Source: Reyranella sp. (GTDB taxonomy: Bacteria > Pseudomonadota > Alphaproteobacteria > Reyranellales > Reyranellaceae). From it: a stretch of DNA of 64,000 nucleotides. Positions within the stretch are counted from its first letter, which is position 1, and every line of letters starts with the position of its first letter. A model generated the notes under the pieces. The model was given only the letters and a program-made list of their open reading frames with translations. It was not told where the DNA came from and ran no database searches. Below are positions 1-64,000 of this stretch, one piece after another. The stretch covers positions 1 to 64,000 of the forward strand of contig JAQSDW010000018.1 of NCBI GenBank assembly GCA_029946105.1, read 5' to 3'. The position numbers were made by a program, and so were the translations under genes.

Positions 1-186
1 CGCTACTGTATCGACGTGCTCTCCCAGATCCGCGCCGTACGCGCCGCCCTGGCCAAGGTCGAGCAGGAGACGTTGAACGACCACCTGCAGCATTGTGTAA
101 CGCATGCTTTCCATGCCGGTTCCGAGAAGGATCGGCGGAATAAGATCGACGAACTGATCCAAGTGCTGGACAATCGTCGCTCCTGA
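1..186 (+). CDS. csoR: CsoR-family Cu(I)-sensing repressor, C-terminal part
   Basis: Partial gene; its 5' end lies outside the window. The visible 61 residues match the helical CsoR/RcnR/FrmR repressor fold, a DNA-binding protein that releases its operator when metal binds. Relative to the first visible residue, Cys3, His28 and Cys32 have the spacing of the Cys36-His61-Cys65 Cu(I) site of Mycobacterium CsoR. RcnR has His at the last position and FrmR lacks the metal set, so a copper sensor is the best reading. The stop codon lies one base before the start of the next gene, so it is probably co-transcribed with the Cys-rich exported protein and the efflux genes downstream, which it may autoregulate (inference). 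Confidence 0.8.
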   Translation, partial: RYCIDVLSQIRAVRAALAKVEQETLNDHLQHCVTHAFHAGSEKDRRNKIDELIQVLDNRRS

Positions 187-187
187 C

Positions 188-550
188 ATGACGCGCGCCC
201 GCACCCTGGTCTGGCTGATCGCCCTCGCGGCTTTCGTGGTCCCTTCTTTCGGGGCAGCGGCGGCAAGCCACGCGGCGGGGCAGTCCATGGGCCAGCCCGT
301 GGAGCAGGGCGCACCGGCCGCTTCGGTCGACTGTCCCGATCACGCGCCGCCACCCAAGCCTTGCCCCGAGCAGGGCACGGCCAAGCATGCGGCGGGCGAA
401 TGCTGCCCATTGATGGGGGGCGTTGTCGCCGTGCTGCCGGCGGGCATTCCCGTCGCCTCGGCGCTGTCCCTGGTCCCGCCTGTGGCGGCCACGGTGCGCA
501 GCCTCACCGGAATCTCCTTCAACCAGGATCCGCCACCTCCCCGAGTCTGA
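188..550 (+). CDS. small exported Cys-rich protein of the copper island
   Basis: 120-residue protein with an N-terminal signal peptide (charged MTRAR start, hydrophobic core, small residues near 23-26). It then has a Cys/His/Pro-rich stretch around residues 48-75 containing CPDH, KPCPEQ and ECCPLM motifs, a hydrophobic segment around 80-100, and a PPPPRV end. I do not recognise a named family. Its layout resembles the Cys-rich protein at 11750-12088: signal, Cys-rich middle, hydrophobic segment, proline-rich end. The two bracket the metal-efflux genes. A role in periplasmic metal binding is inferred from the cysteines and position only. It starts one base after the csoR stop, which suggests translational coupling. 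Confidence 0.6.
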   Translation: MTRARTLVWLIALAAFVVPSFGAAAASHAAGQSMGQPVEQGAPAASVDCPDHAPPPKPCPEQGTAKHAAGECCPLMGGVVAVLPAGIPVASALSLVPPVAATVRSLTGISFNQDPPPPRV

Positions 551-691
551 ACCGTCCCCGCGGTTTCTTTTAGACACGACGATCCAGCACGCCTTTCCGG
601 CGTGTTGACGTCGGCGCCATCGCGCGGCCAGGCAAATGCCGCGGGTCGCAGCCGAGCGGTCGTCACAAGGCTCGACCAAGGAGTTCGAACA

Positions 692-1171
692 ATGATGCGG
701 AGATCATTCTGGGCAGCCGTCGCCATGATGGCGGGCACCGTAACCATGGGCCTGAGCGGCATCGCTTACGGGCACGGCGGGCACGACGAGACCGACTATG
801 GCAAGCCGGGCGACCCGAACAAGCCGGCGCGCATCGTGCAGGTCGTCATGCGCGAAGCCGACGGCAAGATGCTGTTTCAGCCAGACCGGGTGACGGTCCG
901 CAAGGGCGAGCAGGTCCGCTTCCTGCTGCGCAACAACGGCGTGCTTGAGCATGAGTTTGTCGTGGGGACGCTCGTTTCCAACCTTGAGCACATGAAGGCA
1001 ATGGTACAGCACCCCGACATGGCGCACGACGATCCCAACGCCCGGCGGCTCAAGCCCAAGGCGACGGCCGACATCGTCTGGCAGTTCACCAAGGCGGGAA
1101 CGTTCGATTTCTCGTGCCTGATCCCCGGCCATCGCGAGGCCGGAATGTTCGGAACGATCGTCGTCGAATGA
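692..1171 (+). CDS. periplasmic cupredoxin-type copper protein
   Basis: 159-residue exported protein of the plastocyanin/azurin fold. The start at 692 is chosen because AAGGAG lies at 678-683, 8 bases upstream, and a signal peptide follows directly (cleavage near AYG-HGG). After the signal comes a His-rich segment (HGGHDE), then the cupredoxin body. Type-1 copper ligands are visible: His87 (LEHEF), Cys142, His147 and Met152 in the C-terminal SCLIPGH-REAGM loop. It probably binds copper in the periplasm as a buffer or electron carrier; it sits between a CsoR-type repressor and RND efflux genes. The family is common in copper-resistance loci, but its exact partner is not visible here. Confidence 0.85.
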   Translation: MMRRSFWAAVAMMAGTVTMGLSGIAYGHGGHDETDYGKPGDPNKPARIVQVVMREADGKMLFQPDRVTVRKGEQVRFLLRNNGVLEHEFVVGTLVSNLEHMKAMVQHPDMAHDDPNARRLKPKATADIVWQFTKAGTFDFSCLIPGHREAGMFGTIVVE

Positions 1172-1286
1172 GCGCCGACGGCGCGATCGCTTTGACCGGA
1201 GCCGGCAAGACCGACTGATCGAGGAAACTTCGACCATGGCCGCCCGGTGCGCTCGGCGGTCATGGAGCCAGGGAGAACCACTCGAG

Positions 1287-2984
1287 ATGATTCCTTCAAA
1301 CCACCCACGGGGGCCGCTAATGCGCCTTCTCAGAAACTCCCGGACTGTCCTGGCTTGCCTTGCCGCCCTCTTTGCCGGCGCAGCCGAAGCCCATGAGGGA
1401 CACGATCACGCGGCGCCTCCGCCGCCGGTGTCGAATACGATCGCCCCGCGCGCCGACGCTTCCTCGAACGACTTCGAGGTCGTGGCCATCGCCCGCGGCG
1501 ACCGGCTTCGCCTCTATCTCGATTCATTCAAGAGCAACGAGCCGGTCAAGGACGCCGTGATCGAGGTCGATACGCCCGGTGGGACATTGACGGCGGCCAC
1601 GGATCGCGAGGGCGCCTACGAGGTGTCGGCGCCCTGGCTTGCCCGGCCTGGAATCTATGATCTGGCGATCACCGTCCAGGCATCTGGCCTCGTGGACGTA
1701 CTGACCGCGACGTTGACCATTGTCGCTCCGCCGTCGTCGCCGGAGACGACGCTGGGCGGCATGTGGCAGCGCATTCAGTCCTTCGCTGTCTCGAAGGGTA
1801 GCGGCCTTGGTCTCTGGGCGGTCGCCGGGCTCGCCTTCCTGGGAGGGTTCGTCGTCTCGGGCCTCCTGCGCCGCTGGCGAACGAAGGCCATCGCCGCACT
1901 AGCCGTTTTGGCCGCCTTCGCCGCGGCCCCGGACCGAGTCGAGGCGGCGGATACCCAGCCCGACGCCGCCGTGGATATCGTCATGGCCGTGCGGGACGTT
2001 GCCCAGCGGTTTCCCGACGGCGCCGTGTTCGTGCCGAAGCCCACCCAGCGGATTCTGTCGATCCGGACACTCCTCACGGATGTACAGACCTATTCCCTCA
2101 CGGTCGAATTGCCGGGCCGCATCATTCCCGATCCCAACGGGTCGGGGTTCGTCCAGGCTTCCGTATCGGGCCGGCTGACTCCGCCGCCAGGAGGGTTTCC
2201 CCGGCTCGGCACGCGGGTCACCGAGGGCGACGTCCTCGCTTTCGTCCAGCCCGCGGTCGCCGCCGCCGATATCACGAGCCAGCAGCAGCAGGCCCGCGAA
2301 CTCGACCAGCAGATCGCGCTGGCCGAGCGAAAGCTGGAGCGATTCCGCCAGATCCAGGGGGTGATCGCACGGGCCCAGATCGAGGACGCAGACCTCGAAC
2401 TGTCCGGTCTGCGCAAACGTCGGGCAAATCTCGATCGGGCCCTGCGCGATCAGGAGAAGCTCGTGGCGCCAGTCTCAGGCGTAGTGGCCGCGGTCCAGGC
2501 CGTCGCCGGACAGATCGCGGAGCCCAATGCGATCATCTTCCAAATTGTCGATCCGTCGCGATACTGGGTCGAGGCGCTGAGCTACGAGGCCTACGCGCTC
2601 AAGGAGCAGGCGACCGGCCGGCTGGGCGATAATCGGACGGTTCCGCTGCTCTTTCGCGGCGCCGGGCTGGCCGATCGCAATCAGGCGATCCCCATTCAGT
2701 TCAGCATCGAGGGAGGCACGAGCGGTCTGCGCGCTGGCCAGCTCCTCACCGTGCTCGCTTCGACGAACGAGGAGCGGCGCGGCATCGCCGTGCCGCGGGG
2801 AAGCGTGCTGCGGGGCCCGAATGGCCAGTCGATCGTCTACGAGCACACCAACGCCGAACGGTTCGTGCCGCGCGAGGTCCGCGTCGAGCCGCTCGACGGT
2901 CAGCGCGTGCTCATCGTTTCCGGGATTGAGGCGGGCAAGCGCATCGTCACCCAGGGCGCCGAGCTGCTGAACCAGATCCGCTGA
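1287..2984 (+). CDS. RND efflux periplasmic adaptor with extra N-terminal module (CzcB/CusB-like)
   Basis: Membrane-fusion subunit that links the RND pump at 2997 to an outer-membrane channel. I use ATG 1287, preceded by GGGAGA; ATG 1320 (MRLLRN...) would put the signal peptide at the very N-terminus and is equally possible. After the signal comes a metal-binding-like HEGHDHA stretch, then a beta-sandwich-like module of about 100 residues. A transmembrane-like segment follows (around 1800-1870, flanked by RRWR), then a second hydrophobic segment (about 1880-1940), and only then the usual adaptor: barrel-sandwich hybrid, coiled-coil hairpin (about 2260-2470, Gln/Glu/Arg-rich) and beta-barrel. 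At about 565 residues it is clearly longer than a typical adaptor of about 400. It ends 12 bases before the pump start. Confidence 0.85.
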   Translation: MIPSNHPRGPLMRLLRNSRTVLACLAALFAGAAEAHEGHDHAAPPPPVSNTIAPRADASSNDFEVVAIARGDRLRLYLDSFKSNEPVKDAVIEVDTPGGTLTAATDREGAYEVSAPWLARPGIYDLAITVQASGLVDVLTATLTIVAPPSSPETTLGGMWQRIQSFAVSKGSGLGLWAVAGLAFLGGFVVSGLLRRWRTKAIAALAVLAAFAAAPDRVEAADTQPDAAVDIVMAVRDVAQRFPDGAVFVPKPTQRILSIRTLLTDVQTYSLTVELPGRIIPDPNGSGFVQASVSGRLTPPPGGFPRLGTRVTEGDVLAFVQPAVAAADITSQQQQARELDQQIALAERKLERFRQIQGVIARAQIEDADLELSGLRKRRANLDRALRDQEKLVAPVSGVVAAVQAVAGQIAEPNAIIFQIVDPSRYWVEALSYEAYALKEQATGRLGDNRTVPLLFRGAGLADRNQAIPIQFSIEGGTSGLRAGQLLTVLASTNEERRGIAVPRGSVLRGPNGQSIVYEHTNAERFVPREVRVEPLDGQRVLIVSGIEAGKRIVTQGAELLNQIR

Positions 2985-2996
2985 GGAGTGACGGAC

Positions 2997-5900
2997 ATGT
3001 TCACCTTCTTCGTCACCCAGTCGCTGCGCAACCGCCTGTTCGTCCTCGCGCTTGCGGCGATGCTGGTCGTCTACGGCGCCCTGACGGTCACGCACCTGCC
3101 GGTCGACGTCTTCCCGGATCTCAACAGGCCGACGGTCACGATCATGACCGAGGCGGAGGGGCTGGCGCCGCCCGAGGTCGAGCAGCTTGTCACCTATCAC
3201 ATCGAAACGCAGATGAACGGCCTACCGGGCGTCACGCGCGTGCGTTCCACGTCGGGCGTCGGCCTGTCCATCGTGTACGTGGAATTCGACTGGGGCACCG
3301 ACATCTACCGCAATCGCCAGCAGATCGCCGAACGCCTTTCCCTGGTCCAGCCGCAGTTGCCGGCGGGCGTCGTCCCGCAGATGGGCCCGATCAACTCGAT
3401 CATGGGCCAGATCGTTCTGATCGCAGTGACCGGTCCGGACACGGTCTCTGCCATGGACCTGCGCGAGATCGCCGATTTCACGGTCAGGCCACGGCTTCTG
3501 ACCATTCCCGGTGTTGCACAGGTCATCCCCATCGGCGGTGAGGTGCGGCAGTACAGGGTCTCCCCGAACCCGGCCTCGATGCGCGCCTTCGGCGTCTCGT
3601 TCGAGCAGGTCGAGCGCGCGCTCGCGCAGTTCGGGGCCAATACCGGCGGTGGCTTCACCGACCAATACAGCCGCGAATTCCTGATCAGGAACGTCGGCCG
3701 CACCCGTAGCCTCGAGGATCTGGGCAGCATCGTCGTCGCAACCGTCGTCGGACAGCCGGTGGCGCTGCGTCAGATCGCGGATGTGTCTTTTGCGCCCAAG
3801 GTCAAACGCGGGGATGCGGGTTTCCAGGGGCGCTCGGCCGTCATCGTCTCGGTCGAGAAACAGCCCGGCGTCGATACGATCCGGCTGACCGCCCAGATCG
3901 AAGAGGCGATCCGCGACATCACTGCAGTCCTGCCGTCCGGAATCAGGGCCGACCAGATCCTGTTCCGGCAAGCAAGCTTCATCCAGGCATCTCTCGACAA
4001 TGTCAGGATGGTCCTGATCGAGGCGAGTGTCATCGTTGCCATCATCCTGTTTGCGTTTCTGCTGAACGTCCGCACCACCGCGATTTCCCTGACGGCCATC
4101 CCGGTGTCGATCCTGATCACCGCGATCATCTTCCAGTGGATGGGACTGTCGATAAACACGATGACCCTGGGAGGGTTGGCCATCGCCATCGGCGAACTCG
4201 TCGACGATGCCGTGGTCGACGTCGAGAACATATTCCGGCGCCTGCGGGAGAACCGTGAGAACGACAGCCCCCGCAGCGTCTTCGACGTCGTCGTGTCGGC
4301 GAGCCAGGAGGTCCGCTCCGGTATCGTTTATGCAACGATGACCATCGTCCTTGTCTTCGTGCCGCTGTTCGCCCTCTCTGGCATCGAAGGCCGGCTTTTC
4401 GCTCCACTGGGTCTAGCCTACATCATATCGATCCTGGCGAGCCTCGTGGTCTCGATCACGCTGACCCCGGTGATGGCCTACTACCTGCTGCCCGGGCTGA
4501 AGCGGCTCGACACCCACGAGGGCTGGCTCGTCCGCGTCCTCAAGCGCGCCAACCACCGGTTTCTCGACTGGTCGTTCGGCCATCCGCGCGCCCTGATGGC
4601 CGGCGTGGCGATCGGGGTCGTCGCGGCCGTCGGCTTCGCCACGCAACTGCCGCGCTCGTTCCTGCCGCCCTTCAACGAAGGCACGCTGACGATCAACCTT
4701 CTGTTCAATCCGGGCATTTCGCTGGCGGAGAGCCACCGCGTCGGTCTCATCGCCGAACAGCTGACTATGGCAGTGCCGGAGGTCGAGCGCGTCGGCCGCC
4801 GCACCGGACGGGCCGAGCTCGACGAGCACGCCGAGGGTGTCCACTCCTCCGAGGTCGAGGTCGCGCTGAAGTCCGGTGGGCGGTCGAAGAACGAGATCAT
4901 CTCCGACATCCGCTCGCGCCTCTCGATCCTGCCGGTTGCCACCAACATCGGGCAGCCGATCTCGCATCGCCTGGATCACATGCTTTCCGGCGTCCGCGCC
5001 CAGATTGCGCTCAAGATCTTCGGCGAGGATCTCGACGCCATCCGCTCGCTCGCGGAAGAATTTCGCGAGAAGCTGGCCGGTGTGCCCGGCATCGTCGACC
5101 TGCAGGTCGAACGGCAGGTGCGTGTCCCGCAGGTCGACGTCATCGTCGACTACCGGCGGGCAGCTCTCTACGGACTGCAGCCGGCCGCGGTGACCGAGCA
5201 GCTCGAACGTCTCTCCAATGGCCGTGTCGTTTCCCGGGTGGTGGACGGCAATCGCCGCTTCGACGTGGTCCTGCGGCTGCAACAGGAAAGGCGGACCACG
5301 CAGGGCCTGGGCGATCTCCTGATCCAGTCGCCGGTCGGCTGGATCCCCCTGCGCCGCGTCGCGGACGTCGTCGAAACCGACGGTCCCAACCAGATCCTGC
5401 GAGAGAACGGCAAGCGGCGTGTCGTGGTTCTCGCCAACACCGATGGCGGGGCCGACATGGCGGCCGTGATCGCGCAGATCCGGCGCATCGTGGCGACGTC
5501 GCCCATGCCGGTGGGGTTCTTCACGAGTCTCGAGGGTACGTTCCAGGCGCAAGAGGAATCGATGAGAACGATCGGCTTGCTCTCGATCGTGTCGCTCGCG
5601 GCGATCTTCGCGATCCTCTACAGCCGCTACCGTTCGATACTGTTCGTCGGCATCATCATGTCGAGCGTGCCGCTCGCCCTGATCGGCAGCGTCACCGCAT
5701 TGTGGCTGGCGGGCCAGCCGCTTTCGGTCGCTTCGATGGTGGGCTTCATCACCCTGACCGGCATCGCGACGCGCAATGGCATCCTGAAGATCAGCCACTA
5801 CATCAACCTTTCGATTCACGAGAACTTGCCGCTGGGGCGTGACCTCGTGATGCGGGGCAGTCTGGAGCGCCTCACGCCGGTTCTCATGACCGCGGTGTCG

Positions 5901-6146
5901 GCGGGCGTGGCGCTCGTGCCGCTGATGATCGATGCCCAGGCGCCGGGCAAGGAGATCCTCCATCCCGTCGCCATCACGATCTTCGGCGGTCTCGTCACCG
6001 CGACAATCCTGGACATGTTCCTGACACCAACGCTGTTCCTGCGATACGGCGGCAAGCCCTTGGCGCGGCTGGTCGCCGAGGCGCGAAAGCGTGCGGCGGT
6101 AGGCGACGGTGGGTCGACGCCTGCGAAGCCGATCGAGGCCTTCTGA
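2997..6146 (+). CDS. heavy-metal-type RND efflux pump (CzcA/CusA family)
   Basis: Inner-membrane proton-driven pump of about 1049 residues, the normal length for the HME-RND family. ATG 2997 is preferred over GTG 2988 because the ribosome site GAGGAG (2983-2988) would overlap the GTG. The order is typical: TM1, porter subdomains, TM2-6, second porter half, TM8-12. The TM4 region reads [13 protein letters not shown] with two adjacent Asp for proton relay. The three copper methionines of E. coli CusA are not kept: the equivalent places read [17 protein letters not shown] and RLDHMLSG. The cargo may therefore differ from that of the CusA at 7305-10457. Adaptor upstream; no outer-membrane factor nearby. 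Confidence 0.9.
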
Positions 6147-6171
6147 CAACCCCAAACAACGGAGAAACCCG

Positions 6172-6543
6172 ATGAAGAGATTGCTTCTTGCTCTGTCCTT
6201 GCTGGCGATGACGGCATCGACGGTCCTCGCTCACGATCCGAGACCCGGTCCCAACGGCGGCATGAAGGTCGATGCGGGCAATCGCTACCACGCCGAGCTG
6301 GTCGCACGTGGCACGCCGGACGTTGTGTTGTTTCTCTACGACGCCGGCGACAAGCCCATCGCGTCGACCGGTTTCCGCGGCAACGCGATCCTGGTCGTCG
6401 ACGGCAAGACGCAGCGCTTCGAACTGCAGCCGGCTGACGGGTCGCGCCTCGTCGGAACCGCGCCGGTCGCCGTGCCGGCGGGCGCAAAGGGCGCAGTGCA
6501 GCTCACCGCACCCGACGGTACGACGGCGCAGGCGAAATTCTGA
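6172..6543 (+). CDS. small periplasmic protein of RND metal-efflux loci
   Basis: 123-residue protein with a clean signal peptide (MKRLLLALSLLAM..., cleavage after VLA). A ribosome site GGAGA at 6161-6165 supports the ATG at 6172. The mature part begins HDPRPGPNGG and continues as an all-beta-looking domain of about 95 residues without cysteines. Similar small proteins with a GPxGG start often follow CzcA-type pumps; the function is not established. It is 25 bases downstream of the pump gene and reads as the last gene of that operon. It may bind metal or modulate the pump (inference). Confidence 0.65.
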   Translation: MKRLLLALSLLAMTASTVLAHDPRPGPNGGMKVDAGNRYHAELVARGTPDVVLFLYDAGDKPIASTGFRGNAILVVDGKTQRFELQPADGSRLVGTAPVAVPAGAKGAVQLTAPDGTTAQAKF

Positions 6544-6604
6544 GTGTCTGGTCGCGGCGAGGTATCGCACAACGCTTCCAGTGGAAGGGCTGTCGTTCCG
6601 AAAG

Positions 6605-6645
6605 GAGCGAGGGATCTTTGCGGCCACAGGAAAGATCCCTCGCTC
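6605..6645. repeat. perfect 15-bp inverted repeat, dispersed REP-like element
   Basis: Arms at 6605-6619 (GAGCGAGGGATCTTT) and 6631-6645 are exact reverse complements around an 11-base loop. It lies in the 288-base gap between the small periplasmic protein and the minus-strand gene at 6832. Sequences of this type, with a following GGGATGACA, are common dispersed intergenic repeats in alphaproteobacteria, often mistranslated as SSRAERGI-type peptides. It could also act as a bidirectional terminator between convergent transcripts. The rest of the gap shows no gene. Confidence 0.7.
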
Positions 6646-6831
6646 GGCGCGGGATGACATCGCATTCGAAACGACGACGCTTCGCTTGTGCCAAGGCTAC
6701 GCCAAAGGTCTCTCGTCACAAGATGTCCAGCGGGTCCATCCGGCGCGATTGAGTGTGGGACGCAAGCGGCACGGTCCCGAAGAGCATGACCATGGGCAAC
6801 GGGCCCCGCGTTCACCCAAACGAGGCGCGCT

Positions 6832-7266
6832 TCAGTGACGCTGGTTATCGTCGCCGCGGCCGATCGGCTCGGCGGACGCCTCGTCGGCAGGCAGCTCGCC
6901 GTGCTTCATGTGGACGAGCCATGTCGCGGCTTCGAGTTGCTGGCGGAAAACCCGGAGGGGACGCTCGGCGCGCGCGGCCGAGGCAAACACCCGGGCCTGC
7001 CGGAAGGCCTCGTCCGTCGTCGCCACGATCGCCACCGGTCCGATCTTGCCGGTGAGCGCGTAGCGCTCGATGATTCGGCCCAGCGTCTTGATGTTCTCGT
7101 CGCTCAGCATGCTCGCTGAATCGACGAGGAACATCTTGGCGTAGGCCATGCCGCCTTCCAGGCTGACGCCATGGAAGTAGGCTTCGATCTCGCCGGGGCT
7201 GACGTCTCCTCGGGCTGCCGCCATCACCAGCTGATCCGGATGCGATATCGCCCAATCCAACGCCAT
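6832..7266 (-). CDS. conserved hypothetical protein, STAS/SpoIIAA-like size and pattern
   Basis: 144-residue soluble protein, no signal or membrane segment. The start at 7266 is supported by GGAG 6 bases upstream on the minus strand. Motifs typical of a small alphaproteobacterial family are visible: an N-terminal ISHPDQLV-AAARGDVS, then YFHGV, LSDENI-LG, and a central GPVAIVA strand. The alternating strand/helix pattern would fit a SpoIIAA/STAS-like fold, but this is a weak structural guess. No catalytic residues are recognisable. It is transcribed in the same direction as cusA and ends that strand's run, about 40 bases downstream of the cusA stop. Confidence 0.5.
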   Translation of the reverse strand: MALDWAISHPDQLVMAAARGDVSPGEIEAYFHGVSLEGGMAYAKMFLVDSASMLSDENIKTLGRIIERYALTGKIGPVAIVATTDEAFRQARVFASAARAERPLRVFRQQLEAATWLVHMKHGELPADEASAEPIGRGDDNQRH

Positions 7267-7304
7267 AACGGCTCCGCGCGACGCTTTCTCGAGAGAGTAT
7301 CGTA

Positions 7305-10300
7305 TCAGGCTGACCGCAGTCTGGCTTGCTCCTCCGCAACACCAAGTTGTGACTGAAAACTGCCTTTCACCAGGGCATAGATCGCGGGAATCACCAGCAA
7401 AGTGAGCAGGGCCGAGCTCGCCATGCCGCCGATCATCGGCACGGCAATGCGCTGCATGACCTCCGAGCCGGTACCGTCGTTCCACAGGATCGGTACAAGG
7501 CCGGCCACGATGGCCGTCACCGTCATCATCTTGGGGCGGACGCGCTCGACCGCACCCTCCATGATCGCCGCATGGAGATCGGCGCGCGTGAAGGGCCGGC
7601 CCTCGGCCGTGCAACGCGCCCGCTGCGCTACTAACGCCTGATCGAGATAGATCAGCATCACCACGCCGGTTTCGGCGGCGACCCCGGCCAGGGCGATGAA
7701 GCCCACGGCCACGGCCACGCTCATGTTGAAGCCCATGAACCAGACCAGCCACAGGCCGCCGACCAGGGAGAAGGGCAGCGAGAGCATCACGATCATCGTC
7801 TCGGCCATGCGGCCGAAGTTGAGATAGAGCAGGACGAAGATCGCGAGCAGCGTGGCGGGCACGACCAGCCGGAGCCGGGCCTCGGCGCGTTCGAGATATT
7901 CGAATTGCCCGCTCCACACGGCATAGGTGCCGGGCGGAAAGACCACCTTCTCCTGGACCGCGCGGCGCGCGTCGGTGACGTAGCCGGCGAGGTCGCGGTC
8001 ACGGAAATCGACGAAGACATAGACCGCAAGCTGCGCGTTCTCGGTGCGGATCGTCGTCGGGCCCTGCGTCAGGCGCACGTCAGCGAGTTGGCCAAGCGGC
8101 AGCATGCCACCCTTCATCGTCGGCACCAGGATGTCGTAGGCGATGGCGCGTGGGTCGGAGCGGAAATCGCGGGCATAGCGCACGTTCACCGAGTAACGCT
8201 CGCGGCCTTCGATCGTCGTCGTCACCGTCTCGCCGCCCAGCGCACTGGCGACTGCCTGCTGCACCTCCTCCATCATGACGCCGTATTGCGCCAGCTTGGT
8301 CCGGTCGGGCACGACGTCGAGGAAATAGCCGCCGGTCACGCGCTCGGCGTGGGCCGAGGTTGTGCCCGGCACGGCATGGATTGCCGCCTCGACCTCTCGG
8401 GCCACTTTCTCCAGTTCGCCGTAGTCGCGGCCCATCAGCTTGACCCCGACCGGCGTGCGGATGCCGGTCGCCAGCATGTCGATGCGGGCCTTGATCGGCA
8501 TGGTCCAGGCGTTGGCGCTGCCGGGAAACTGCAGTGCGCGGTCCATCTCGGCGATCAGCCTGTCCACTGTCATGCCCGGCCGCCATTGCGACTTGGGCTT
8601 CAGGTTGATCACCGTCTCGAACATTTCCAACGGCGCGGGATCGGTCGCGGTGGCGGCGCGGCCCGCCTTGCCGAACACCGAGGTCACCTCGGGGAACGAC
8701 TTGATGATCTTGTTCTGGGTCTGCAGCAGCTCGGCCGACTTGGTCACTGACAGGCCGGGCAGGGTGACGGGCATGTAGAAAAGCGTGCCCTCGTCGAGGC
8801 TCGGCATGAACTCGACCCCGAGCCGCATCGCCGGCCATGCGGTGGCGGCAAGGGCTGCCAGAGCAAGTCCCACGGTGAGGACGCGGGCGCGCAACACGAG
8901 CCGGATTGCCGGCCGGTAGAGCCAGATCAACGCCCGGTTCACCGGGTTGCGCCGCTCGGGCAGGATGCGGCCGCGCACGAACAGCATCATCAGGGCCGGC
9001 ACCAGGGTCACCGACAGCATCGCCGAGGCGGCCATGGCGAGACTCTTGGTCCAGGCCAGGGGCTTGAAAAGCCGGCCTTCCTGGTCTTCCAGCGCGAAGA
9101 TCGGCAGGAACGACACGGTGATGACCAGCAGGCTGAAGAACAGCGCTGGTCCGACCTCGATTGCGGCAGCGACGATGGCCTCGCTGCGCGAGCGACCCGG
9201 CTCCAGCCTCTCCAGGTGCTTGTGGGCGTTCTCGATCATGACGATGGCGGCGTCGACCATGGCGCCGATCGCGATCGCAATGCCGCCCAGGCTCATGATG
9301 TTGGAGCCGATGCCCAGCAGGTGCATGGCGATGAACGCCATCAGCACGCCGACGGGAAGGGTGACGATGGCAACCAGGGCGGAGCGCACGTGCAGCAGGA
9401 AGATCATGCACACCGCGGCCACCACCAGGCATTCCTCGATCAGGGTCGATTTCAACGTTTCGATGGCGCGCCGGATCAGCTCCGACCGGTCGTAGACCGT
9501 CTCGATCCGCACGCCCTCCGGCAGGCCGCCGGCGATCTCGCGCAGCTTCGCCTTCACGCCGTCGATCACGTCGAGTGCGTTCTGGCCGAAGCGCTGCAGG
9601 GCGATGCCGCCCACCGCCTCGCCCTCGCCGTCGAGCTCGGTCAGGCCCCGCCGTTCGTCGGGCCCCAGTTCGATCCGCGCCACGTCGCGCATCAGCACGG
9701 GCACCGGCCCATCGGCCTTGAGCACGATCTGCTCGAGATCGGCAGTCCCGGTGAGGTAGCCGCGGCCCCGCACCATGAACTCGGCCTCGGCCATCTCGAC
9801 CACCCGGCCGCCGGTCTCCCGGTTGGAGGCGCGGATTGCCTCGACGACGCGCGACAGGGCAATGCCGTAGCTCCGGAGCTTCACCGGATCGACCACGACG
9901 TTGTATTGCCGCACGAAGCCGCCGACGCTTGCCACCTCGGCGACGCCGGGCGCCTTGGCGAGGCCGAAGCGGATGTACCAGTCCTGCAGCGAACGCAGCT
10001 CGGCCAGCGTCCGGTTCGCGCCCAGCACGGCGTACTGATAGACCCAGCCCACACCGGTCGCGTCGGGTCCCAGGGTCGGCTTCACATTGGCCGGCAGCTT
10101 CTGCGCGCCGGAGTTCAGATATTCCAGGACGCGGCTACGCGCCCAGTAGATGTCGGTGCCGTCCTCGAAGATGACGTAGACGAACGACACGCCGAAGAAG
10201 GAGAAGCCGCGCACTGCCCGGCTCCTGGGCACCGCGAGCATCGCGGTGGTCAGCGGATAGGTCACCTGGTCTTCGACGACCTGCGGCGCCTGGCCCGGCA

Positions 10301-10457
10301 TCTCGGTATAGACGATGACCTGGGTGTCGGAGAGATCGGGAATGGCATCGAGCGACAGCCGTCCGACGGCGAACAGTCCGCTGCCGACCAGTGCCGCCGT
10401 GGCGATCAGGATCAGCAGCACATTGCGCGCCGACCAGCGGATCAGGCCGGCGATCAC
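7305..10457 (-). CDS. cusA: Cu(I)/Ag(I) RND efflux pump CusA
   Basis: Pump of about 1050 residues exporting monovalent copper/silver from the periplasm and inner membrane, energised by protons. The three methionines that form the stepwise relay in E. coli CusA (M573, M623, M672) are all in kept motifs: FYMPVTLPG, APLEMFE and RIDMLATG. The TM4 region reads GAMVDAAIVMIEN. The start is a GTG at 10457, overlapping the cusB stop in a GTGA junction, with GGGAG upstream. An upstream extension of the open frame overlaps cusB and is not real. It works with CusB; no CusC or CusF gene is in the window. Confidence 0.93.
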   Translation of the reverse strand: MIAGLIRWSARNVLLILIATAALVGSGLFAVGRLSLDAIPDLSDTQVIVYTEMPGQAPQVVEDQVTYPLTTAMLAVPRSRAVRGFSFFGVSFVYVIFEDGTDIYWARSRVLEYLNSGAQKLPANVKPTLGPDATGVGWVYQYAVLGANRTLAELRSLQDWYIRFGLAKAPGVAEVASVGGFVRQYNVVVDPVKLRSYGIALSRVVEAIRASNRETGGRVVEMAEAEFMVRGRGYLTGTADLEQIVLKADGPVPVLMRDVARIELGPDERRGLTELDGEGEAVGGIALQRFGQNALDVIDGVKAKLREIAGGLPEGVRIETVYDRSELIRRAIETLKSTLIEECLVVAAVCMIFLLHVRSALVAIVTLPVGVLMAFIAMHLLGIGSNIMSLGGIAIAIGAMVDAAIVMIENAHKHLERLEPGRSRSEAIVAAAIEVGPALFFSLLVITVSFLPIFALEDQEGRLFKPLAWTKSLAMAASAMLSVTLVPALMMLFVRGRILPERRNPVNRALIWLYRPAIRLVLRARVLTVGLALAALAATAWPAMRLGVEFMPSLDEGTLFYMPVTLPGLSVTKSAELLQTQNKIIKSFPEVTSVFGKAGRAATATDPAPLEMFETVINLKPKSQWRPGMTVDRLIAEMDRALQFPGSANAWTMPIKARIDMLATGIRTPVGVKLMGRDYGELEKVAREVEAAIHAVPGTTSAHAERVTGGYFLDVVPDRTKLAQYGVMMEEVQQAVASALGGETVTTTIEGRERYSVNVRYARDFRSDPRAIAYDILVPTMKGGMLPLGQLADVRLTQGPTTIRTENAQLAVYVFVDFRDRDLAGYVTDARRAVQEKVVFPPGTYAVWSGQFEYLERAEARLRLVVPATLLAIFVLLYLNFGRMAETMIVMLSLPFSLVGGLWLVWFMGFNMSVAVAVGFIALAGVAAETGVVMLIYLDQALVAQRARCTAEGRPFTRADLHAAIMEGAVERVRPKMMTVTAIVAGLVPILWNDGTGSEVMQRIAVPMIGGMASSALLTLLVIPAIYALVKGSFQSQLGVAEEQARLRSA

Positions 10458-11668
10458 TTGGTTTCTCCCTTGTTCTGATCGTGGCCGAACGCCGCAAGTG
10501 CTGCGCGGATGTTGCTCTCGGCGTCGATCAGGAAGGTGGCCTGCGTCACGACGCGCTCGCCGGGACGGAGGCCGTCGAGCACCTGTACCCAACCCGGTAC
10601 GCGGGCGCCGAGCTTGACCGGCCGCGGCTCGTAGCGGCCCTGGCCGCGCTCCACGAGCACGACCTGGCGCCGGCCGCTGTCGATCACCGCCGATTCAGGC
10701 ACGGCGAGCCGGCTGCCGTCGAGCGGTGTGGTGATCTCGACGGTGGCCGTCATGTCGGCGCGCAGCCGGCCGTCGGAGTTGGCGACTTCGATGCGCAAGC
10801 GCGCCGTGCGGCTTTCCTTGCCGAGTCCGGGATAGATGAACGTCACCTTTCCCTCGAAGGGCCGGCCGGGCCAGGCGTTCACGGTGACGCGCGCCGTATC
10901 GCCGATCTTCACGAAGGCGAGATCCTGTTCGTAGACCTCGGCCAACACCCACATGTTCGTGGTGTCGACGATGCGGAACAGCACGTCGCCCGGTTGGAAG
11001 TGCATGCCTTCGATGGCGATCTTGTCGACAACCGTTCCGGCGACCGGCGAGGGAATGCTGACGGTGCGCGAGGGCGGGTCGCCGCGGCGCAACTTCTGGA
11101 GGGCTGCTTCGGGATAGGCGAGGTAGCGCAACTTGTCGGTCGCGTCGGCGCTGCGGCCGGCCACCCGCCATTGCTGCTGCAGGACGTTCAGCTCGGGGCT
11201 GTAGGCGTCGAACAGTTCCTGGCCGACCGTGACGGCGTCGCCGGTCGCATTGACGGCAAGCTTCTCGATCCAGCCGCTGAACTTGGGCGCCACCACGTAC
11301 TGGCGGCGTTCGTCGTACTGCACGGTGGCGAAGGCGCGGATGCTGCGGCTGAGCGCACGTTCCTGCACTTCCTCGCTGCGCACGCCCAGGAGTTGCACTT
11401 TATCGAGGCTGATCTTGACCGTGCCGGGCCCATCGCCGGTCTCGTCTTCGCAGACCGCGATGTAGTCCATGTTCATCGAATCCTTCTTGGGCACCGGCGA
11501 AGTGTCGGGCGTGCCCATCGGATTGCGGTAGTATTTGACCTTGCCGCCGGCACAGGCCTGATCGGCATGCGCGCCAGCGCCGATGCCAACGCCGGTGCCG
11601 GAGATGGCAATGACGGCCAAGAGAGCGGCGCCGGCGATGCCGGGCCACGATTTTGCAACGAACTTCAT
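10454..11668 (-). CDS. cusB: CusB-type periplasmic adaptor with heavy-metal-binding domain
   Basis: 404-residue adaptor. An N-terminal membrane/signal segment is followed by a short heavy-metal-binding domain with the diagnostic pattern YYRNPMG-PDTSPVPKKDSMNMDY, which supplies Met ligands. Then come the beta-barrel, lipoyl (barrel-sandwich) and hairpin parts in split order (VAPKFSGWIEKL, then SPVAGTVVDK) and a membrane-proximal domain. It passes periplasmic Cu(I)/Ag(I) to CusA and bridges to an outer-membrane channel. It overlaps cusA by four bases, so the two are translationally coupled. The start at 11668 gives a complete signal sequence. Confidence 0.9.
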   Translation of the reverse strand: MKFVAKSWPGIAGAALLAVIAISGTGVGIGAGAHADQACAGGKVKYYRNPMGTPDTSPVPKKDSMNMDYIAVCEDETGDGPGTVKISLDKVQLLGVRSEEVQERALSRSIRAFATVQYDERRQYVVAPKFSGWIEKLAVNATGDAVTVGQELFDAYSPELNVLQQQWRVAGRSADATDKLRYLAYPEAALQKLRRGDPPSRTVSIPSPVAGTVVDKIAIEGMHFQPGDVLFRIVDTTNMWVLAEVYEQDLAFVKIGDTARVTVNAWPGRPFEGKVTFIYPGLGKESRTARLRIEVANSDGRLRADMTATVEITTPLDGSRLAVPESAVIDSGRRQVVLVERGQGRYEPRPVKLGARVPGWVQVLDGLRPGERVVTQATFLIDAESNIRAALAAFGHDQNKGETK

Positions 11669-11749
11669 GAATCCCTCCGCGATGCCGGCGCACCGCGCGG
11701 AGTAATCTCCGCGCCTCTTGCGCGCCGGTTCAAGCTGACCGACGAAGGG

Positions 11750-12088
11750 TCAGGCGCGCGGAGGGAAGGGGTCGGGGGGTGGTGTCAGGCCGCTGAGGAC
11801 GGTGAGGCGCGTTGGCCAAACCGTCATGCCGATATCGATCAGCGGCAGGACGAAGGAGGCGACGCCCAGCGTCGGCGGCGCGGCCACACAGGCCAGTACG
11901 CAGCCGGCAGCCGCCGGCTGGCACGGGGCGCCATCGCAGTCCGGGCAGTGGCTGCAGGGCTCCGACGCCGCTGTCTGCGCGGGCGCGGCCTTGGAGGTCG
12001 ACGTCGACGCAAGCGCAACCGCGGGCAGGCCTGCCGCCAGAATGGCGAGGCAGCTCAGGAAGCCGGCGAGGAGACGTAGACGCATCAT
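11750..12088 (-). CDS. small exported Cys-rich protein upstream of cusBA
   Basis: About 112 residues from ATG 12088 (a second ATG at 12085 and an upstream TTG are alternatives). There is a signal peptide (MMRLRLLAGFLSCLAIL...), a Cys-rich patch (EPCSHCPDCDGAPC, then GCVLAC), a hydrophobic segment and a proline-rich end (TPPPDPFPPRA). The architecture parallels the protein at 188-550, and the ends are similar (LxG followed by a PPP-rich tail), so the two may be diverged relatives. It precedes cusB in the same direction with an 81-base gap. Metal sequestration or delivery to CusB is an inference. Confidence 0.6.
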   Translation of the reverse strand: MMRLRLLAGFLSCLAILAAGLPAVALASTSTSKAAPAQTAASEPCSHCPDCDGAPCQPAAAGCVLACVAAPPTLGVASFVLPLIDIGMTVWPTRLTVLSGLTPPPDPFPPRA

Positions 12089-12143
12089 CGACCCGATATT
12101 GCACCCGGCCGGGTCGCGGGCCAATCAACAGATTGTCACTTCC

Positions 12144-13481
12144 CTACAAAGCGCAGGTGCGGAAACCGGCCAGAACGTCGTTGCGGTCGGGCGTGAAGAA
12201 ATTGCGATATCCAGGCCGGGCGATGCGCGCGCTGGTCGCCCAGCACCCGCCGCGCAGGACCTTGCGCGTGCCGAACCACGGCTCGGAATAGTCCTTGTAG
12301 GGATCGGCGGCGAAGCCCGCGAAGGGCAGGAAGTCGGACGCGGTCCATTCCCACACATTGCCGATCATCTGACGGCAGCCGAACGCGCTGTCGCCGTCGG
12401 CACAGGCGGCGACATCGACCGGCCCATCGAAGGCATAGTCGAGATTGGCGCGCACGGGCGTGGGGGGCGCATCGCCCCATGGCCAACGGCGGCAGGCGTC
12501 GGACAGACGCGTGGCGCCAGCCGCCGGCTCGCCGATGGCGGCCGCTTCCCATTCGGCTTCGTTCGGCAAACGCCGGCCGGCCCATCGGCACCACGCCTCG
12601 GCCTCGAACCAGGTGACGAACACGACCGGCTGATGTGGCGCCAGCTCCTCGACGGTGCGGTAGCGCCGGACGCGCCACGCGCCGTCACGCTTGGGCTGCC
12701 AGTAGACGGGGCGCTCGGCCTTGCGGCTCTTTCGCCATGCCCAGCCTGCATCGCTCCAGAATTCCCGGATGCCATAGCCGCCGGCCTCGATGAAGGCCGC
12801 GAACTCGGCATTGGTCACCGGTGCGCGGGCGATGCGGAAGGGCGCCAGCACCGTCTCGTGCGCCCATTTCTCGTTGTCGAAGACGAAGCCGTCGGCCGCG
12901 CTCGATCCCAGCCGCCACGGTCCACCCGGCAGGGCAGCGTCTCCCGGCAAGGCGCCTTCATCGGGTCGCCCGGCACCAAGTGCGGCAGGGCTGCCGAGCC
13001 CGCTGGGCGGTGCGTAAGAAAGGGTCTGGCGCGAATAGGTGAGCGCCTCGACATGCATGTCCTCATGACGGATCGCGAGTTCGTAGAAATAGCGCGCGCC
13101 ATCGTCGATCGTGCCGCCGAGCAAATCCTCCTGACGCGCCAGCACGTCGGCCAGGTAGCCGAAGGTGCCGGCACGGTCCGGCAGATCGAGCCGCCAGCGC
13201 GTGGCGTGCGCCACCGCGCTCGAATCCCACAGCCGGTCGCCGCGTTCGATCAGAGGGTCGCGGCCATGGGTATGGCGCAGTGTCCAGTATTCGTGGAACC
13301 AGCCGACGTGGCCGATCTCCCAGAGCACGGGATTGACGATGTCGATCTGCGGCCCCATCAATTCCGACGATGACAGTTCTTCCGTCAAGCGCCGGGTGCG
13401 ATGACGGACTTCGCGCAGTTGCGCCACCAGTTCGACCGCGGTCGCTCCGCTGGTCGGCCGTTGCTCATGGGTGTGGTCCAT
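12144..13481 (-). CDS. senA: selenoneine synthase SenA (EgtB-like non-haem iron enzyme)
   Basis: 445 residues: DinB-like N-terminal domain plus C-terminal formylglycine-enzyme-like (FGE-sulfatase) domain, the EgtB architecture. Iron ligands expected from EgtB are visible as His58 (EIGHVGW) and the HxxxH pair His139/His143 in IRHEDMHVE. In the SenA family the enzyme joins hercynine to a selenosugar using oxygen. I choose SenA over EgtB because the N-terminal LMGPQIDIVNPVLWEIGHVGW pattern is SenA-like and, decisively, the neighbour is a SenB-type glycosyltransferase while EgtA/C/D are absent. Start ATG 13481 has AAGGA 8 bases upstream. Its start codon overlaps that of senB on the other strand. 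Confidence 0.8.
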   Translation of the reverse strand: MDHTHEQRPTSGATAVELVAQLREVRHRTRRLTEELSSSELMGPQIDIVNPVLWEIGHVGWFHEYWTLRHTHGRDPLIERGDRLWDSSAVAHATRWRLDLPDRAGTFGYLADVLARQEDLLGGTIDDGARYFYELAIRHEDMHVEALTYSRQTLSYAPPSGLGSPAALGAGRPDEGALPGDAALPGGPWRLGSSAADGFVFDNEKWAHETVLAPFRIARAPVTNAEFAAFIEAGGYGIREFWSDAGWAWRKSRKAERPVYWQPKRDGAWRVRRYRTVEELAPHQPVVFVTWFEAEAWCRWAGRRLPNEAEWEAAAIGEPAAGATRLSDACRRWPWGDAPPTPVRANLDYAFDGPVDVAACADGDSAFGCRQMIGNVWEWTASDFLPFAGFAADPYKDYSEPWFGTRKVLRGGCWATSARIARPGYRNFFTPDRNDVLAGFRTCAL

Positions 13482-14436
13482 GAGGATCGTCCTTATCACA
13501 CCCACGGGTCCCACTTCACGCACCGGCAACCGCGTGGCCGCCTCGCGCTGGGCGCGTATCCTGCGCCGCCTCGGCCATCGCGTGCGCATTGCGGCGGAGT
13601 ATGACGGCCGGCCGGCCGATCTGATGGTGGCCGTTCATGCCTGGCGGAGCGCTGCCGCCATCGAGCGGTTCAAGGCTGAATTTCCCGAACGTCCGGTGAT
13701 CCTGCAACTCAGCGGAACCGACATCTATCACTACATCGACAGCGACCCGGTACCGACGCTTCGTTCGATGGAACTGGCCGACCGGCTGGTGGCGCTGAAC
13801 GATCTTGCGCGGCGCATCGTGCCCAGGCGGTTCCGGTCGCGCCTCAGCGTCATCCACCAGTCGGCGGCCCGTTTGCCCCATCCGCGACGGCCCAGCGCGC
13901 GCGCCGTGATCGTCTCGGTGATCGGCCATCTGCGCGACGTAAAGGATCCGCTGCGCGCGGCCGAGGCGGCACGCCTGCTGCCGGCCGAAAGCCGCGTGCG
14001 GATCGAACAGGCGGGCCGTGCCTATACGCCTGAATGGGCGGCCCGCGCGGAGGCCGAGATGAAGGCCAACCCGCGCTACTTTTGGCGCGGTGACGTGCCG
14101 GGTGCGGCCGTCCGCCGGCTGCTGGCGCGCAGCCACGCCATGGTGATCTCGTCGCTGAGCGAGGGCGGCGCCAACGTGATTTCCGAGGCCGCCGCCGCCG
14201 CCGTGCCGGTGTTGGCCTCGCGCATCGACGGCAATGTCGGGCTGCTCGGCGCCGACTATCCCGGCTACTTTCCGGTCGGCGACACCGAAGCGCTCGCCCG
14301 CCTGCTACGGAAACTCGAGGATGAGCCGCGCTTTGTCGCGCGGTTGAGCAAGGCGCTCGCACGGCGCGCGCCGCTGTTCCGGCCCGCCCGCGAGAGCGCC
14401 GCGTGGCGGCGTCTGCTCGCCTGCCTGCGCTCCTAG
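13480..14436 (+). CDS. senB: selenosugar synthase SenB (glycosyltransferase fold)
   Basis: 318 residues, GT-B fold without an N-terminal membrane segment. It begins MRIVLITPTGPTSRTGNR, followed by WARILRRLGH and a DLMVAVHAWRSA stretch. The LSGTDIYHYID motif and the late SLSEGGANVISEA motif (nucleotide-sugar site of GT4-like enzymes) are kept. SenB forms a C-Se bond between a UDP-sugar and selenophosphate to make the selenosugar used by SenA. ATG 13480 shares two bases with the senA ATG on the opposite strand; no good ribosome site is seen before it. senC (SelD-like selenophosphate synthetase), the third member of known sen clusters, is not in the window. Confidence 0.8.
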   Translation: MRIVLITPTGPTSRTGNRVAASRWARILRRLGHRVRIAAEYDGRPADLMVAVHAWRSAAAIERFKAEFPERPVILQLSGTDIYHYIDSDPVPTLRSMELADRLVALNDLARRIVPRRFRSRLSVIHQSAARLPHPRRPSARAVIVSVIGHLRDVKDPLRAAEAARLLPAESRVRIEQAGRAYTPEWAARAEAEMKANPRYFWRGDVPGAAVRRLLARSHAMVISSLSEGGANVISEAAAAAVPVLASRIDGNVGLLGADYPGYFPVGDTEALARLLRKLEDEPRFVARLSKALARRAPLFRPARESAAWRRLLACLRS

Positions 14437-15107
14437 GGCGAGTTGCCGGCGCCCACCGTACCGACCGGCAGGCCCGCCGCTTTCCATTCCGGAAAACCGT
14501 CCTCCAATCGCCTGATGTCGTAGCCCTTGGCGCGCAGCGCGGCGACCGCCTCGAACGACAGCACGCAGTAGGGACCGCGGCAGTAGGCCACGATCTGCGT
14601 GTCCTTCGGCAATTCGGCGAGACGCCGCTCCAGATCGGCAAAAGGAATGTTGAGCGCGCCCGGCAGGTGGCCGAGCGCGAACTCGTCTTCGGGGCGCACG
14701 TCGAGCAGCACTGCGCTGCCGTCGTCGAGCCGTTTTACAAGGGCTTCGCGCGAAACCGGTTCCAGTGAGTCGAGCCGGTTGAAGTAGTCCGAGACGATGC
14801 CGCGCACTTCGGCACGGCTGTGCTCGGCATAGCGCCTGAGCGCGCCCAGCAGCTCGATCACTGGCCCGTCGCCCAGCCGGTAGAGCATCCGCTTGCCGTC
14901 GCGGCGCGAGCGTACGAAACCCACCCGCCTCAGCACTTGAAGGTGCTGCGAGGCATTGGCCAGCGAGAGGCCGGTGAGCTGGGCCAAACGCTCGACCGAG
15001 CGCTCGCCCTGGGCCGCATGTTCCAGCAATTCCAGGCGATTTCCCTGGCCCAGCACGCGGGCCAGCTCGGCGAACTGCTGGAAAATCTCGGACTTGGCGT
15101 TTGTCAT
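14433..15107 (-). CDS. ArsR-family regulator fused to a rhodanese domain
   Basis: 224 residues. Residues 1-100 are a winged-helix ArsR domain (recognition part SLANASQHLQVLRR). Residues 115-220 are a rhodanese domain with active-site loop CRGPYC (Cys176 to Cys181). No Cys occurs in the DNA-binding half, so the classical ArsR/SmtB metal sites are absent. Sensing through persulfide or other oxidation at Cys176/Cys181 is plausible (inference). It is divergent from the MFS gene at 15175, and a 30-bp palindrome overlapping its start codon is the likely operator for both. It is convergent with senB, overlapping by four bases. Confidence 0.85.
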   Translation of the reverse strand: MTNAKSEIFQQFAELARVLGQGNRLELLEHAAQGERSVERLAQLTGLSLANASQHLQVLRRVGFVRSRRDGKRMLYRLGDGPVIELLGALRRYAEHSRAEVRGIVSDYFNRLDSLEPVSREALVKRLDDGSAVLLDVRPEDEFALGHLPGALNIPFADLERRLAELPKDTQIVAYCRGPYCVLSFEAVAALRAKGYDIRRLEDGFPEWKAAGLPVGTVGAGNSP

Positions 15108-15134
15108 TCAATCAATAACTTGACTGATTGAATG
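15105..15134. promoter_or_regulatory. palindromic operator between the ArsR-rhodanese and MFS genes
   Basis: Perfect 10-bp arms CATTCAATCA (15105-15114) and TGATTGAATG (15125-15134) around a 10-base spacer. The left arm contains the regulator's own start codon. AT-rich palindromes of this size are typical of ArsR-family sites. Binding here would repress the regulator gene and block the divergent MFS promoter. Confidence 0.75.
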
Positions 15135-15174
15135 AATCGCGTCAAGTCACCAAGCTTCATTGTGAGGTGCCCCC

Positions 15175-16386
15175 ATGGCCGGTCGCTTCCGGTTCGGCTC
15201 GATGCACCGGCAGGTCTTGCTGCTGGCGACTGCGCAGGCCCTGTTTCAAACGACCTCTGTCCTTGTAATGACCGTCGGTGGCTTGGCCGGCAGCCTGATC
15301 GCGTCGTCGCCGCAGCTGGCGACCGCGCCGATTGCGGCGATGTTCCTCGGCACGGCGGTCGCGACTTTTCCGGCGTCGCTCTGGATGGCGAAGGTCGGAC
15401 GCCGTCGCGGCTTCGTCGCCGGCGCCTTGCTCGGCGCGACCGGCGGCCTGGCGGCCGCGGCGGGCCTGTGGCTCGGTTCGCTGACGTTACTCGCCGTCGG
15501 CACCTTCCTCGTCGGCACCTACCAGGCGTTCGCCCAGTTCTATCGCTTCGCTGCCAGCGAAGTTGCCAGCGACTCGTTCCGGGCGCGTGCGATCTCGCTC
15601 GTGCTCGCGGGCGGCATCGTGGCCGCGCTGGCCGGGCCACTGCTCGGCCGGCTCGGCGGTCCGCTGTTCGCGTCCGAGTATGTCGGCTCGTTCCTCCTGC
15701 TCGCGATCGTCTCCCTGCTGGCGGCCGGCCTGTTGCTCGGCCTGCGCGTCCCGGCGCCGAAAGCGGAGACCGGTACCGCCGCCGTGGTCCGACCGTGGGG
15801 CATCATCGTTTCGCAGCCAGCCTATCTCGTGGCGCTGTTCGGCGCGGCGACCGGCTACGGCGTCATGATCCTCGCCATGACGGCGACGCCGATCGCGATG
15901 CTCCATCACGATCACGGTCTCGCCGCCGCGACGACGGTCATCCAGCTCCACGTGCTGGGCATGTTCCTGCCGTCCTTCTTCACCGGTTCGCTGATCGCCC
16001 GCTTCGGCGTACTGCCCGTCATGCTGGCCGGCGTTGCCCTGATGGCCGGCCACGTCCTCATGACGCTGACAGGAATGGCATTCGAATCGTTCGCCGGCGC
16101 ACTGGTGATGCTCGGTGTCGGCTGGAACTTCCTCTACATCGGCGGCACGACCCTGCTGACGACGACCTATTCCGCCGCCGAGAAGGGCCGCGCCCAGGCG
16201 ACCAACGACATGAGTATCTTTGCCGTCGGCCTCGTCTGTTCGCTGGGCGCCGCGGCGCTCCTGCAGGGGTTCGGCTGGCAGGCGCTCAATCTCCTGCTGC
16301 TGCCATGGCTCGCCGTGGCGGCGCTGGCGCTGCTGTGGTTGGGCTACCGCCGGCGCCGGACCGCCACCCCGGCGCTCGCCGGCTGA
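15175..16386 (+). CDS. MFS transporter
   Basis: 403-residue membrane protein with about 12 hydrophobic segments in two halves. A cytoplasmic loop motif between TM2 and TM3 (MAKVGRRRGF) matches the MFS G-x-x-x-D/G-R-x-G-R/K signature region. GAGG before ATG 15175 supports the start. It is divergent from the ArsR-rhodanese gene across a palindromic operator and so is probably its main target. The substrate is unknown; the rhodanese regulator suggests a sulfur, selenium or other thiophilic compound (inference). Confidence 0.8.
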   Translation: MAGRFRFGSMHRQVLLLATAQALFQTTSVLVMTVGGLAGSLIASSPQLATAPIAAMFLGTAVATFPASLWMAKVGRRRGFVAGALLGATGGLAAAAGLWLGSLTLLAVGTFLVGTYQAFAQFYRFAASEVASDSFRARAISLVLAGGIVAALAGPLLGRLGGPLFASEYVGSFLLLAIVSLLAAGLLLGLRVPAPKAETGTAAVVRPWGIIVSQPAYLVALFGAATGYGVMILAMTATPIAMLHHDHGLAAATTVIQLHVLGMFLPSFFTGSLIARFGVLPVMLAGVALMAGHVLMTLTGMAFESFAGALVMLGVGWNFLYIGGTTLLTTTYSAAEKGRAQATNDMSIFAVGLVCSLGAAALLQGFGWQALNLLLLPWLAVAALALLWLGYRRRRTATPALAG

Positions 16387-16389
16387 GAC

Positions 16390-17235
16390 ATGTCGAACGA
16401 GCCTGTCGTCCGCTTCGGCTTTTTCCTCGGCGTCTTCGTCGTCGTCGCGGCCTGGGAGACGCTGGCGCCTCGCCGCGCACGGCAGCTACCGCGCTGGGCG
16501 CGCTGGCCGGCCAACCTCGGCATCGTCGCCCTCGACACGGCTCTGGTGCGCGTGCTGCTGCCGACCACGGCCGTGGCCTTTGCACTTGCGGGCGAGCAGC
16601 GCGGTTGGGGGTTGCTAAACAACGCGGATCTGCCGCATTGGCTGGCCGTCGTTTTGGCCGTCCTCGCCCTCGACCTCGCGATCTACCTGCAGCATGTGCT
16701 GTTCCACGTCGTCCCGGTGTTGTGGCGACTGCACCGGATGCATCACGCCGATCTCGATATCGACGTCACGACCGGCGCCCGCTTCCATCCAATCGAGATC
16801 GCCGCGTCGATGGTCCTCAAGCTCGCCGCCATCGCGGCACTGGGCGCACCGGCCGAGGCCGTGCTGGCCTTCGAGATTCTTCTCAATGCGACCGCGATGT
16901 TCAATCACGCCAACCTCCGACTGCCGGCGGGCCTCGATCGCGGGCTGAGATGGATCGTCGTTACGCCGGACATGCATCGTGTCCATCACTCGATCGTGCC
17001 GCGCGAAACCAACAGCAACTTCGGCTTCAACGCACCGTGGTGGGATCGCTTGTTCGGCACCTATCGCGCGCAGCCGGCAGCCGGCCATGAAGCCATGACG
17101 ATCGGAATCGAACAATTCCGGGCACCCGGCGAGCAGCGGCTCGATCGCATGCTGACCCAGCCCTTCCGAGACGATACGGCGGCAAGTCTTTCCGCCAGTC
17201 TCGCCGCCAGGGGACCGGATGCGAAGGAGCGGTGA
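16390..17235 (+). CDS. sterol desaturase / fatty-acid hydroxylase family protein
   Basis: 281-residue integral membrane di-iron enzyme family. Hydrophobic segments come first, then the His clusters HRMHHAD (around residue 116), a middle HANLR and the terminal MHRVHHS, which ligand the two irons. Members hydroxylate or desaturate lipids. It starts four bases after the MFS stop, so it is likely in one transcript with it. The substrate is not predictable from sequence. A link to the ceramide cluster 40 kb away is possible but unsupported. Confidence 0.8.
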   Translation: MSNEPVVRFGFFLGVFVVVAAWETLAPRRARQLPRWARWPANLGIVALDTALVRVLLPTTAVAFALAGEQRGWGLLNNADLPHWLAVVLAVLALDLAIYLQHVLFHVVPVLWRLHRMHHADLDIDVTTGARFHPIEIAASMVLKLAAIAALGAPAEAVLAFEILLNATAMFNHANLRLPAGLDRGLRWIVVTPDMHRVHHSIVPRETNSNFGFNAPWWDRLFGTYRAQPAAGHEAMTIGIEQFRAPGEQRLDRMLTQPFRDDTAASLSASLAARGPDAKER

Positions 17236-17383
17236 CATGGAGAGGCGATCCACGACGGATTGGCGCTGGGCATTTCCCAAATCTGGCATCGCATTGGGGG
17301 TTGATCCGGCACGCGGCTTCGTGCGTTCTGCCTGAATGCCGGTCCTGGAGATTCGGCCTGGTGAAATTCCGGAGAGATCAGCG

Positions 17384-18430
17384 GTGAACCTTTCAGCCGT
17401 CCTCCTTGCCATCGGCTCGGCCGTCCTGTTTGGCCTTGCCGCGCCCGTGGCGAAATTCCTGCTCGAAACCTCCGACCCCTGGATGCTCGCCGGCATCCTC
17501 TATTGTGGGGCGGGGCTCGGCTTGTTCGGGGTGCATGTCGTACTGCGGGGAATCGGCTCGTTGGCGGAGGCCCGGCTCACGCGCCGGGAACTGCCCTGGC
17601 TCGCGGCCGCCGTGATGTGCGGCGGCGTGCTGGGTCCCGGCCTTCTGCTTCTGGGCCTGGCGCGGGTCAGCGCCTCGGCCGCGTCGCTGCTCCTCACCCT
17701 CGAAGGGGTGCTGACGGCTCTCCTGGCGTGGTTCGTGTTCAAGGAGAATTTCGATCGCCGCATCGCGCTCGGAATGCTGAGCATCGTCGCGGGCGCGACC
17801 GTGCTCAACTGGCCGTCGGAGGCGACGGCGGATGATTTCATCGGGCCGGCTGCCATCGTCGGCGCCTGTTTTGCCTGGGCGCTCGACAACAACCTCACGC
17901 GCAAGGTCTCGCTTTCCGACCCTGTCCAGATCGCCATGATCAAAGGGCTCGTGGCCGGGCCGGTAAGCCTCGGCATCGGCCATCTGTCGGGCAGTGTCCT
18001 GCCGCCGCTTTCCACGATCGGCCTCGGGGCCGCGACGGGGTTTCTCGGCTATGGCGTCAGTCTGGTGCTGTTCGTGCTCGCGCTGCGCCACCTCGGAACG
18101 GCCCGAACCGGCGCCTATTATTCGATCGCGCCCTTCGTGGGTGCGGTCGTGTCGGTCTCCTTGTTCAGCGAGCCCGTCACATTTCAGCTGGTCTCGGCCG
18201 GCGCCTTGATGGCTTTCGGGGTCTGGCTGCATCTCAGCGAACGCCATGAGCATATCCACGAGCACACCGAATTTGCCCACGAACATCGTCATGTACACGA
18301 TGAGCATCATGACCATTCGCATGACGAGCCCGTCGACGCGGGCCGGGCGCATAGTCATTGGCATGCGCATACACCGCTCCGGCACGCTCATCCGCATACG
18401 CCGGACAGCCATCATCGACACTCGCATTGA
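17384..18430 (+). CDS. EamA/DMT-family transporter with histidine-rich C-terminal tail
   Basis: About 348 residues from GTG 17384, which has GGAGAG 7 bases upstream; ATG 17336 would add 16 residues before the first membrane helix. Ten hydrophobic segments form two EamA repeats. The last 65 residues are extremely His-rich with HEH, HDHSH and HSHWHAH runs, a tail type seen in metal-handling transporters. Export or import of a metal or metal complex is inferred from the tail. It is not obviously in an operon: 148 bases separate it from the previous gene. Confidence 0.75.
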   Translation: MNLSAVLLAIGSAVLFGLAAPVAKFLLETSDPWMLAGILYCGAGLGLFGVHVVLRGIGSLAEARLTRRELPWLAAAVMCGGVLGPGLLLLGLARVSASAASLLLTLEGVLTALLAWFVFKENFDRRIALGMLSIVAGATVLNWPSEATADDFIGPAAIVGACFAWALDNNLTRKVSLSDPVQIAMIKGLVAGPVSLGIGHLSGSVLPPLSTIGLGAATGFLGYGVSLVLFVLALRHLGTARTGAYYSIAPFVGAVVSVSLFSEPVTFQLVSAGALMAFGVWLHLSERHEHIHEHTEFAHEHRHVHDEHHDHSHDEPVDAGRAHSHWHAHTPLRHAHPHTPDSHHRHSH

Positions 18431-18488
18431 TGTTGATTTGGCCGCGTTGAGAGATCGCCAACCACCCATTGCGCTGCCAGACCGACGG

Positions 18489-18507
18489 TGCTGGCACAAT
18501 GCCAGCA
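18489..18507. repeat. perfect 8-bp inverted repeat
   Basis: TGCTGGCA (18489-18496) and TGCCAGCA (18500-18507) are separated by CAA. It can fold as a very tight hairpin or serve as a protein-binding palindrome. No T-run follows on either strand, so a simple terminator is unlikely. Confidence 0.6.
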
Positions 18508-18530
18508 AACAGAAAGCAGCCAACAAAATT

Positions 18531-18605
18531 TGCCAGGTTCAGCAGGTTCTGGCATGATTTTCATATAGGCTGGTGCAGGACTGCGCCGGCCTTTTCCATG
18601 TCTGG
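18531..18605. repeat. copy A of a 75-bp structured intergenic element
   Basis: It shares a near-exact 5' block (TGCCAGGTTCAGCAGG) and a 3' block (GCGCCGGCCTTTTCCATGT) with 50719-50794, with similar AT-rich spacing between. The two hairpins (GGTGC/GCGCC and CCGG/CTGG) keep pairing through G-T wobbles where copy B has full pairs, which suggests selection on structure. Confidence 0.55.
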
Positions 18606-18978
18606 AAACCTACATTCGGCAAGACCGACCCGCCGCCGGCGGGACAACCCCGTTTGGGGGCAAGGTGTAGCCGCCACGGATCCTCACCCGTGGACACAGT
18701 CCCAACAACAACCCCGTCTCAACCGTGCGCCAGATAACGCCGCCGGAACAGACACTTGACGATGCCTGACGCACAGGAACGTCGGGGCGTGTGCAGGTCG
18801 AACCGCCGGAGAAGGGCGGAAAAGCTTATGGAATCGGGCTTTTGGACAGGCCGCGCACAGGTTCTGCACAACATTTGTCTCATTCAGATGTGCGCCTGTG
18901 CGGGCGTAAAACCTTGAACGGATTGGCTTTCCGACGTGCGGAGAGCCCGGTTTACGCGACCCGTTCGCCGAAGCGCTT

Positions 18979-19815
18979 TTAATGCGCCATCAGCACGGGC
19001 GCGGTCATGCTGCCGAGCAGGGTGCGGCTGGCGCCGCCCAGCACCATCTCGCGCAGCCGCGAGTGGCCGTAGAGGCCCATGACGATCAGGTCGACGGCGT
19101 GATCGGCGGCGCGCGACAGGATCGTGGCACCGACGTCGTCGTTGGCTGCCGTGTCGCGCTGGACCGTGACCTTCACGCCGTGGCGCGCAAGCCAGGCCGC
19201 GGCGTCGGCCCCCGGCTCGGCGCCATGGCCGTCGGGTGTGGACTTCGCGTCGATCACCAGGACGATCACCTTGGTGGCGCTCTTCAGGAAGGGCAGGGCT
19301 TCGGACGCGGCGTGCGCGGCCTCGCGGCTCGCGTTCCAGCACAGCAGGACCGTCTTGCCGGGCGCCGAGGTGACGCCGATGTGCGGCACGACGAGGACCG
19401 GCCGACCGCTGGTGAGGGCCACGGCCTCGGGCAGGTCGGTGGGCGTGGGCAGGCTGCTGTCGGGATCGGTCTGGCCGAGCACGAGGAGGTCGGCATAGCG
19501 GGCCTGCACGGCCAACTCGCTGTCGACGAAGCCGTCGACGACGCGCCAGTCGGTCGAGAGGTGCCGGCCCTTGGCAGCCTTCTCGAAGGCGGCCAGGGCG
19601 GTGGCCTGGTCGGCCTTCACGCTCGCATCGTAGGACTTGAAGAAATCGTCCATCGGAAAGCCGCCGTCGAAGAAGACCGGTGTCTGGAAGGGCGGGCGGG
19701 CGTGGAAGCCGACGAGGTGCGCGCCGTGCTGCTGCGCCAGTTCCGCGGCGACGCCCAGCCGGTGGGCCACGTTCTTGGCGGCATCGCAATGAACCAGAAT
19801 GGTCTTGTAGGCCAT
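18979..19815 (-). CDS. tandem-domain universal stress protein
   Basis: 278 residues with two UspA-type domains. The first begins KTILVHCDAA; the second begins TVLLCWNASREAA and carries the ATP-site pattern GLYGHSRLREMVLGGASR-TLL near residues 248-268. The first domain lacks a complete nucleotide loop. These cytoplasmic proteins support survival under stress; the precise role is unknown. GGAGG before the ATG at 19815 supports the start. It lies downstream of and in line with the hypothetical gene at 19906-20283. Confidence 0.85.
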   Translation of the reverse strand: MAYKTILVHCDAAKNVAHRLGVAAELAQQHGAHLVGFHARPPFQTPVFFDGGFPMDDFFKSYDASVKADQATALAAFEKAAKGRHLSTDWRVVDGFVDSELAVQARYADLLVLGQTDPDSSLPTPTDLPEAVALTSGRPVLVVPHIGVTSAPGKTVLLCWNASREAAHAASEALPFLKSATKVIVLVIDAKSTPDGHGAEPGADAAAWLARHGVKVTVQRDTAANDDVGATILSRAADHAVDLIVMGLYGHSRLREMVLGGASRTLLGSMTAPVLMAH

Positions 19816-19905
19816 GGCTACCTCCTGAGGATCGTTGTCGAAGACATGTCACGCCGATCTGTCGATGACCTTACTCGGCCCCGGCCGGCCGGCAGGCCGC
19901 CTCGA

Positions 19906-20283
19906 TCAGGTCGTAGTCACGGCGGCGCGGACGTCGACCACCTTGAAGGGGCGTGTCCCGCCGTCGTGCTCGGTCACCGAGACGTATTCGCCCTGGCGGA
20001 AGACATGCTTGTCGAAGCGGAAGATCGGCTCGTCGTCGTCATCGCCGGGGGCATAGGAAAACGCCCACTTGCCGTCGCGGCGATGGATGAGCCTTCCGTG
20101 TTCCTCCTCGGCGCCGGCCCAGAAGCGGCGGACGGTGCAGGCGTCCCGGGCCTTGGACCAGTCGGCGGCGACCAGATGGCCGCCGGTATCGAGCGGCGCC
20201 ACGAACTCGTATCCGTGCCGGTTGCTGCCGTCGGGATGGTCCGGTGTGCGGGCCAGTTCCAGTCGAATACGCTTGAGGGACAT
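19906..20283 (-). CDS. conserved hypothetical protein
   Basis: 125-residue soluble protein with a strong ribosome site (GGAGG before ATG 20283). It starts MSLKRIRLELARTPDHPDGS-HGYEF and contains an acidic DDDDEP stretch and an FRFDKHVF-GEYVSV strand region. No signal peptide or membrane segment. I recall similar short proteins in alphaproteobacteria but no named function. It is 90 bases upstream of the universal stress gene on the same strand; a shared stress or redox regulon is only a guess. Confidence 0.6.
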   Translation of the reverse strand: MSLKRIRLELARTPDHPDGSNRHGYEFVAPLDTGGHLVAADWSKARDACTVRRFWAGAEEEHGRLIHRRDGKWAFSYAPGDDDDEPIFRFDKHVFRQGEYVSVTEHDGGTRPFKVVDVRAAVTTT

Positions 20284-20382
20284 GTATTACCTCCAAGGCT
20301 TAACAATGGCGGCGCCATCGTAGTCGCGCTTTGACCCGGATCAAACGTCCGGGCACCCCTGAAGGTGCCGCCCAAGCGGCCT

Positions 20383-21375
20383 TTATTGCGGTTCGATCCT
20401 GGCGATCTTGACGTATTCGGCCCATTTGGCGCGCTCGTCGCGGTCCTGCTGGGCACACTGCGCGAGCGTCAGCGCCCGGACCGTGAGGGCGAATTCGTCG
20501 GTCAGGCGCTTGTTGATCTCGGGCGCGGTGAGCGCCTCGTTGATCAGTGTGTTCAGCCGCTCCTGGATCGGCTGTGGCGTGGCCTTGGGCACGGCGATGG
20601 CGAGGAAGCCAGTGCTGGTGAAACCGGGAAAGGACTCGGCCAGGGTCGGCAGGTCGGGATAGAGCGGGCTGCGCGCCGGCAGGGTGAGGGCGAGCGGTCG
20701 CGCCTTGTTGGCCACGACCTGGCCGCGGCCGGCGGTGAGGTCGACGAACATGAACTGGATGGCGCCCGAATAGAGGTCGGTCCAGGCGTTGCCGATCGCC
20801 TTGTAGGCCACGCCCTGCCATTCGACATCGGCGCGCTTGCCCAGTACCTCGGCCGGCACCTGCGAGCTCGCATTGAAATAGCCGAAGTTCAGTTTGCCCG
20901 GGTTGCCGCGGGCATAGATCAGCAGGTCGGTCAGCGTCTTGTGCGGGCTGTCGGCCGGCACGACGAGGAAGGCGCCGCTCGAGCCGATGATGCCGACGAC
21001 GGTGAAGTCCTTCTCCGGGTCGTAGCCCGGGTTCTTGTACATGTGGATGTTGGCGGCGTTGGTCGAGGTCGTGGCCAGCATCAGCGTGTAGCCGTCGGGC
21101 GCCGCCGCCTTCACCGAGAGCGCGCCCACGATGCCGTTGGCGCCGGGCTTGTTCTCGACGATGAAGGGCTGGCCGGTCTTGTCCTCGATGTACTTGCCGA
21201 CCAGGCGGGCGGTGATGTCGCCCGAGCCGCCTGGCGCGAAGGGCACGATGATGCGGATCGCCTTTGTCGGGAAGGTTTCGGTCTGCGCGAGGGCGAGCGC
21301 CGGCGCAGCGAAGGTGGCCAGGGCGGGGACAGCCAGAAGACGGCGGCGAGACAGCGACATGCGGAATGTGTTCAT
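20383..21375 (-). CDS. TctC/Bug-type solute-binding protein
   Basis: 330-residue periplasmic binding protein of the tripartite tricarboxylate transporter family. The N-terminus has a twin-arginine-like SRRRLL and a signal core ending ALA-QTETFP. The typical family motifs follow: IRIIVPFAPGG (ligand carboxylate loop), then RPGANG-like KPGANGIVGA, and the AKATPQPIQERLN end region. No TctA or TctB membrane gene is adjacent, as is common for the expanded orphan Bug families. It is divergent from the CoA-transferase at 21442, a frequent pairing in this group of bacteria, suggesting an organic acid that is then activated as CoA ester (inference). Confidence 0.88.
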   Translation of the reverse strand: MNTFRMSLSRRRLLAVPALATFAAPALALAQTETFPTKAIRIIVPFAPGGSGDITARLVGKYIEDKTGQPFIVENKPGANGIVGALSVKAAAPDGYTLMLATTSTNAANIHMYKNPGYDPEKDFTVVGIIGSSGAFLVVPADSPHKTLTDLLIYARGNPGKLNFGYFNASSQVPAEVLGKRADVEWQGVAYKAIGNAWTDLYSGAIQFMFVDLTAGRGQVVANKARPLALTLPARSPLYPDLPTLAESFPGFTSTGFLAIAVPKATPQPIQERLNTLINEALTAPEINKRLTDEFALTVRALTLAQCAQQDRDERAKWAEYVKIARIEPQ

Positions 21376-21441
21376 GGCGGCGGACTCTAGCGCATATGCA
21401 GCGCATGGACAGCGCGCTGCCTGCAGCCCTACCTTGCAGTC

Positions 21442-22650
21442 ATGGCAACATCAGGTCGGCCGCCGCTCGACGGCATTCGCGTCATCGATTTCTCCCGCGT
21501 GATCGCGGGGCCCATGTGCACCCAGATGCTCTCCGATATGGGCGCCGAGGTGATCAAGATCGAAAACCCCGACGGCGGCGATGACACGCGCAAGGGCGCC
21601 GGCCCGCGCGCTGGCGGCGAGCAGGGCGAGAGCCACTTTTTCATGACCTACAACAGGGGCAAGAAGAGCGTCGCCCTCGATTTCACCAAGCCCGATGGCC
21701 AGGCGATCGTGCACAAGTTGCTCGAAAAGGCCGACGTCATGCTGGAGAATTTCCGGCCGGGCGTGCTCAAGAAGTACGGCCTCGACTACGCCAGCCTGTC
21801 GAAGAAATACCCGAAGCTGATCTACCTCTCGATCTCGGCCTATGGCCAGACTGGGCCCTTGTCGGACCGGCCGGGCTACGATCCGGTGCTGCAGGCCGAG
21901 TCGGGCATGATGAGCGTCAATGGCGAGGCCAACGGCGAGGGCCTGCGCCATGCCATCGCCATCGTCGACACCATGACGGCGATCCATTCGGCGGCGGCGG
22001 TCAATGCCGCCCTCTATGCCCGCCGCGATACCGGCAAGGGCCAGCAGATCGACCTCGCGCTCTACGACACGGCCCTGGTCTCGCTGGGCAACCTCGGCTC
22101 GTACTACCTGATAGGCGGCGACCAGCCCAAGCGGGCCGGCAACGGCCATTTCGCCTCGGCGCCCAACAGCTCGTTCGATACCTCGAACGGCAAGATCTAC
22201 ATGGCCGTCGCCAACCAGAAGCTGTTCGTCGACACCTGCAAGGCGATGGGCCATCCCGAATGGGCGACTGATCCGCGCTTTTCGACCATCGCCCAGCGCG
22301 TCGCCAACAAGCCCGAGCTGACGCGCCTGATGGAAGAGGTGCTGGTGACCGACACCAAGGAGAAGTGGACGCAGAAGCTGCGCCATCTGCCGGCCGGGCC
22401 GATCCGCACCATGAAGGAAGCGCTCGACGAGCCCGAGGTGAAGCGCCGCGGCATGCTCAAGACTTATAAGCACACCAGGGTCGGCGACGTGCCGTTGATC
22501 GGCTCGAACTACCACTTCTCCGACACGCCGGTCGACGACACGCGCCCGCCGCCGTCGCTGGGCGAGCACACCGACCAGGTGTTGCGTGAAGTGGCCGGCG
22601 TGAGCGACGCCGATCTGGCGGCGCTGCGCGGGAAAAAGATTATTGGCTGA
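21442..22650 (+). CDS. CaiB/BaiF class III CoA-transferase
   Basis: 402 residues, standard length. It begins with the family opening LDGIRVIDFSRVIAGP, then GADVIKIE-like GAEVIKIENPDGGDDTR, NRGKKSVALD, and the catalytic Asp in the HAIAIVDTMTAI segment. It transfers CoA between an acyl-CoA (often formyl, succinyl or acetyl) and an organic acid in the cytoplasm. The substrate is not predictable. It is divergent from a TctC-type binding protein. Its stop overlaps the convergent hydrolase by 11 bases. Confidence 0.9.
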   Translation: MATSGRPPLDGIRVIDFSRVIAGPMCTQMLSDMGAEVIKIENPDGGDDTRKGAGPRAGGEQGESHFFMTYNRGKKSVALDFTKPDGQAIVHKLLEKADVMLENFRPGVLKKYGLDYASLSKKYPKLIYLSISAYGQTGPLSDRPGYDPVLQAESGMMSVNGEANGEGLRHAIAIVDTMTAIHSAAAVNAALYARRDTGKGQQIDLALYDTALVSLGNLGSYYLIGGDQPKRAGNGHFASAPNSSFDTSNGKIYMAVANQKLFVDTCKAMGHPEWATDPRFSTIAQRVANKPELTRLMEEVLVTDTKEKWTQKLRHLPAGPIRTMKEALDEPEVKRRGMLKTYKHTRVGDVPLIGSNYHFSDTPVDDTRPPPSLGEHTDQVLREVAGVSDADLAALRGKKIIG

Positions 22651-23356
22651 TCCAGCGACGTAGAATCGCGTTGGTCTCCTCGGGCTTCTCCATCGAGATG
22701 AGATGCCCGCACGCCTCGATCACGATCAGCTCGCTGCCCTTGATCGCGGCGGTCATTTCTTCCGACAGGAACAGGGGTGTGGCGGTGTCGTCGCGGCCGC
22801 ACACCACGATGGTCGGGCATTTTATCTTCGGCAGGTCGGGCCGCCGATCGGCGCGGACCGCTGCCAGCTCTTCCTGGCGCTTATAAATCTCGACGCCGAT
22901 CTCGCCGCACATCGTCATCACCTCGTCGACCAGCGCCTTGTCGGGCAGTCGGTAGGCCGGGATGAAGCGCGACATTTGTAGGCCCAGGACCAGCTCGAAG
23001 TGGCCTTCCTCGGCCAGACGGATCCGGCCGCGGCGGACGGCGCGTTCGGTCTCGTTCTGGCTGCGCATGCCGGTATCGAGCAGCGCCAGCTTCGTCACAC
23101 GGTCTGCGGCGAGCTGCATGATCTCGACGGCCAGCATGCCCCCCAGCGACAGGCCGGCGAGGGCGAATTTCTCCGCCGGCATCTGCGAGATGCACCAGCG
23201 TGCCGCGCTCTCCCAGCTGTCCCAGATCGACAGCGGCCCCCGGCGCCAGTCGGGGACGACGATGTCGGCCGCATCGGCGAGCGCTGCCGTTTGCGGAGCG
23301 AACAGACGCGGTGAGCACAGCAGGCCGGGGATGAGCAGCAGGGGTGTCTTGGCCAT
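22640..23356 (-). CDS. alpha/beta-hydrolase
   Basis: 238 residues with the alpha/beta-hydrolase fold. It has an N-terminal LLLIPGLLCSPRLF oxyanion region, nucleophile elbow GLSLGG (Ser near 88), an Asp in VVCGRDDTATP and the catalytic His in EACGHLISMEKPE. It is cytoplasmic, with no signal. The substrate is unknown; relatives are annotated as esterases or lactonases. It is convergent with and slightly overlaps the CoA-transferase. Confidence 0.85.
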   Translation of the reverse strand: MAKTPLLLIPGLLCSPRLFAPQTAALADAADIVVPDWRRGPLSIWDSWESAARWCISQMPAEKFALAGLSLGGMLAVEIMQLAADRVTKLALLDTGMRSQNETERAVRRGRIRLAEEGHFELVLGLQMSRFIPAYRLPDKALVDEVMTMCGEIGVEIYKRQEELAAVRADRRPDLPKIKCPTIVVCGRDDTATPLFLSEEMTAAIKGSELIVIEACGHLISMEKPEETNAILRRWISQ

Positions 23357-23415
23357 TTGTTCCTCCAGGCGCGAGCGTAGCGCAGGCCGCTGTGCTGCGG
23401 TACCAATGGGAAGCC

Positions 23416-24555
23416 ATGGCAGCCACCGCTTCCGTCCGCGACATCCGCCTCGACCTGTTTCGCGGGCTGGCGCTGTGGTTCATTTTCCTCGACCACATTC
23501 CGACCAACATCGTGAGCTGGCTGACCGTGCGCAACTACGGCTTCAGCGACGCCACCGAGATCTTCGTCTACATCTCCGGCTATACTGCGGTGATCGCCTA
23601 CAGCCGCATGATGGAGCGCGAGGGTTGGACCCGGGCCGCCGCGCGCATCTACCGCCGCGTCTGGCAGCTCTATGTCGCCCACATCCTTCTTTTCGTGGCC
23701 TTCTCCGCCCAGATCGCCTGGGTCTCCATTGCGCGTGATACGCCGGCGCTGATCGAGGAGATGGAGCTTCTGGGACTGGGGCAGAATCCCTACCGCGCCA
23801 TCCTCGAAGCGGCCTTACTCAAGTTCCGTCCGGTCAACCTCGACGTGCTGCCACTCTACATCGTCCTGCTGGCGGTATTCCCGCTGGTCCTGCCGGCGGT
23901 CGTGCGCTGGCCGCTCGCCGTGGTCGCTGCTTCGCTCGCTCTTTACGCCGTGACCTGCCGCTACAACTGGAGTCTTCCGGCCTATCCCGACGAGAAGGTC
24001 TGGTACTTCAACCCGATGGCTTGGCAGGTCGTGTTCCACGCCGGGGCAGCCTGCGCCGTGCTCGGCCCGAAACTCTCTTGGCTGGATCGCTTCCGCCTAC
24101 CGCTGACGGTGCTTGCCGTCGCCTTCCTGGCTTTTTCGGCCTTCATTGCGCTCTCCTGGCACTACAATCCGCTGGAGCGGCTGGTGCCGGCCTGGGTGTC
24201 GCGGCAGATCTACCCGATCGACAAGACCAACATCGATATCCTGAGATTCCTGCATTTCCTGGCCATTGCCTGGCTGGTCCGGCTGCTGGTGCCGATCGAC
24301 GCACCCTTCCTGAAATGGCCGATCTGGCGGCCACTTCGCAGGTGCGGGGAGGCCTCGTTGCTCATATTCTGTATCGGAACCTTCCTGGCCCTGTCGGGTC
24401 AGGTGATCGTCGGCCAACACGAAGATTCGATTTTGTCACAGATTGTCGTGAGCATCGCGGGTATCGCGATCATGTCCTCGGCGGCCTATGTCGCGGCCTG
24501 GTTCAAAGCCGGCGAGACGGCGAGCGCGCCGCGTGCCGTCAGGGCGGCCAAATGA
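23416..24555 (+). CDS. opgC: OpgC-family membrane acyltransferase
   Basis: About 379 residues from ATG 23416; earlier starts lie in the preceding spacer. It has a conserved N-terminus RDIRLDLFRGLALWFIFLDHIP, the OpgC signature with the active-site-like RG and HxP features, and about ten membrane helices. E. coli/Brucella OpgC succinylates osmoregulated periplasmic glucans; here the acceptor is unknown. Its last four bases overlap the start of the exported SGNH hydrolase, so the two are translationally coupled and likely act on the same envelope glycan or lipid. Confidence 0.8.
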   Translation: MAATASVRDIRLDLFRGLALWFIFLDHIPTNIVSWLTVRNYGFSDATEIFVYISGYTAVIAYSRMMEREGWTRAAARIYRRVWQLYVAHILLFVAFSAQIAWVSIARDTPALIEEMELLGLGQNPYRAILEAALLKFRPVNLDVLPLYIVLLAVFPLVLPAVVRWPLAVVAASLALYAVTCRYNWSLPAYPDEKVWYFNPMAWQVVFHAGAACAVLGPKLSWLDRFRLPLTVLAVAFLAFSAFIALSWHYNPLERLVPAWVSRQIYPIDKTNIDILRFLHFLAIAWLVRLLVPIDAPFLKWPIWRPLRRCGEASLLIFCIGTFLALSGQVIVGQHEDSILSQIVVSIAGIAIMSSAAYVAAWFKAGETASAPRAVRAAK

Positions 24556-25292
24556 GAATTCTCTTCCTCTGGTTGGGCGTGGTGGCAGCATTTCTGGTGC
24601 CGGCGGCGGCATCGCCACAGTCGATGACCGCCTGTCGTGCCAAGCCCGAACTGCTGAAAATTGGCTCGACGCTGCCGGTCGCGCGCAAGGCGGTGGCTGA
24701 GCGCAAGCACCTCCGGATTATCGCGCTCGGTTCCTCGACGACCGCGGGCTACGGCGTGTCCAACCCGGCCTACGCCTATCCCATGCAGCTCCGCATCGGT
24801 CTCGAGAAGGCGCTACCCGGCATCGAAATCGAAGTGATCAACCGCGGCATCGGCGGGCAGGACGTGGAGGAGATGGCGGCCCGCATGCGCGTCGAGATGA
24901 TGTCCCATCCGCCTTCGCTGGTGATCTGGCAGACCGGCACCAATGCCGCGATGCGCCACATGCCGCTCGACCTGTTCGAGCAGCGGCTGCGCGACGGCAT
25001 CAAGCTCGGCCAGTCGCTCGGTGCCGATTTCGTGCTGATGAGCCTGCAGTACGCTCCGGCGGTTGTCGCGCTGTCGGACGAGGAAGTCTATGAGCGCATC
25101 ATGGCAAAGGTGGCGACGGATGTCGGTGCCGGCCTGTTCCGCCGCTATGACATCATGCGGAGTTGGTACGACGATGGCATGCCCTACGCGCAGTTCGTGC
25201 AACTCGACGGGCTGCATCTCAACGATTTTGGCCAGAAGTGCATTGGCAAGCTCCTGACCCAGTCGATCCTGGGTGCGCTGACTGGTCCCTAG
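24552..25292 (+). CDS. exported SGNH/GDSL-type hydrolase
   Basis: 246 residues from ATG 24552 in an ATGA overlap with the OpgC-like gene. Signal peptide MRILFLWLGVVAAFLVPAAA. SGNH blocks: ALGSSTTAGYG (nucleophile Ser), NRGIGGQD (Gly), GTNAA (Asn), and LDGLHLND with catalytic Asp/His. It probably removes or transfers acyl groups on a periplasmic glycan or lipid. The pairing with an OpgC-type acyltransferase suggests a modification cycle (inference). Confidence 0.85.
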   Translation: MRILFLWLGVVAAFLVPAAASPQSMTACRAKPELLKIGSTLPVARKAVAERKHLRIIALGSSTTAGYGVSNPAYAYPMQLRIGLEKALPGIEIEVINRGIGGQDVEEMAARMRVEMMSHPPSLVIWQTGTNAAMRHMPLDLFEQRLRDGIKLGQSLGADFVLMSLQYAPAVVALSDEEVYERIMAKVATDVGAGLFRRYDIMRSWYDDGMPYAQFVQLDGLHLNDFGQKCIGKLLTQSILGALTGP

Positions 25293-25309
25293 CCAAGCCG
25301 GAGACTGAC

Positions 25310-26086
25310 ATGCCACGCCGTTTCGTCGACCTCTCGATCTACCTCGAAAACGACGTGATCTCCGATCCGGTGCCGTTCGGCCCGAAGATCCAGTATCATA
25401 AGCACGAGAACACAGCGGCCCAGATCGCGAGCTTCTTCCCCGGCTTGAAGAAGGAAGATCTGCCCGATGGCGAGGGCTGGGCGGTCGAGAACGTCAATCT
25501 ATCGACCCACAACGGCACGCATCTCGACGCGCCCTATCACTTCCATTCGACGATGAACAAGGGCGAGCGCGCCATCACCATCGACGAGGTGCCGCTCGAA
25601 TGGTGCTTCCAGCCCGGCGTGAAGCTGGACTTCCGCGCGATGGACGATGGCCACGTCATCACTGCCAAGGAAGTCGACGACGAACTCAGGCGCATCGGCC
25701 ATGAACTGAAGCCGCTGGAGATCGTCGTGGTCAACACGCGCGCGGGTTCGCGCTACGGCAACAGCGACTATGTGAACTCGGGCTGTGGCATGGGCTACGA
25801 CGCCACCATGTACCTGCTGGAGCGCGGCATTCGCCTGACCGGCACCGACGCCTGGAGCTGGGATGCGCCGTTCTACTTCACCGCGCAGAAATGGGCGAAG
25901 GACCACGACCCATCGATCATCTGGGAAGGTCACAAGGCCGGCCGTGACATCGGCTATTGCCATCTTGAGAAGCTGCATAATCTCGAGGCGCTGCCGGGCG
26001 ACGGTTTCACGATCTCCTGCTTTCCGCACAAGATTCGCGGCGCCTCGGCGGGTTGGACGCGGGCCGTGGCGATCTTCGAGGAGTAG
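25310..26086 (+). CDS. cyclase-family metal-dependent hydrolase (kynurenine-formamidase-like)
   Basis: 258 residues from ATG 25310 with GGAG 6 bases upstream. It has the cyclase-family metal-binding motif HNGTHLDAPYHF (HxGTHxDxPxH), an early LSIYLEND, and a late GTDAW block. Members include arylformamidase and polyketide-type cyclases. The extended length and the WSWDAPFYF segment resemble uncharacterised cyclase proteins rather than true KynB. It sits 17 bases after the SGNH gene, but a functional link is unclear. Confidence 0.82.
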   Translation: MPRRFVDLSIYLENDVISDPVPFGPKIQYHKHENTAAQIASFFPGLKKEDLPDGEGWAVENVNLSTHNGTHLDAPYHFHSTMNKGERAITIDEVPLEWCFQPGVKLDFRAMDDGHVITAKEVDDELRRIGHELKPLEIVVVNTRAGSRYGNSDYVNSGCGMGYDATMYLLERGIRLTGTDAWSWDAPFYFTAQKWAKDHDPSIIWEGHKAGRDIGYCHLEKLHNLEALPGDGFTISCFPHKIRGASAGWTRAVAIFEE

Positions 26087-26089
26087 CGG

Positions 26090-26722
26090 CTAGATCGACA
26101 CTGGGCGGCGAGCGAAGACGAGCGCGAGGCCAAGGCCTGCGATGCCGAGGCCGGCGCCCTGCCGCAGGCGCCGGAGCAGCGACGGACGGGCGACTGCCAT
26201 CGAACGCGCCCGCGACGCCACGACAACGACGCCGAAATCGACCGCGGTGTTGAGGACCACGGAGATCAGTCCGAGCAGCAGGAACTGCAGCCATACCGGG
26301 CCGGCGGCGGGATCGACGAACTGTGGCAGGAAGGCCAGGAAGAACGCGGCGGTCTTGGGGTTGAGCGCCTCCACGACAACGCCTTCGCGGAAGGCGCGGC
26401 GTGCCCCGGTCGGCTCGGGGCGCATGTCGATGGCAGTTCGTGCTTCACGCATCGTCTTGATGCCGAGCCAGACGAGATAGAGCGCACCGGCGATCTTCAG
26501 GAACGTGAAAGCTTCGGCACTTGCCAGTGCGAGTGCCGAGACGCCGATCGCACCGGCGGCGATATGAGCGAGCCCGCCCAGTCCGGTGCCGAGGCTCGAG
26601 GCCAAGCCTTCACCGCGACCGCCGGCCAGCGTGCGTGCGGCGACGTAGAAGATGCCCGGCCCCGGCGACAGGGCGATGGCGAACGCCGCGAGGACGAACA
26701 GGCCGACGTGGGCGAAATCCAT
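26090..26722 (-). CDS. LysE/RhtB-family exporter
   Basis: 210-residue membrane protein with about six hydrophobic segments. Family motif ALSPGPGIFYVAARTLAGGR-GEG lies near residues 18-42, and a central FREGVVVEALNPKTAAFFLAFLPQFV block matches LysE/RhtB amino-acid exporters. The substrate is probably an amino acid or derivative. It converges with the cyclase gene with a three-base gap and follows the CMD-family gene by three bases on the same strand. Confidence 0.88.
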   Translation of the reverse strand: MDFAHVGLFVLAAFAIALSPGPGIFYVAARTLAGGRGEGLASSLGTGLGGLAHIAAGAIGVSALALASAEAFTFLKIAGALYLVWLGIKTMREARTAIDMRPEPTGARRAFREGVVVEALNPKTAAFFLAFLPQFVDPAAGPVWLQFLLLGLISVVLNTAVDFGVVVVASRARSMAVARPSLLRRLRQGAGLGIAGLGLALVFARRPVSI

Positions 26723-26725
26723 CGG

Positions 26726-27274
26726 CTAAGCGAGCGGCTCCGGCTCGCCCGGCGGCAGCGGCATTTCGAAGACGTTCAGCGTCATCGAGACCAGCATGTA
26801 GTACCCGCAGACGCCGACCAGATCGACGACGCCCTGCTCGCCGAAGGCATCGATGGCGCGCTTGTAGTTGGGCGTCGCCACCCGATTGGTATCGAGATAT
26901 TCCGTGACGAAGTCATAGACCACACGCTCGACGTCGCGCGTGAACGGCGGCGTGGCGCGCGTGCGCACGGCCTCGATGATGGCGGGCGCCAGGCCGGCTT
27001 CCTTGGCGAGTCGTGCATGGGCGTAGAATTCGAACTGCGCCTTGAAATGTCGGCCGACGAGGCAGATCGCCAGCTCGGCCAGGTCCTTGGGCAGAGACGT
27101 GTTGAAGCGACAGTATTCGCCGAGCTTCTGCGCCCGGTCGGCCAGACCCGGGGCGCGCAGCCAAGGATCGAAAGGTCCGCGCAGGCCGCCGCGCGGTCCC
27201 GCGACGATGGCGTCTGCCACCTTCTTCTGTTCGGGCGTGAGCTTTTCGAGGTCGAGCGGGGTCAGGCGCGGCAT
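26726..27274 (-). CDS. carboxymuconolactone decarboxylase (CMD)-family protein
   Basis: 182 residues from ATG 27274 (MPRLTPLDLEKLTPEQ). All-helical CMD/AhpD-like protein with a LAICLVGRHFKAQFEFYAH block. The AhpD-type CxxC is absent, so it is not a peroxidase of that kind. The closest pattern is the lactone-decarboxylase-like subgroup. Substrate unknown. It is probably in a two-gene unit with the LysE exporter. The upstream exported hypothetical gene ends 32 bases away on the same strand. Confidence 0.8.
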   Translation of the reverse strand: MPRLTPLDLEKLTPEQKKVADAIVAGPRGGLRGPFDPWLRAPGLADRAQKLGEYCRFNTSLPKDLAELAICLVGRHFKAQFEFYAHARLAKEAGLAPAIIEAVRTRATPPFTRDVERVVYDFVTEYLDTNRVATPNYKRAIDAFGEQGVVDLVGVCGYYMLVSMTLNVFEMPLPPGEPEPLA

Positions 27275-27305
27275 GGACGATGAATCCTTGAGTTCGGGAT
27301 GAGTG

Positions 27306-27911
27306 TTAGATCGGGCAGCCGGCGTCGCCGACGCGATTCTTGTCGGCATTGTCGAAGATGTTGTTGATCATCATCTCACCGGCACGCTGGGCGATGTCGG
27401 CTTGGGTGACGCAGGACGACGTGGCGCTCCACAGCACCTTGCCGGTATCGACGGCATAGAGCGAAAGTGAGATGCGCAGCGTCGGGCCGGCGGTCGAAGG
27501 CGTGCGGCTGGTGCTGCGGCCGATCGGGTTGGCGGGAGTGGGCAGAAACGGATTGGAGCCGGTTTCGGCGTATCCTGGTTTCTCGCCGAGCTCGCCATAG
27601 TTTCGCTGGCTGCCTCCCTGGAGGTCGAAGTAGCTCACGTCGAGGCGCATGACGTTGCTGCCGCTGAAGCCCACCGCGTTGCCGCGCTGCGACAGGCGGA
27701 TCATCACCTGCCGGCGCAGTTCACGCCCCAGTCTCGTGTCCGAGCCGAGTTGCACGGCGGTCTTGGTCTTGGGGATCGGCTGCCACGCCTTGATCTCCAT
27801 TTCGCCGAGCTTGGGGCCGGTGCCGACGTTGCCATAGTTCTGCGCCGGTGCCGGCGTCGAGGTGGCGTGGGCAAGCGCCCAGACGGCGACGAGAGCTGCT
27901 GCGATCCGCAT
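27306..27911 (-). CDS. exported hypothetical protein
   Basis: 201 residues with a signal peptide (MRIAAALVAVWALAHATS...AQ). The mature protein has a mixed alpha/beta look: VQLGSDTRLGRELRRQVMIRLS, VMRLDVSYFDLQGG, LRISLSLYAVDTGKVLWSA and MINNIFDN. Two Cys (SSCV and AGCPI) could form a disulfide. The pattern of a variable N-terminal region plus LYAVDTGKVLWSA recalls periplasmic lipoprotein-like DUF4136 or LPP20-type proteins, but I do not assign a family. It sits between CMD and class II aldolase genes on the same strand. Confidence 0.6.
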   Translation of the reverse strand: MRIAAALVAVWALAHATSTPAPAQNYGNVGTGPKLGEMEIKAWQPIPKTKTAVQLGSDTRLGRELRRQVMIRLSQRGNAVGFSGSNVMRLDVSYFDLQGGSQRNYGELGEKPGYAETGSNPFLPTPANPIGRSTSRTPSTAGPTLRISLSLYAVDTGKVLWSATSSCVTQADIAQRAGEMMINNIFDNADKNRVGDAGCPI

Positions 27912-27921
27912 TGATGTCCTC

Positions 27922-28665
27922 CTAGGCCGTCGGCTTTTGCCAGCCGGGCTCGTCCCGGTCCAGCAGGCGCTTGAGCGATTCGAAATGCAGGAAGGCCTGC
28001 TGCGATTCACCCGCGATCTGTCGGGCTGTATGTTCGGCCATCGCCTCGTCGATATTGTGCAGCTCCCGGCCGGTTTGCATGGCCAGCACCTGCACCATCG
28101 CGGCGCGCTCGAGATAATAGAGGTCGTCGTAGGCTTGCGCGACGGTCGGTCCCGCGACGATGATGCCGTGGTTGCGCAGGAACAGGATGTCCTTGTCGCC
28201 CATGGCACGGCACATGCGCTCGCCTTCGTCATTCGACAGGGCCACGCCGCCATATTTATCGTCGTAGGCGATGCGACCCCAGTAACGGAAGGCATTCTGC
28301 GTGCACATCTCGATCTTGCCGTCCTTGATCGAGGTCAGCGCTGTCGCATAGGGCATGTGGGTGTGCAGCACGACCTTGGCGCGTGGATTGCCGGCATGGA
28401 TGCGGGCGTGGATATAGAACGCAGTCGGCTCGACGGGGTATTTGCCCTCGACGATGTTGCCCTCGCCGTCGGCCATGACGATGTCGGAGGGCGTGATCTC
28501 GGACCAGTGCAATCCCTGCGGATTGACCAGAAACAGCTCCTCACGACCGGGCACGGTCATGCTGAAGTGATTGCAGACGCCCTCGTTCAGCCCGTGCCGC
28601 GCAGCGGCGCGCAGGGCCGTCGTCAGGTCGATTCGCGCCTGGGTGACGGGGTCGTTGACCAGCAT
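27922..28665 (-). CDS. class II aldolase/adducin-family protein
   Basis: 247 residues from ATG 28665. Fold motifs: GVCNHFSMTVPG, FLVNPQGLHWSEI, zinc ligands in HTHMPYATAL and a later RNHGIIVAG. The family cleaves or epimerises phosphorylated sugars (fuculose, ribulose), but this subgroup without sugar-phosphate context often acts on unknown hydroxy-ketones. It follows the DUF1194 gene on the same strand with a 73-base gap. Confidence 0.85.
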   Translation of the reverse strand: MLVNDPVTQARIDLTTALRAAARHGLNEGVCNHFSMTVPGREELFLVNPQGLHWSEITPSDIVMADGEGNIVEGKYPVEPTAFYIHARIHAGNPRAKVVLHTHMPYATALTSIKDGKIEMCTQNAFRYWGRIAYDDKYGGVALSNDEGERMCRAMGDKDILFLRNHGIIVAGPTVAQAYDDLYYLERAAMVQVLAMQTGRELHNIDEAMAEHTARQIAGESQQAFLHFESLKRLLDRDEPGWQKPTA

Positions 28666-28738
28666 CGAAGAGACTCCGTTGGCAAAATCCGTTGTAGCGC
28701 GGATGATGCGGCCTAAGGCCTCTTCGGCCAAGGAAAAT

Positions 28739-29467
28739 TCAGGCCGGCAAGGAGCGGCGCGGTCCGTCGGCGTCGGAGATTTCGCGGACCAGCTTGGTCC
28801 GCACGGCGCGGCTGAAATGATCGAAGTTGTCGGCCACGACCATGAACGAGCCGGCCCCGCCGATGACATTGTCTTCGTAGTATTTGTCGAGCATGAGATC
28901 GGGTGGGCGACCGAAATTGGTGCGGTTCATCATCACTGGCAGGCCGTTGATCACGATGCCCTGCGCGACCAGCTTGTCGCGCACGAGTTCGGCGGGCGGC
29001 CCATCGTTGGTGCGGCCGTCGCCGGACACATCGATGACACGGCGCTTGGGGGCGAAGCCTGAACTCTCGAAGCGCTGGCCGGCATGGGCAAGGGCAGCGC
29101 CGACGGCCGTCCAGCTCTGCGATGCGCGCGGCGCCTCGGCGAGCTTTTCGGCGAAGCTGCGGGCGGCGCCAGGACTGTCGAGCATCGTCCAGTCGATCAC
29201 CACGACCTGGTAGTGCGTGCCGGCCCATTCGGTGTAGCAAATCGCAATGCGGCGGTGCTCGCCCGACAGGATGGCGTCGATCACGCGGTCGCTGGTGAGT
29301 GCGTCGATGTAGCCGCGTCGTTGGAGCTCGGCTTCGACCTCGTCGATCGAGCGCGACACGTCGACCGCGAGCACGAGCTGGAGATCGACCGGCGTGTCGG
29401 CCTTGGCCGTTGTCGCCGCCGCAGCCATCGCCGCCAAGGAGCCTACAAGCGCAGATCGTCGCTTCAT
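28739..29467 (-). CDS. exported DUF1194 (von Willebrand A-type) protein
   Basis: 242 residues, ATG 29467. Signal peptide MKRRSALVGSLAAMAAAATTAKA. A vWA-like domain follows: metal-ion-dependent adhesion site DVSRS after LVLAVD, a Thr in SWTAVG and Asp in VIDVSGDGRTNDG. The DUF1194 family is common in alphaproteobacteria with no known role; extracytoplasmic binding is expected from the fold. It precedes the class II aldolase gene. Confidence 0.85.
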   Translation of the reverse strand: MKRRSALVGSLAAMAAAATTAKADTPVDLQLVLAVDVSRSIDEVEAELQRRGYIDALTSDRVIDAILSGEHRRIAICYTEWAGTHYQVVVIDWTMLDSPGAARSFAEKLAEAPRASQSWTAVGAALAHAGQRFESSGFAPKRRVIDVSGDGRTNDGPPAELVRDKLVAQGIVINGLPVMMNRTNFGRPPDLMLDKYYEDNVIGGAGSFMVVADNFDHFSRAVRTKLVREISDADGPRRSLPA

Positions 29468-29515
29468 GCCCGCCTCCTGCCGAAGGCGTGAGCATAGCAC
29501 CAGATGGGCGAGGGC

Positions 29516-29551
29516 AAAGAAAAACGCCGGAGGGCAGAAGCCTCCGGCGTT
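29516..29551 (-). terminator. rho-independent terminator after the RRM gene
   Basis: Arms AACGCCGGAGG (29523-29533) and CCTCCGGCGTT (29541-29551) pair perfectly over 11 bases with a 7-base loop. On the minus strand the stem is followed by a T-rich run (29516-29522). It lies 24 bases after the stop of the RRM gene. Confidence 0.9.
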
Positions 29552-29574
29552 GCACTTGATCCGCTATGAGCGGT

Positions 29575-30294
29575 CTATTGATCGTCGTCGAACCCGCGCT
29601 TCCGCGGTTCGTAGTCGCGCTCGCGGCGTTTGTCCGGACCGGGGGCATCGCGCCGGCGTACCGGCTTGGCAACCTCGCCGCTCGGGGGCTCAAAGCCACC
29701 GGAGGGCGGGGCGCCGGAGAAATCGGCGCGTCGATCGCGCATCGGGCCGCCATCGCTCGGGCCTGAGGGTGCGCCACGATAACCGCCGCCACCGCCACCG
29801 CCGCCGGCTCCGCCACCACCACCACCACTGTAGCCGCCGCCACCACCCCCGCCGCGATAGCCACCGCCACCGCCGCCGGCTCCGCCACCACCGTAGCCGC
29901 CGCTGCCACCTTCACGGCCGCCACCGCCACCGCCGTAGGGCGGACGCGGACCGCGCGGACGGAAGCCGCCGCCATCGCGGCCACCACCTCCATCGCGCCC
30001 ACCACCGCCACCGCCGCCGCCAAATCCACCGCCACCACCACCGGGCTGGCGCTCGACGGCTTCACGGACCGCGATCGAGCGGCCATCGAGCAACGCGCCG
30101 TTCATGGCCTGCATGGCCGCGGCGCCCTGATCGTCGGTTTCCATTTCGAGGAACGCGAAGCCGCGGCTGCGGCCGGTCTCGCGATCCGCGATCACTTTCG
30201 ATGAGCTGACGGTCCCGAATTGGGAGAACGCCTCGCCCAGACGCTCGGACGTGACCGAGTAGGGCAGATTGCCCACAAACAATTTGCGACTCAT
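29575..30294 (-). CDS. RRM RNA-binding protein with long glycine-rich tail
   Basis: 239 residues. Residues 1-80 are one RRM domain with RNP2 LFVGNLPYS and RNP1 SRGFAFLEME. Residues 85-190 are a low-complexity tail dominated by Gly with RxGG and YxGG repeats, followed by a charged end (RRDAPGPDKRRERD). Such bacterial RRM/Gly-rich proteins bind RNA and are often cold-induced; the tail may promote condensation (inference). The very GC-rich Gly codons create long false open frames on the other strand. It ends in a strong terminator. Confidence 0.88.
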   Translation of the reverse strand: MSRKLFVGNLPYSVTSERLGEAFSQFGTVSSSKVIADRETGRSRGFAFLEMETDDQGAAAMQAMNGALLDGRSIAVREAVERQPGGGGGGFGGGGGGGGRDGGGGRDGGGFRPRGPRPPYGGGGGGREGGSGGYGGGGAGGGGGGYRGGGGGGGYSGGGGGGAGGGGGGGGYRGAPSGPSDGGPMRDRRADFSGAPPSGGFEPPSGEVAKPVRRRDAPGPDKRRERDYEPRKRGFDDDQ

Positions 30295-30594
30295 TCAAAG
30301 CTCTGTGCTGGAGGAAGGATCGAGCGGAGTCCGGCGCGCGCTTGCTGGACCACTGTGTCCAAGCGTTTCGTAGACTGATGACGGATGAACAAGAATCTCA
30401 CGGGAAGACGTTGCCGGTATCGCGCTCCGCGACTGTACCGAGACTCGTGATGATGCTCGTCGGCCAGTGTCGCAATGCCGCACTTATGCGCTGATTCACC
30501 GTCTGAGTCCACCGCTTGCGGCTCGGCGGCGGCGGTGAGGGTTGAGATCGCATCGAGCAGGCCACACAATCGTCGCGGAAATTGGAGGAACGTC
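30295..30594. other. 300-base divergent spacer, no gene
   Basis: This spacer lies between the RRM gene (minus) and the NIPSNAP gene (plus). It probably holds both promoters and a long leader for the RRM mRNA, as is usual for cold-regulated RNA-binding proteins. I see no convincing -35/-10 pair, no strong palindrome and no small ORF with a ribosome site. Confidence 0.4.
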
Positions 30595-30909
30595 ATGATC
30601 GTCGACCATCGCACCTACGAATTGCAGCCCGGCAGGTTGCGCGATTTTCTCGCGCTCTACGAAAAGGAAGGTCTGCCGGTGCAGATGAAGCATCTCGGCA
30701 ATCTTGTCGGATATTTCACCACCGAAGTCGGCAATGTGAACGAGATCGTGCACATCTGGGGCTACGCAGATCTCGCCGACCGCACCAAGCGTCGTGCCGC
30801 GATGGCCGTCGACCCGGCCTGGCAAGCCTATTTGCAGAAGAGCCGAGAATATATGAAGCACATGAATAACAAGATATTGGTGCCGACGGCCTTCTCACCC
30901 ACGAAGTAA
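30595..30909 (+). CDS. NIPSNAP-family protein
   Basis: 104 residues from ATG 30595, with GGAGG upstream. Ferredoxin-like dimeric alpha/beta-barrel family: VDHRTYELQPGRLRDFLALYE, VGYFTTEVG, VHIWGYADLADR and a C-terminal NKILVPTAFSP. NIPSNAP domains occur as small accessory or monooxygenase-like proteins in bacterial catabolic operons. It sits 10 bases before the TPP enzyme, so a shared transcript is very likely. Confidence 0.85.
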   Translation: MIVDHRTYELQPGRLRDFLALYEKEGLPVQMKHLGNLVGYFTTEVGNVNEIVHIWGYADLADRTKRRAAMAVDPAWQAYLQKSREYMKHMNNKILVPTAFSPTK

Positions 30910-30919
30910 GGGAAAAATC

Positions 30920-32608
30920 ATGGCGACCGCCCATCCGCGCCGCAGCGGCGCGCAGGTTCTGATCGACCAACTGCGCATTCACGGAACCGAAACGATCTTC
31001 GGCGTTCCCGGCGAGAGCTATCTCGCCGCTCTCGACGCGCTCTATGCGCAGCGCAACTCGATCCGTTACGTGATCTGCCGCCAGGAAGGCGGCGCGTCCT
31101 ACATGGCCGAGGCCTACGGCAAGCTGACCGGCAAGCCGGGCGTCTGCTTCGTGACCCGCGGGCCGGGCGCCACCAATGCTGCGGTCGGAATGCATACCGG
31201 CTTCCAGGATTCGACACCCATGATCCTGCTGATTGGCCAGGTGGCGCGCGAGACCACCGACCGCGAGGCGTTCCAGGAGATCGACTATCGTCGCATGTAC
31301 GGCCAGATGGCCAAGTGGGTGACCCAGATTGAGGATGCCCGCCGCATCCCAGAGCTGATGAGCCAAGCGTTTCATACCGCGCTCAATGGCCGGCCTGGTC
31401 CGGTCGTGGTGGTCCTGCCGGAGGACATGCTGACCGACGAGGTCGAGGTGGCGGATGCCGGTCCCTACCGGATCGCGCGTGGTGCGCCCTCGGCGGCCGA
31501 CATGGCGACGCTGCGGGAGCTTCTCGCGGCGTCCAAGCAGCCGCTTCTCATCCTGGGCGGCGGTGGCTGGAACGCCGAGGCCTGCGCCGACATGAAGGCG
31601 TTCGCCATGGCCAATCATCTGCCGGTCACCACGGCCTTCCGCAACCAGGACCTGATCGACAACCGTCACGCCAACTTCGTGGGCGACCTCGGCCTCGGCG
31701 TGAATCCGCCGCTCGGCAAGCGCATCAAGGAAAGCGACCTCATCATCGCCGTCGGCCCGCGCCTCGGTGAAGCGACGACCGGCGGCTACACGATGTTCGA
31801 CCTGCCGGTGCCGGCGCAGAAGATGGTGCATGTCCACGCCAGCGCCGAGGAGCTCGGCCGCGTCTACCAGGCGACGCTGCCGATCAACAGCGGCATGGCC
31901 CAGTTCGCGGCGGCGGCCAAGGCGATGAAGTCCGTCGATGCCTCGGCATGGAAGGACAAGGTCGCGGTGGCGCGCGCCGACTACCTGAAGAACATCGAGC
32001 CCGTGCCGCAGCCGGGCTCGGCGGACCTCGCCGCCATCGTCGGCTGGCTCAACACGCGCCTGCCCGACGACGTGATCGTCACCAACGGCGCCGGCAACTA
32101 TGCGGGCTTCGTTCATCGCTTCTTCCAGTACCGCGGCTTCCGCACCCAGCTCGCGCCGACCAATGGCTCGATGGGCTACGGCGTGCCGTCGGCGGTAGCG
32201 GCCAAGATCGCGGCGCCCGGCCGCATGGTCGTGTCGTTCTCGGGCGACGGCTGCTTCCTGATGAACGGCCAGGAGTTCTCGACGGCCGTGCAGCACGGCG
32301 CCAACATCGTGTTCATCGTCGTCGACAACGGCATGTACGGCACCATCCGCATGCACCAGGAGCGCGACTATCCGACCCGCGTTCACGGCACGGAACTCAA
32401 GAACCCCGACTTCGCCGCCTACGCCCGCGCCTTCAATGGCCACGGCGAGACAGTGGAGAAGACCGAAGACTTCGCCGCCGCGTTCGAGCGCTGCGTCGCC
32501 ATCGGCAAGCCGTCGATCATCCATATCAAGACCGACGCCGAGGCGATCACCTCGCGCATCACCCTCTCCAAGCTGCGCGAGCAGTCGCTTGCCAAGCAGA
32601 AGGGATGA
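30920..32608 (+). CDS. thiamine-diphosphate enzyme, acetolactate-synthase-like
   Basis: 562 residues with the three-domain TPP-decarboxylase/synthase fold. N-terminal Pyr domain: IFGVPGESYLAALDAL with catalytic Glu, and QEGGASYMAEAY. Middle domain: LGGGGWNAE. C-terminal PP domain: SFSGDGCFLMNGQEFSTA ending NGMYGTIRM. No acetolactate-synthase small subunit is nearby and the partner is a NIPSNAP protein. A catabolic or oxalyl/benzoylformate-type enzyme is as likely as a biosynthetic one. A TCC-rich downstream region leads into the SAM-II riboswitch of the next gene. Confidence 0.85.
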   Translation: MATAHPRRSGAQVLIDQLRIHGTETIFGVPGESYLAALDALYAQRNSIRYVICRQEGGASYMAEAYGKLTGKPGVCFVTRGPGATNAAVGMHTGFQDSTPMILLIGQVARETTDREAFQEIDYRRMYGQMAKWVTQIEDARRIPELMSQAFHTALNGRPGPVVVVLPEDMLTDEVEVADAGPYRIARGAPSAADMATLRELLAASKQPLLILGGGGWNAEACADMKAFAMANHLPVTTAFRNQDLIDNRHANFVGDLGLGVNPPLGKRIKESDLIIAVGPRLGEATTGGYTMFDLPVPAQKMVHVHASAEELGRVYQATLPINSGMAQFAAAAKAMKSVDASAWKDKVAVARADYLKNIEPVPQPGSADLAAIVGWLNTRLPDDVIVTNGAGNYAGFVHRFFQYRGFRTQLAPTNGSMGYGVPSAVAAKIAAPGRMVVSFSGDGCFLMNGQEFSTAVQHGANIVFIVVDNGMYGTIRMHQERDYPTRVHGTELKNPDFAAYARAFNGHGETVEKTEDFAAAFERCVAIGKPSIIHIKTDAEAITSRITLSKLREQSLAKQKG

Positions 32609-32669
32609 GGAGCATTGGCGGGCCCGCGCGAACGGACTTGCGCAGGCCCGCCACCGCCTATATAGAGAC

Positions 32670-32730
32670 GATCCGTGGAGATTTGAGCCGACCGGCTTGC
32701 GACCACGTTAAACATCGCTAAAAGGTCGGA
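32670..32730 (+). promoter_or_regulatory. SAM-II riboswitch upstream of metZ
   Basis: The block contains the hallmark SAM-II conserved pieces in order: CGTGGAGATTTGA, then CGGCTTGCGACCACG, then TTAAAC, then GCTAAAAGG. CGTGG can pair with CCACG, and the AT-rich J segments and 3' GCTAAA would form the H-type pseudoknot that binds S-adenosylmethionine. A TATATA -10-like box lies just upstream (32659-32664). SAM-II is characteristic of alphaproteobacterial methionine genes, which fits metZ 90 bases downstream. Confidence 0.9.
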
Positions 32731-32739
32731 GGTGCTCGC

Positions 32740-32773
32740 AAAAGCCCCCGTCCTTCCAGGTCGGGGGCTTTTT
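32740..32773 (+). terminator. intrinsic terminator in the metZ leader
   Basis: Perfect stem AAAGCCCCCG (32741-32750) / CGGGGGCTTT (32762-32771) with an 11-base loop, extended by one more pair and followed by a T-run. It lies between the SAM-II aptamer and metZ, so it may be the expression platform (attenuation when SAM is high). It would also stop readthrough from the TPP-enzyme gene. Confidence 0.85.
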
Positions 32774-32822
32774 CGTTGCGCGCTTATCCTCGAGGGGAGG
32801 GCGCGGACGCGAGGAGAGTTAG

Positions 32823-34034
32823 ATGGACGGATCGGTTCCGAGGAAGAAGACGCAGGCAGACACCGCGAACTGGCGGCCGCAGACGCGCGCCGTGCGCGGC
32901 GGCCAGCTCCGCAGCAATTTCGACGAGACCTCAGAGGCGCTGTTCCTGACATCGGGATACGCCTACGCCAGCGCCGAGGAGGCCGAAGCCACCTTCAAGG
33001 GCGAGAGCAGCCACTACCAGTATTCGCGCTTCGGCAATCCCACCGTCACCATGTTCGAGAACCGGCTGGCAGCACTCGAAGGTGCCGAGGCCTGTCGCGC
33101 CACCTCGACCGGCATGTCGGCGGTGTTCTTCACCTTGCTGGCCCTGCTCAAGTCCGGCGATCGCATCGTGGCGGCGCGCCAGCTCTTCGGCTCGTGCCAC
33201 TACATTGTGGCCGATCTCCTGCCCAAGTACGGCATCCAGGGCGAATTCGTCGACGGCGGCGATCTTGCCCAATGGGAGAAGGCGCTCAGCAAGCCGACGC
33301 AGGCGGTGCTTTTCGAATCGCCGTCCAACCCGATGCTCGACATCGTCGACATCCGGGCGGTGTGCGATCTTGCCCACAAGGCCAGCGCCAAGGTCGTGCT
33401 CGACAATGCCTTTGCCACGCCCATGCTGCAGCGTCCGCTCGAGTGGGGCGCCGATATCGTGGTCCACTCGGCCACCAAGTACATCGACGGCCAAGGCCGC
33501 ACGCTGGGTGGCGCGGTGCTGGGCTCCAAGGAATTCATTCTCGAGAAGCTGCAGCCGATCATCCGCAACACCGGCCCGTCGCTCAGCCCGTTCAACGCCT
33601 GGGTGCTGGTCAAGGGCCTCGAAACGCTGGGGCTGCGGATCGACCGTCATTGTGCCAATGCGGCCCGCGTTGCCGACGCGCTGTCGGGCCATCCCGCCAT
33701 TTCGCGCGTGCTCTATCCCGGACGCAGCGATCATCCGCAGCACGCGCTCGCCATGAAGCAGATGTCGGGGGCGGGCGGCGTCGTCACTTTCGACCTCAAG
33801 GCCGGCAAGTGGGCGGCGTTCGAGACCCTGAACCGCCTGCAGCTCGTCGACATCTCGAACAACCTGGGCGACGCCAAGAGCCTGATCACCCACCCGGCGA
33901 CGACGACGCACATGCGCATCGGCGCCGAAGAGCGCGCCCGGCTCGGCATCAACGACGGCACCGTGCGCCTCTCGGTCGGCCTCGAAGACGCCGAAGACAT
34001 CATCGCCGATCTGGTACAGGCCCTCGGAGGTTGA
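32823..34034 (+). CDS. metZ: O-succinylhomoserine sulfhydrylase MetZ
   Basis: 403-residue PLP enzyme of the Cys/Met metabolism family. It makes homocysteine from O-succinyl- (or acetyl-) homoserine and sulfide. Motifs: YSRFGNPTVTMFE, the PLP lysine in SATKYIDGQG, and the AESLGGVES-like LVDISNNLGDAKSLITHPATTTH end. GAGGAG before ATG 32823. The SAM-II riboswitch and terminator upstream give feedback control by SAM. MetZ is preferred over cystathionine gamma-synthase because SAM-II-metZ is the usual alphaproteobacterial arrangement. Confidence 0.9.
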   Translation: MDGSVPRKKTQADTANWRPQTRAVRGGQLRSNFDETSEALFLTSGYAYASAEEAEATFKGESSHYQYSRFGNPTVTMFENRLAALEGAEACRATSTGMSAVFFTLLALLKSGDRIVAARQLFGSCHYIVADLLPKYGIQGEFVDGGDLAQWEKALSKPTQAVLFESPSNPMLDIVDIRAVCDLAHKASAKVVLDNAFATPMLQRPLEWGADIVVHSATKYIDGQGRTLGGAVLGSKEFILEKLQPIIRNTGPSLSPFNAWVLVKGLETLGLRIDRHCANAARVADALSGHPAISRVLYPGRSDHPQHALAMKQMSGAGGVVTFDLKAGKWAAFETLNRLQLVDISNNLGDAKSLITHPATTTHMRIGAEERARLGINDGTVRLSVGLEDAEDIIADLVQALGG

Positions 34035-34058
34035 GGGGGGAGGCTGAGAGGGGCGGCT

Positions 34059-34670
34059 GTGTCTCTGGCCGCCGCGCTCTGGGACGCTAATAGAAAAGAA
34101 GCCGAGCGCATCCTGGCGCACGGCTTCGTGCGTGGCCTGGGTGACGGGTCGCTGCCGGTCGAGAGCTTCAAGGCCTATGTGGCGCAGGACGCCTACTTCC
34201 TGGAAGCTTTTGGCCGGGCCTATGCCTTCTGCTTGGCCAACAGCACGACGCGCGAGGATCTTCAGGATTTTGCCGAACTGATCGCGGGCGTGCTCGACGA
34301 ATTGAAGCTGCACGCGAACTACGCGGCGCGCTGGCAGGTCGACCTCGGCGTCGTCACGCCGCTCGCGGCGACCCGCGCCTATGTCGACTTCCTCCTCAAG
34401 ACGGCTCGCCGCAGCGATCTGGGCGAGACGATCGCCGCCATGACACCCTGCATGCGGCTCTATGCTTTCCTCGGCCGGTCGCTGTCGGTTGCTAAGGTGG
34501 CGCCTCGCTACGCCGACTGGGTGACGACCTATGGCGATCCCGGTTTCGAGGCGCTGGCAATCCGGCTGGAGGCGCTGCTCGACAAGCATGCCACCGACGG
34601 CGCGGCAGTACGCGGCAACTATGCCCGCGCCATGGACCTCGAATACGGCTTCTTCGACGCCAATTTTTAG
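34059..34670 (+). CDS. TenA-family protein
   Basis: 203 residues from GTG 34059 (no ATG nearby). All-helical TenA/thiaminase II fold: an N-terminal FVRGLGDGSLPVESFKAYVAQDAYFL, and the catalytic-Cys region MTPCMRLYAFLG. TenA hydrolyses aminopyrimidine breakdown products of thiamine; many genomic relatives have other roles. No TPP riboswitch is seen here. It ends four bases into the convergent MarR gene. Confidence 0.85.
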   Translation: MSLAAALWDANRKEAERILAHGFVRGLGDGSLPVESFKAYVAQDAYFLEAFGRAYAFCLANSTTREDLQDFAELIAGVLDELKLHANYAARWQVDLGVVTPLAATRAYVDFLLKTARRSDLGETIAAMTPCMRLYAFLGRSLSVAKVAPRYADWVTTYGDPGFEALAIRLEALLDKHATDGAAVRGNYARAMDLEYGFFDANF

Positions 34671-35113
34671 AGCGCGGCGAGCTTTTCCATCGAGCGGTCG
34701 AGCGCGCCGTGCAGGTCGGCGGTGAGCTTGGCGCCCATCGCCGCGCGCACTTCCTGCTCGGCGGCGGCCCACAGCGGCAGGGCGCGCTTGAACAGCGCCC
34801 GGCCGGCGAGCGTGGCGACCAGCTCGTGGCGGCGCTTGTCGCCCGCTTCGGCGCGCTCGATCACGCCGTTGGCGAGGAGGGGCCGCAGGTTGCGCGTCAG
34901 CGTGGTGCGGTCGGTGGCGAGCAGCTCGGAGAGCTGGCCGATGGTGAGCGGCCCACGCGCCGCGACAAACCCCAGCAGGGAAAATTGCGAGATCTTCAGG
35001 CCGGTCGGCGCCATATGCCGGCTGTAGATCTGGGTCACGCGCCGGGCCGCACCGCGCACGCGAAAGCATGTGCACTCGGCGGGCGACAGGCGGATCGGGG
35101 CGGGAACGGACAT
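34667..35113 (-). CDS. MarR-family transcriptional regulator
   Basis: 148 residues from ATG 35113. Winged-helix MarR core: ISQFSLLGFVAARGPLTIGQLSELLATDRTTLTRNLRPL, then GDKRRHELVATLAGRALF wing. An unusual CTC (Cys-x-Cys) near the N-terminus (AECTCFRVR) could sense oxidants or metal. It is divergent from the hot-dog thioesterase at 35193, which it probably regulates. The spacer has the imperfect palindrome GTGTATATGCAC. It converges with the TenA gene. Confidence 0.85.
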   Translation of the reverse strand: MSVPAPIRLSPAECTCFRVRGAARRVTQIYSRHMAPTGLKISQFSLLGFVAARGPLTIGQLSELLATDRTTLTRNLRPLLANGVIERAEAGDKRRHELVATLAGRALFKRALPLWAAAEQEVRAAMGAKLTADLHGALDRSMEKLAAL

Positions 35114-35192
35114 GCCCGTCACACTATCTTCATCGCTTGCCTGGGCAAAGCCTCAATGTGTATATGCACGTAAATTGTTCGAGGAGATGACG

Positions 35193-35696
35193 ATGACCTC
35201 CGAAGCCGGGACTTCCGAAGCTGCCGCTGCAGATGCCCGATTTGGCGTGGTGCCGCTGGAACAGGCCCGCACCATGGACGGGCTGACCCTGTTCAAGGGC
35301 CTGCTGGAAGGCCGCTTTCCGGCGCCGCCGATCTCGCGGATGCTGGGCATGAAGCTGTCCGAGATCGAATTCGGCCGGGTCGTCTTCACCTACACGCCTG
35401 TCTTCGATCACTACAATCCGCTGGGCAGTGTGCATGGCGGCATCGCCGCCACCCTGCTCGATTCGGTGATGGGCTGCTGCATCCACACCACGCTCAAGGC
35501 CGGCGTCGGCTACACGACGGTCGAGATCAAGGTGAACTACGTGCGCGCCATGACCGACAAGACCGGCCCCGTGCGCGCCGAAGGCAAGGTGATCAACGTC
35601 GGCTCGCGTATCGCCACGTCGGAAGGAAGGCTGGTCGATGCTGCCGGCAAGCTGATCGCCCATGGCACGACCACCTGCCTGATCTTCCCGATCTAG
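35193..35696 (+). CDS. PaaI-type hot-dog acyl-CoA thioesterase
   Basis: 167 residues from ATG 35193 (GAGGAG at 35181-35186; ATG 35187 would be too close). Hot-dog fold with the PaaI signature NPLGSVHGGIAATLLDSVMG, then TVEIKVNYVRAM and a late GTTTCLIF. It hydrolyses aryl- or acyl-CoA thioesters in the cytoplasm. A phenylacetate route is not shown by neighbours. It is divergent from a MarR regulator. Confidence 0.85.
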   Translation: MTSEAGTSEAAAADARFGVVPLEQARTMDGLTLFKGLLEGRFPAPPISRMLGMKLSEIEFGRVVFTYTPVFDHYNPLGSVHGGIAATLLDSVMGCCIHTTLKAGVGYTTVEIKVNYVRAMTDKTGPVRAEGKVINVGSRIATSEGRLVDAAGKLIAHGTTTCLIFPI

Positions 35697-35710
35697 CCTA
35701 AACTGGGAGG

Positions 35711-36619
35711 ATGCCCCAGGCGGCCGCCGAACAAGGACTGCTGAAACTTTCCATTGCCGTCACGATCGCGGTGGCGGCGTTCGGTGTCGGGTTCGGCCTG
35801 CTGTCGGGGTCGATGTCGATCGTGTTCGACGGCGTGTTTGCCGCGATCGATGCGGCGATGTCGGGATTGGCGCTGTTCGTCTCGCGGCTGGTCAGCCGCG
35901 TCGCCGACAATCGGCGGTTCCAGTTCGGCTACTGGCATATCGAGCCCATGGTGCTGGCCTTCAACGGCGGCACGCTGATGTTGCTCTGCTTCTATGCTTT
36001 CCTGAACGCCGTCGACAGCTTCCTGGGCGGCGGCCGCCGGCTCGATTTCGACTGGGCGATGGCCTATGCCGTGATTGTCGGTGCCGTTTCCTACGGCATG
36101 TTCTTCTATACCCGATATCGCAACAAGCGCATCGGCTCCGACTTCATCCGCCTCGATGCCCAGAGCTGGCTGATGTCGGCCGCCATTACCTCGGCGCTGC
36201 TGCTGGCCTTTGCCGTAGCCTGGTCGCTCGATGGCACACGTTACGGCCATCTTACGCCCTACGCCGATCCGGCCGTTCTGGCGGTGCTCACGCTCGTACT
36301 CGTCTTCGTGCCGATCCACACGGTGCGTCGGGCGCTGACGGAAATCCTGCTGATCACGCCGCCCGATCTCGATGCGCTCGTGCGCCGCATCATGGAGGGC
36401 GTGGTCGCCCGCCACGGCTTCAAGGGCTACACCAGCTACGTCGCCAAGGTCGGTCGCGCCCAGTTCATCGAGATCCACGTCGCGGTGTCGCCCGAGACCA
36501 GGCTCGACAGCGTTTCGGCTGTCGATGCCATCCGGCGCGAGATCGCCGAGGCGATCGGTGGCGAGGGCCCGCAGCGATGGCTCACCATCGACTTCACCGC
36601 CGATCCGCGCTGGCTGTAG
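35711..36619 (+). CDS. cation diffusion facilitator (CDF) transporter
   Basis: 302 residues, six membrane helices and a C-terminal cytoplasmic domain. Metal-site motifs are FDGVFAAIDA (Asp-x-x-x-x-x-Asp in TM2) and RLDAQSWLMSA in TM5. The TM2 site differs from the usual HxxxD of Zn transporters, so specificity is unclear (Zn, Fe, Co or Mn possible). The Shine-Dalgarno-like GGGAGG lies directly against ATG 35711, an odd spacing, so the real start may differ slightly. No neighbouring metal regulator. Confidence 0.82.
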   Translation: MPQAAAEQGLLKLSIAVTIAVAAFGVGFGLLSGSMSIVFDGVFAAIDAAMSGLALFVSRLVSRVADNRRFQFGYWHIEPMVLAFNGGTLMLLCFYAFLNAVDSFLGGGRRLDFDWAMAYAVIVGAVSYGMFFYTRYRNKRIGSDFIRLDAQSWLMSAAITSALLLAFAVAWSLDGTRYGHLTPYADPAVLAVLTLVLVFVPIHTVRRALTEILLITPPDLDALVRRIMEGVVARHGFKGYTSYVAKVGRAQFIEIHVAVSPETRLDSVSAVDAIRREIAEAIGGEGPQRWLTIDFTADPRWL

Positions 36620-36680
36620 GGGTATTTGACCTTTCCACCGGAACATCCCATGTCAGAAAATCGAGGGGATCCGCCGACCG

Positions 36681-37073
36681 ATGTACACAGCCACAACCCG
36701 TGCCATTTGCGTGACCGTCACGCCGCAATATCTGCCCGATCAGTCCGATCCGGCCAAGTCGCAGTTCGTCTGGGCCTACCAGGTCCGCATTGAGAACAAC
36801 GGCACCGACACGGTGCAGCTGCGCAGCCGCCACTGGAAGATCACCGACGGGTTGGGCAGGTTTCAGGAAGTGAAAGGCCCCGGCGTGGTCGGCAAGACAC
36901 CGATGCTGCGTCCTGGCGATGTATTCGAGTACAGTTCCGGCACGCCGCTTTCCACGCCATCCGGCATCATGGGTGGGACGTATCAGATGGTGAGCGAGCA
37001 GGGAGAAAAGTTCGACATCGAGATTCCGACCTTCTCGCTCGATATGCCGATCGAGAAGCGTCACCTCAACTGA
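36681..37073 (+). CDS. apaG: ApaG
   Basis: 130 residues, the usual length. FnIII-like beta-sandwich with [34 protein letters not shown] and the [22 protein letters not shown] block that define ApaG. It affects Co2+/Mg2+ homeostasis and Ap4A levels in enterobacteria; the molecular function is still unclear. GAGGGG upstream of ATG 36681. It lies between a CDF transporter and folE, a grouping with a possible metal theme. Confidence 0.93.
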
Positions 37074-37119
37074 AGCGGCGCCGAGCGAGCCGGGCCGGGG
37101 GAAGCCAGGAGGAACGAGG

Positions 37120-37746
37120 ATGAACAGGATTCTGAAGAAGAGCGACATGGTCTCGCTCGCCACTGGGCTCGCCCGTCCGTCGCGCGAAGAGGCCGAGGCC
37201 GCCGTCCGCACGCTGATCCGCTGGTCTGGCGACGATCCCGAGCGCGAGGGGCTGGCCGGCACGCCCGATCGCGTCGTGCGCTCCTACGAGGAGTTCTTCG
37301 CCGGCTACGATCAGGATCCGCGCGACATGCTGCAGCGGACCTTCGAGGAGGTCGAGGGCTATGACGAGGTCGTGGCGTTGCGCGACATCCGGCTCGAATC
37401 GCATTGCGAGCATCACATGGTGCCGATCATCGGCAAGGTCCACGTCGGCTACCTGCCCGACAAGCGCGTTGTCGGCATCAGCAAGCTCGCCCGCGTGGTC
37501 GATGCCTTCGCCCACCGCCTGCAGATCCAGGAGAAGCTGACGGCGCAGATCGCCAATACGCTGCAGGAGGTCCTGCAGCCGCGCGGCGTCGCCGTCGTCA
37601 TCGAGGCCGCGCACCAGTGCATGACCACGCGCGGCGTGCACAAATCAGACGTCACCATGGTGACCAGCCGCATGCTGGGCGCCTTCCGCGACAACGGCGA
37701 GACACGCCGCGAATTCCTGACCATGATCGGTCGTACATCAGTCTGA
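37120..37746 (+). CDS. folE: GTP cyclohydrolase I (zinc-dependent type IA)
   Basis: 208 residues. It converts GTP to dihydroneopterin triphosphate, the first folate step. Zinc ligands and catalytic His in [18 protein letters not shown], then QEKLTAQIA and [11 protein letters not shown] with the third ligand Cys. A strong ribosome site GGAGGAACGAGG precedes ATG 37120. The Cys-His-His-Cys set means the classic zinc type, not the metal-promiscuous FolE2. Confidence 0.95.
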
Positions 37747-37762
37747 GTTTGAAAAGGGCATC

Positions 37763-38932
37763 ATGGCCGGAGAGATCGTTGATTCTGTCGAAATGCTGCG
37801 CAGGCTCGTGGCGTTCGACACCACCTCGCGTAATTCCAACCTGGCGCTGATCGAGTACGTCCAGGGATACCTCAAGGGACACGGCATCGCTTCGAAGCTG
37901 GTGCCCAACGAGGACGGCACCAAGGCCAACATGTTCGCGACCGTCGGTCCCAACGTGAAGGACGGTGTCGTGCTTTCCGGCCACACCGACGTGGTGCCGG
38001 TCGACGGCCAGCCCTGGGTCACCGACCCGTGGACGCTGACGCTGAAGGACGGCAAGTACTACGGCCGTGGCACCTGCGACATGAAGGCGTTCTACGCCAT
38101 CGCCCTCGCCATGGTGCCGGAATTCAAGAAGGCCAAGCTCAAGCGGCCGATCCATTTCGCGCTCTCCTACGACGAGGAGATCGGCTGTTTCGGCGCCCAT
38201 TCGCTGGCCGCCGCCATGGCGACCGAAGTGCCGCGCCCGCGCGCCATCATCATCGGCGAGCCCACGATGATGACTGTGGTCCATGCCCACAAGGGCAGCC
38301 AGTCCTATGTCACCAAGTTCACCGGCTTCGAGGCCCATTCCTCGATGACGCACCTGGGCGTCAGCGCCATCCATTTCGCCGGCGAGTTCGTCCATTACCT
38401 CAACCAGGTCCAGGAGGAACTCGAGGCGGCGGCGCCCAAGAACAGCGAGTTCATGCCGGCGGCGGCGACCTTCAACGTCGGCACCATCATCGGCGGCACC
38501 GCGGGCAACATCCTGGCGCGCGAGTGCGAGGTGCTGTGGGGCTATCGCGAGCTGCCGACGCGGCCGATCGAGGAGCTGGGCGAGCGCGCCAAGAAGTGGC
38601 TAGCCGAAGTGTTGCTGCCCAAGATGAAGGCCAAGCATCCGGCCGCCGCCATCGCCACCGAGCTGCGCGCCTCGACGCCCGCCTTCTCGCCCGAAGGCAA
38701 CGACGAGGCCAAGACGCTCGCCGGCACCTGGTCGGGTTCCAACACGGTGGGCAGCGTCGTCTATGCGACGGAAGCCGGCATTTTCCGCAAGATCATGGGC
38801 GTGCCGACGGTGCTGTGCGGCCCCGGCGACATCGCCCAGGCGCACCAGCCCAACGAATTCCTGCTCGCCTCCCAGATCGATGCCTGCGAGGGCTTCATGA
38901 AGCGCATGGTGGAGTGGGCTTGTAGGGACTAA
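37763..38932 (+). CDS. argE: acetylornithine deacetylase ArgE (M20 family)
   Basis: 389 residues. It removes acetyl from N-acetylornithine to give ornithine, which feeds ArgF and ornithine decarboxylase, both coded later in the window. M20 di-zinc motifs: LSGHTDVVPVDGQPW, GRGTCDMKAFYA, SYDEEIGCFGAHSL with catalytic Glu, and HQPNEFLL at the end. The last codons (MKRMVEWACRD) recur in two duplicated fragments (39297 and 46157). 16 bases after folE. Confidence 0.92.
   Translation: MAGEIVDSVEMLRRLVAFDTTSRNSNLALIEYVQGYLKGHGIASKLVPNEDGTKANMFATVGPNVKDGVVLSGHTDVVPVDGQPWVTDPWTLTLKDGKYYGRGTCDMKAFYAIALAMVPEFKKAKLKRPIHFALSYDEEIGCFGAHSLAAAMATEVPRPRAIIIGEPTMMTVVHAHKGSQSYVTKFTGFEAHSSMTHLGVSAIHFAGEFVHYLNQVQEELEAAAPKNSEFMPAAATFNVGTIIGGTAGNILARECEVLWGYRELPTRPIEELGERAKKWLAEVLLPKMKAKHPAAAIATELRASTPAFSPEGNDEAKTLAGTWSGSNTVGSVVYATEAGIFRKIMGVPTVLCGPGDIAQAHQPNEFLLASQIDACEGFMKRMVEWACRD
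38886..38911 (+). repeat. argE tail, copy 1 of a repeated segment
   Basis: This is the native argE 3' sequence (GCGAGGGCTTCATGAAGCGC...), the reference copy. It is identical over 26 bases to 39297-39322. The argE sequence from the internal TGA at 38898 to the argE stop at 38932 also matches 46157-46191 at 29 of 35 bases. Confidence 0.9.
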
Positions 38933-38954
38933 TCGAGCTTCGGGGGCTTCTTGG

Positions 38955-39311
38955 ATGTGGATCATGATTGCCGGCCCCTACAGGGCTGGCGGCGGGGCAA
39001 CAGACCCGGCGATCCGGGCAGCCAACCTCAAGAAGCTCAACGAGGCCGCCGTCGCGCTTCATCGCGCCGGCCACGTCCCGGTCATCGGCGTCAACATGGC
39101 CCTGCCCATGATCGAGGCGGCGGGTGGCAGCGATGCGGCTTACGCGGAAATCATGGCGCCGGTGTCGCTCGCTCTCGTCGATCGATGCGATTCCTGCCTG
39201 CGGGTCGGTGGCCCGTCGACGGGTGCGGACGACGAGGTCCGGCGGTTCGAGGCCGCGGGTCGACCGGTCTATCGTTCGTTGGATGAAGTGCCGCTCGCGA
39301 GGGCTTCATGA
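38955..39311 (+). CDS. DUF4406 / nucleoside-deoxyribosyltransferase-like protein ending in an argE-tail duplication
   Basis: 118 residues. It begins WIMIAGPYRAGG and has VPVIGVNMALPM and a STGADDEVRRFEA block, the pattern of DUF4406 and related nucleotide-processing Rossmann-like proteins (Asp/Glu catalytic candidates in GADDEV). It is 22 bases after argE. Its last four codons (ARAS, stop) run, out of the argE frame, into a 26-base copy of the argE 3' end, so the stop codon is supplied by duplicated argE DNA. Function not established; signs of insertion. Confidence 0.7.
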   Translation: MWIMIAGPYRAGGGATDPAIRAANLKKLNEAAVALHRAGHVPVIGVNMALPMIEAAGGSDAAYAEIMAPVSLALVDRCDSCLRVGGPSTGADDEVRRFEAAGRPVYRSLDEVPLARAS

Positions 39312-39322
39312 AGCGCATGGTG
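39297..39322 (+). repeat. argE tail, copy 2 (exact 26-base repeat)
   Basis: It is identical to 38886-38911. Weaker similarity continues for about 25 bases with a one-base deletion (GAGCGGGCCTGCTGCGACCAG against GAGTGGGCTTGTAGGGACTAA). The TGA inside it (39309-39311) is the stop of the DUF4406 gene. The repeats directly flank that gene. Confidence 0.9.
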
Positions 39323-39341
39323 AGCGGGCCTGCTGCGACCA

Positions 39342-39384
39342 GTCAGACGCCAATCGTCAGGCGGCCAATCGTCAGACGGCCAAC
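39342..39384. repeat. short tandem repeat at the end of the ABC ATPase gene
   Basis: Three adjacent units of 13, 15 and 15 bases: GTCAGACGCCAAT, CGTCAGGCGGCCAAT, CGTCAGACGGCCAAC. The last contains the 3' end and stop of the minus-strand ATPase gene; the other two look like tandem copies of that gene end. It lies 19 bases from the argE-tail copy. Confidence 0.75.
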
Positions 39385-39989
39385 GCGCCCAGGTAGTTTC
39401 GAACCCTGGGGTCCGCGGTGATGGTGCCGTAGTCGGCAAACGGGCGGACCTGGCCGTCGCCCACGAAGAAGAAGCGCTCGCAGACCTCTCGCAGCAGCTC
39501 GAGGTGGAGCGCCGCCGTCGGATGCAGGCAGATGAAGACCAGCCGCCGCTCTGAACGCAGGCGGCGGAAAAAATCGAGCATGAAGCCGATATAGCCGTCC
39601 TGGGTGTTGAACTGCGGCTCATCGAAAAGATGCACGACAGGATAGCTGCTGCCCGCAGGTTCCATCACGAAGTCGGGCCGCGTGCGCGAAAAGCGGCGCA
39701 CCTGGTAACTCTGGTGATAGTGGATGGCGAGGCGGTCGCGCTCGCCGTAGCGCACGCGCTGCATGTCGTGCCCTGCCACCATGACACGGCCCCGGGTCGG
39801 CACGTTGGAGCCGGCGATCATCTCGAACAGCGTGGTCTTGCCGGCGCCGTTCGGTCCCATGACGCCGACGATGGCGGGCTTGTCGATGCGGAAGTCGACG
39901 TCGAGCTGGAAGGCTGGCGTGCGGTTGAGAAGGCCGCGGCGGTAGATCTTGCTCACGCCTTCGATTGCCAGGAGCGGGGCGTCGCTCAT
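39372..39989 (-). CDS. short ABC-type ATPase lacking the signature motif
   Basis: 205 residues; Walker A GVMGPNGAGKTTLFE, Walker B VVHLFDEP, and an H-loop-like ICLHPTAAL. The region between Walker A and B is only about 80 residues and has no LSGGQ-type signature, which is essential for normal ABC dimers. It overlaps livF by four bases and ends the liv operon. It could be a regulatory or decayed ATPase, or a different ABC-like branch. The tandem repeat at its 3' end adds to the odd picture. Confidence 0.75.
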   Translation of the reverse strand: MSDAPLLAIEGVSKIYRRGLLNRTPAFQLDVDFRIDKPAIVGVMGPNGAGKTTLFEMIAGSNVPTRGRVMVAGHDMQRVRYGERDRLAIHYHQSYQVRRFSRTRPDFVMEPAGSSYPVVHLFDEPQFNTQDGYIGFMLDFFRRLRSERRLVFICLHPTAALHLELLREVCERFFFVGDGQVRPFADYGTITADPRVRNYLGALAV

Positions 39990-40687
39990 TGCGCGCCTCC
40001 CAGCAGCCTGCGCTTCAGGCCTGCATCGGCGTTGAGCGCCGCGGCTTCGCCGGTCCAGGCGACCGTGCCGTGCGAGAGCACGACGACCTTGTCGGCGACG
40101 GAGAGCGCGATGTCGGCGTTCTGTTCGACCACGATCGAGGCGATGCCTTCGCCCTTGAGGCGGCGCACCACCGCCATCACGTCGTCGACGATCTTGGGGG
40201 CAAGGCCCTGGCTCGGTTCGTCGAACAGCACGAGGCCCGGTGCGCCCAGCAGGGCACGGCCGATCGCCACCATCTGCATCTCGCCGCCCGACAGCGTCTC
40301 GGCCTCGCGCGCCATCAGGTATTTTAGCGCCGAGAAGATGTCGGTCACTTCCGACATCGACCAGGCCCTGAAGCGCGTCGTCTTGATGCCGAGCGTCAGG
40401 TTCTTGGCGACGGTCAGTGTCGGGCAGAGCCGGCGGTCGTCGGGCACCCAGCCGATGCCGGCCCGCGCGATCTCGTGCGTCTGGCGCCGGCCGAGCGACT
40501 GGCCCTCGAAGGCGATGTCGCCGCTGCGCGGGCGCGTCAGCCCAAGGATCGAGCGCAGCACGGTGGTCTTGCCGGCGCCGTTGGCCCCCAGCAGCGCCAG
40601 CACCTCGCCGGCCGCCACCGACAGCGAAACGCCGAACAGCGCCTGTGTCTCGCCGTAGTAGGTGTCGATGGCGCGGACCTCGAGCAT
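39986..40687 (-). CDS. livF: LivF-type ABC transporter ATP-binding protein
   Basis: 233 residues from ATG 40687, which shares its A with the stop of livG. Complete ABC: Walker A LLGANGAGKTTVLR, Q-loop region, signature LSGGEMQMVAIGRAL, Walker B LVLFDEPSQGLAP and the switch VVEQNADIALSVAD. LivF partners LivG to power import through LivHM. Overlaps the short ATPase by four bases. Confidence 0.92.
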   Translation of the reverse strand: MLEVRAIDTYYGETQALFGVSLSVAAGEVLALLGANGAGKTTVLRSILGLTRPRSGDIAFEGQSLGRRQTHEIARAGIGWVPDDRRLCPTLTVAKNLTLGIKTTRFRAWSMSEVTDIFSALKYLMAREAETLSGGEMQMVAIGRALLGAPGLVLFDEPSQGLAPKIVDDVMAVVRRLKGEGIASIVVEQNADIALSVADKVVVLSHGTVAWTGEAAALNADAGLKRRLLGGAQ

Positions 40688-41430
40688 CAGGCGAGCTTCC
40701 CGAGGTTGGAGTTCTTGACCCACGGGTTGGTGCGCAGCTCGGCCGGGCTGCCCTGGGCGATCACCTGGCCCCAGTGGATGACGGAGATGTCGTCGGCGAG
40801 CGAGAACAGGAACTCCATGTCGTGCTCGATCACGACCAGCGTCACCTGTCCCTTCAGCCGGCGCACGAGGTCGGCCAATCGCGCCCGGCCGTCGCTGCCC
40901 AGCCCCGCCGTCGGCTCGTCGAGGAACAGCAGCTTGGGCCTGCAGGCCAGCGCGACGGCAATCTCCAGTGCGCGACGCTCGCCATAGGGCAGGGACTTGG
41001 CGATCTGGTCGGCGCGCTGGCCGAGGCCGACTGTTCCCAGGATATCGTGCGCCTCGGCGACAAGGGCTGCATCGCCATAGGCTTGGCCGACCGCATCCGC
41101 GCCGCGCCGCCGCGTCTGGGGGAGCGCGATGGCCACGTTCTCGAAGGCCGTGAACTCGTCGAACAGGTTCATGAGCTGGAAGGAGCGGGCGATGCCCATG
41201 CGTGCGATCGCCTGCGGCGAGCGCCCGGTGATGTCGGCGCCATCGAACAGCACGCGGCCGCGGTCGGGCCGATAGCGGCCGGTCAGCACGTTGAAGCAGG
41301 TCGTCTTGCCGGCGCCGTTGGGGCCCATGATGCCGGAGAGGCGGCCGGCCTCGAAGGAAAGCGAGATGTCCTCCAGCACGACGCGATCGCCGAAGCGCAG
41401 GTGCAGCTCGTGGGCTTCGAACAGCGCCAT
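40687..41430 (-). CDS. livG: LivG-type ABC transporter ATP-binding protein
   Basis: 247 residues, ATG 41430 (upstream open frame overlaps livM and is not used). Walker A MGPNGAGKTTCFN, signature-like KSLPYGERRALEIA (the usual LivG variant SYGEQR), Walker B LLFLDEPTAGLG, switch VVIEHDMEFLF. The long LivG-type insertion between Walker A and signature is present. Partner of LivF; 2 bases from livM. Confidence 0.92.
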   Translation of the reverse strand: MALFEAHELHLRFGDRVVLEDISLSFEAGRLSGIMGPNGAGKTTCFNVLTGRYRPDRGRVLFDGADITGRSPQAIARMGIARSFQLMNLFDEFTAFENVAIALPQTRRRGADAVGQAYGDAALVAEAHDILGTVGLGQRADQIAKSLPYGERRALEIAVALACRPKLLFLDEPTAGLGSDGRARLADLVRRLKGQVTLVVIEHDMEFLFSLADDISVIHWGQVIAQGSPAELRTNPWVKNSNLGKLA

Positions 41431-41432
41431 CG

Positions 41433-42413
41433 CTATTTCGCCCCCGCGGGTTTGCGTCGGGCCGGGCGCAGGAACATGCCGCCCAGTCCCTCGGGCTTGT
41501 AGATGACCAGCGCCACGAACAGCAGCCCGAACCACAGCATCCAGCCGGTGGTGAAGGCGCCGATCACGTCGCGCGCCAGTAGGAACACGATGGCGCCCAG
41601 CACGGGGCCCCAGAAGGTGACGAGACCGCCGCCCACCAGCGTCATCATCACGATGTAGCCCGAGTAGTGCAGGCTCATGACGTCGGGGAAGGCCGAGCTC
41701 TGCGCCATGGCGAACAGGCCGCCGGCCAGGCCCGACAGGCCGGCCGACAGCACCAGAACGGCCGCCTTGTAGCGCCACACGTCGTAGCCCACGAAGCGGG
41801 CGCGGGTTTCGTTCTGCTTGATCGCCTTCAGGATGCGGCCGAACGGCGAATGGACCAGCCGCCACAGCAGCAGCGAGACGGCCACGAACACCGCCAGGAC
41901 GAAATAGAAGAGCGAGATGTTGTGCGTGAGGTCGAAGGTCGCGACGCCGAGGCGAACCGGCAGGCGCGCGATCTTGAGCAGGCCGTCCTCGCCGCCGGTG
42001 ATGGCGTGCGACTTGATGGCGATGAACCAGAAGACCTGGCCGAAGGCGATGGTGAGCAGCGAATAGTAGATGCCGCGGCGGTGCGAGATGAAGGCCGCCA
42101 CGATCGCGCCGCCGGCCGAAGCCACCACGACGGCGGCACCCAGGCAAAACCAGAGATCCGGCACCAGGTTGAGCTGCGCCAGGCCGAAGCCATAGGCGCC
42201 GAGGCCGAAGAAGGCGCCATGGCCGAACGAGGGCAGGCCGCTGTGGCCCAGCACCAGATTGTAGGCCAGCGCATAGGTGGCGAAGATCAGGATCTCGACT
42301 CCGAGATACTGGTAGAGGCCGACCTTCTCGATCCACAGAGGCACGGTGGCGAAGGCCACCCAGATGGCGATCATCGCCGGTGTCAGCGTGGGAACCGTGT
42401 GGCCGGTGCGCAT
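41433..42413 (-). CDS. livM: LivM-type branched-chain permease
   Basis: 326 residues, about eight to ten hydrophobic segments, start ATG 42413 sharing its A with the livH stop. LivM motifs: LVLGHSGLPSFGHGAFFGLGAYG near the N-terminus, and the coupling-helix region GRILKAIKQNETRARFVGYDVWRYK. One of two permeases of the amino-acid or amide uptake complex. Confidence 0.9.
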   Translation of the reverse strand: MRTGHTVPTLTPAMIAIWVAFATVPLWIEKVGLYQYLGVEILIFATYALAYNLVLGHSGLPSFGHGAFFGLGAYGFGLAQLNLVPDLWFCLGAAVVVASAGGAIVAAFISHRRGIYYSLLTIAFGQVFWFIAIKSHAITGGEDGLLKIARLPVRLGVATFDLTHNISLFYFVLAVFVAVSLLLWRLVHSPFGRILKAIKQNETRARFVGYDVWRYKAAVLVLSAGLSGLAGGLFAMAQSSAFPDVMSLHYSGYIVMMTLVGGGLVTFWGPVLGAIVFLLARDVIGAFTTGWMLWFGLLFVALVIYKPEGLGGMFLRPARRKPAGAK

Positions 42414-43339
42414 CACGCCTCCAGGACGCTCTTCTTGCCGAACAGGCCGCGCGAGCGGAACGTCACGACCAGGATCAGCAGCAGGTACATGGAAAGCATC
42501 GACCATTCCGAGGCGTAGGCGCCGGAGAGCCCCACGACCATGCCGACGAGGAGCCCGCCCAGCACGGCGCCCCAGAAGCTGCCGACGCCGCCCAGCACGA
42601 TGATGACGAAGGCCGGGATCACGGCATCGACGCCCATGTGCGGCCGGATGCCCCAGATCGGCGCCAGGATGACGCCGGCGACGGCTGCCATCATCGTGCC
42701 CAGCACGAAGACCCAGACGCGCAGCTTCTCGAGATCGTGGCCCAGGGCCTGCACGATCTCGCTGTCGTGGGCGCCGGCCTTGACCAGTGCGCCGAAGCGC
42801 GTGTGCTCGATCACCAGCCAGACGATGGCCATGGCGACGATAGCAAAGCCCGCCGCCCAGAAGCGGTAGGTCGACCAGATGAGGTCGAGCATCATGAAGC
42901 CGCCGGAGATGCCGCGCGGCACCGGCAGCATGTAGTCGCGCGTGCCCCAGACGATGCGGATCAGCTCCTCGATCACCATGGCCATGCCGAAGGTCAGCAG
43001 CAGGCCGTAGAGCGGATCGCGGCCGTAGGTCCGCCGCATCAGCCGTTCGAGCACGACACCGAACGGCGCCACCAGCACCGGCGCCAGGAACATCGCGGCT
43101 GTGAAGCGCCAGCCCAGTGGCACCGCCGCCCACACCTGCAGCATGTCGGGCGGCAGGGGCAGGCGGGGCGTGGCGATCGCGTAGGCGAAATAGGCGCCCA
43201 GTGCGAACAGCGAACCGTGGGCGAGGTTGATCTGCTCCATCAACCCCAGGATCAGCATGAAGCCCAGGGCCAGCAGGGCGAACAGCAGGCCGAGCGCCAG
43301 ACCGTTCACCAGATGGGGCAGAAGTCCGACGATCGACAC
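42413..43339 (-). CDS. livH: LivH-type branched-chain permease
   Basis: 308 residues from GTG 43339 (longer frame continues into the binding-protein region and is not real). Motifs: NGLALGLLFALLALGFMLILGLMEQINLAHGSLFALGAY and LKAGAHD-like LVKAGAHDSEIVQALGHD (coupling helix). It pairs with LivM as the membrane channel. About 20 bases after livK. Confidence 0.9.
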   Translation of the reverse strand: MSIVGLLPHLVNGLALGLLFALLALGFMLILGLMEQINLAHGSLFALGAYFAYAIATPRLPLPPDMLQVWAAVPLGWRFTAAMFLAPVLVAPFGVVLERLMRRTYGRDPLYGLLLTFGMAMVIEELIRIVWGTRDYMLPVPRGISGGFMMLDLIWSTYRFWAAGFAIVAMAIVWLVIEHTRFGALVKAGAHDSEIVQALGHDLEKLRVWVFVLGTMMAAVAGVILAPIWGIRPHMGVDAVIPAFVIIVLGGVGSFWGAVLGGLLVGMVVGLSGAYASEWSMLSMYLLLILVVTFRSRGLFGKKSVLEA

Positions 43340-43362
43340 TCTACGCGACGCTTCCCCGGCCG

Positions 43363-44655
43363 TTACTGTTCGTAGGTCGGGATATCGGCGTAGGGCTTCA
43401 GCTTGCAGGTCGTGAGCGAGGCCGTGTCCAGCGCCTGCTCCGGCGTCGCCGCGCTGATGATCTCGAACAGGTCTGTGTTGTCGGCCGGCTTGGGATTGCG
43501 CTTGGCGAGGTAGATCGTCTGCTGGATCTGGTGCGTCACCGGATCGATGTAGGCGTCGTAGGTCTGCAGGCGGTCGACCGCGCCCATCTTGCGGCCTTCC
43601 AGTGCCTTGATGAGGGTGACGTTGTTGGTCGAGCCGGTCTGCTCGATGACGCGCAGCAGTTCGCGCGTCGCCATGTAGCCGTTGTACGAGACGTTGCCCG
43701 GCACCGGGATCGGCGACTGCGGGTATGTCGTCTGCCAGCGCTTGACGAACTCCGGCACGCCGGGAAGCGCAAGCTTGTGATACCAGTTGGTGCCGAACAC
43801 GCCGAACAGCGTCTCGGGCACGCCCCAGATGTCGGGCCAGTCCTGCTGGTTGTTGATCCAGGCCGCCTTGTCCTCGAGCTTCAGCTCGGCGATCTGCTGG
43901 CGCAGCGCCTTGATGTCGTCGCCGCCGATCGCCATGGCGATGACATCCGGCTTGATCTGCTGGATCTTGAGCAGATAGGCGGTGAAATCGCGGGTGTTCT
44001 GCGGGACCATCAGGTTGTCGACGACCTGGCCGCCGGCCTTCTCGACCTCGGCCTTGGTCGCGGCCGACGTGGTGTGGCCCCAGACATAGTCGTTGGTGAG
44101 CAGCAGCCACTTCTTGCCGATCTTCTGGACGGCATTGGCGACCGCGGCTTTGGCGAAGTTGGTGCCGTTTCCGTCCCACACGAACTTGACCCTGGAGCAG
44201 TTCTCGCCGGCCTCGCTGGGTGCCGACGAATTGGTGTTCATGTAGATCGTGCCGTACTTGTTGGCGACCTGCGTGATGGCGTTGGCGACGCCGGAGTGCA
44301 GCGCGCCGATCAGGAATCCGCACTGTTCCTGGGCGATGAAGCGCTCGGCGACGCGCGTGCCGGTCGCCGGGTTGGTCTCAGTATCGGCGGTGATCCACTC
44401 GACCTTACGGCCGAGCACGCCGCCCTTGGCGTTGAATTCGTCGATCGCCATGCGCATGCCGCGCAGGTCGTCCTGGCCGCTGTTGCCGTACTGGCCGCTG
44501 GCGTCGCAGGTGAGGCCGAGCTTGATCGGCTTCTTGCCCTGCGCCCACACGCGATTGTGGCGCCAGGGTCCGAAAAAGCTCGCCGTGCCGGCGAGCGTGG
44601 CGGTCATCAGCGTCGCCTTCAGGGCGCCGCGCCGGGTGATGCGGGACTTGGTCAT
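43363..44655 (-). CDS. LivK-type periplasmic substrate-binding protein
   Basis: 430 residues from ATG 44655, with GGAGGAAT upstream. Tat-like export signal (SRITRRGALKATLMTATLAG). Type I binding-protein fold: IKLGLTCDASGQYG, LRGMRMAIDEFNAKGGVLGRKVEWITADTETNP, YVWGHTTSAATKAEVEKAGGQVV. The substrate may be a branched amino acid, amide or urea derivative; it is not a clear leucine-binding match. First gene of the operon, divergent from the RpiR regulator. Confidence 0.9.
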   Translation of the reverse strand: MTKSRITRRGALKATLMTATLAGTASFFGPWRHNRVWAQGKKPIKLGLTCDASGQYGNSGQDDLRGMRMAIDEFNAKGGVLGRKVEWITADTETNPATGTRVAERFIAQEQCGFLIGALHSGVANAITQVANKYGTIYMNTNSSAPSEAGENCSRVKFVWDGNGTNFAKAAVANAVQKIGKKWLLLTNDYVWGHTTSAATKAEVEKAGGQVVDNLMVPQNTRDFTAYLLKIQQIKPDVIAMAIGGDDIKALRQQIAELKLEDKAAWINNQQDWPDIWGVPETLFGVFGTNWYHKLALPGVPEFVKRWQTTYPQSPIPVPGNVSYNGYMATRELLRVIEQTGSTNNVTLIKALEGRKMGAVDRLQTYDAYIDPVTHQIQQTIYLAKRNPKPADNTDLFEIISAATPEQALDTASLTTCKLKPYADIPTYEQ

Positions 44656-44705
44656 GGGATTCCTCCAGATTGATTTCCTGGGCAATTTCGATTGCTCTTG
44701 GACCG

Positions 44706-44743
44706 TAGAATGAACATTCTATAGTAGGATGTAAAGTAGAATG
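44706..44743. promoter_or_regulatory. TAGAATG-box operator between livK and rpiR
   Basis: A perfect inverted pair TAGAATG (44706-44712) and CATTCTA (44715-44721) separated by AA, then TAGGATG (44725-44731), then another TAGAATG (44737-44743) that includes the start codon of the regulator. Four half-sites within 38 bases in the livK/rpiR divergent spacer are a strong operator candidate for the RpiR protein itself. Confidence 0.7.
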
Positions 44744-45616
44744 GATGATTCATTGAAGGGCCGGACGAGGCAGCGAAACAAGACCGGGAACGACGACGAG
44801 GCCGATGCCTATGAACGGCTGCGCACCGAGATCGCGGCACGGCACGCGACCTTGTCCGATCGGCTGCGCAACATCGCGGAATTCGCCCTGGAGAATCCGA
44901 CCGACATGGCGCTGGGCACGGTGGCCGAAGTGGCCAAGCGTGCCGGCGCGCAACCCTCGGCAATCGTCCGTTTCGCCCACACGCTGGGCTATGGCGGCTT
45001 CACCGAGATGCAGCAGGTCTTTCGCCTGCGCCTCGTGTCGAGCCTGGCGCCATCCTACAAGAGCCGCATCGACCGGCTGAAGCGCGACGGCCCGTGGAGC
45101 GGCGGCGAGGAGCCGCGCGCGGTGCTGAGCCGCTTCGTGACGGAAGGCATCGCGTCGCTCGAAACGCTGAACGCGGTGGCACGCGAGCCGGATCTGCGGC
45201 GTGCGATCGCCCTGCTGAAATCGGCGGAGACGATCTACCTGCTGGGGCTGGGCGGCTCCTATCCCGTGGCCGCACATCTTGCCTATGTGCTGCGCAAGCT
45301 TGGCCGGCGAACGGTCCTGCTCGACGCCATCGGCGGCGGGCTCCGCGAGCAGGCGGTGTCGGCGACGCGCGCCGACGCGCTGCTGGCCGTGAGCTTCAAG
45401 CAATACAATGCCGACACCGTGCGGCTGTTCGCCGAACTGATCGCGCGCGGTATCCGCGCGGTTTCGATCACCGACAACCTGCTGAGCCCGATCGCGCGCG
45501 GCGCTGAGGTGGTCTTCGAACTGCACGACATGGCCGAGCCCGCGCTGCGGACCCTGGTCGCGCCCATGTCGCTGGCCCAGACGCTGGCCGTCGGATTGGG
45601 GCTTTCCCAGGACTGA
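44741..45616 (+). CDS. MurR/RpiR-family regulator with SIS domain
   Basis: 291 residues. N-terminal HTH_6 domain (about 20-100): IAEFALENPTDMALGTVAEVAKRAGAQPSAIVRFAHTLGYGG. C-terminal SIS sugar-phosphate-binding domain (about 150-280): YLLGLGGSYPVAAHLAYVLRKLG, then LLAVSFKQYNADTV. Such regulators respond to a phosphosugar or other small ligand. It is divergent from the liv-type operon, and TAGAATG boxes cover the spacer and its own start. The dgo operon 1.5 kb away is another possible target. Confidence 0.88.
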   Translation: MDDSLKGRTRQRNKTGNDDEADAYERLRTEIAARHATLSDRLRNIAEFALENPTDMALGTVAEVAKRAGAQPSAIVRFAHTLGYGGFTEMQQVFRLRLVSSLAPSYKSRIDRLKRDGPWSGGEEPRAVLSRFVTEGIASLETLNAVAREPDLRRAIALLKSAETIYLLGLGGSYPVAAHLAYVLRKLGRRTVLLDAIGGGLREQAVSATRADALLAVSFKQYNADTVRLFAELIARGIRAVSITDNLLSPIARGAEVVFELHDMAEPALRTLVAPMSLAQTLAVGLGLSQD

Positions 45617-45916
45617 CGGACGATTTTCGCGCACGGACCGGATGAGCGCGCCAAGAAACGGCGAGAGGCAGAACTGCGCGTCACAGATCTTTGGCGAGGA
45701 ACCGGCTGTCATTCCGCGATTGGAAAAGTTAGAATGTGCTCTGCATCGGAGAGGTGTCTCGCCGGTCTGCGATCGAGGGCATAGCTATCGCTTCCACGTT
45801 GAATGAAGCAGTTGCTGCTTTTGGCAAGAGCACCACAGCGAAGCTGTCGAATTTGGCCATCAGCGGTTCACCCGAGGATCAGTTGAATGGGGGCGAACCG
45901 AAGAAGGACGCCGACG
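45617..45916. other. 300-base stretch with a broken gene and no intact CDS
   Basis: Holds the remnant at 45796-45886 and otherwise no gene I can support. It separates the RpiR gene from the small RM-associated-type ORF. The area has signs of deletion (see 46157). Confidence 0.5.
45796..45886 (+). pseudogene. N-terminal remnant of an N-6 DNA methylase-like gene
   Basis: Translation in one frame gives LNEAVAAFGKSTTAKLSNLA followed by SGSPEDQL. I recognise this as the usual N-terminal start of type II/ISP N-6 adenine methylase proteins (pattern AVxAFG...AKLxN...G.PEDQLR). The frame then breaks into a GGEPKKD... tail and stops at about 45930. Only about 30 residues of an expected several-hundred-residue protein survive. 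The motif recognition is from memory, so the family call is moderate. Confidence 0.45.
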
Positions 45917-46159
45917 ATGGCCCAACTTAGTATGTTCGCTGATCAGGCACCGCCGGCCGCTACCACGACGGCTGACCCGGATCGCGTACGTCGCAAGCTC
46001 GCTGCTTTTTTGGCCGAAGTGCGCGGAGCCGGCACACGTGGTCTGCTATCGGAACGGCGTCGGCTGATGGCGACCGTTGTACCGCAGATGGTGCGGTGGC
46101 TTCCCGAGGAAGAGGCGGAGCGCACGAGGAAGGCTTTCGACGAAGCGCTGGCCGCTTGA
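45917..46159 (+). CDS. small protein of the type found beside N-6 DNA methylases
   Basis: 80 residues from ATG 45917 (AAGGA 8 bases upstream). It begins MAQLSMFADQ, then DPDRVRRKLAAFLAEVR, and ends VVPQMVRWLPEEEAERTRKAFDEALAA. Small proteins with MxQLxLF and a late MxxWLPxEEA motif sit next to restriction-modification methylases in proteobacteria, which fits the remnant just upstream. Its stop TGA is the first three bases of an argE-tail-like sequence (46157-46191). No known function. Confidence 0.55.
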   Translation: MAQLSMFADQAPPAATTTADPDRVRRKLAAFLAEVRGAGTRGLLSERRRLMATVVPQMVRWLPEEEAERTRKAFDEALAA

Positions 46160-46191
46160 AGCGCATGGTCGAGTGGTGCTGTCGGGACTAG
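46157..46191 (+). repeat. argE tail, copy 3 (decayed paralogue end)
   Basis: 29 of 35 bases match 38898-38932. Read in the argE frame it gives KRMVEWCCRD then a stop, against KRMVEWACRD in ArgE, so it is the very end of an argE-like gene whose body is gone. The hydrolase gene starts 3 bases later. Confidence 0.8.
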
Positions 46192-46193
46192 GG

Positions 46194-47129
46194 ATGGCAG
46201 AAAAACCCCAAAACGCGATGACGCAGGCGGTAACAACGCGGGACGGCCGCAATCTCGCGTATCTCGAAGTTGGAGATCCGCACGGGCCGCTGGTCATCCA
46301 CAATCATGGTGGACCCAGCAGCCGGCTCGAGGCGCGCCTCTTCGCAAATTCGGCATCGAAGAATCGGTTGCGGCTCATATGCGTGGACCGGCCCGGTATC
46401 GGACGGTCCAGCCCGCAAAAAGTGCGGACCTACTCGGGCTGGGCCGACGATCTGACGGCGATTGCCGACGCCTTGGGATATCACGAATTCGGCGTGACAG
46501 GTTGGTCGGAGGGTGGCCCATGGGCACTCGCGGCTGCAGCCTACATCGATCCGCTTCGACTGCGTCACGTCAGCAGCATCGCGGGGGGCAGCTACGGTGC
46601 ATTTGGCGACAACTGGGCCGCGGATCAGCTTTCAAAAGCTGATGCGCTGGGGGGATCTCTCGCGCTGCGTTTCAGTCCCGGCTTCCGTCTCATGTACGCA
46701 ACACTTGGCATCACCGCCAAATACTTCCGCGGAACCTACGTCAAGCAAGTGCGGCAAGCCGTGAATGACTACGATCAGAAAATCCTGCTTCAACCGGACG
46801 ATGAAGCGACTTTCGGCGAAGCATCCGCCGAGTGCTTCGCCCAAGGCAGCGACGGGCTGGTTCGCGACAGTACGCTCCTCTATCGGAAATGGGCCTTCGA
46901 TGTGACGGCCATCGAGCGGCCGGTCCACATGTGGCAAGGAACGGATGATCGACTTGTGTCGGCGTCCATCAACAAGGCCGTGGCCGACCGGATGCCTGGA
47001 GCCGTATGGCATCCCGTTGAAGGAGCCGGTCATTTCGTGGCTGTCGGTTCAGCAGACGAACTGTTCGGGGTCGCCGCCGAGGAGTTGGGATGGATGTCGT
47101 CGAGATCGCGACGAGACCCGGATGACTAG
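46194..47129 (+). CDS. alpha/beta-hydrolase
   Basis: 311 residues from ATG 46194 (ATG 46218 also possible). Alpha/beta-hydrolase fold: VIHNHGGPSSRLEARLF, VDRPGIGRSSPQ, nucleophile elbow GWSEGG, Asp in GTDDRLVSA and His in EGAGHFVAV. Cytoplasmic, substrate unknown. It begins 2 bases after the argE-like remnant stop, so it was probably once downstream of an argE paralogue. Ends 3 bases before dgoK. Confidence 0.85.
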   Translation: MAEKPQNAMTQAVTTRDGRNLAYLEVGDPHGPLVIHNHGGPSSRLEARLFANSASKNRLRLICVDRPGIGRSSPQKVRTYSGWADDLTAIADALGYHEFGVTGWSEGGPWALAAAAYIDPLRLRHVSSIAGGSYGAFGDNWAADQLSKADALGGSLALRFSPGFRLMYATLGITAKYFRGTYVKQVRQAVNDYDQKILLQPDDEATFGEASAECFAQGSDGLVRDSTLLYRKWAFDVTAIERPVHMWQGTDDRLVSASINKAVADRMPGAVWHPVEGAGHFVAVGSADELFGVAAEELGWMSSRSRRDPDD

Positions 47130-47132
47130 GGC

Positions 47133-48005
47133 ATGTCGGACCTGATCGCCGTCGACTGGGGCACGAGCTCGCTGCGCGGCGCCCGGCTCGACGCGGTGGG
47201 CAGCGTGCTGGAGGAGAAGAGTGCGCCGCTCGGTATCCTCAACGTCCCGAACGGCGACTTCGCGGCCGTCTTTGCGTCGCTGTTCTCCGACTGGATGAAG
47301 CCTGCCGGCACCGTCTGCCTGATTTCCGGCATGGCCGGCAGCCGGCAGGGTTGGGTCGAGGCGCCCTATGTCGCCTGTCCTGCCGGACCCGAAGAGCTGA
47401 AGCGGCACCTGTACTGGATCGAGCCGGGACGGATCGCCATCGTGCCCGGCCTCAGCGACGAGCAGGAAGAAGTGCCCGACGTGATGCGCGGCGAGGAAGT
47501 GCAGATCTTCGGCGCGATGCGGCTCGCCGGCCGCACGGAAGGGCTGTTCGTCCTGCCCGGCACGCACAGCAAATGGGCCACGGTGCAGGGCGGCCGGGTC
47601 ACCGGCTTTCGCACCTGCATGACCGGCGAATTCTATGGCTTGCTCAGCCAGCATTCTATCCTGGCGCGCACGCTGGAGGCCGACGCGCCGCTGGACGAGG
47701 CGGTCTTCCTGCGCGGCGTTGCGCGCGCCGGCAACGGCGAAGGCCTGTTGCACAATGCCTTTGGTGTACGCGCGCTCGCGCTGTTCGGCCAGTTGTCGCC
47801 GGCTCGATCGGCGAGCTATCTCTCCGGTCTGCTGATCGGCGAGGAACTGCGGACCCAGGAGCTGCCGTCTGGTCGCGAGGTGATCGCGATCGGCGCGCCG
47901 GCGCTCACGGCACGCTACGCTCTCGCGCTCGGGCAGAGGGGCGTCAAGGTGCACACCTTCGGCGCCGAAGCGACATGGGCTGGTGTGAGGGCCTTGCTAA
48001 CATGA
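47133..48005 (+). CDS. dgoK: 2-dehydro-3-deoxygalactonokinase
   Basis: 290 residues with the ASKHA/DgoK kinase fold: IAVDWGTSSLRGARLD phosphate-1 motif, SGMAGSRQGWVEAPYVACPA, LPGTHSKWATV and GEFYGLLSQHS. It phosphorylates 2-keto-3-deoxy-galactonate (KDGal). Overlaps the aldolase gene by four bases (ATGA). First gene of a three-gene sugar-acid operon. Confidence 0.92.
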   Translation: MSDLIAVDWGTSSLRGARLDAVGSVLEEKSAPLGILNVPNGDFAAVFASLFSDWMKPAGTVCLISGMAGSRQGWVEAPYVACPAGPEELKRHLYWIEPGRIAIVPGLSDEQEEVPDVMRGEEVQIFGAMRLAGRTEGLFVLPGTHSKWATVQGGRVTGFRTCMTGEFYGLLSQHSILARTLEADAPLDEAVFLRGVARAGNGEGLLHNAFGVRALALFGQLSPARSASYLSGLLIGEELRTQELPSGREVIAIGAPALTARYALALGQRGVKVHTFGAEATWAGVRALLT

Positions 48006-48652
48006 CCACCATCGACAAGTTCCGGGCCGCGATGCACGAGCTGCCGCTCGTCGCCATCCTGCGCGGGCTCAAGCCCGCAGAGGTGCCCGCGATCGGCGAC
48101 GTGTTGGTGGAGGCGGGCTTTTGCCTGATCGAGGTGCCGCTCAACTCGCCGCAGCCGCTCGACAGCATCGCTTTGCTGCGTAAGCGTTTCCCGCAGGCGG
48201 TGGTCGGTGCCGGAACTGTGCTGACAGTCGCCGAGGTGCGCGACGTGGCGTCGGCCGGCAGCGAACTCGTCGTGGCGCCAAACTTCGACGGCGACGTCGT
48301 GGCCGAGACGGTGCGGCTCGGCATGACCAGCCTGCCCGGCATCATGACGCCCACCGAGGCATTCGCCGCCCTGGGTGCGGGCGCGCATGGCCTGAAACTG
48401 TTTCCGGCCGAGCTCGCTTCGCCGGCTGTCGCGAAGGCCTTGTTGGCCGTGCTGCCGAAGGGCACGCAACTGATCCCGGTCGGCGGCGTCGGGGCGGACA
48501 ATCTTGCGGCCTGGCGCGCGGCCGGCGCCGCGGGCTTCGGGCTCGGCTCGTCGCTCTACAAGCCCGGCGACGATGCGGCGACGGTGCGCGTCAAGGCGGC
48601 GGCTATTGTGTCGGCATATCGCGGCGCTTCGACCGCGGGGAGAAAATCATGA
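48002..48652 (+). CDS. dgoA: 2-dehydro-3-deoxy-6-phosphogalactonate aldolase
   Basis: 216 residues from ATG 48002. KDPG/KDPGal aldolase: PLVAILRGLKPAEV, EVPLNSP with catalytic Glu, GAGTVLTVAEV, and Schiff-base lysine in GAHGLKLFPAE. It splits KDPGal to pyruvate and glyceraldehyde-3-phosphate. Overlaps both dgoK and the next gene by four bases each. Confidence 0.92.
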   Translation: MTTIDKFRAAMHELPLVAILRGLKPAEVPAIGDVLVEAGFCLIEVPLNSPQPLDSIALLRKRFPQAVVGAGTVLTVAEVRDVASAGSELVVAPNFDGDVVAETVRLGMTSLPGIMTPTEAFAALGAGAHGLKLFPAELASPAVAKALLAVLPKGTQLIPVGGVGADNLAAWRAAGAAGFGLGSSLYKPGDDAATVRVKAAAIVSAYRGASTAGRKS

Positions 48653-49839
48653 AGGTCAAAAGCTACGAGATTTTCCGTTGTGACGCCGGTTGGCGCACCT
48701 TCTCGTTCCTGAAGCTCACGACCGACACCGGCCCGGTCGGCTGGTCGGAATACAACGAGAGCTTCGGCAGTCCCGGCCTCTCGGGAGTCATCGAGAACCT
48801 GATGCCGAGCGTGATCGGCATGGACCCGATGGACATCGAGCTGGTGAACGCGGTGCTCGCCACCAAGTCGACCCAGTCGCGCGGCGGCGTCGTGCGCCAG
48901 GCGATCGCCGCCATCGAGAACGCCCTGCTGGACATCAAGGGCAAGGCGCTGGGCGTGCCGGTCTATCAACTGTTCGGCGGCAAGCTGCGCGACCGCATCC
49001 CGGTCTACTGGTCGCATTGCGGCTCCTACCGCATGCGCAATCCCGACATCTGCGGCACGCCGGCGGTTCGTTCCTACGACGACATGGCCCGGACCGGCGA
49101 GGAAGTGCGCAAGAGGGGTTTTGGCGCCTGCAAGACCAACATCGCCATGGAGATCGACGGCAAGCTGCGCGCCTACCGGCCGGGCTTCGTCGTCGGCAAG
49201 GGCTTTCCGGAGCGCAACTGGGACGCTTTTATCGCGCGCAGCGCCGCGAAGACTGTGGAAGCCTTCCGGGCGGGCTGCGGGCCGGACGTCGGCATCATGC
49301 TCGACACCAACTTCCATTTCCGCACCGAAGGTTTCAAGCGCATCGCCGAAGCGGTGGGCCCTGCCGGGCTCACCTGGCTCGAACTCGACGTGCACGATCC
49401 GAAGTCGATCGCGCTCATCCGCCGCGATGCGCCGTGCCCGATCGCCTCGGGCGAGACGCTGCTCGAGCGCCGCGACTTCCGGCCCTATTTCGAGAACTAC
49501 GCCTTCGACACCGCCATCGTCGACGTGATCTGGAACGGCTTCAACGAGTCGCTGAAAATCGCTTCCCTGGCCGACGTCTACGAGGTGAACGTGGCGCCGC
49601 ACAATTTCTACGGCCACCTCGCCAGCGCCATCTCGGCGCACTTCTGCGCCGCGGTGCCCAACTTCCGCATCATGGAGATCGACATCGACGGCGTGCCGTG
49701 GCGCGACGACATCGTCGACCATCCACCGGTGTTCGAGAACGGCGACTACCTCCTGCCCAAGGGGCCGGGCTGGGGCGTCGAGCCGAACGAGGCGGGGCTG
49801 CGCAAGTATCCGCCTAAGTCGTACGTGGTCGCGCAGTAG
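48649..49839 (+). CDS. mandelate racemase/enolase-superfamily sugar-acid dehydratase
   Basis: 396 residues from the ATG at 48649 (ATGA overlap). Enolase superfamily: catalytic Lys region ACKTN, metal Asp in MLDTNFHF, later Glu in LELDVHDP and ASGETLLERRD, and catalytic His in VAPHNFYGHL. As the third gene of a dgoK-dgoA operon it likely dehydrates D-galactonate or a related acid to the 2-keto-3-deoxy product. The active-site details do not settle the exact substrate. Confidence 0.85.
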   Translation: MKVKSYEIFRCDAGWRTFSFLKLTTDTGPVGWSEYNESFGSPGLSGVIENLMPSVIGMDPMDIELVNAVLATKSTQSRGGVVRQAIAAIENALLDIKGKALGVPVYQLFGGKLRDRIPVYWSHCGSYRMRNPDICGTPAVRSYDDMARTGEEVRKRGFGACKTNIAMEIDGKLRAYRPGFVVGKGFPERNWDAFIARSAAKTVEAFRAGCGPDVGIMLDTNFHFRTEGFKRIAEAVGPAGLTWLELDVHDPKSIALIRRDAPCPIASGETLLERRDFRPYFENYAFDTAIVDVIWNGFNESLKIASLADVYEVNVAPHNFYGHLASAISAHFCAAVPNFRIMEIDIDGVPWRDDIVDHPPVFENGDYLLPKGPGWGVEPNEAGLRKYPPKSYVVAQ

Positions 49840-49857
49840 GGAAGAAGGCCGGCGCGA

Positions 49858-50667
49858 TCAACACGCATGGGCGTAATGGGTGATCGTGAGAAACGGCGCA
49901 AGGCCGACGGAACGGGCGAGCCCGATCGACGCTTCGTTGTGTTCCTCGACCTGATAGCGTGGCGCGAGGCCGCGCCGCGCGAGTTCGGCGAGCGCCATGC
50001 GGACGACGTGCGCGCCCAGGCCTTGTCGGCGGTGCGCAGGCACGGTGACCACGCCGCCCACCTCCCACACCGGGCCGAAATTCTCGAAGGCGATGCAGGC
50101 CGCCGCCGTCTTCGTCGTCGTCTCGCCGTCGTGCCCGGCCACGCAGGCGAAGGCCTTGCCGCTCCTCAGCAGCGGTTCGAGCCAGGCCCGGTCGTGGCCT
50201 TGCGTCTCGAACAGCCGGAAGGCTTCGTCGCCTGGGGCCGCCGTGCCTGGGGCCGCCGTGAGTTGGACGTCCGGGGCGGGTGAGACTCCGCCAGGAACGG
50301 TGAAGGAGATGAACGCGGTGCGTCGCGTGACCGGAAACCGTGCCGCGACGGGCGCCAGGTCGGCCTTGCTCGACAGCTTGAACACGATACCGACGCCCCG
50401 GGGAAGATGGGCCAGCAGCGCGGCGGTGAGGGCGGGATGGTCGCTGGCGATGAAGGCAGCGACGGCTGCCTCCGGATAGGCCTGCCGGTCGTAGGGGCTC
50501 GCCGAAACATCGAGGAGGACCAGCGTGGCCGTTCCCTGCGGGCCGGCCATCCGGTGGACCCGCACATGCTCCGGGTACGTCAGCAGCTGCTTCAGCAGGA
50601 CAACGTGGCGCAGCGGGTCGTGGGCAAGCTCGTCGATGACGGCCTGGACGGCCGGGCGCGGGGTCAT
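49858..50667 (-). CDS. GNAT-family acetyltransferase
   Basis: 269 residues. The C-terminal half holds the GNAT fold: FGPVWEVGGVVTVPAHRRQGLGAHVV, an acetyl-CoA loop of the RxxGxG type, then EEHNEASIGLARSVGL. The N-terminal half is a degenerate GNAT-like or ligand domain. The acceptor is unknown. Convergent with the sugar-acid operon, ending 18 bases past it. Confidence 0.82.
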   Translation of the reverse strand: MTPRPAVQAVIDELAHDPLRHVVLLKQLLTYPEHVRVHRMAGPQGTATLVLLDVSASPYDRQAYPEAAVAAFIASDHPALTAALLAHLPRGVGIVFKLSSKADLAPVAARFPVTRRTAFISFTVPGGVSPAPDVQLTAAPGTAAPGDEAFRLFETQGHDRAWLEPLLRSGKAFACVAGHDGETTTKTAAACIAFENFGPVWEVGGVVTVPAHRRQGLGAHVVRMALAELARRGLAPRYQVEEHNEASIGLARSVGLAPFLTITHYAHAC

Positions 50668-50718
50668 CCGCCGAGCCTAGAGCGGCTGCAGCGCGGCACT
50701 CAAGGCCTTAAGAAGAAG

Positions 50719-50794
50719 TGGCAGGTTCAGCAGGAAAATGCTATAAATTTTGATAGACTGGCGCTTGCTTCGCGCCGGCCTTTTTCATGTCCGG
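50719..50794. repeat. copy B of the 75-bp structured intergenic element
   Basis: Matches 18531-18605 in both end blocks (TGGCAGGTTCAGCAGG; GCGCCGGCCTTTTTCATGT). Here the hairpins are perfect: GGCGC/GCGCC, and GCGCCGG/CCGGCGC around a T-rich loop. The plus-strand form has a T-run right after the first stem, like a terminator. Confidence 0.55.
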
Positions 50795-50874
50795 CGCGAT
50801 CTCATTTGTGAACACGGCCGACGAGCCGTCCGCCGTTGGTGGATGCCTAATAACGAAGCTGGAACAGCGACTTG

Positions 50875-50973
50875 GCGATTTCTGGACACGGGCCCCGCGC
50901 GGCCTGTCCAGATAGGCGTGGCGCCGAGGGCTAAGACCGCCTGCGGGGCGAGGCTTATCGCGAATTCTGGACA
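50875..50973. repeat. TCTGGACA direct and inverted repeats
   Basis: GCGATTTCTGGACA (50875-50888) recurs as GCGAATTCTGGACA (50960-50973), 13 of 14 bases. The first TCTGGACA also has an exact inverted partner TGTCCAGA at 50905-50912. Spaced repeats of this kind could be operator sites, but no adjacent regulator is present. Confidence 0.5.
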
Positions 50974-51006
50974 GTCCGGCGACCTGCCGAAAGTGACAGA
51001 CCGGCG

Positions 51007-51987
51007 TTAACTTTGCGCGGCGTAGAGACGGTCGAGATCGCCGTCGTCGTAGACGTATTCGGTCGAGCAGAACTCGCACTTTACGGCGACCAGGCCGCGG
51101 CTGTCGCGCAGGTCAGCGAGTTCCTCGCGCTTGATCGATTTCAGCACGCCGTCGATGCGCTCGCGGCTGCAGCGGCAGCGCGCCGCGAAGGTCCGGCGCT
51201 CGAACAGCCGCGCGCCCTCGGCATGGAACAGGCGGAAGAGCAGGGCCGGGCCGGGCAGGGCGGGGTCCAGCATCTCCTTCTCGGTCGCTGAGGCCATCAG
51301 GATGACGGCCTTGCGCCAGTCGTCCTCGCGCTGCTCGAGGTCGACGTCGAGGCGGCCGGCGTCGACCTCGGGCATCTGCTGGACCATCAGGGCTGACGCG
51401 CGCCAATGTCCGCCGTCCGCGGTCTCGTCGCGGTGGGCGGTGATCTTGATGCCGGTCGGCAGCTGTTCGGACTGGCGAAAGTAGATGTGGGCGCAGTCGG
51501 CGAGCGTGGCGCCCTCGAGCGGCACGACGCCCTGGTAGCGCTCGCTGTGCTGCCCCTGGTCGACGGTGAAGGCAAGGCGGCCGTGACCGAACAGTTTCGG
51601 CACGTAGCCGTCGGGCACGTCGGTGTTGCCGGTGCCGAGCGCGATCGCGAGTTTCCAGGAGTCGAACTGGGCATAGCCGCGCAGCGCGCCCTCGCTGGTG
51701 AGGTCGGCGACGAGCAGCCGGATCGGCCCGTCGCCGCTGATCTGCAGGGTGAAGATGCCGTCGTATTTCAGCGACGTCGCCAGTGCCGCGCACAGCGTCA
51801 TCGCCTCGGCGAGCGGTCGCGCCACGGCGAGCGGATAACCATGGCGTTCGATGATGGCGTCAAGCGCCGGACCCAGACGCACGAGGCGGCCGCGGACGCC
51901 GAGCGCGTCGAGCTGGAAAGGTAGGACGCGGTCCCAATTCTCGGCCGTGGCGTCGTCGGAAGGTGTGCCCCCCGACGATCCCGTCAC
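51007..51987 (-). CDS. hslO: Hsp33 redox-regulated chaperone
   Basis: 326 residues from GTG 51987, overlapping the argF stop in a GTGA junction. Zn/redox switch near the C-terminus: Cys pair CRCS and, about 30 residues later, CEFCSTEY; these oxidise to activate the holdase. The main beta domain has [22 protein letters not shown] and [15 protein letters not shown]. argD-argF-hslO is a frequent alphaproteobacterial order. Confidence 0.92.
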
Positions 51988-52925
51988 GAGAGGCACCAGG
52001 CCAGGATGCTCTTCTGGGCGTGCAGGCGGTTTTCCGCCTCGTCGAACACCACCGACTGCGGCCCGTCGATTACGTCGGCGGTCACTTCCTCGCCACGGTG
52101 TGCGGGCAGGCAGTGCATGAAGATGGCGTCTTTCTTGGCCTGCTTCATCAGGTGTTGGTCGACCTGGTAGCCGCGCAGCAGGTTGTGACGCCTGGCGGCG
52201 CTCGGGCTCTGCGGATCCTCGTCGCCCATCGACACCCAGGTGTCGGTGACGACGCAGTCGGCGCCGCTCACCAGCTTCGCGGGGTCGTGGCCGATCTGGA
52301 TGCGGCCCTTGGACTTCTCCGCCCACTGCACGACGTCGGCTGGCGGCGTCAGTTCCGGTGGGCAGGCGATGCGCAGCTCGAAGTCGAACTGCACGGCGGC
52401 GTGGATCCAGCTCGTCGCCATGTTGTTGCCGTCGCCCGACCAGGTAACCGACTTGCCCTTGATGGAACCGCGATGCTCCTCGAAGGTCATGACGTCGGCC
52501 ATGAGCTGGCAGGGATGGGTCTTGTCGGTGAGGCCGTTGATCACGGGCACGGTGGCGTACTTGGCCATCTCGAGGAGTTTCTCCTCGACGGTGGTGCGCA
52601 TCATGATGATGTCGACGTAGCGGCTGAGCACGCGCGCGGTGTCGGCGATGGTCTCGCCGCGGCCGAGCTGGGTGTCGGTGCGGCCGAGCATGATGGTCTC
52701 GCCGCCCAGCTCGCGCATGCCGACCTCGAACGACACGCGCGTGCGGGTCGAGGGCTTCTCGAAGATCATCGCCAGCGTCTTGCCGGCCAATGGACGTTCG
52801 ACGAGCGGCCTGTCGCGCCCACCGTTGGAGCGCGACTTTTTCATCGCCTTGCCCTGATCGAGGATCTGGCGAAGCGTCTTAGGGTCGACCTGGTCCAGGT
52901 CGAGGAAGTGTTTGGGTGTCGACAT
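51984..52925 (-). CDS. argF: ornithine carbamoyltransferase
   Basis: 313 residues. Carbamoyl phosphate + ornithine to citrulline. Motifs: STRTRVSFE (residues 59-67, phosphate site), [13 protein letters not shown], and [13 protein letters not shown]. Six bases after argD. Ornithine comes from ArgE (37763). Confidence 0.95.
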
Positions 52926-52931
52926 GGCGCG

Positions 52932-54119
52932 TCACTTGCTCGCCGCTTCGAACGATTCGGCGGCCTTTCCGAGAATGGCCACGCCCTCGTCGAGGACCGC
53001 CTTGTCGGCGATCAGCGCCGGGAAGATTCGAACGACGTTCTCGCCCGCCGGCGGCACCAGCATGCCGAGCGACTGCAGCTTGTTCACCATGTCGCCCGCC
53101 GGGACAGCCGGGATGCACTGGATGCCCTGGAGGAAGCCCATGCCACGCTGCTCGACGTAGACCTTGGGGTGCTTCTTCACCAGGCCTTCGAGCTGGCCCT
53201 TGAGATACTCGCCGCGCTCGCGCACGCCGTCGATGAAGCCTGGCGCCAGCAGGACATCGAGCACCGCGTTGGCCACGCCCGTGGCCAGCGGATTGCCGCC
53301 ATAGGTCGAGCCATGCGTGCCCGGGACCATGCCGACCGCCGCCTTTTCGGTCGCCATGAAAGCACCGATCGGGAAGCCACCGCCCATGCCCTTGGCGATC
53401 GCGGCCACGTCGGGCTTCACGCCCGACCAGTCGTAGCCCCACATCTTGCCGGTCCGGCCGAAACCCGTGTGGATCTCGTCGTAGAACAGCAGCAGGCCGT
53501 ATTCGTCGCAGATCGCGCGCAGGTCCTTCAGGAACTGCGTCGTGGTCCCGCGGATGCCGCCCTCGCCCTGGATCGGCTCGACCAGGATGCCGGCGGTCTC
53601 GTCGTCCACCATGTCGCGCACGACGTTGGTGTTGTTGAGCGGGGCATGCAGATAGCCGGGCGCCGGCGGGCCGAAGCCTTCGAGATATTTCTCGTTGCCG
53701 GTGGCCGACAGCGCGTTCAGCAGGCGGCCGTGGAACGCCGCCTGGAAGCAGATCAGCTTGTACCGCTTGGGTTGGCCGTTCATGTACTGGTACTTGCGGA
53801 TCAGCTTGATGCCGCCCTCGATCGCCTCGGCGCCCGAGTTGCAGAAGAACATGGTGTCGGCGAACGAGACCTCGGCCAGCCGCGTGGCTAGCTTCTCGCC
53901 GTTGCCGATGCGGAACAGGTTCGAGGTGTGCCACAGCTTGGCGCCCTGTTCGGCCAAGGCCTTGACCAGGTAGGGATGGCAGTGGCCCAGCGCGTTGACG
54001 GCGATGCCGGAGGTAAAGTCGACATAACGTCGGCCGTCCGTCGCGTAGAGATAGTTACCTTCTCCGCGTTCGAACACGACGTCCTTGCGACCGTACGTCG
54101 GCATAACAGCCGTAATCAC
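52932..54119 (-). CDS. argD: acetylornithine/succinyldiaminopimelate aminotransferase
   Basis: 395 residues from GTG 54119 (AAGGAGGG 7 bases upstream). Class III PLP aminotransferase: FCNSGAEAIEGGIKL, LFYDEIHTGFGRTGKMW and PLP lysine in AIAKGMGGGFPIGAF. It transaminates N-acetylglutamate semialdehyde to acetylornithine. First gene of argD-argF-hslO; a hairpin leader precedes it. Confidence 0.94.
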   Translation of the reverse strand: MITAVMPTYGRKDVVFERGEGNYLYATDGRRYVDFTSGIAVNALGHCHPYLVKALAEQGAKLWHTSNLFRIGNGEKLATRLAEVSFADTMFFCNSGAEAIEGGIKLIRKYQYMNGQPKRYKLICFQAAFHGRLLNALSATGNEKYLEGFGPPAPGYLHAPLNNTNVVRDMVDDETAGILVEPIQGEGGIRGTTTQFLKDLRAICDEYGLLLFYDEIHTGFGRTGKMWGYDWSGVKPDVAAIAKGMGGGFPIGAFMATEKAAVGMVPGTHGSTYGGNPLATGVANAVLDVLLAPGFIDGVRERGEYLKGQLEGLVKKHPKVYVEQRGMGFLQGIQCIPAVPAGDMVNKLQSLGMLVPPAGENVVRIFPALIADKAVLDEGVAILGKAAESFEAASK

Positions 54120-54147
54120 AGCTAGACCCTCCTTCAGAAGTAAAATT

Positions 54148-54166
54148 CCCCCGCTTTTGGCGGGGG
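54148..54166 (-). terminator. hairpin in the argD leader
   Basis: CCCCCGC (54148-54154) pairs with GCGGGGG (54160-54166) with a 5-base loop. On the minus strand it is followed by an AATTTTAC stretch and then the argD ribosome site about 20 bases on. It may be an attenuator for the arginine operon or a roadblock for readthrough; no leader peptide with Arg codons is evident. Confidence 0.5.
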
Positions 54167-54270
54167 TCGGGCACTATCTTACCGAGGTCGGGGTGTGTCA
54201 ACGTCAGCTACGGGCGCTGGTGCGCGTCTTGAGAGGCCACAACCCCGATGCTAGGAGAGCCGTCTGCCCG

Positions 54271-56028
54271 ATGGACCCGCTTCCTTCACGCAATAGCAAT
54301 TTGCCCCAGCGCCGAGCCGATTTCGCCACGGTACCCGAAATTCTGGACTATGCGGCTCAGGGCCAGACCGGCATCTCCTTCTATAGCGCCAGGGGTGAGC
54401 TGCTGTCGGCGCTCGCCTGGCGCGAGGTCCGCGAGCGCGCCCATGTCACTGCCCGCAAGCTGATCGGGGCGGGATTTGCCATGGGCGAGCGGCTCCTGGT
54501 CACCGCGGACACCTGGCCGGGCTTCTTCGACACCTTTTTCGGCGCCCAGTATGCGGGGCTCATCCCCGTGCCGGTGTCGATCCCGGTCGGGATCGGCGGC
54601 AAGGACTCCTACCTCGACCAGCTTCGTCGTCAGCTGGCTTCTTCAGGGGCCGTCGCGGCCGTGGGCATCGACGATCTCGCGGGTTTCCTGGCCGACGCCG
54701 CCAAGGACCTCCCGGCAGTTCGCCTGCACGGCGGCAAGGGCATCCTCGATGCGCTGCCCGAGAAGGCGGTCGACCTCAGGCCGCTCGGCCCCGGCGACCT
54801 CTGCTACATTCAGTTCTCCTCCGGCAGCACGCGCCATCCGCACGGCGTGCAGATCACCCAGCGGGCCCTGATGGCCAACCTCGCCGGCATGACCGGCCCG
54901 GCGGGCCTCGACGTAATCCCGGGCGACCGCGCCGCGAGCTGGTTGCCGCTCTATCACGACATGGGCCTGATCGGCTTCCTGATGGCTCCGCTCATTTGCC
55001 AGCTCTCCATCGACTACCTGACGCCGCGTGACTTCGCGCGCCGGCCGATGCAGTGGCTCAACATCATCTCGCGCAATCGCGGCACCATCTCCTACAGCCC
55101 GAGCTTCGGCTACGACCTGTCGACGCGGCGCGGCGCGGCGCAGGTGCCGGCCGATCTCGATCTTTCGTGTTGGCGGCGCGCCGGCATCGGCGGCGACATG
55201 ATTCGCCCCGAAGTGCTCAGTCGCTTCGCCGACGCCTTCGAACCTTCGGGCTTCGATCGCAAGGCCTTCATTCCAAGCTACGGCATGGCCGAGGTGTGCC
55301 TGGCGATCACCTTTAGCCCCAAGGGCGCGGGCGTGCGCACCGATATCGTCGATCGTATCGCGCTCGGTAGCGATCAGGCAGCCGTCCCGGCCGCCGATCC
55401 GCAGGACGCGCAGCGTGCCCGGAGTTTCGTGCTCTGCGGTCGGGTCCTGCCCGGTCATCTTCTCGAAGTGCGCGGTCCCGACGGCGAGCTATTGGCCGAC
55501 CGCGGGGTGGGGCGCATCTTCGTCAAGGGTCCAAGCGTGATGCCGGGCTATTTCGGCGAACCGGAGGCCAGCCGGGAGGTGCTTTCGGACGACGGTTGGC
55601 TCGACACCGGCGATCTCGGCTATTGGCTGGCGGGCGAGATCGTCGTCACGGGGCGCGCCAAGGACCTCATCATCATCAACGGCCGCAATGTCTGGCCGCA
55701 GGATATCGAGTGGGCGATCGAAGCCCGGCGCGTCGTGAAAAGCGGCGATGTCGCGGCCTTCTCCATCGACACCGGCGCAGGCGAGCGCGTGGTCGTGGCG
55801 GTGCTGGCCCGCGTATCGGGCGAGGAGGCGCGCGTGGCCTTGGCGCGCGAAGTGGCAGGCGCCGTGCGCGAGGCGATCGCCGTTGATTGCGACGTCGCCC
55901 TGGTGCCGCCGCCGACCGGCTTGCCGATGACGAGTTCGGGCAAGCTCAGCCGGGCGCGCACCAAGGCCAACTACCTCGCCGGTCTCTACGCGGTCCCGGG
56001 CTCTCCCTCGAAGCCTGTCGCGGCCTGA
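54271..56028 (+). CDS. fatty acyl-AMP ligase / acyl-ACP synthetase of the ceramide cluster
   Basis: 585-residue ANL-superfamily enzyme with ATP motif YIQFSSGSTRHPHGV, SYGMAEVCLA, GDLGYWLAGEIVVTGRAKDLIIINGRNVWPQDIE, and the catalytic-Lys SSGKLSRARTK end. Fatty acyl-AMP ligase type (longer middle insertion). In Caulobacter the matching enzyme loads the dedicated carrier protein AcpR. Start ATG 54271; the ribosome site AGGAG is about 13 bases upstream, longer than usual. First gene of the ceramide operon. Confidence 0.88.
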   Translation: MDPLPSRNSNLPQRRADFATVPEILDYAAQGQTGISFYSARGELLSALAWREVRERAHVTARKLIGAGFAMGERLLVTADTWPGFFDTFFGAQYAGLIPVPVSIPVGIGGKDSYLDQLRRQLASSGAVAAVGIDDLAGFLADAAKDLPAVRLHGGKGILDALPEKAVDLRPLGPGDLCYIQFSSGSTRHPHGVQITQRALMANLAGMTGPAGLDVIPGDRAASWLPLYHDMGLIGFLMAPLICQLSIDYLTPRDFARRPMQWLNIISRNRGTISYSPSFGYDLSTRRGAAQVPADLDLSCWRRAGIGGDMIRPEVLSRFADAFEPSGFDRKAFIPSYGMAEVCLAITFSPKGAGVRTDIVDRIALGSDQAAVPAADPQDAQRARSFVLCGRVLPGHLLEVRGPDGELLADRGVGRIFVKGPSVMPGYFGEPEASREVLSDDGWLDTGDLGYWLAGEIVVTGRAKDLIIINGRNVWPQDIEWAIEARRVVKSGDVAAFSIDTGAGERVVVAVLARVSGEEARVALAREVAGAVREAIAVDCDVALVPPPTGLPMTSSGKLSRARTKANYLAGLYAVPGSPSKPVAA

Positions 56029-56037
56029 GGCTAAGCA

Positions 56038-56964
56038 GTGGACAGGCTGGTCGCGGTCACCGGCGCCACAGGCTTCGTCGGTCCCCACCTTGTCTCCGCG
56101 CTGGCCAGGCGCGGCTGGAAGCTCCGTCTGCTGGTCCGGCGCTGGTCGCCACTGCCCTCGCTGCCGGGCGTCGACGCCGAGATCGTGCTTGGCGACCTTG
56201 CCGACGAGGGGGCGCTCCGGCGCCTGGTCGATGGGGCCGATACGGTGGTTCACGCCGCCGGCCTCATAAAGGCGCGATCGCCTGTCGATTTCAGGAAAGT
56301 CAACGTGGAGGGGACGGCGCGCCTGTCGGAGCTCGCGCCGCAGGCGCGCTTCGTCCTGTTGTCGTCGCTCGCGGCGCGCGAGCCCCAGCTTTCGGCCTAT
56401 GCCGAGAGCAAGCACGAGGCCGAGCAGGCAGTGGCCGGGCGCGCGGGGCCCTGGCTCGCGATTCGCGCGCCCGCGGTCTATGGGCCGGGTGATCGCGAAA
56501 CCCTGGCCTATTTTCGTGCCGCTTCCCGAGGGGTGGCGCCGCGGCCCCGGCTCGATAACGCCCGACTGTCCCTGATCCATGTCGAGGACCTGGCCGAAGC
56601 CCTGGCAGCGGCTGTCGAACATCGGCCGGCTGACTCGGTTTACGAGATCGATGACGGCCGGGAGGGCGGATACGGCTACAGCGACATGGCGACGGCGGCG
56701 GCGACGGCGTTGGGACGGGCTGTGTGGTCGCTGCCGATCCCTCGGGCCGCGATGGAGATCGCCGGCTGGGCCAATGGCTTGCGCCAGTCCTTGGGAGGGC
56801 CGCCGCAAATCCTGACCGGCGCCAAGGTGGGGGAGATGTTCCACCCTGACTGGACCGTCCACGACCATCGCCTGGCGGCAACGATCGGATTCAGGGCCCG
56901 TTACGATCTCACAGCCGGATTTCGCCACACAGTATTGTGGTATCGCCGCCAGGAATGGCTCTAG
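56038..56964 (+). CDS. NAD(P)-dependent epimerase-type reductase, ceramide reductase-like
   Basis: 308-residue extended SDR: nucleotide site VTGATGFVGPHLVSAL, active site AYAESKHEAE (Tyr-xxx-Lys), then LSLIHVEDLAEAL. In Caulobacter the matching gene (CerR) reduces the 3-keto group of the ceramide precursor. GTG start at 56038; 10 bases after the acyl-AMP ligase. The call rests on gene order. Confidence 0.82.
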   Translation: MDRLVAVTGATGFVGPHLVSALARRGWKLRLLVRRWSPLPSLPGVDAEIVLGDLADEGALRRLVDGADTVVHAAGLIKARSPVDFRKVNVEGTARLSELAPQARFVLLSSLAAREPQLSAYAESKHEAEQAVAGRAGPWLAIRAPAVYGPGDRETLAYFRAASRGVAPRPRLDNARLSLIHVEDLAEALAAAVEHRPADSVYEIDDGREGGYGYSDMATAAATALGRAVWSLPIPRAAMEIAGWANGLRQSLGGPPQILTGAKVGEMFHPDWTVHDHRLAATIGFRARYDLTAGFRHTVLWYRRQEWL

Positions 56965-56967
56965 GAC

Positions 56968-57003
56968 TTGTGAAACACTGCGTAACAAATTGTTATTTCA
57001 CAA
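56968..57003. promoter_or_regulatory. nested palindromes upstream of the carrier-protein gene
   Basis: Outer arms TTGTGAAA (56968-56975) and TTTCACAA (56996-57003) are exact complements. Inside, TAACAA (56983-56988) and TTGTTA (56990-56995) pair around one A. It lies right after the reductase stop. A protein-binding site for an internal promoter is likely. Confidence 0.6.
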
Positions 57004-57032
57004 AGAATCACGGTTTCTGGCACATAGTGCCC

Positions 57033-57377
57033 ATGCCTGCCCCTAGGACCGGAGAGTCGCTCTTGCGCACTGCCCATCAATTGATCGTCGAACACGACGA
57101 CATCGCCAGCACCCTCGAATTGCCCCGCCTCGCGTCGCGCGTCGACGTGATTCGGGAGATTTGCCGTCATCTGGCGCCGTATCAGGCTGGCGAAAGGCCG
57201 ATTGGCGGCGCGACCGTCATCGCCAAGGATCTGACCATCGATTCGCTGGCCATCATGGACATGGTCATGGAACTCGAGGACAGCTTCGACGTGTCGATCC
57301 CGATGAACCTCGTGGCCGAGATTCATACCGTCGACCAGCTCGCCGACACGATCCTGGATCTGCGCGCCAAGCGCTAG
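57033..57377 (+). CDS. acyl carrier protein AcpR-like
   Basis: About 114 residues from ATG 57033; a TTG at 57063 with GGAGAG 6 bases upstream may be the true start (104 residues). The phosphopantetheine Ser is Ser71 in the DLTIDSLAIMDMVMELED motif. It carries the acyl chain for sphingolipid synthesis; Caulobacter uses a dedicated ACP (AcpR) next to spt. A small hairpin GGCAC/GTGCC (57019-57031) sits just before the ATG. Confidence 0.85.
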   Translation: MPAPRTGESLLRTAHQLIVEHDDIASTLELPRLASRVDVIREICRHLAPYQAGERPIGGATVIAKDLTIDSLAIMDMVMELEDSFDVSIPMNLVAEIHTVDQLADTILDLRAKR

Positions 57378-57382
57378 CCAAT

Positions 57383-58612
57383 ATGGGTTTGTTCGATCGT
57401 CACGCGGGCCTGCTCGAGGCGTACCGCGACGTCCGGACCACGGGGGCCGATCCCTTCCAGATCCGCATGGAGCGGGTGCTGTCGCCCACCGAGGCGATCA
57501 TCAACGGCCGCAAGATGCTGCTGGTGGGCACCAACAACTATTTCGGCCTGACGTTCGATCCTTCCTGCATGGAAGCCGCCATCGAGGCGATCCGCGCCGA
57601 AGGCACCGGCACGACGGGTTCGCGCATCGCCAATGGCAGCTATACCGAGCACGTGCTGCTCGAGCAGGAGATCGCCGAGTTCTACGGCAAGAAGCATTGC
57701 ATGGTCTTCACGACCGGCTATCAGGCCAACCTAGGCGTGATTTCGACCCTGGTCGGCCAGGGCGACCATCTGCTGATCGACGCCGACAGCCACGCTTCGA
57801 TCTACGATGCCTGCAAGATGACCCAAGCCGAGGTCGTGCGCTTCAAGCACAACGACCCCTCGAGCCTGGCGTCCCGCCTCCGGCGCCTGGGCGACAAGCC
57901 CGGCAATCGGCTGGTGATCCTGGAAGGCATCTATTCGATGCTGGGCGATTCGGCGCCGCTGCGGGAATTCATCGACGTTTGCAAGAAGTACAACGCCTAT
58001 GTGCTGGTCGACGAGGCCCATTCGCTGGGCGCGCTCGGCGAGACCGGCCGCGGCCTTTGCGAAGCGACCGGCGTGCTGGACGATTGTCACTTCATCGTCG
58101 GCACCTTCTCCAAGACCCTGGGCGCCATCGGCGGCTACTGCGTCTCGGACGATCCCGACTTCGACATCCTGCGCGTCACCGTGCGGTCCTACATGTTCAC
58201 AGCCTCGCTGCCGCCGTCGATCGTCGCGTCCGTCCGGCAGGCCCTGCGGGTCGTGAAAGCCAAGCCCGAGCTGCGCAAGCAACTCTGGGACAATGTCGCC
58301 ACTCTTTATGACGGCCTTGCCGCGCAGGGCTTCAAGCTCGGCCCGGAGCATGGTCCGGTGGTGGGCGTTCATCTGCCCGACCGGATGACGGCGATCGGCT
58401 TCTGGCGCGCCATGCTCGATGCCGGCATCTACGTCAATGTCGCCGTGCCGCCGGCCACGCCCAACGGCGTCTCGCTGCTGCGCTGTTCGGTCTGCGCCGT
58501 TCATACGCCGGAGCAGCTCCAGCATATGATCGAGGTCATGACGGGGATCGGCCGTCAACTCGGGGTCATTTCCGGGACGCCGAAACTGCGCGTCGTCGGC
58601 GGCAGCCGCTAG
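57383..58612 (+). CDS. spt: serine palmitoyltransferase
   Basis: 409 residues, alpha-oxoamine synthase family. It condenses serine and an acyl-thioester to 3-keto-sphinganine. PLP Lys244 in TFSKTLGAIGGYC, Asp210/His213 in VDEAHSLG, His138 in SHASIYDA. Between ACP and downstream ceramide genes in the order seen in Caulobacter, which separates Spt from BioF, KBL and HemA paralogues. Its ATG is six bases past the ACP stop. Confidence 0.9.
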   Translation: MGLFDRHAGLLEAYRDVRTTGADPFQIRMERVLSPTEAIINGRKMLLVGTNNYFGLTFDPSCMEAAIEAIRAEGTGTTGSRIANGSYTEHVLLEQEIAEFYGKKHCMVFTTGYQANLGVISTLVGQGDHLLIDADSHASIYDACKMTQAEVVRFKHNDPSSLASRLRRLGDKPGNRLVILEGIYSMLGDSAPLREFIDVCKKYNAYVLVDEAHSLGALGETGRGLCEATGVLDDCHFIVGTFSKTLGAIGGYCVSDDPDFDILRVTVRSYMFTASLPPSIVASVRQALRVVKAKPELRKQLWDNVATLYDGLAAQGFKLGPEHGPVVGVHLPDRMTAIGFWRAMLDAGIYVNVAVPPATPNGVSLLRCSVCAVHTPEQLQHMIEVMTGIGRQLGVISGTPKLRVVGGSR

Positions 58613-58678
58613 GTTCGACACCCGTCTCGCTTGACCTCCCGGCTTGACCGTAAGGCCCGGGCGGTGGATCACCCGTTC

Positions 58679-59599
58679 ATGTTCACGCTGGCGCATCTGT
58701 CCGACCCGCATCTGCCGATGCCCAAGGCGCGCGCCCTCGATCTCCTCGGCAAGCGTGCGACGGGCTATCTCAACTGGTGGCGGCATCGTGTGCGCGTGCA
58801 TGCGCCGGAGGCACTGGCCGGTATCGTGGCCGACATCAAGGCGCAGAAGCCCGATCACATCGCGCTCACTGGCGACCTGGTGAACATCTCGCTGCCCAAC
58901 GAGTTTGCCCGTGCCTCGCAATGGCTCGTCGGCTTCGACACGCCAGACCGGGTCACCGTCATTCCCGGCAACCACGATGCCTACGTTGCCACGACCTGGG
59001 GCGAGGCGCTGGGCCTCTGGGGGGCGTACATGGCGAGCGACGGCAAGCCGCCGGCCGCTGACTTCCGGGCCTTCCCGATCGTGCGCCGGCGTGGGCCGCT
59101 CGCGTTGATCGGTCTCAACAGCGGCGTGCCGAAGCCGCCTTTCCTCGCCACGGGGACACTGGGCGAAGCACAGATCGCGGAAGCCGAAAAACTTCTGCTC
59201 GATCTTGGACGCCAGGGCCTCTGCCGCGTCGTGTTGATCCATCATCCGCCGCTCACCACCGAATCGCCCTTCAAGCGCCTGACCGACGCGGCGTCGTTCC
59301 AGGCCATGATCCGGCGGGTTGGTTGCGAACTCGTCCTGCACGGTCACAATCACCGCAGCGAGATCGCCAGGATCGGCGGCCCGCAAGGCGACATTCCCGT
59401 CATCGGCGTCACGTCGGCGTCAGCCGCGCCGGATAGCAAGTATGGGCGCGCCCGGTATCATCTGATCGGCATCGAGCGCGAGGGTGCCGGCTGGCGTATC
59501 GCCGTCGATATCCGCGCGCTGAGGGACGATGGCGAAGGGTGCGAGCCTGATGGGCGCATCGTGTTTCAAATTGGCGGAACGGTCGCCAAGGCAGCTTGA
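58679..59599 (+). CDS. metallophosphoesterase in the ceramide cluster
   Basis: 306 residues from ATG 58679. Calcineurin-type metal motifs are complete: LAHLSDPHLP (DxH), LTGDLVN (GDxxN), PGNHD, LIHHPP and HGHNH. It could dephosphorylate a lipid intermediate or a nucleotide, as in the UDP-diacylglucosamine LpxH family (LpxH itself is smaller). It is encoded between spt and the ceramide synthase, an unassigned position in known sphingolipid clusters. Confidence 0.85.
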   Translation: MFTLAHLSDPHLPMPKARALDLLGKRATGYLNWWRHRVRVHAPEALAGIVADIKAQKPDHIALTGDLVNISLPNEFARASQWLVGFDTPDRVTVIPGNHDAYVATTWGEALGLWGAYMASDGKPPAADFRAFPIVRRRGPLALIGLNSGVPKPPFLATGTLGEAQIAEAEKLLLDLGRQGLCRVVLIHHPPLTTESPFKRLTDAASFQAMIRRVGCELVLHGHNHRSEIARIGGPQGDIPVIGVTSASAAPDSKYGRARYHLIGIEREGAGWRIAVDIRALRDDGEGCEPDGRIVFQIGGTVAKAA

Positions 59600-59606
59600 G
59601 GCGGAA

Positions 59607-60755
59607 ATGGCATCGTCCGACATCGTCGTCACGCCGGTCAGCGGAAAGGCCGACCTCAAGGAATTCATCGGCCTGCCCAAGCGGCTCTATGCCGGCCACA
59701 AGGGTTGGGTGGCGCCGCTCAACCTCGAGCGGCAGGAAGCCTTCTCGCCCAAGAAGAATCCGCTGTTTCTGCATGCCGAGGTCCAGTTCTTCGTCGCGCG
59801 ACGGGCGGGCCGCGTCGTCGGTCGCATCTCCGCCCAGGTCGACCGCGCCTATCTCGACCAATACGCCGACAGCACCGGCCAGTTTGGCTGTCTCGTGGCC
59901 GAGGACGATCCGGCGATCTTCGCCGCATTGTTTGCCGCTGCGGAGGCATGGCTCAGGGCCAAGGGCATGGTGCGCGTCACCGGGCCGTTCACCCTGTCGG
60001 TCAACGAGGAAGTTGGCCTGCTGGTCCACGGCTTCGACAGCCGCCCGGTGCTGATGGTGCCCTACGATCCGCCCTATGCCGGGGCGCGGGTCGAGGCCTG
60101 CGGCTACGTGAAGTCCAAGGACCTCTTTTCCTACGACTACGACGTCCAGAACGCGCCGGAGACGATCGGCCGCAAGCTGCTCGACCGCGCCGGCCTTGCC
60201 GGGCGGGTCAAGGTCCGCACCGCCAACATGAAGATATTCGACGCCGAGGTCCGCACCCTGGTCGGCATCTTCAACGATGCCTGGAGCGACAACTGGGGGT
60301 ACGTCCCCTTCACCCAGGCCGAAATCGACCATGCCTCCAAGGCGTTGCGCCCGGTGATCGTGCCCGAACTCGCCGTGTTCGTGGATGTCGACGATGAGAC
60401 GGTGGCCTTCATCGTGGCCCTCACCAACCTCAGCGAGGCGACGGTCGACTTCAACGGCGCGCTGACTCCCTGGAACCTGGCGAAGCTCCTGTTCCGGCTC
60501 AAGATCACCGATGTCCGAAGCACGCGCGTGCCGCTGATGGGCGTGAAGAAGAAGTTCCGCAATCACCCGCTGATGGGCGCCGGCCTCGCCATGATCGCCA
60601 TCGACCATCTGCGTGCCAACGGCAAGCGACTGGGCAAGACCTCGGCCGAGCTCGGCTGGATCCTCGAAGACAACAAGGCCACCAACAACATCATCCGCTC
60701 GGTCGGCGGCGTTCACTACAAGACCCACCGGATCTACGAGAAGGCGCTGGGGTGA
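59607..60755 (+). CDS. bacterial ceramide synthase-like GNAT acyltransferase
   Basis: 382 residues from ATG 59607. A distinctive family start VTPVSGKADLKEFIGLPKRLYAGHKGWVAPLNLERQ, then RVVGRISAQVDRAYLDQY and a second GNAT half (ILEDNKATNNIIRSVGG). Matches the type of CC_1154 (bCerS) in Caulobacter, which N-acylates the keto-sphinganine base. Four-base overlap with the MFS gene downstream. Confidence 0.85.
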   Translation: MASSDIVVTPVSGKADLKEFIGLPKRLYAGHKGWVAPLNLERQEAFSPKKNPLFLHAEVQFFVARRAGRVVGRISAQVDRAYLDQYADSTGQFGCLVAEDDPAIFAALFAAAEAWLRAKGMVRVTGPFTLSVNEEVGLLVHGFDSRPVLMVPYDPPYAGARVEACGYVKSKDLFSYDYDVQNAPETIGRKLLDRAGLAGRVKVRTANMKIFDAEVRTLVGIFNDAWSDNWGYVPFTQAEIDHASKALRPVIVPELAVFVDVDDETVAFIVALTNLSEATVDFNGALTPWNLAKLLFRLKITDVRSTRVPLMGVKKKFRNHPLMGAGLAMIAIDHLRANGKRLGKTSAELGWILEDNKATNNIIRSVGGVHYKTHRIYEKALG

Positions 60756-61999
60756 GCGCACAGCCGTCCGGCGCTGGCCGCCCGGCATCGGCCTTCGCCC
60801 CCTTCAGCAATCGCGCCTTCCGGCTGCTGTGGACCGCCAACGTGCTGTCCAACACCGGCGGCTGGATGGCGACCACGGGCGCTGCCTGGGAGATGACCAG
60901 CCTGACGCAGGAGCCGATCTTCGTGGCGCTGCTGTCGGCCGCCGGCACTCTGCCGATGTTCCTGTTCTGCTTCTTCGCCGGCGTCCTGGCCGACCGGTTC
61001 GATCGCCGACGTTACATCATCGTCTGCCAGGTCTGGATGATGGGGGTGGCCGCCACTCTGGCGGCGCTGGCCTTCGCCGGCCGACTCGATCACTGGAGCT
61101 TGCTTGGCCTCAGCTTCTGCATGGGCCTCGGCAACGCCATGAATGCGCCGGCCTGGCACGCCGTCGTCCCCGAGATCGTCTCCGGACCCCAGCTGCGGCC
61201 GGCCATCGCGCTCAACAGCGCCGGGTTCAATCTTGCGCGCACCGTGGGCCCGGTGGTCGGTCAGGTCCTGCTGAGCCTCGTCGGCGTCTTCATGCTCTTC
61301 GCCATCAACGCCGCCACCTATATCGGCGTCATCTTTGCCATGCTGCGCTGGCGCCGCTCGGCCGAAGCGAAGGCTTCCCAACGGCGCGAGGGCCTGGTCG
61401 AGGCGGCGCGGACCGGCATTGCCTTCGTCCGCGGCTCCGGCGTGCTGAAGGCGGTATTCGCCCGCGGCCTCTGCTTCTTCGTGCCCGGCATCGCCGTCGG
61501 CACTCTGCTGCCGGTGATCGGCCGCTTCGAACTCGGACTGGACGAATTCGCCTTCGGCATCCTCTACGCCGTGTTCGGTGCCGGCGCGGTGGCGGGCGCC
61601 ATCGCCATGCCGACCTTCAACCGCCTGCTCGGGCCCGATCGCGCCAACATCTGGGCCATGGGCATCCATACCGCGGCCACGCTGGTGATCGCCCTGGTCA
61701 TGACGCCTCTCGTGGTCGGAGCCTGCATCGCCCTCTCGGGGGCCTGCTGGATCACCGTGATCGCCAACAACGGCACCGCCGTTCAGGCGATCCTCCCCAA
61801 CTTCATGCGGGCGCGCGGCATGGCGGTACACCAGATGGTGTTTTTCGGGGCCATGGTCGTAGGCTCCCTCCTGTGGGGCAAGATCGCCACTCTGTTCGGA
61901 ACCCAGGCGTCGCTCATCGCTTCGGCGGTGGCGCTCGTGCCCTTCACGGTGCTGGCGGCGTCGATCCGCCTGCCGGGATCGTCCCTGCCGCGGGCCTGA
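60752..61999 (+). CDS. MFS transporter (enterobactin exporter/EntS-like)
   Basis: 415 residues from GTG 60752, overlapping the ceramide synthase stop (GTGA). About 12 membrane helices; FAGVLADRFDRRRYII matches the MFS loop motif. Similar EntS/MFS_3-type proteins often lack a known cargo. Translational coupling with bCerS suggests a role in lipid movement or precursor export (inference). Confidence 0.8.
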   Translation: MSAQPSGAGRPASAFAPFSNRAFRLLWTANVLSNTGGWMATTGAAWEMTSLTQEPIFVALLSAAGTLPMFLFCFFAGVLADRFDRRRYIIVCQVWMMGVAATLAALAFAGRLDHWSLLGLSFCMGLGNAMNAPAWHAVVPEIVSGPQLRPAIALNSAGFNLARTVGPVVGQVLLSLVGVFMLFAINAATYIGVIFAMLRWRRSAEAKASQRREGLVEAARTGIAFVRGSGVLKAVFARGLCFFVPGIAVGTLLPVIGRFELGLDEFAFGILYAVFGAGAVAGAIAMPTFNRLLGPDRANIWAMGIHTAATLVIALVMTPLVVGACIALSGACWITVIANNGTAVQAILPNFMRARGMAVHQMVFFGAMVVGSLLWGKIATLFGTQASLIASAVALVPFTVLAASIRLPGSSLPRA

Positions 62000-62207
62000 C
62001 ACGCTTGTGTGCTCTTTCGAACACAAGACCCCCAATTATTTTGCTGAGGAGGAAGAATCCTCTTGTAACGGCGTCGATTAGTTGTAGATACGAAACATAC
62101 AAGACGCCCAACGCACGTGCCGCTGGCCCTTAGTGGTTACGCAACGACGGAAAGTGTTCTTTTTGGCAGTGCCGGTTTCGAGCCGGTCCCGGGAAGGAGC
62201 TTCTGAG
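62000..62207. other. spacer between the MFS gene and the ODC leader
   Basis: Contains an inverted repeat CTTGTGT (62004-62010)/ACACAAG (62021-62027) followed by an AT-rich stretch, probably the terminator of the ceramide operon, and a GAGGA/TCCTC hairpin soon after. The promoter for the decarboxylase is expected here, but I cannot place it. Confidence 0.5.
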
Positions 62208-62327
62208 ATGGTTGCTTACCGCGCGGGGCGCGTTCCCCGTTATAATGTCATTTGCCCGGCGACACTCCGGGCCACTCCCCTCGACCTTCCGCTTCTACGG
62301 AACCTGTCTCCGTCGAGTATGGGCTGA
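62208..62327 (+). CDS. 39-residue leader ORF upstream of ornithine decarboxylase
   Basis: Starts at ATG 62208 with an exceptionally good ribosome site (AAGGAG at 62194-62199, 8-base spacing) and ends at 62327. Sequence begins MVAYRAGRVPRYNVICP and ends NLSPSSMG. Its stop lies 89 bases before the decarboxylase start. A translated leader here would resemble the enterobacterial speFL system, where ornithine stalls a leader peptide. Similarity of the peptide itself is not evident. Confidence 0.6.
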   Translation: MVAYRAGRVPRYNVICPATLRATPLDLPLLRNLSPSSMG

Positions 62328-62416
62328 CGCACGCCGCCCTTTTGGGCGCCGTACGTCGCGTTCGACCTCTCCTGCCGAACCTGCCTGACTATTTTTTGAC
62401 GGGGAACCCCCCAGCG
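62328..62416 (+). promoter_or_regulatory. candidate structured leader of ornithine decarboxylase (speF-type element)
   Basis: Between the leader ORF stop and ATG 62417 are GC-rich hairpin parts (GCCC TTTT GGGC and neighbours) and a final T-rich TATTTTTTG. Alphaproteobacterial ornithine decarboxylase genes often have the Rfam speF leader; the position fits but I cannot match its conserved core by eye. Confidence 0.4.
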
Positions 62417-63547
62417 ATGACCGAGCGTATCTTTCGTTATCTCCGCGAGCAGCAGCCCGAGACGCCGTGCCTGGTGATTGATCTCGATGTGGTCGAGAAC
62501 AACTTCCGCCGCATGCGCGAATTGCTGCCGACGGCGCACATCTTCTACGCCGTGAAGGCGAACCCGGCTGCACAGGTGTTGGCTCGTCTAGCCACGGCGG
62601 GGTCCAAGTTCGACACGGCGAGCCGCGGCGAGATCGAGATGGTGCAGGCCACCGGCATCTCGATGGACCGCATCTCCTTCGGCAACACGATCAAGAAGGA
62701 AAAGGACATCGCCTGGGCCTACCAGCAGGGCGTGCGCCTGTTCGCCTTCGACAGCGAGGCGGAGCTGCAGAAGCTCGCCCGCGTGGCGCCCGGCGCGCGC
62801 GTGTTCTGCCGCGTGCTGGTCGACTGCGGCGGCGCCGAGTGGCCGCTCAGCAAGAAGTTCGGCTGCGCGCCCGAGATGGCCAAGGATCTCCTGCGCAAGG
62901 CCAAGACCTGGGGGCTCGATGCCTACGGCATCTCCTTCCATGTTGGCAGCCAGCAGACCGACCTCGAGCAGTGGGACAAGGCGCTGAGCCAAGTCTCGCA
63001 GATGTTCTTTGCGCTCGCCGAAGAAGGCGTCGACCTGCGCATGGTCAACCTGGGCGGTGGTTTCCCGGCGCGCTACCGTGCCGAGGTCAGCAGCATCGAG
63101 GCCTACTGCGAAGCAGTCAGCCGCGCGCTGGTGCGTCACTTCGGCAACCGCATGCCGGAGGTCATCATCGAGCCGGGCCGTTCCATGGTGGGCGACGCCG
63201 GCGTGATCCAGAGCGAGGTCGTGCTGGTCTCGCGCAAGGCGGCCAACGACCGCAAGCGCTGGGTCTACCTCGACATCGGCAAGTTCAGCGGTCTCGCCGA
63301 GACCATGGACGAGAGCATCAAGTATCGCCTGCGCACCAGCCGTGACGGCACGCGCGTCGGTCCCGTGGTGCTGGCCGGTCCGACCTGCGACAGCGCCGAC
63401 ATTCTCTACGAGAAGACGGAATACAAGCTGCCGCTGTCGCTGAAGCCCGGCGACAAGGTCGAAATCCTCTCGACCGGCGCCTATACGACGACCTACTCGT
63501 CGGTGGCCTTCAACGGCTTCGCGCCCTTGAAGGCGGTCTGCATCTAG
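62417..63547 (+). CDS. ornithine decarboxylase (alanine-racemase-fold type)
   Basis: 376 residues. PLP Lys47 in YAVKANP, HVGSQQTD, IEPGRSMVGDAG, and catalytic Cys in GPTCDSADILYE: group IV (fold III) decarboxylase. The short length and GPTCDSAD motif fit ornithine (or ornithine/lysine) decarboxylase. Putrescine made here feeds homospermidine synthase right downstream. Followed by a GC hairpin (63572-63601). Confidence 0.9.
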   Translation: MTERIFRYLREQQPETPCLVIDLDVVENNFRRMRELLPTAHIFYAVKANPAAQVLARLATAGSKFDTASRGEIEMVQATGISMDRISFGNTIKKEKDIAWAYQQGVRLFAFDSEAELQKLARVAPGARVFCRVLVDCGGAEWPLSKKFGCAPEMAKDLLRKAKTWGLDAYGISFHVGSQQTDLEQWDKALSQVSQMFFALAEEGVDLRMVNLGGGFPARYRAEVSSIEAYCEAVSRALVRHFGNRMPEVIIEPGRSMVGDAGVIQSEVVLVSRKAANDRKRWVYLDIGKFSGLAETMDESIKYRLRTSRDGTRVGPVVLAGPTCDSADILYEKTEYKLPLSLKPGDKVEILSTGAYTTTYSSVAFNGFAPLKAVCI

Positions 63548-63571
63548 CTTCGAACGTTACAGGCTGACGAC

Positions 63572-63601
63572 GCAACGGGGCCTTGAGAAAGGCCCCGTTG
63601 C
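63572..63601 (+). terminator. stem-loop after ornithine decarboxylase
   Basis: GCAACGGGGCC (63572-63582) and GGCCCCGTTGC (63591-63601) pair over 11 bases with an 8-base loop. The following CGTTTATC is only weakly T-rich, so termination may be partial and allow some readthrough into homospermidine synthase. Confidence 0.65.
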
Positions 63602-63642
63602 CGTTTATCGACCACTCTCAATTCAAGGACGGGGACGCTTAA

Positions 63643-64000
63643 ATGGCGAAGAAGATCGCGCGCAAGGCCTCCAGCAACAAAGCCTCCGGCAAGAAGTACG
63701 TTTCGTTCAAGGGCCGCATGGTCATGATCGGCTTCGGCTCGATCGGCCAGGGCGTGCTGCCGCTGATCTTCCGCCATATCGGCATCAAGCCCTCGCAGAT
63801 CACCATCATCGCCGAGGACGCCCGCGGCGGCATTCCCGAGACCCGGCGCTATGGCGTCAAGTTCATCGAGAAGCGCCTGACGCGCGCCAACTACCGCCAG
63901 ACCCTGGCGGGCCTGCTCGACAAGGGCGACTTCCTGGTGAACCTCTCGGTCGAGGTCGCCTCCACGGCGCTGGTCGAACTCTGCCAGGAGAAGGGTGCCC
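63643..64000 (+). CDS. hss: homospermidine synthase, N-terminal part
   Basis: Open to the window end (119 residues seen). Rossmann start KGRMVMIGFGSIGQGVLPLIFRH typical of bacterial homospermidine synthase, then TRANYRQTLAGLLDKGDFLVNLSVEVAS. It condenses two putrescines with NAD+ chemistry. A Lys-rich N-terminal extension (AKKIARKASSNKASGKK) precedes the domain. Directly after the ornithine decarboxylase gene. Confidence 0.92.
   Translation, partial: MAKKIARKASSNKASGKKYVSFKGRMVMIGFGSIGQGVLPLIFRHIGIKPSQITIIAEDARGGIPETRRYGVKFIEKRLTRANYRQTLAGLLDKGDFLVNLSVEVASTALVELCQEKGA

Follow-up and report, generated by a model that had tools for sequence, protein, structure and literature searches.

Head-to-head senA and senB genes sharing two bases of their start codons in the Reyranella lineage, a predicted selenoneine module

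The locus was analysed within a window of 64,000 nucleotides (the whole stretch of DNA under study), which comes from a Reyranella-group bacterium of environmental origin. An EgtB-like gene and a GT-B glycosyltransferase gene, proposed in a first-pass annotation as a head-to-head senA/senB pair with start codons overlapping by two bases, were located on opposite strands (Table 1), and direct reading of the sequence confirmed the arrangement: the minus-strand senA ATG appears as CAT at 13479-13481, the senB ATG lies at 13480-13482, and bases 13480-13481 are common to both starts. Both are already known kinds of gene, and the special feature is the two-base overlap only. As had also been noted, senC and egtD are absent beside the pair; both functions were located elsewhere in the assembly.

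Table 1. Features of the senA/senB locus, in window positions.
Feature	Position	Strand	Length	Basis or remark
senA, selenoneine synthase (EgtB/FGE-type non-haem iron enzyme)	12144..13481	-	445 aa	family models, residues, tree
senB, selenosugar synthase (GT-B glycosyltransferase)	13480..14436	+	318 aa	TIGR04348, solved SenB-type chains, conserved residues
CATG containing both start codons	13479..13482	.		sequence read directly; lineage comparison
senA Shine-Dalgarno AAGGA (putative)	13490..13494	-		8 nt from senA ATG, within senB codons 4-5 (GTC CTT)
senA codons 9-60, slowed synonymous change	13302..13457	-		23-178 nt upstream of senB ATG
Inverted repeat CCGTCA-N14-TGACGG	13382..13407	.		within senA codons 25-34; may act as an operator or a leader hairpin
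TTGACG, candidate -35 element of senB promoter	13333..13338	+		function conjectural; no clear -10 seen

SenB passed the family model TIGR04348 (397.7 bits, cut-off 300) and matched solved SenB-type chains with a best E-value of 1.1e-52. The catalytic Lys158 and the contacts N20, E231, H58, R61 and R155 of SenB (PMC10891094 numbering) are matched by conserved K155, N17, E228, H53, R56 and R152 in the window protein, and the motif LSGTDIYHYID claimed for the GT-B gene is present in its translation. The model pass and the kept catalytic residues uphold its identification as senB. Ala20 and Ser78 stand where Variovorax SenB has Thr23 and Thr83, and the window motif is EGGANV, found in 14 of 21 aligned rows, in place of the EGGAHV reported for a mainly betaproteobacterial SenB set (PMC10891094); Thr23, Thr83 and EGGAHV were not taken as defining. 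SenB was over cut-off in 41 of the 76 genomes of the order.

SenA passed NCBIfam model NF041186 (494.9 bits, cut-off 420) and failed the EgtB model TIGR03440 (323.2 bits, cut-off 360). NF041186 was dropped as sole basis for the SenA call, since it gave 427, 411 and 415 bits on three OvsA (ovoselenol) proteins and so accepted one of the three, and for this reason the residues of SenA were tested. The tree and the residue comparison were made with 61 proteins, hand-picked for spread from a larger extracted set; the iron ligands named earlier (His58, His139 and His143) aligned with histidine in all 61 rows. Residue 142 was methionine in 32/32 head-to-head SenA, 5/5 betaproteobacterial-type SenA and 3/3 OvsA proteins, and glutamine in 14/14 EgtB proteins; the window SenA has M142, and so carries the selenium-type residue where EgtB has its Gln. 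An ordinary EgtB accompanied by an unrelated GT4 glycosyltransferase, both serving sulfur chemistry, would have the iron-enzyme superfamily and the GT-B fold in common with the pair, as the egtB-egtD ergothioneine genes have the iron-enzyme fold in common with SenA. This explanation is considered extremely improbable in view of M142, the EgtB score below cut-off, the placing of EgtB in a separate clade (100/100), the SenB model passed with its catalytic residues, and the separate egtB that adjoins egtD on contig 72 of the assembly.

The best solved-chain match of the window SenA by phmmer was an OvsA (300.9 bits), with an EgtB at 269.1 bits and the solved SenA at 251 bits, which, like the acceptance of one OvsA by the SenA model, would suit a pair that makes ovoselenol, the EgtB-like protein then being an OvsA, with histidine as the selenium acceptor. 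The SenA/OvsA split was weak in the tree, all SenA falling on one side of a branch, apart from OvsA, in 37% of 200 bootstrap trees, and OvsA loci (L209 and L214) also carry SenB; the ovs cluster of Vreelandella (Halomonas) utahensis likewise combines an EgtB-like selenoxide synthase with SenB. However, Y398, N427 and F428 of the window SenA are the same in 14/14 EgtB proteins and are M, Q and A in 3/3 OvsA proteins, and TIGR04373 gave 94.9 bits for the window protein (cut-off 71) as against 44.5-52 for the three OvsA proteins. The Y/N/F set would read hercynine, since EgtB and SenA share it. The ovoselenol methyltransferase (ovoA_Cterm, E 1e-20) was found in 0/76 genomes of the order, whereas the ovs locus L209 carries it and L196 has a similar-looking frame. 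Unlike in the window, OvsA lies on the senB strand in L209 and L214, and in the third OvsA locus (L196) it occupies the opposite strand, about 3 kb from senB. With egtD also present in the assembly, manufacture of ovoselenol is regarded as quite improbable, and the models, the residues and the EgtB clade apart, the last from the phylogeny that had been suggested as a check, bear out the EgtB-like gene as senA.

The suggested genome search for senC/selD and egtD found both; with the pair also borne out as senA and senB, none of the outcomes named in the first-pass annotation as refuting the pathway occurred. egtD (G000:C72:45495-46406) scored 383.8 bits (cut-off 290.9) and selD (G000:C111:7379-8293) 297.7 bits (cut-off 125), and both are unlinked to the pair. 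The SelD protein carries TIGR03169 and selD domains, and is thus fused to an oxidoreductase domain, but with a score of 507.7 it falls short of the 700 required by the fusion_not_SelD model; a fused SelD is also found close to the pair in the OvsA loci L209 and L214. Of the 86 senB loci from outside the Reyranella group, 66 showed a selD match. SelD presence was rejected as a marker of senB carriers, as it was counted by hand in 37/41 genomes with senB, four carriers having no selD over cut-off, vs 31/35 without. selA was not found in the window's assembly; as selB is located at base 38 of contig 80, loss of selA at the contig edge is probable, and its absence was rejected as proof that SelD serves selenoneine alone. 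An ArsR-rhodanese gene was rejected as part of the module: it adjoins senB in 2 of 24 related loci (L146 and L148) and lies about 2.5 kb from senB in two more.

The sen cluster of Variovorax paradoxus (senA, senB, senC) has the same functions as those identified here by the SenA and SenB models in the window and the SelD-type protein in the assembly. In loci whose SenB is close to the Variovorax type (L112, L113, L114, L115 and L119), senA lies opposite and upstream, as in the window, and selD downstream on the senB strand, whereas selD is in the cluster in just one of 17 named Reyranella-type loci (3-13 kb); the fusion of selD to an oxidoreductase domain and the overlap of the start codons further distinguish the window and its assembly from the Variovorax cluster. 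Outside the Reyranella group, a senA homologue lay within reach in 68 of the 86 senB loci (some genomes entered twice, e.g. L104 and L187, and some loci cut by contig ends), and 66 of these 68 had it upstream on the opposite strand. The other two were OvsA, as was one of the 66 (L196). Most sen loci thus have senA and senB head to head, and the earlier description of this layout as unusual was not borne out.

For the comparison of starts, 49 loci (30, a further 17 (L144 to L160), and L137 and L143) were reduced to 37 distinct pairs by removal of identical pairs, 31 of the 41 genomes with SenB over cut-off being represented by one or more loci; L136, whose senA has an internal gap, is not in the set. 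The same two-base overlap was found in 37/37 distinct Reyranella-type loci, the window's own counted, and the senA frame was intact in 36/37. Other taxa supplied 61 distinct divergent pairs for comparison: some overlapping in-frame start was available in 14, and an in-frame senA start at the exact place was possible in a single locus (L204), where an alternative methionine eight codons further in gave a better fit to homologues. The two-base overlap is a mark of the lineage, beyond chance. An ATG-ATG overlap of this kind is a single CATG, and so needs just a C before the senB ATG; this base was C in 37/37 loci.

The SenB start agrees with homologues. Start misprediction is common and the window has a GTG at senA codon 19, which might suggest a downstream senA start and an overlap produced by annotation. 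All 75 divergent overlaps of more than 60 bp examined in PMC2478687 were of that origin. Here, however, senA codons 8, 12 and 15 hold their amino acid while the codons change 10-13 times, which argues that they are coding; downstream of senA codon 2, no ATG, GTG or TTG occurred before the conserved RPTSG peptide in 36/36 loci, so the start is not just downstream, and the position of the next start codon varies. AAGGA at a spacing of 8 nt, present in 30/36 loci with no such match in the other 6, is also against a downstream start, which is considered very unlikely indeed.

Constraint on the coding sequences was tested with 36 of the 37 pairs, L156 being left out for its frameshifted senA. senB Leu5, within the putative senA ribosome-binding site, was CTT in 36/36 loci, compared with 86 of 1185 other senB Leu codons (7%), and showed 0 synonymous changes vs 8.4 expected; no other column among the 29 for Leu was free of them. 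In senA codons 9-60, a range chosen after a first look at the data, the relative synonymous rate was 0.72 (2/5000 column shuffles as low), while the controls gave 1.00 for senB, 1.08 for egtD (30 of 70 genomes over cut-off) and 1.07 for non-Reyranella senA (53 divergent rows, with synonymous sites likely near saturation). senA codons 2-20 alone were not slowed (0.92), and senB codons 2-20 gave 0.79 (179/5000). Separately, the lowest synonymous window of senB, from codon 61, reached 18/1000 in the scan-wide test. Unusual senA codons were fixed at Ser37 (TCA, 33/34) and Arg26 (CGT, 31/36). The perfect 6-bp inverted repeat was present in 29/36 loci, that of L027 at another place; fold z was -2.28 and -2.90, and there was no Rfam match. 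TTGAC was present in 36/36 loci. senA codons 9-60 are the likely location of the senB promoter or leader, and the embedded Shine-Dalgarno sequence with the slowed synonymous change suggests that either gene contains signals for its partner. Geometry requires each promoter to lie inside the other gene, as claimed earlier, or beyond it, and the sequence constraint partly backs this.

Alternatively, the overlap may be neutral compaction, a single CATG that remained once the spacer was lost, its regulatory meaning confined to the ribosome site, and with protein or codon-usage effects behind the constraint in senA. One preceding C suffices for it, the scan-wide lowest-window test on senA was not significant (522/1000 shuffles as low), 112/5000 synonymous recodings yielded such an inverted repeat by chance, the promoter scan reported no site, and the consensus fold held 0 compensatory changes in 38 predicted pairs. 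The fixation of unusual codons in both genes, the lack of such slowing in the three controls and the retention of the overlap in every pair speak against it, and it is given a substantial chance, somewhat short of even.

A genuine selenoneine module in the Reyranella lineage, with unlinked partners and a closed gap that would have forced regulatory signals into coding sequence, is considered the best explanation with good confidence, on the family membership, residues, unlinked partner genes and conserved overlap established above. SenB would combine selenophosphate with a UDP-sugar into a selenosugar, and SenA, with iron and oxygen, would put selenium on hercynine, giving a selenoxide that would decay to selenoneine. 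Hercynine is a substrate in the ergothioneine pathway as in that of selenoneine, and would be supplied by the unlinked egtD, with selenophosphate supplied by the unlinked, fused SelD. Selenoneine is the best prediction for the pathway product; as to the claim that the organism makes or finishes it, the senA, senB, selD and egtD genes are present and production is a prediction from sequence.

In the proposed module the senA ribosome-binding site would lie within senB codons 4-5 and the senB promoter or leader within senA codons 9-60, and the 5' ends of the two mRNAs would be complementary. Neighbouring genes with antisense-overlapping transcripts are described, as outlined in PMC7154746, as an excludon or noncontiguous operon; by comparison, the overlap at both 5' ends in the window is predicted from geometry. 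Coupled expression, as first proposed, would be one outcome; promoters that face each other and mRNAs with complementary 5' ends might just as well cause interference. A joint reading of the overlap as a two-way switch, with the senB promoter and a CCGTCA-N14-TGACGG operator in senA codons 20-50, the senA ribosome site in senB codons 4-5, senB translated without a Shine-Dalgarno sequence and the mRNAs pairing at their 5' ends, is possible but doubtful. If true, transcription interference and antisense pairing would let the cell keep the enzyme that makes a reactive selenosugar in balance with the one that uses it.

As it stands, the SenA family model fails to separate selenoneine from ovoselenol enzymes cleanly, whereas three residues appear to do so. 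Conserved divergent gene overlaps make up about 1% of well-characterised overlaps (PMC2478687), and senA/senB is a well-supported case with putative dual-coding signals. With SenB in 41/76 genomes of the order, predicted selenoneine biosynthesis is extended to much of the Reyranella group.

The senA and senB open frames face one another and their start codons overlap on opposite strands, as the first-pass annotation had stated; both ATGs lie in a single CATG and have two bases, 13480-13481, in common (table). Since divergent overlaps of more than 60 bp were traced to start errors in 75 of 75 examined cases (PMC2478687, accessible part), both starts were checked. The senB start position is that of its homologues. 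For senA, none of 36 Reyranella-type loci has an ATG, GTG or TTG between codon 2 and the RPTSG peptide, and the amino acids at codons 8, 12 and 15 stay the same despite 10-13 changes of codon, so translation starts upstream of them. AAGGA was located 8 nt 5' of the senA ATG in 30 of the 36 loci. The remaining locus of the 37 (L156) has a frameshifted senA, and in L136 senA is without an internal stretch; the senB match is nearly full-length in both.

Coordinates of the sen genes, partner genes and associated features (G000, the window's assembly; other G numbers, genomes of the order; C, contig; L, fetched locus)
Feature	Location	Strand	Remark
senA	12144-13481	-	open frame, head to head with senB
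senB	13480-14436	+	open frame, head to head with senA
CATG with both start codons	13479-13482	ATG on either strand	sequence read directly
egtD	G000 contig 72, 45495-46406		383.8 bits against a cut-off of 290.9
Selenophosphate synthetase domain	G000 contig 111, 7379-8293		C-terminal part of a 740-residue protein
selA near senB	G058:C38, G057:C21, G045:C128, G016:C87, G035:C56, G031:C54		within 17 kb
Relative of putative selenate-type ABC transporter binding protein	L205:4752-5621; also L163, L217 and others		TIGR04553 in L205

Among 86 non-Reyranella senB loci, 68 had a senA homologue in reach, upstream of senB and on the opposite strand in 66; the head-to-head layout is therefore ordinary for sen clusters. 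Both exceptions (L209, L214) are OvsA, the ovoselenol enzyme, and L196, among the 66, has an OvsA at a distance. The two-base overlap was found in 37/37 distinct Reyranella-type loci, among them L160, which is more distant, against an in-frame senA start at the exact position in 1 of 61 distinct divergent pairs elsewhere (L204); in 50 of the 61 a gap remains even with the senA start closest to senB. This comparison strengthened the case for lineage specificity of the overlap. The layout earlier described as unusual is so in its overlap but not in its orientation. Divergent overlaps are strongly underrepresented in general but increased in Caulobacter (PMC2174442, accessible part). Named relatives include Reyranella soli NBRC 108950 and several Reyranella bins, and near-identical genes were also found in bins labelled Rhizobium sp., Asaia and Rhodospirillales. 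The window covers bases 1-64000 of contig 18. The assembly has 242 contigs with 5,620,756 bases in total, and its contigs 50, 104 and 237 (L134, L132 and L133) hold additional senA/senB fragments, at contig ends or within contigs, with protein 78-89% identical to the window pair; these are either broken copies or derive from a related strain.

With window SenA, the SenA model gave 494.9 bits (cut-off 420) and the EgtB model 323.2, below its cut-off of 360. In a carefully inferred tree of 61 proteins, EgtB formed a separate, fully supported clade, which supports the reading of the EgtB-like gene as senA. A second, EgtB-type gene adjoins egtD on contig 72. OvsA was a closer competitor: in phmmer searches against solved chains it was the best match (300.9 bits; an EgtB, 269.1; SenA, 251), and all SenA fell on one side of a branch in 37% of 200 bootstrap trees. 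Of three OvsA proteins, the SenA model accepted that of Vreelandella utahensis (427) and rejected two others (411 and 415). The accepted OvsA (L214:7114-8457), matched to solved OvsA with 1072.5 bits over the full 448 residues, thus stands over the NCBIfam SenA equivalog cut-off of 420; SenA names in databases may therefore include ovoselenol enzymes. Individual residues appear to separate SenA from OvsA better than the tree or the model do. Column 142 is Met in head-to-head SenA (32/32), betaproteobacterial-type SenA (5/5) and OvsA (3/3), and Gln in 14/14 EgtB. Columns 398, 427 and 428 are Y, N and F in window SenA and 14/14 EgtB, Y, N and F/Y in 5/5 betaproteobacterial-type SenA, and M, Q and A in 3/3 OvsA; column 427 is T in three of the 32 head-to-head SenA. 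Window SenA thus unites a selenium-type with a hercynine-type site. Two deposited OvsA sequences carry Y, N, F and M, Q, A, respectively, the former probably an engineered variant. At E 1e-20, none of the 76 genomes of the order had a match to the ovoselenol methyltransferase domain.

Window SenB scored 397.7 bits against TIGR04348 (cut-off 300), and the four solved sequences matching it at E 0.001 or better were all of SenB type (best E 1.1e-52). In the numbering of PMC10891094 (accessible part), catalytic Lys158 corresponds to K155, and N20, H58, R61, R155, E231 and E239 to N17, H53, R56, R152, E228 and E236; Thr23, Thr83 and His235 are replaced by Ala20, Ser78 and Asn232. Thr23 is described there as a sugar-contact residue with moderate effect when lost alone.

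A genome search for senC/selD and egtD, proposed at first pass, located both elsewhere in the assembly (table). The N-terminal part of the SelD fusion protein is TIGR03169. Of 86 non-Reyranella senB loci, 66 contained a selD match and 56 the oxidoreductase part that forms the N-terminal end of the fusion, which ties the fused type to sen clusters; only 1/17 named Reyranella-type loci had selD in the locus. By hand count, SelD was over cut-off in 37/41 senB carriers and 31/35 non-carriers of the order, and its presence is not specific to carriers. Fused selD is often convergent to senB, on senA's strand (L101, L104, L107, L163 and others); selD and senA might thus belong to one operon, with senB lying between them on the other strand. 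In six of 41 carriers selA was on the same contig as senB, in one at 184 bases; selU was found in 0/76 genomes at E 1e-20. The transporter relative was present in 25/86 non-Reyranella senB loci. On our reading, a formate-dehydrogenase-like frame lies beyond senB in Reyranella soli (L154), and RraA-like proteins lie near fused selD in the window's assembly (L130:7168-8013) and, in a Methylobacterium, immediately past senB (L182:6957-7724). In the window, senB is followed by a convergent gene (14433-15107, minus strand), which we read as a putative ArsR-type HTH plus rhodanese protein and which had no NCBIfam match at 1e-20; both stop codons fall within one CTAG (14433-14436), and senB therefore has a shared palindrome at either end.

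The bases complementary to senA's AAGGA belong to senB codons 4-5. Leu5 of senB is CTT in 36/36 loci, against 86/1185 (7%) of other senB Leu codons, with 0 synonymous changes (8.4 expected); it is the sole Leu column of 29 without one. Among 79 distinct non-Reyranella senB, 55 have Leu at this position, 10 of them as CTT. A simple word search found no Shine-Dalgarno-like sequence for senB in 32/36 loci. The synonymous rate of senA codons 9-60, a range chosen after a first look at the data, was 0.72 of that of the whole gene (2/5000 column shuffles as low), and of its 182 four- or six-fold columns seven are unchanging, five of them within codons 22-49. Codons 2-20 were not slowed (0.92). Controls over codons 9-60 gave 1.00 for senB, 1.08 for egtD and 1.07 for 53 non-Reyranella senA, whose synonymous sites are likely near saturation. 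The lowest 15-codon window of senA was not unusual (522/1000 shuffles as low); the strongest slowing in senB was at codons 61-75 (18/1000), far from the overlap. Within the senA region, TTGAC occurs in 36/36 loci, and 29/36 have an inverted repeat with perfectly matching 6-bp arms (in one of the 29 at another position within the region); chance recoding yields such a repeat in 112/5000 trials. A promoter scan gave no site, Rfam no family and the alignment no compensatory base change. The slowed codons would fit a senB promoter or leader there.

With overlapping starts, geometry puts any promoter of either gene inside or beyond its partner; the senA constraint fits an inside position for a senB promoter or leader. 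Facing promoters and complementary 5' mRNA ends, here predicted from the genes, would create a state resembling the excludon (PMC7154746, accessible part), and may either couple or oppose senA and senB expression. Limited literature searches returned no paper joining Reyranella with selenoneine and no description of the two-base overlap. The SenB/SenA route is described for Variovorax (PMC9814287; accessible parts of PMC10702425 and PMC10903977), and PMC13188914 (accessible part) also cites the original work on selenoneine and ovoselenol biosynthesis. The sequence shows the genes, their residues, the partner genes, the conserved overlap and a ribosome-site sequence inside senB. By analogy with Variovorax, SenB would make the selenosugar and SenA would join it to hercynine, giving selenoneine; senA and senB add members to known families, and their arrangement is new.
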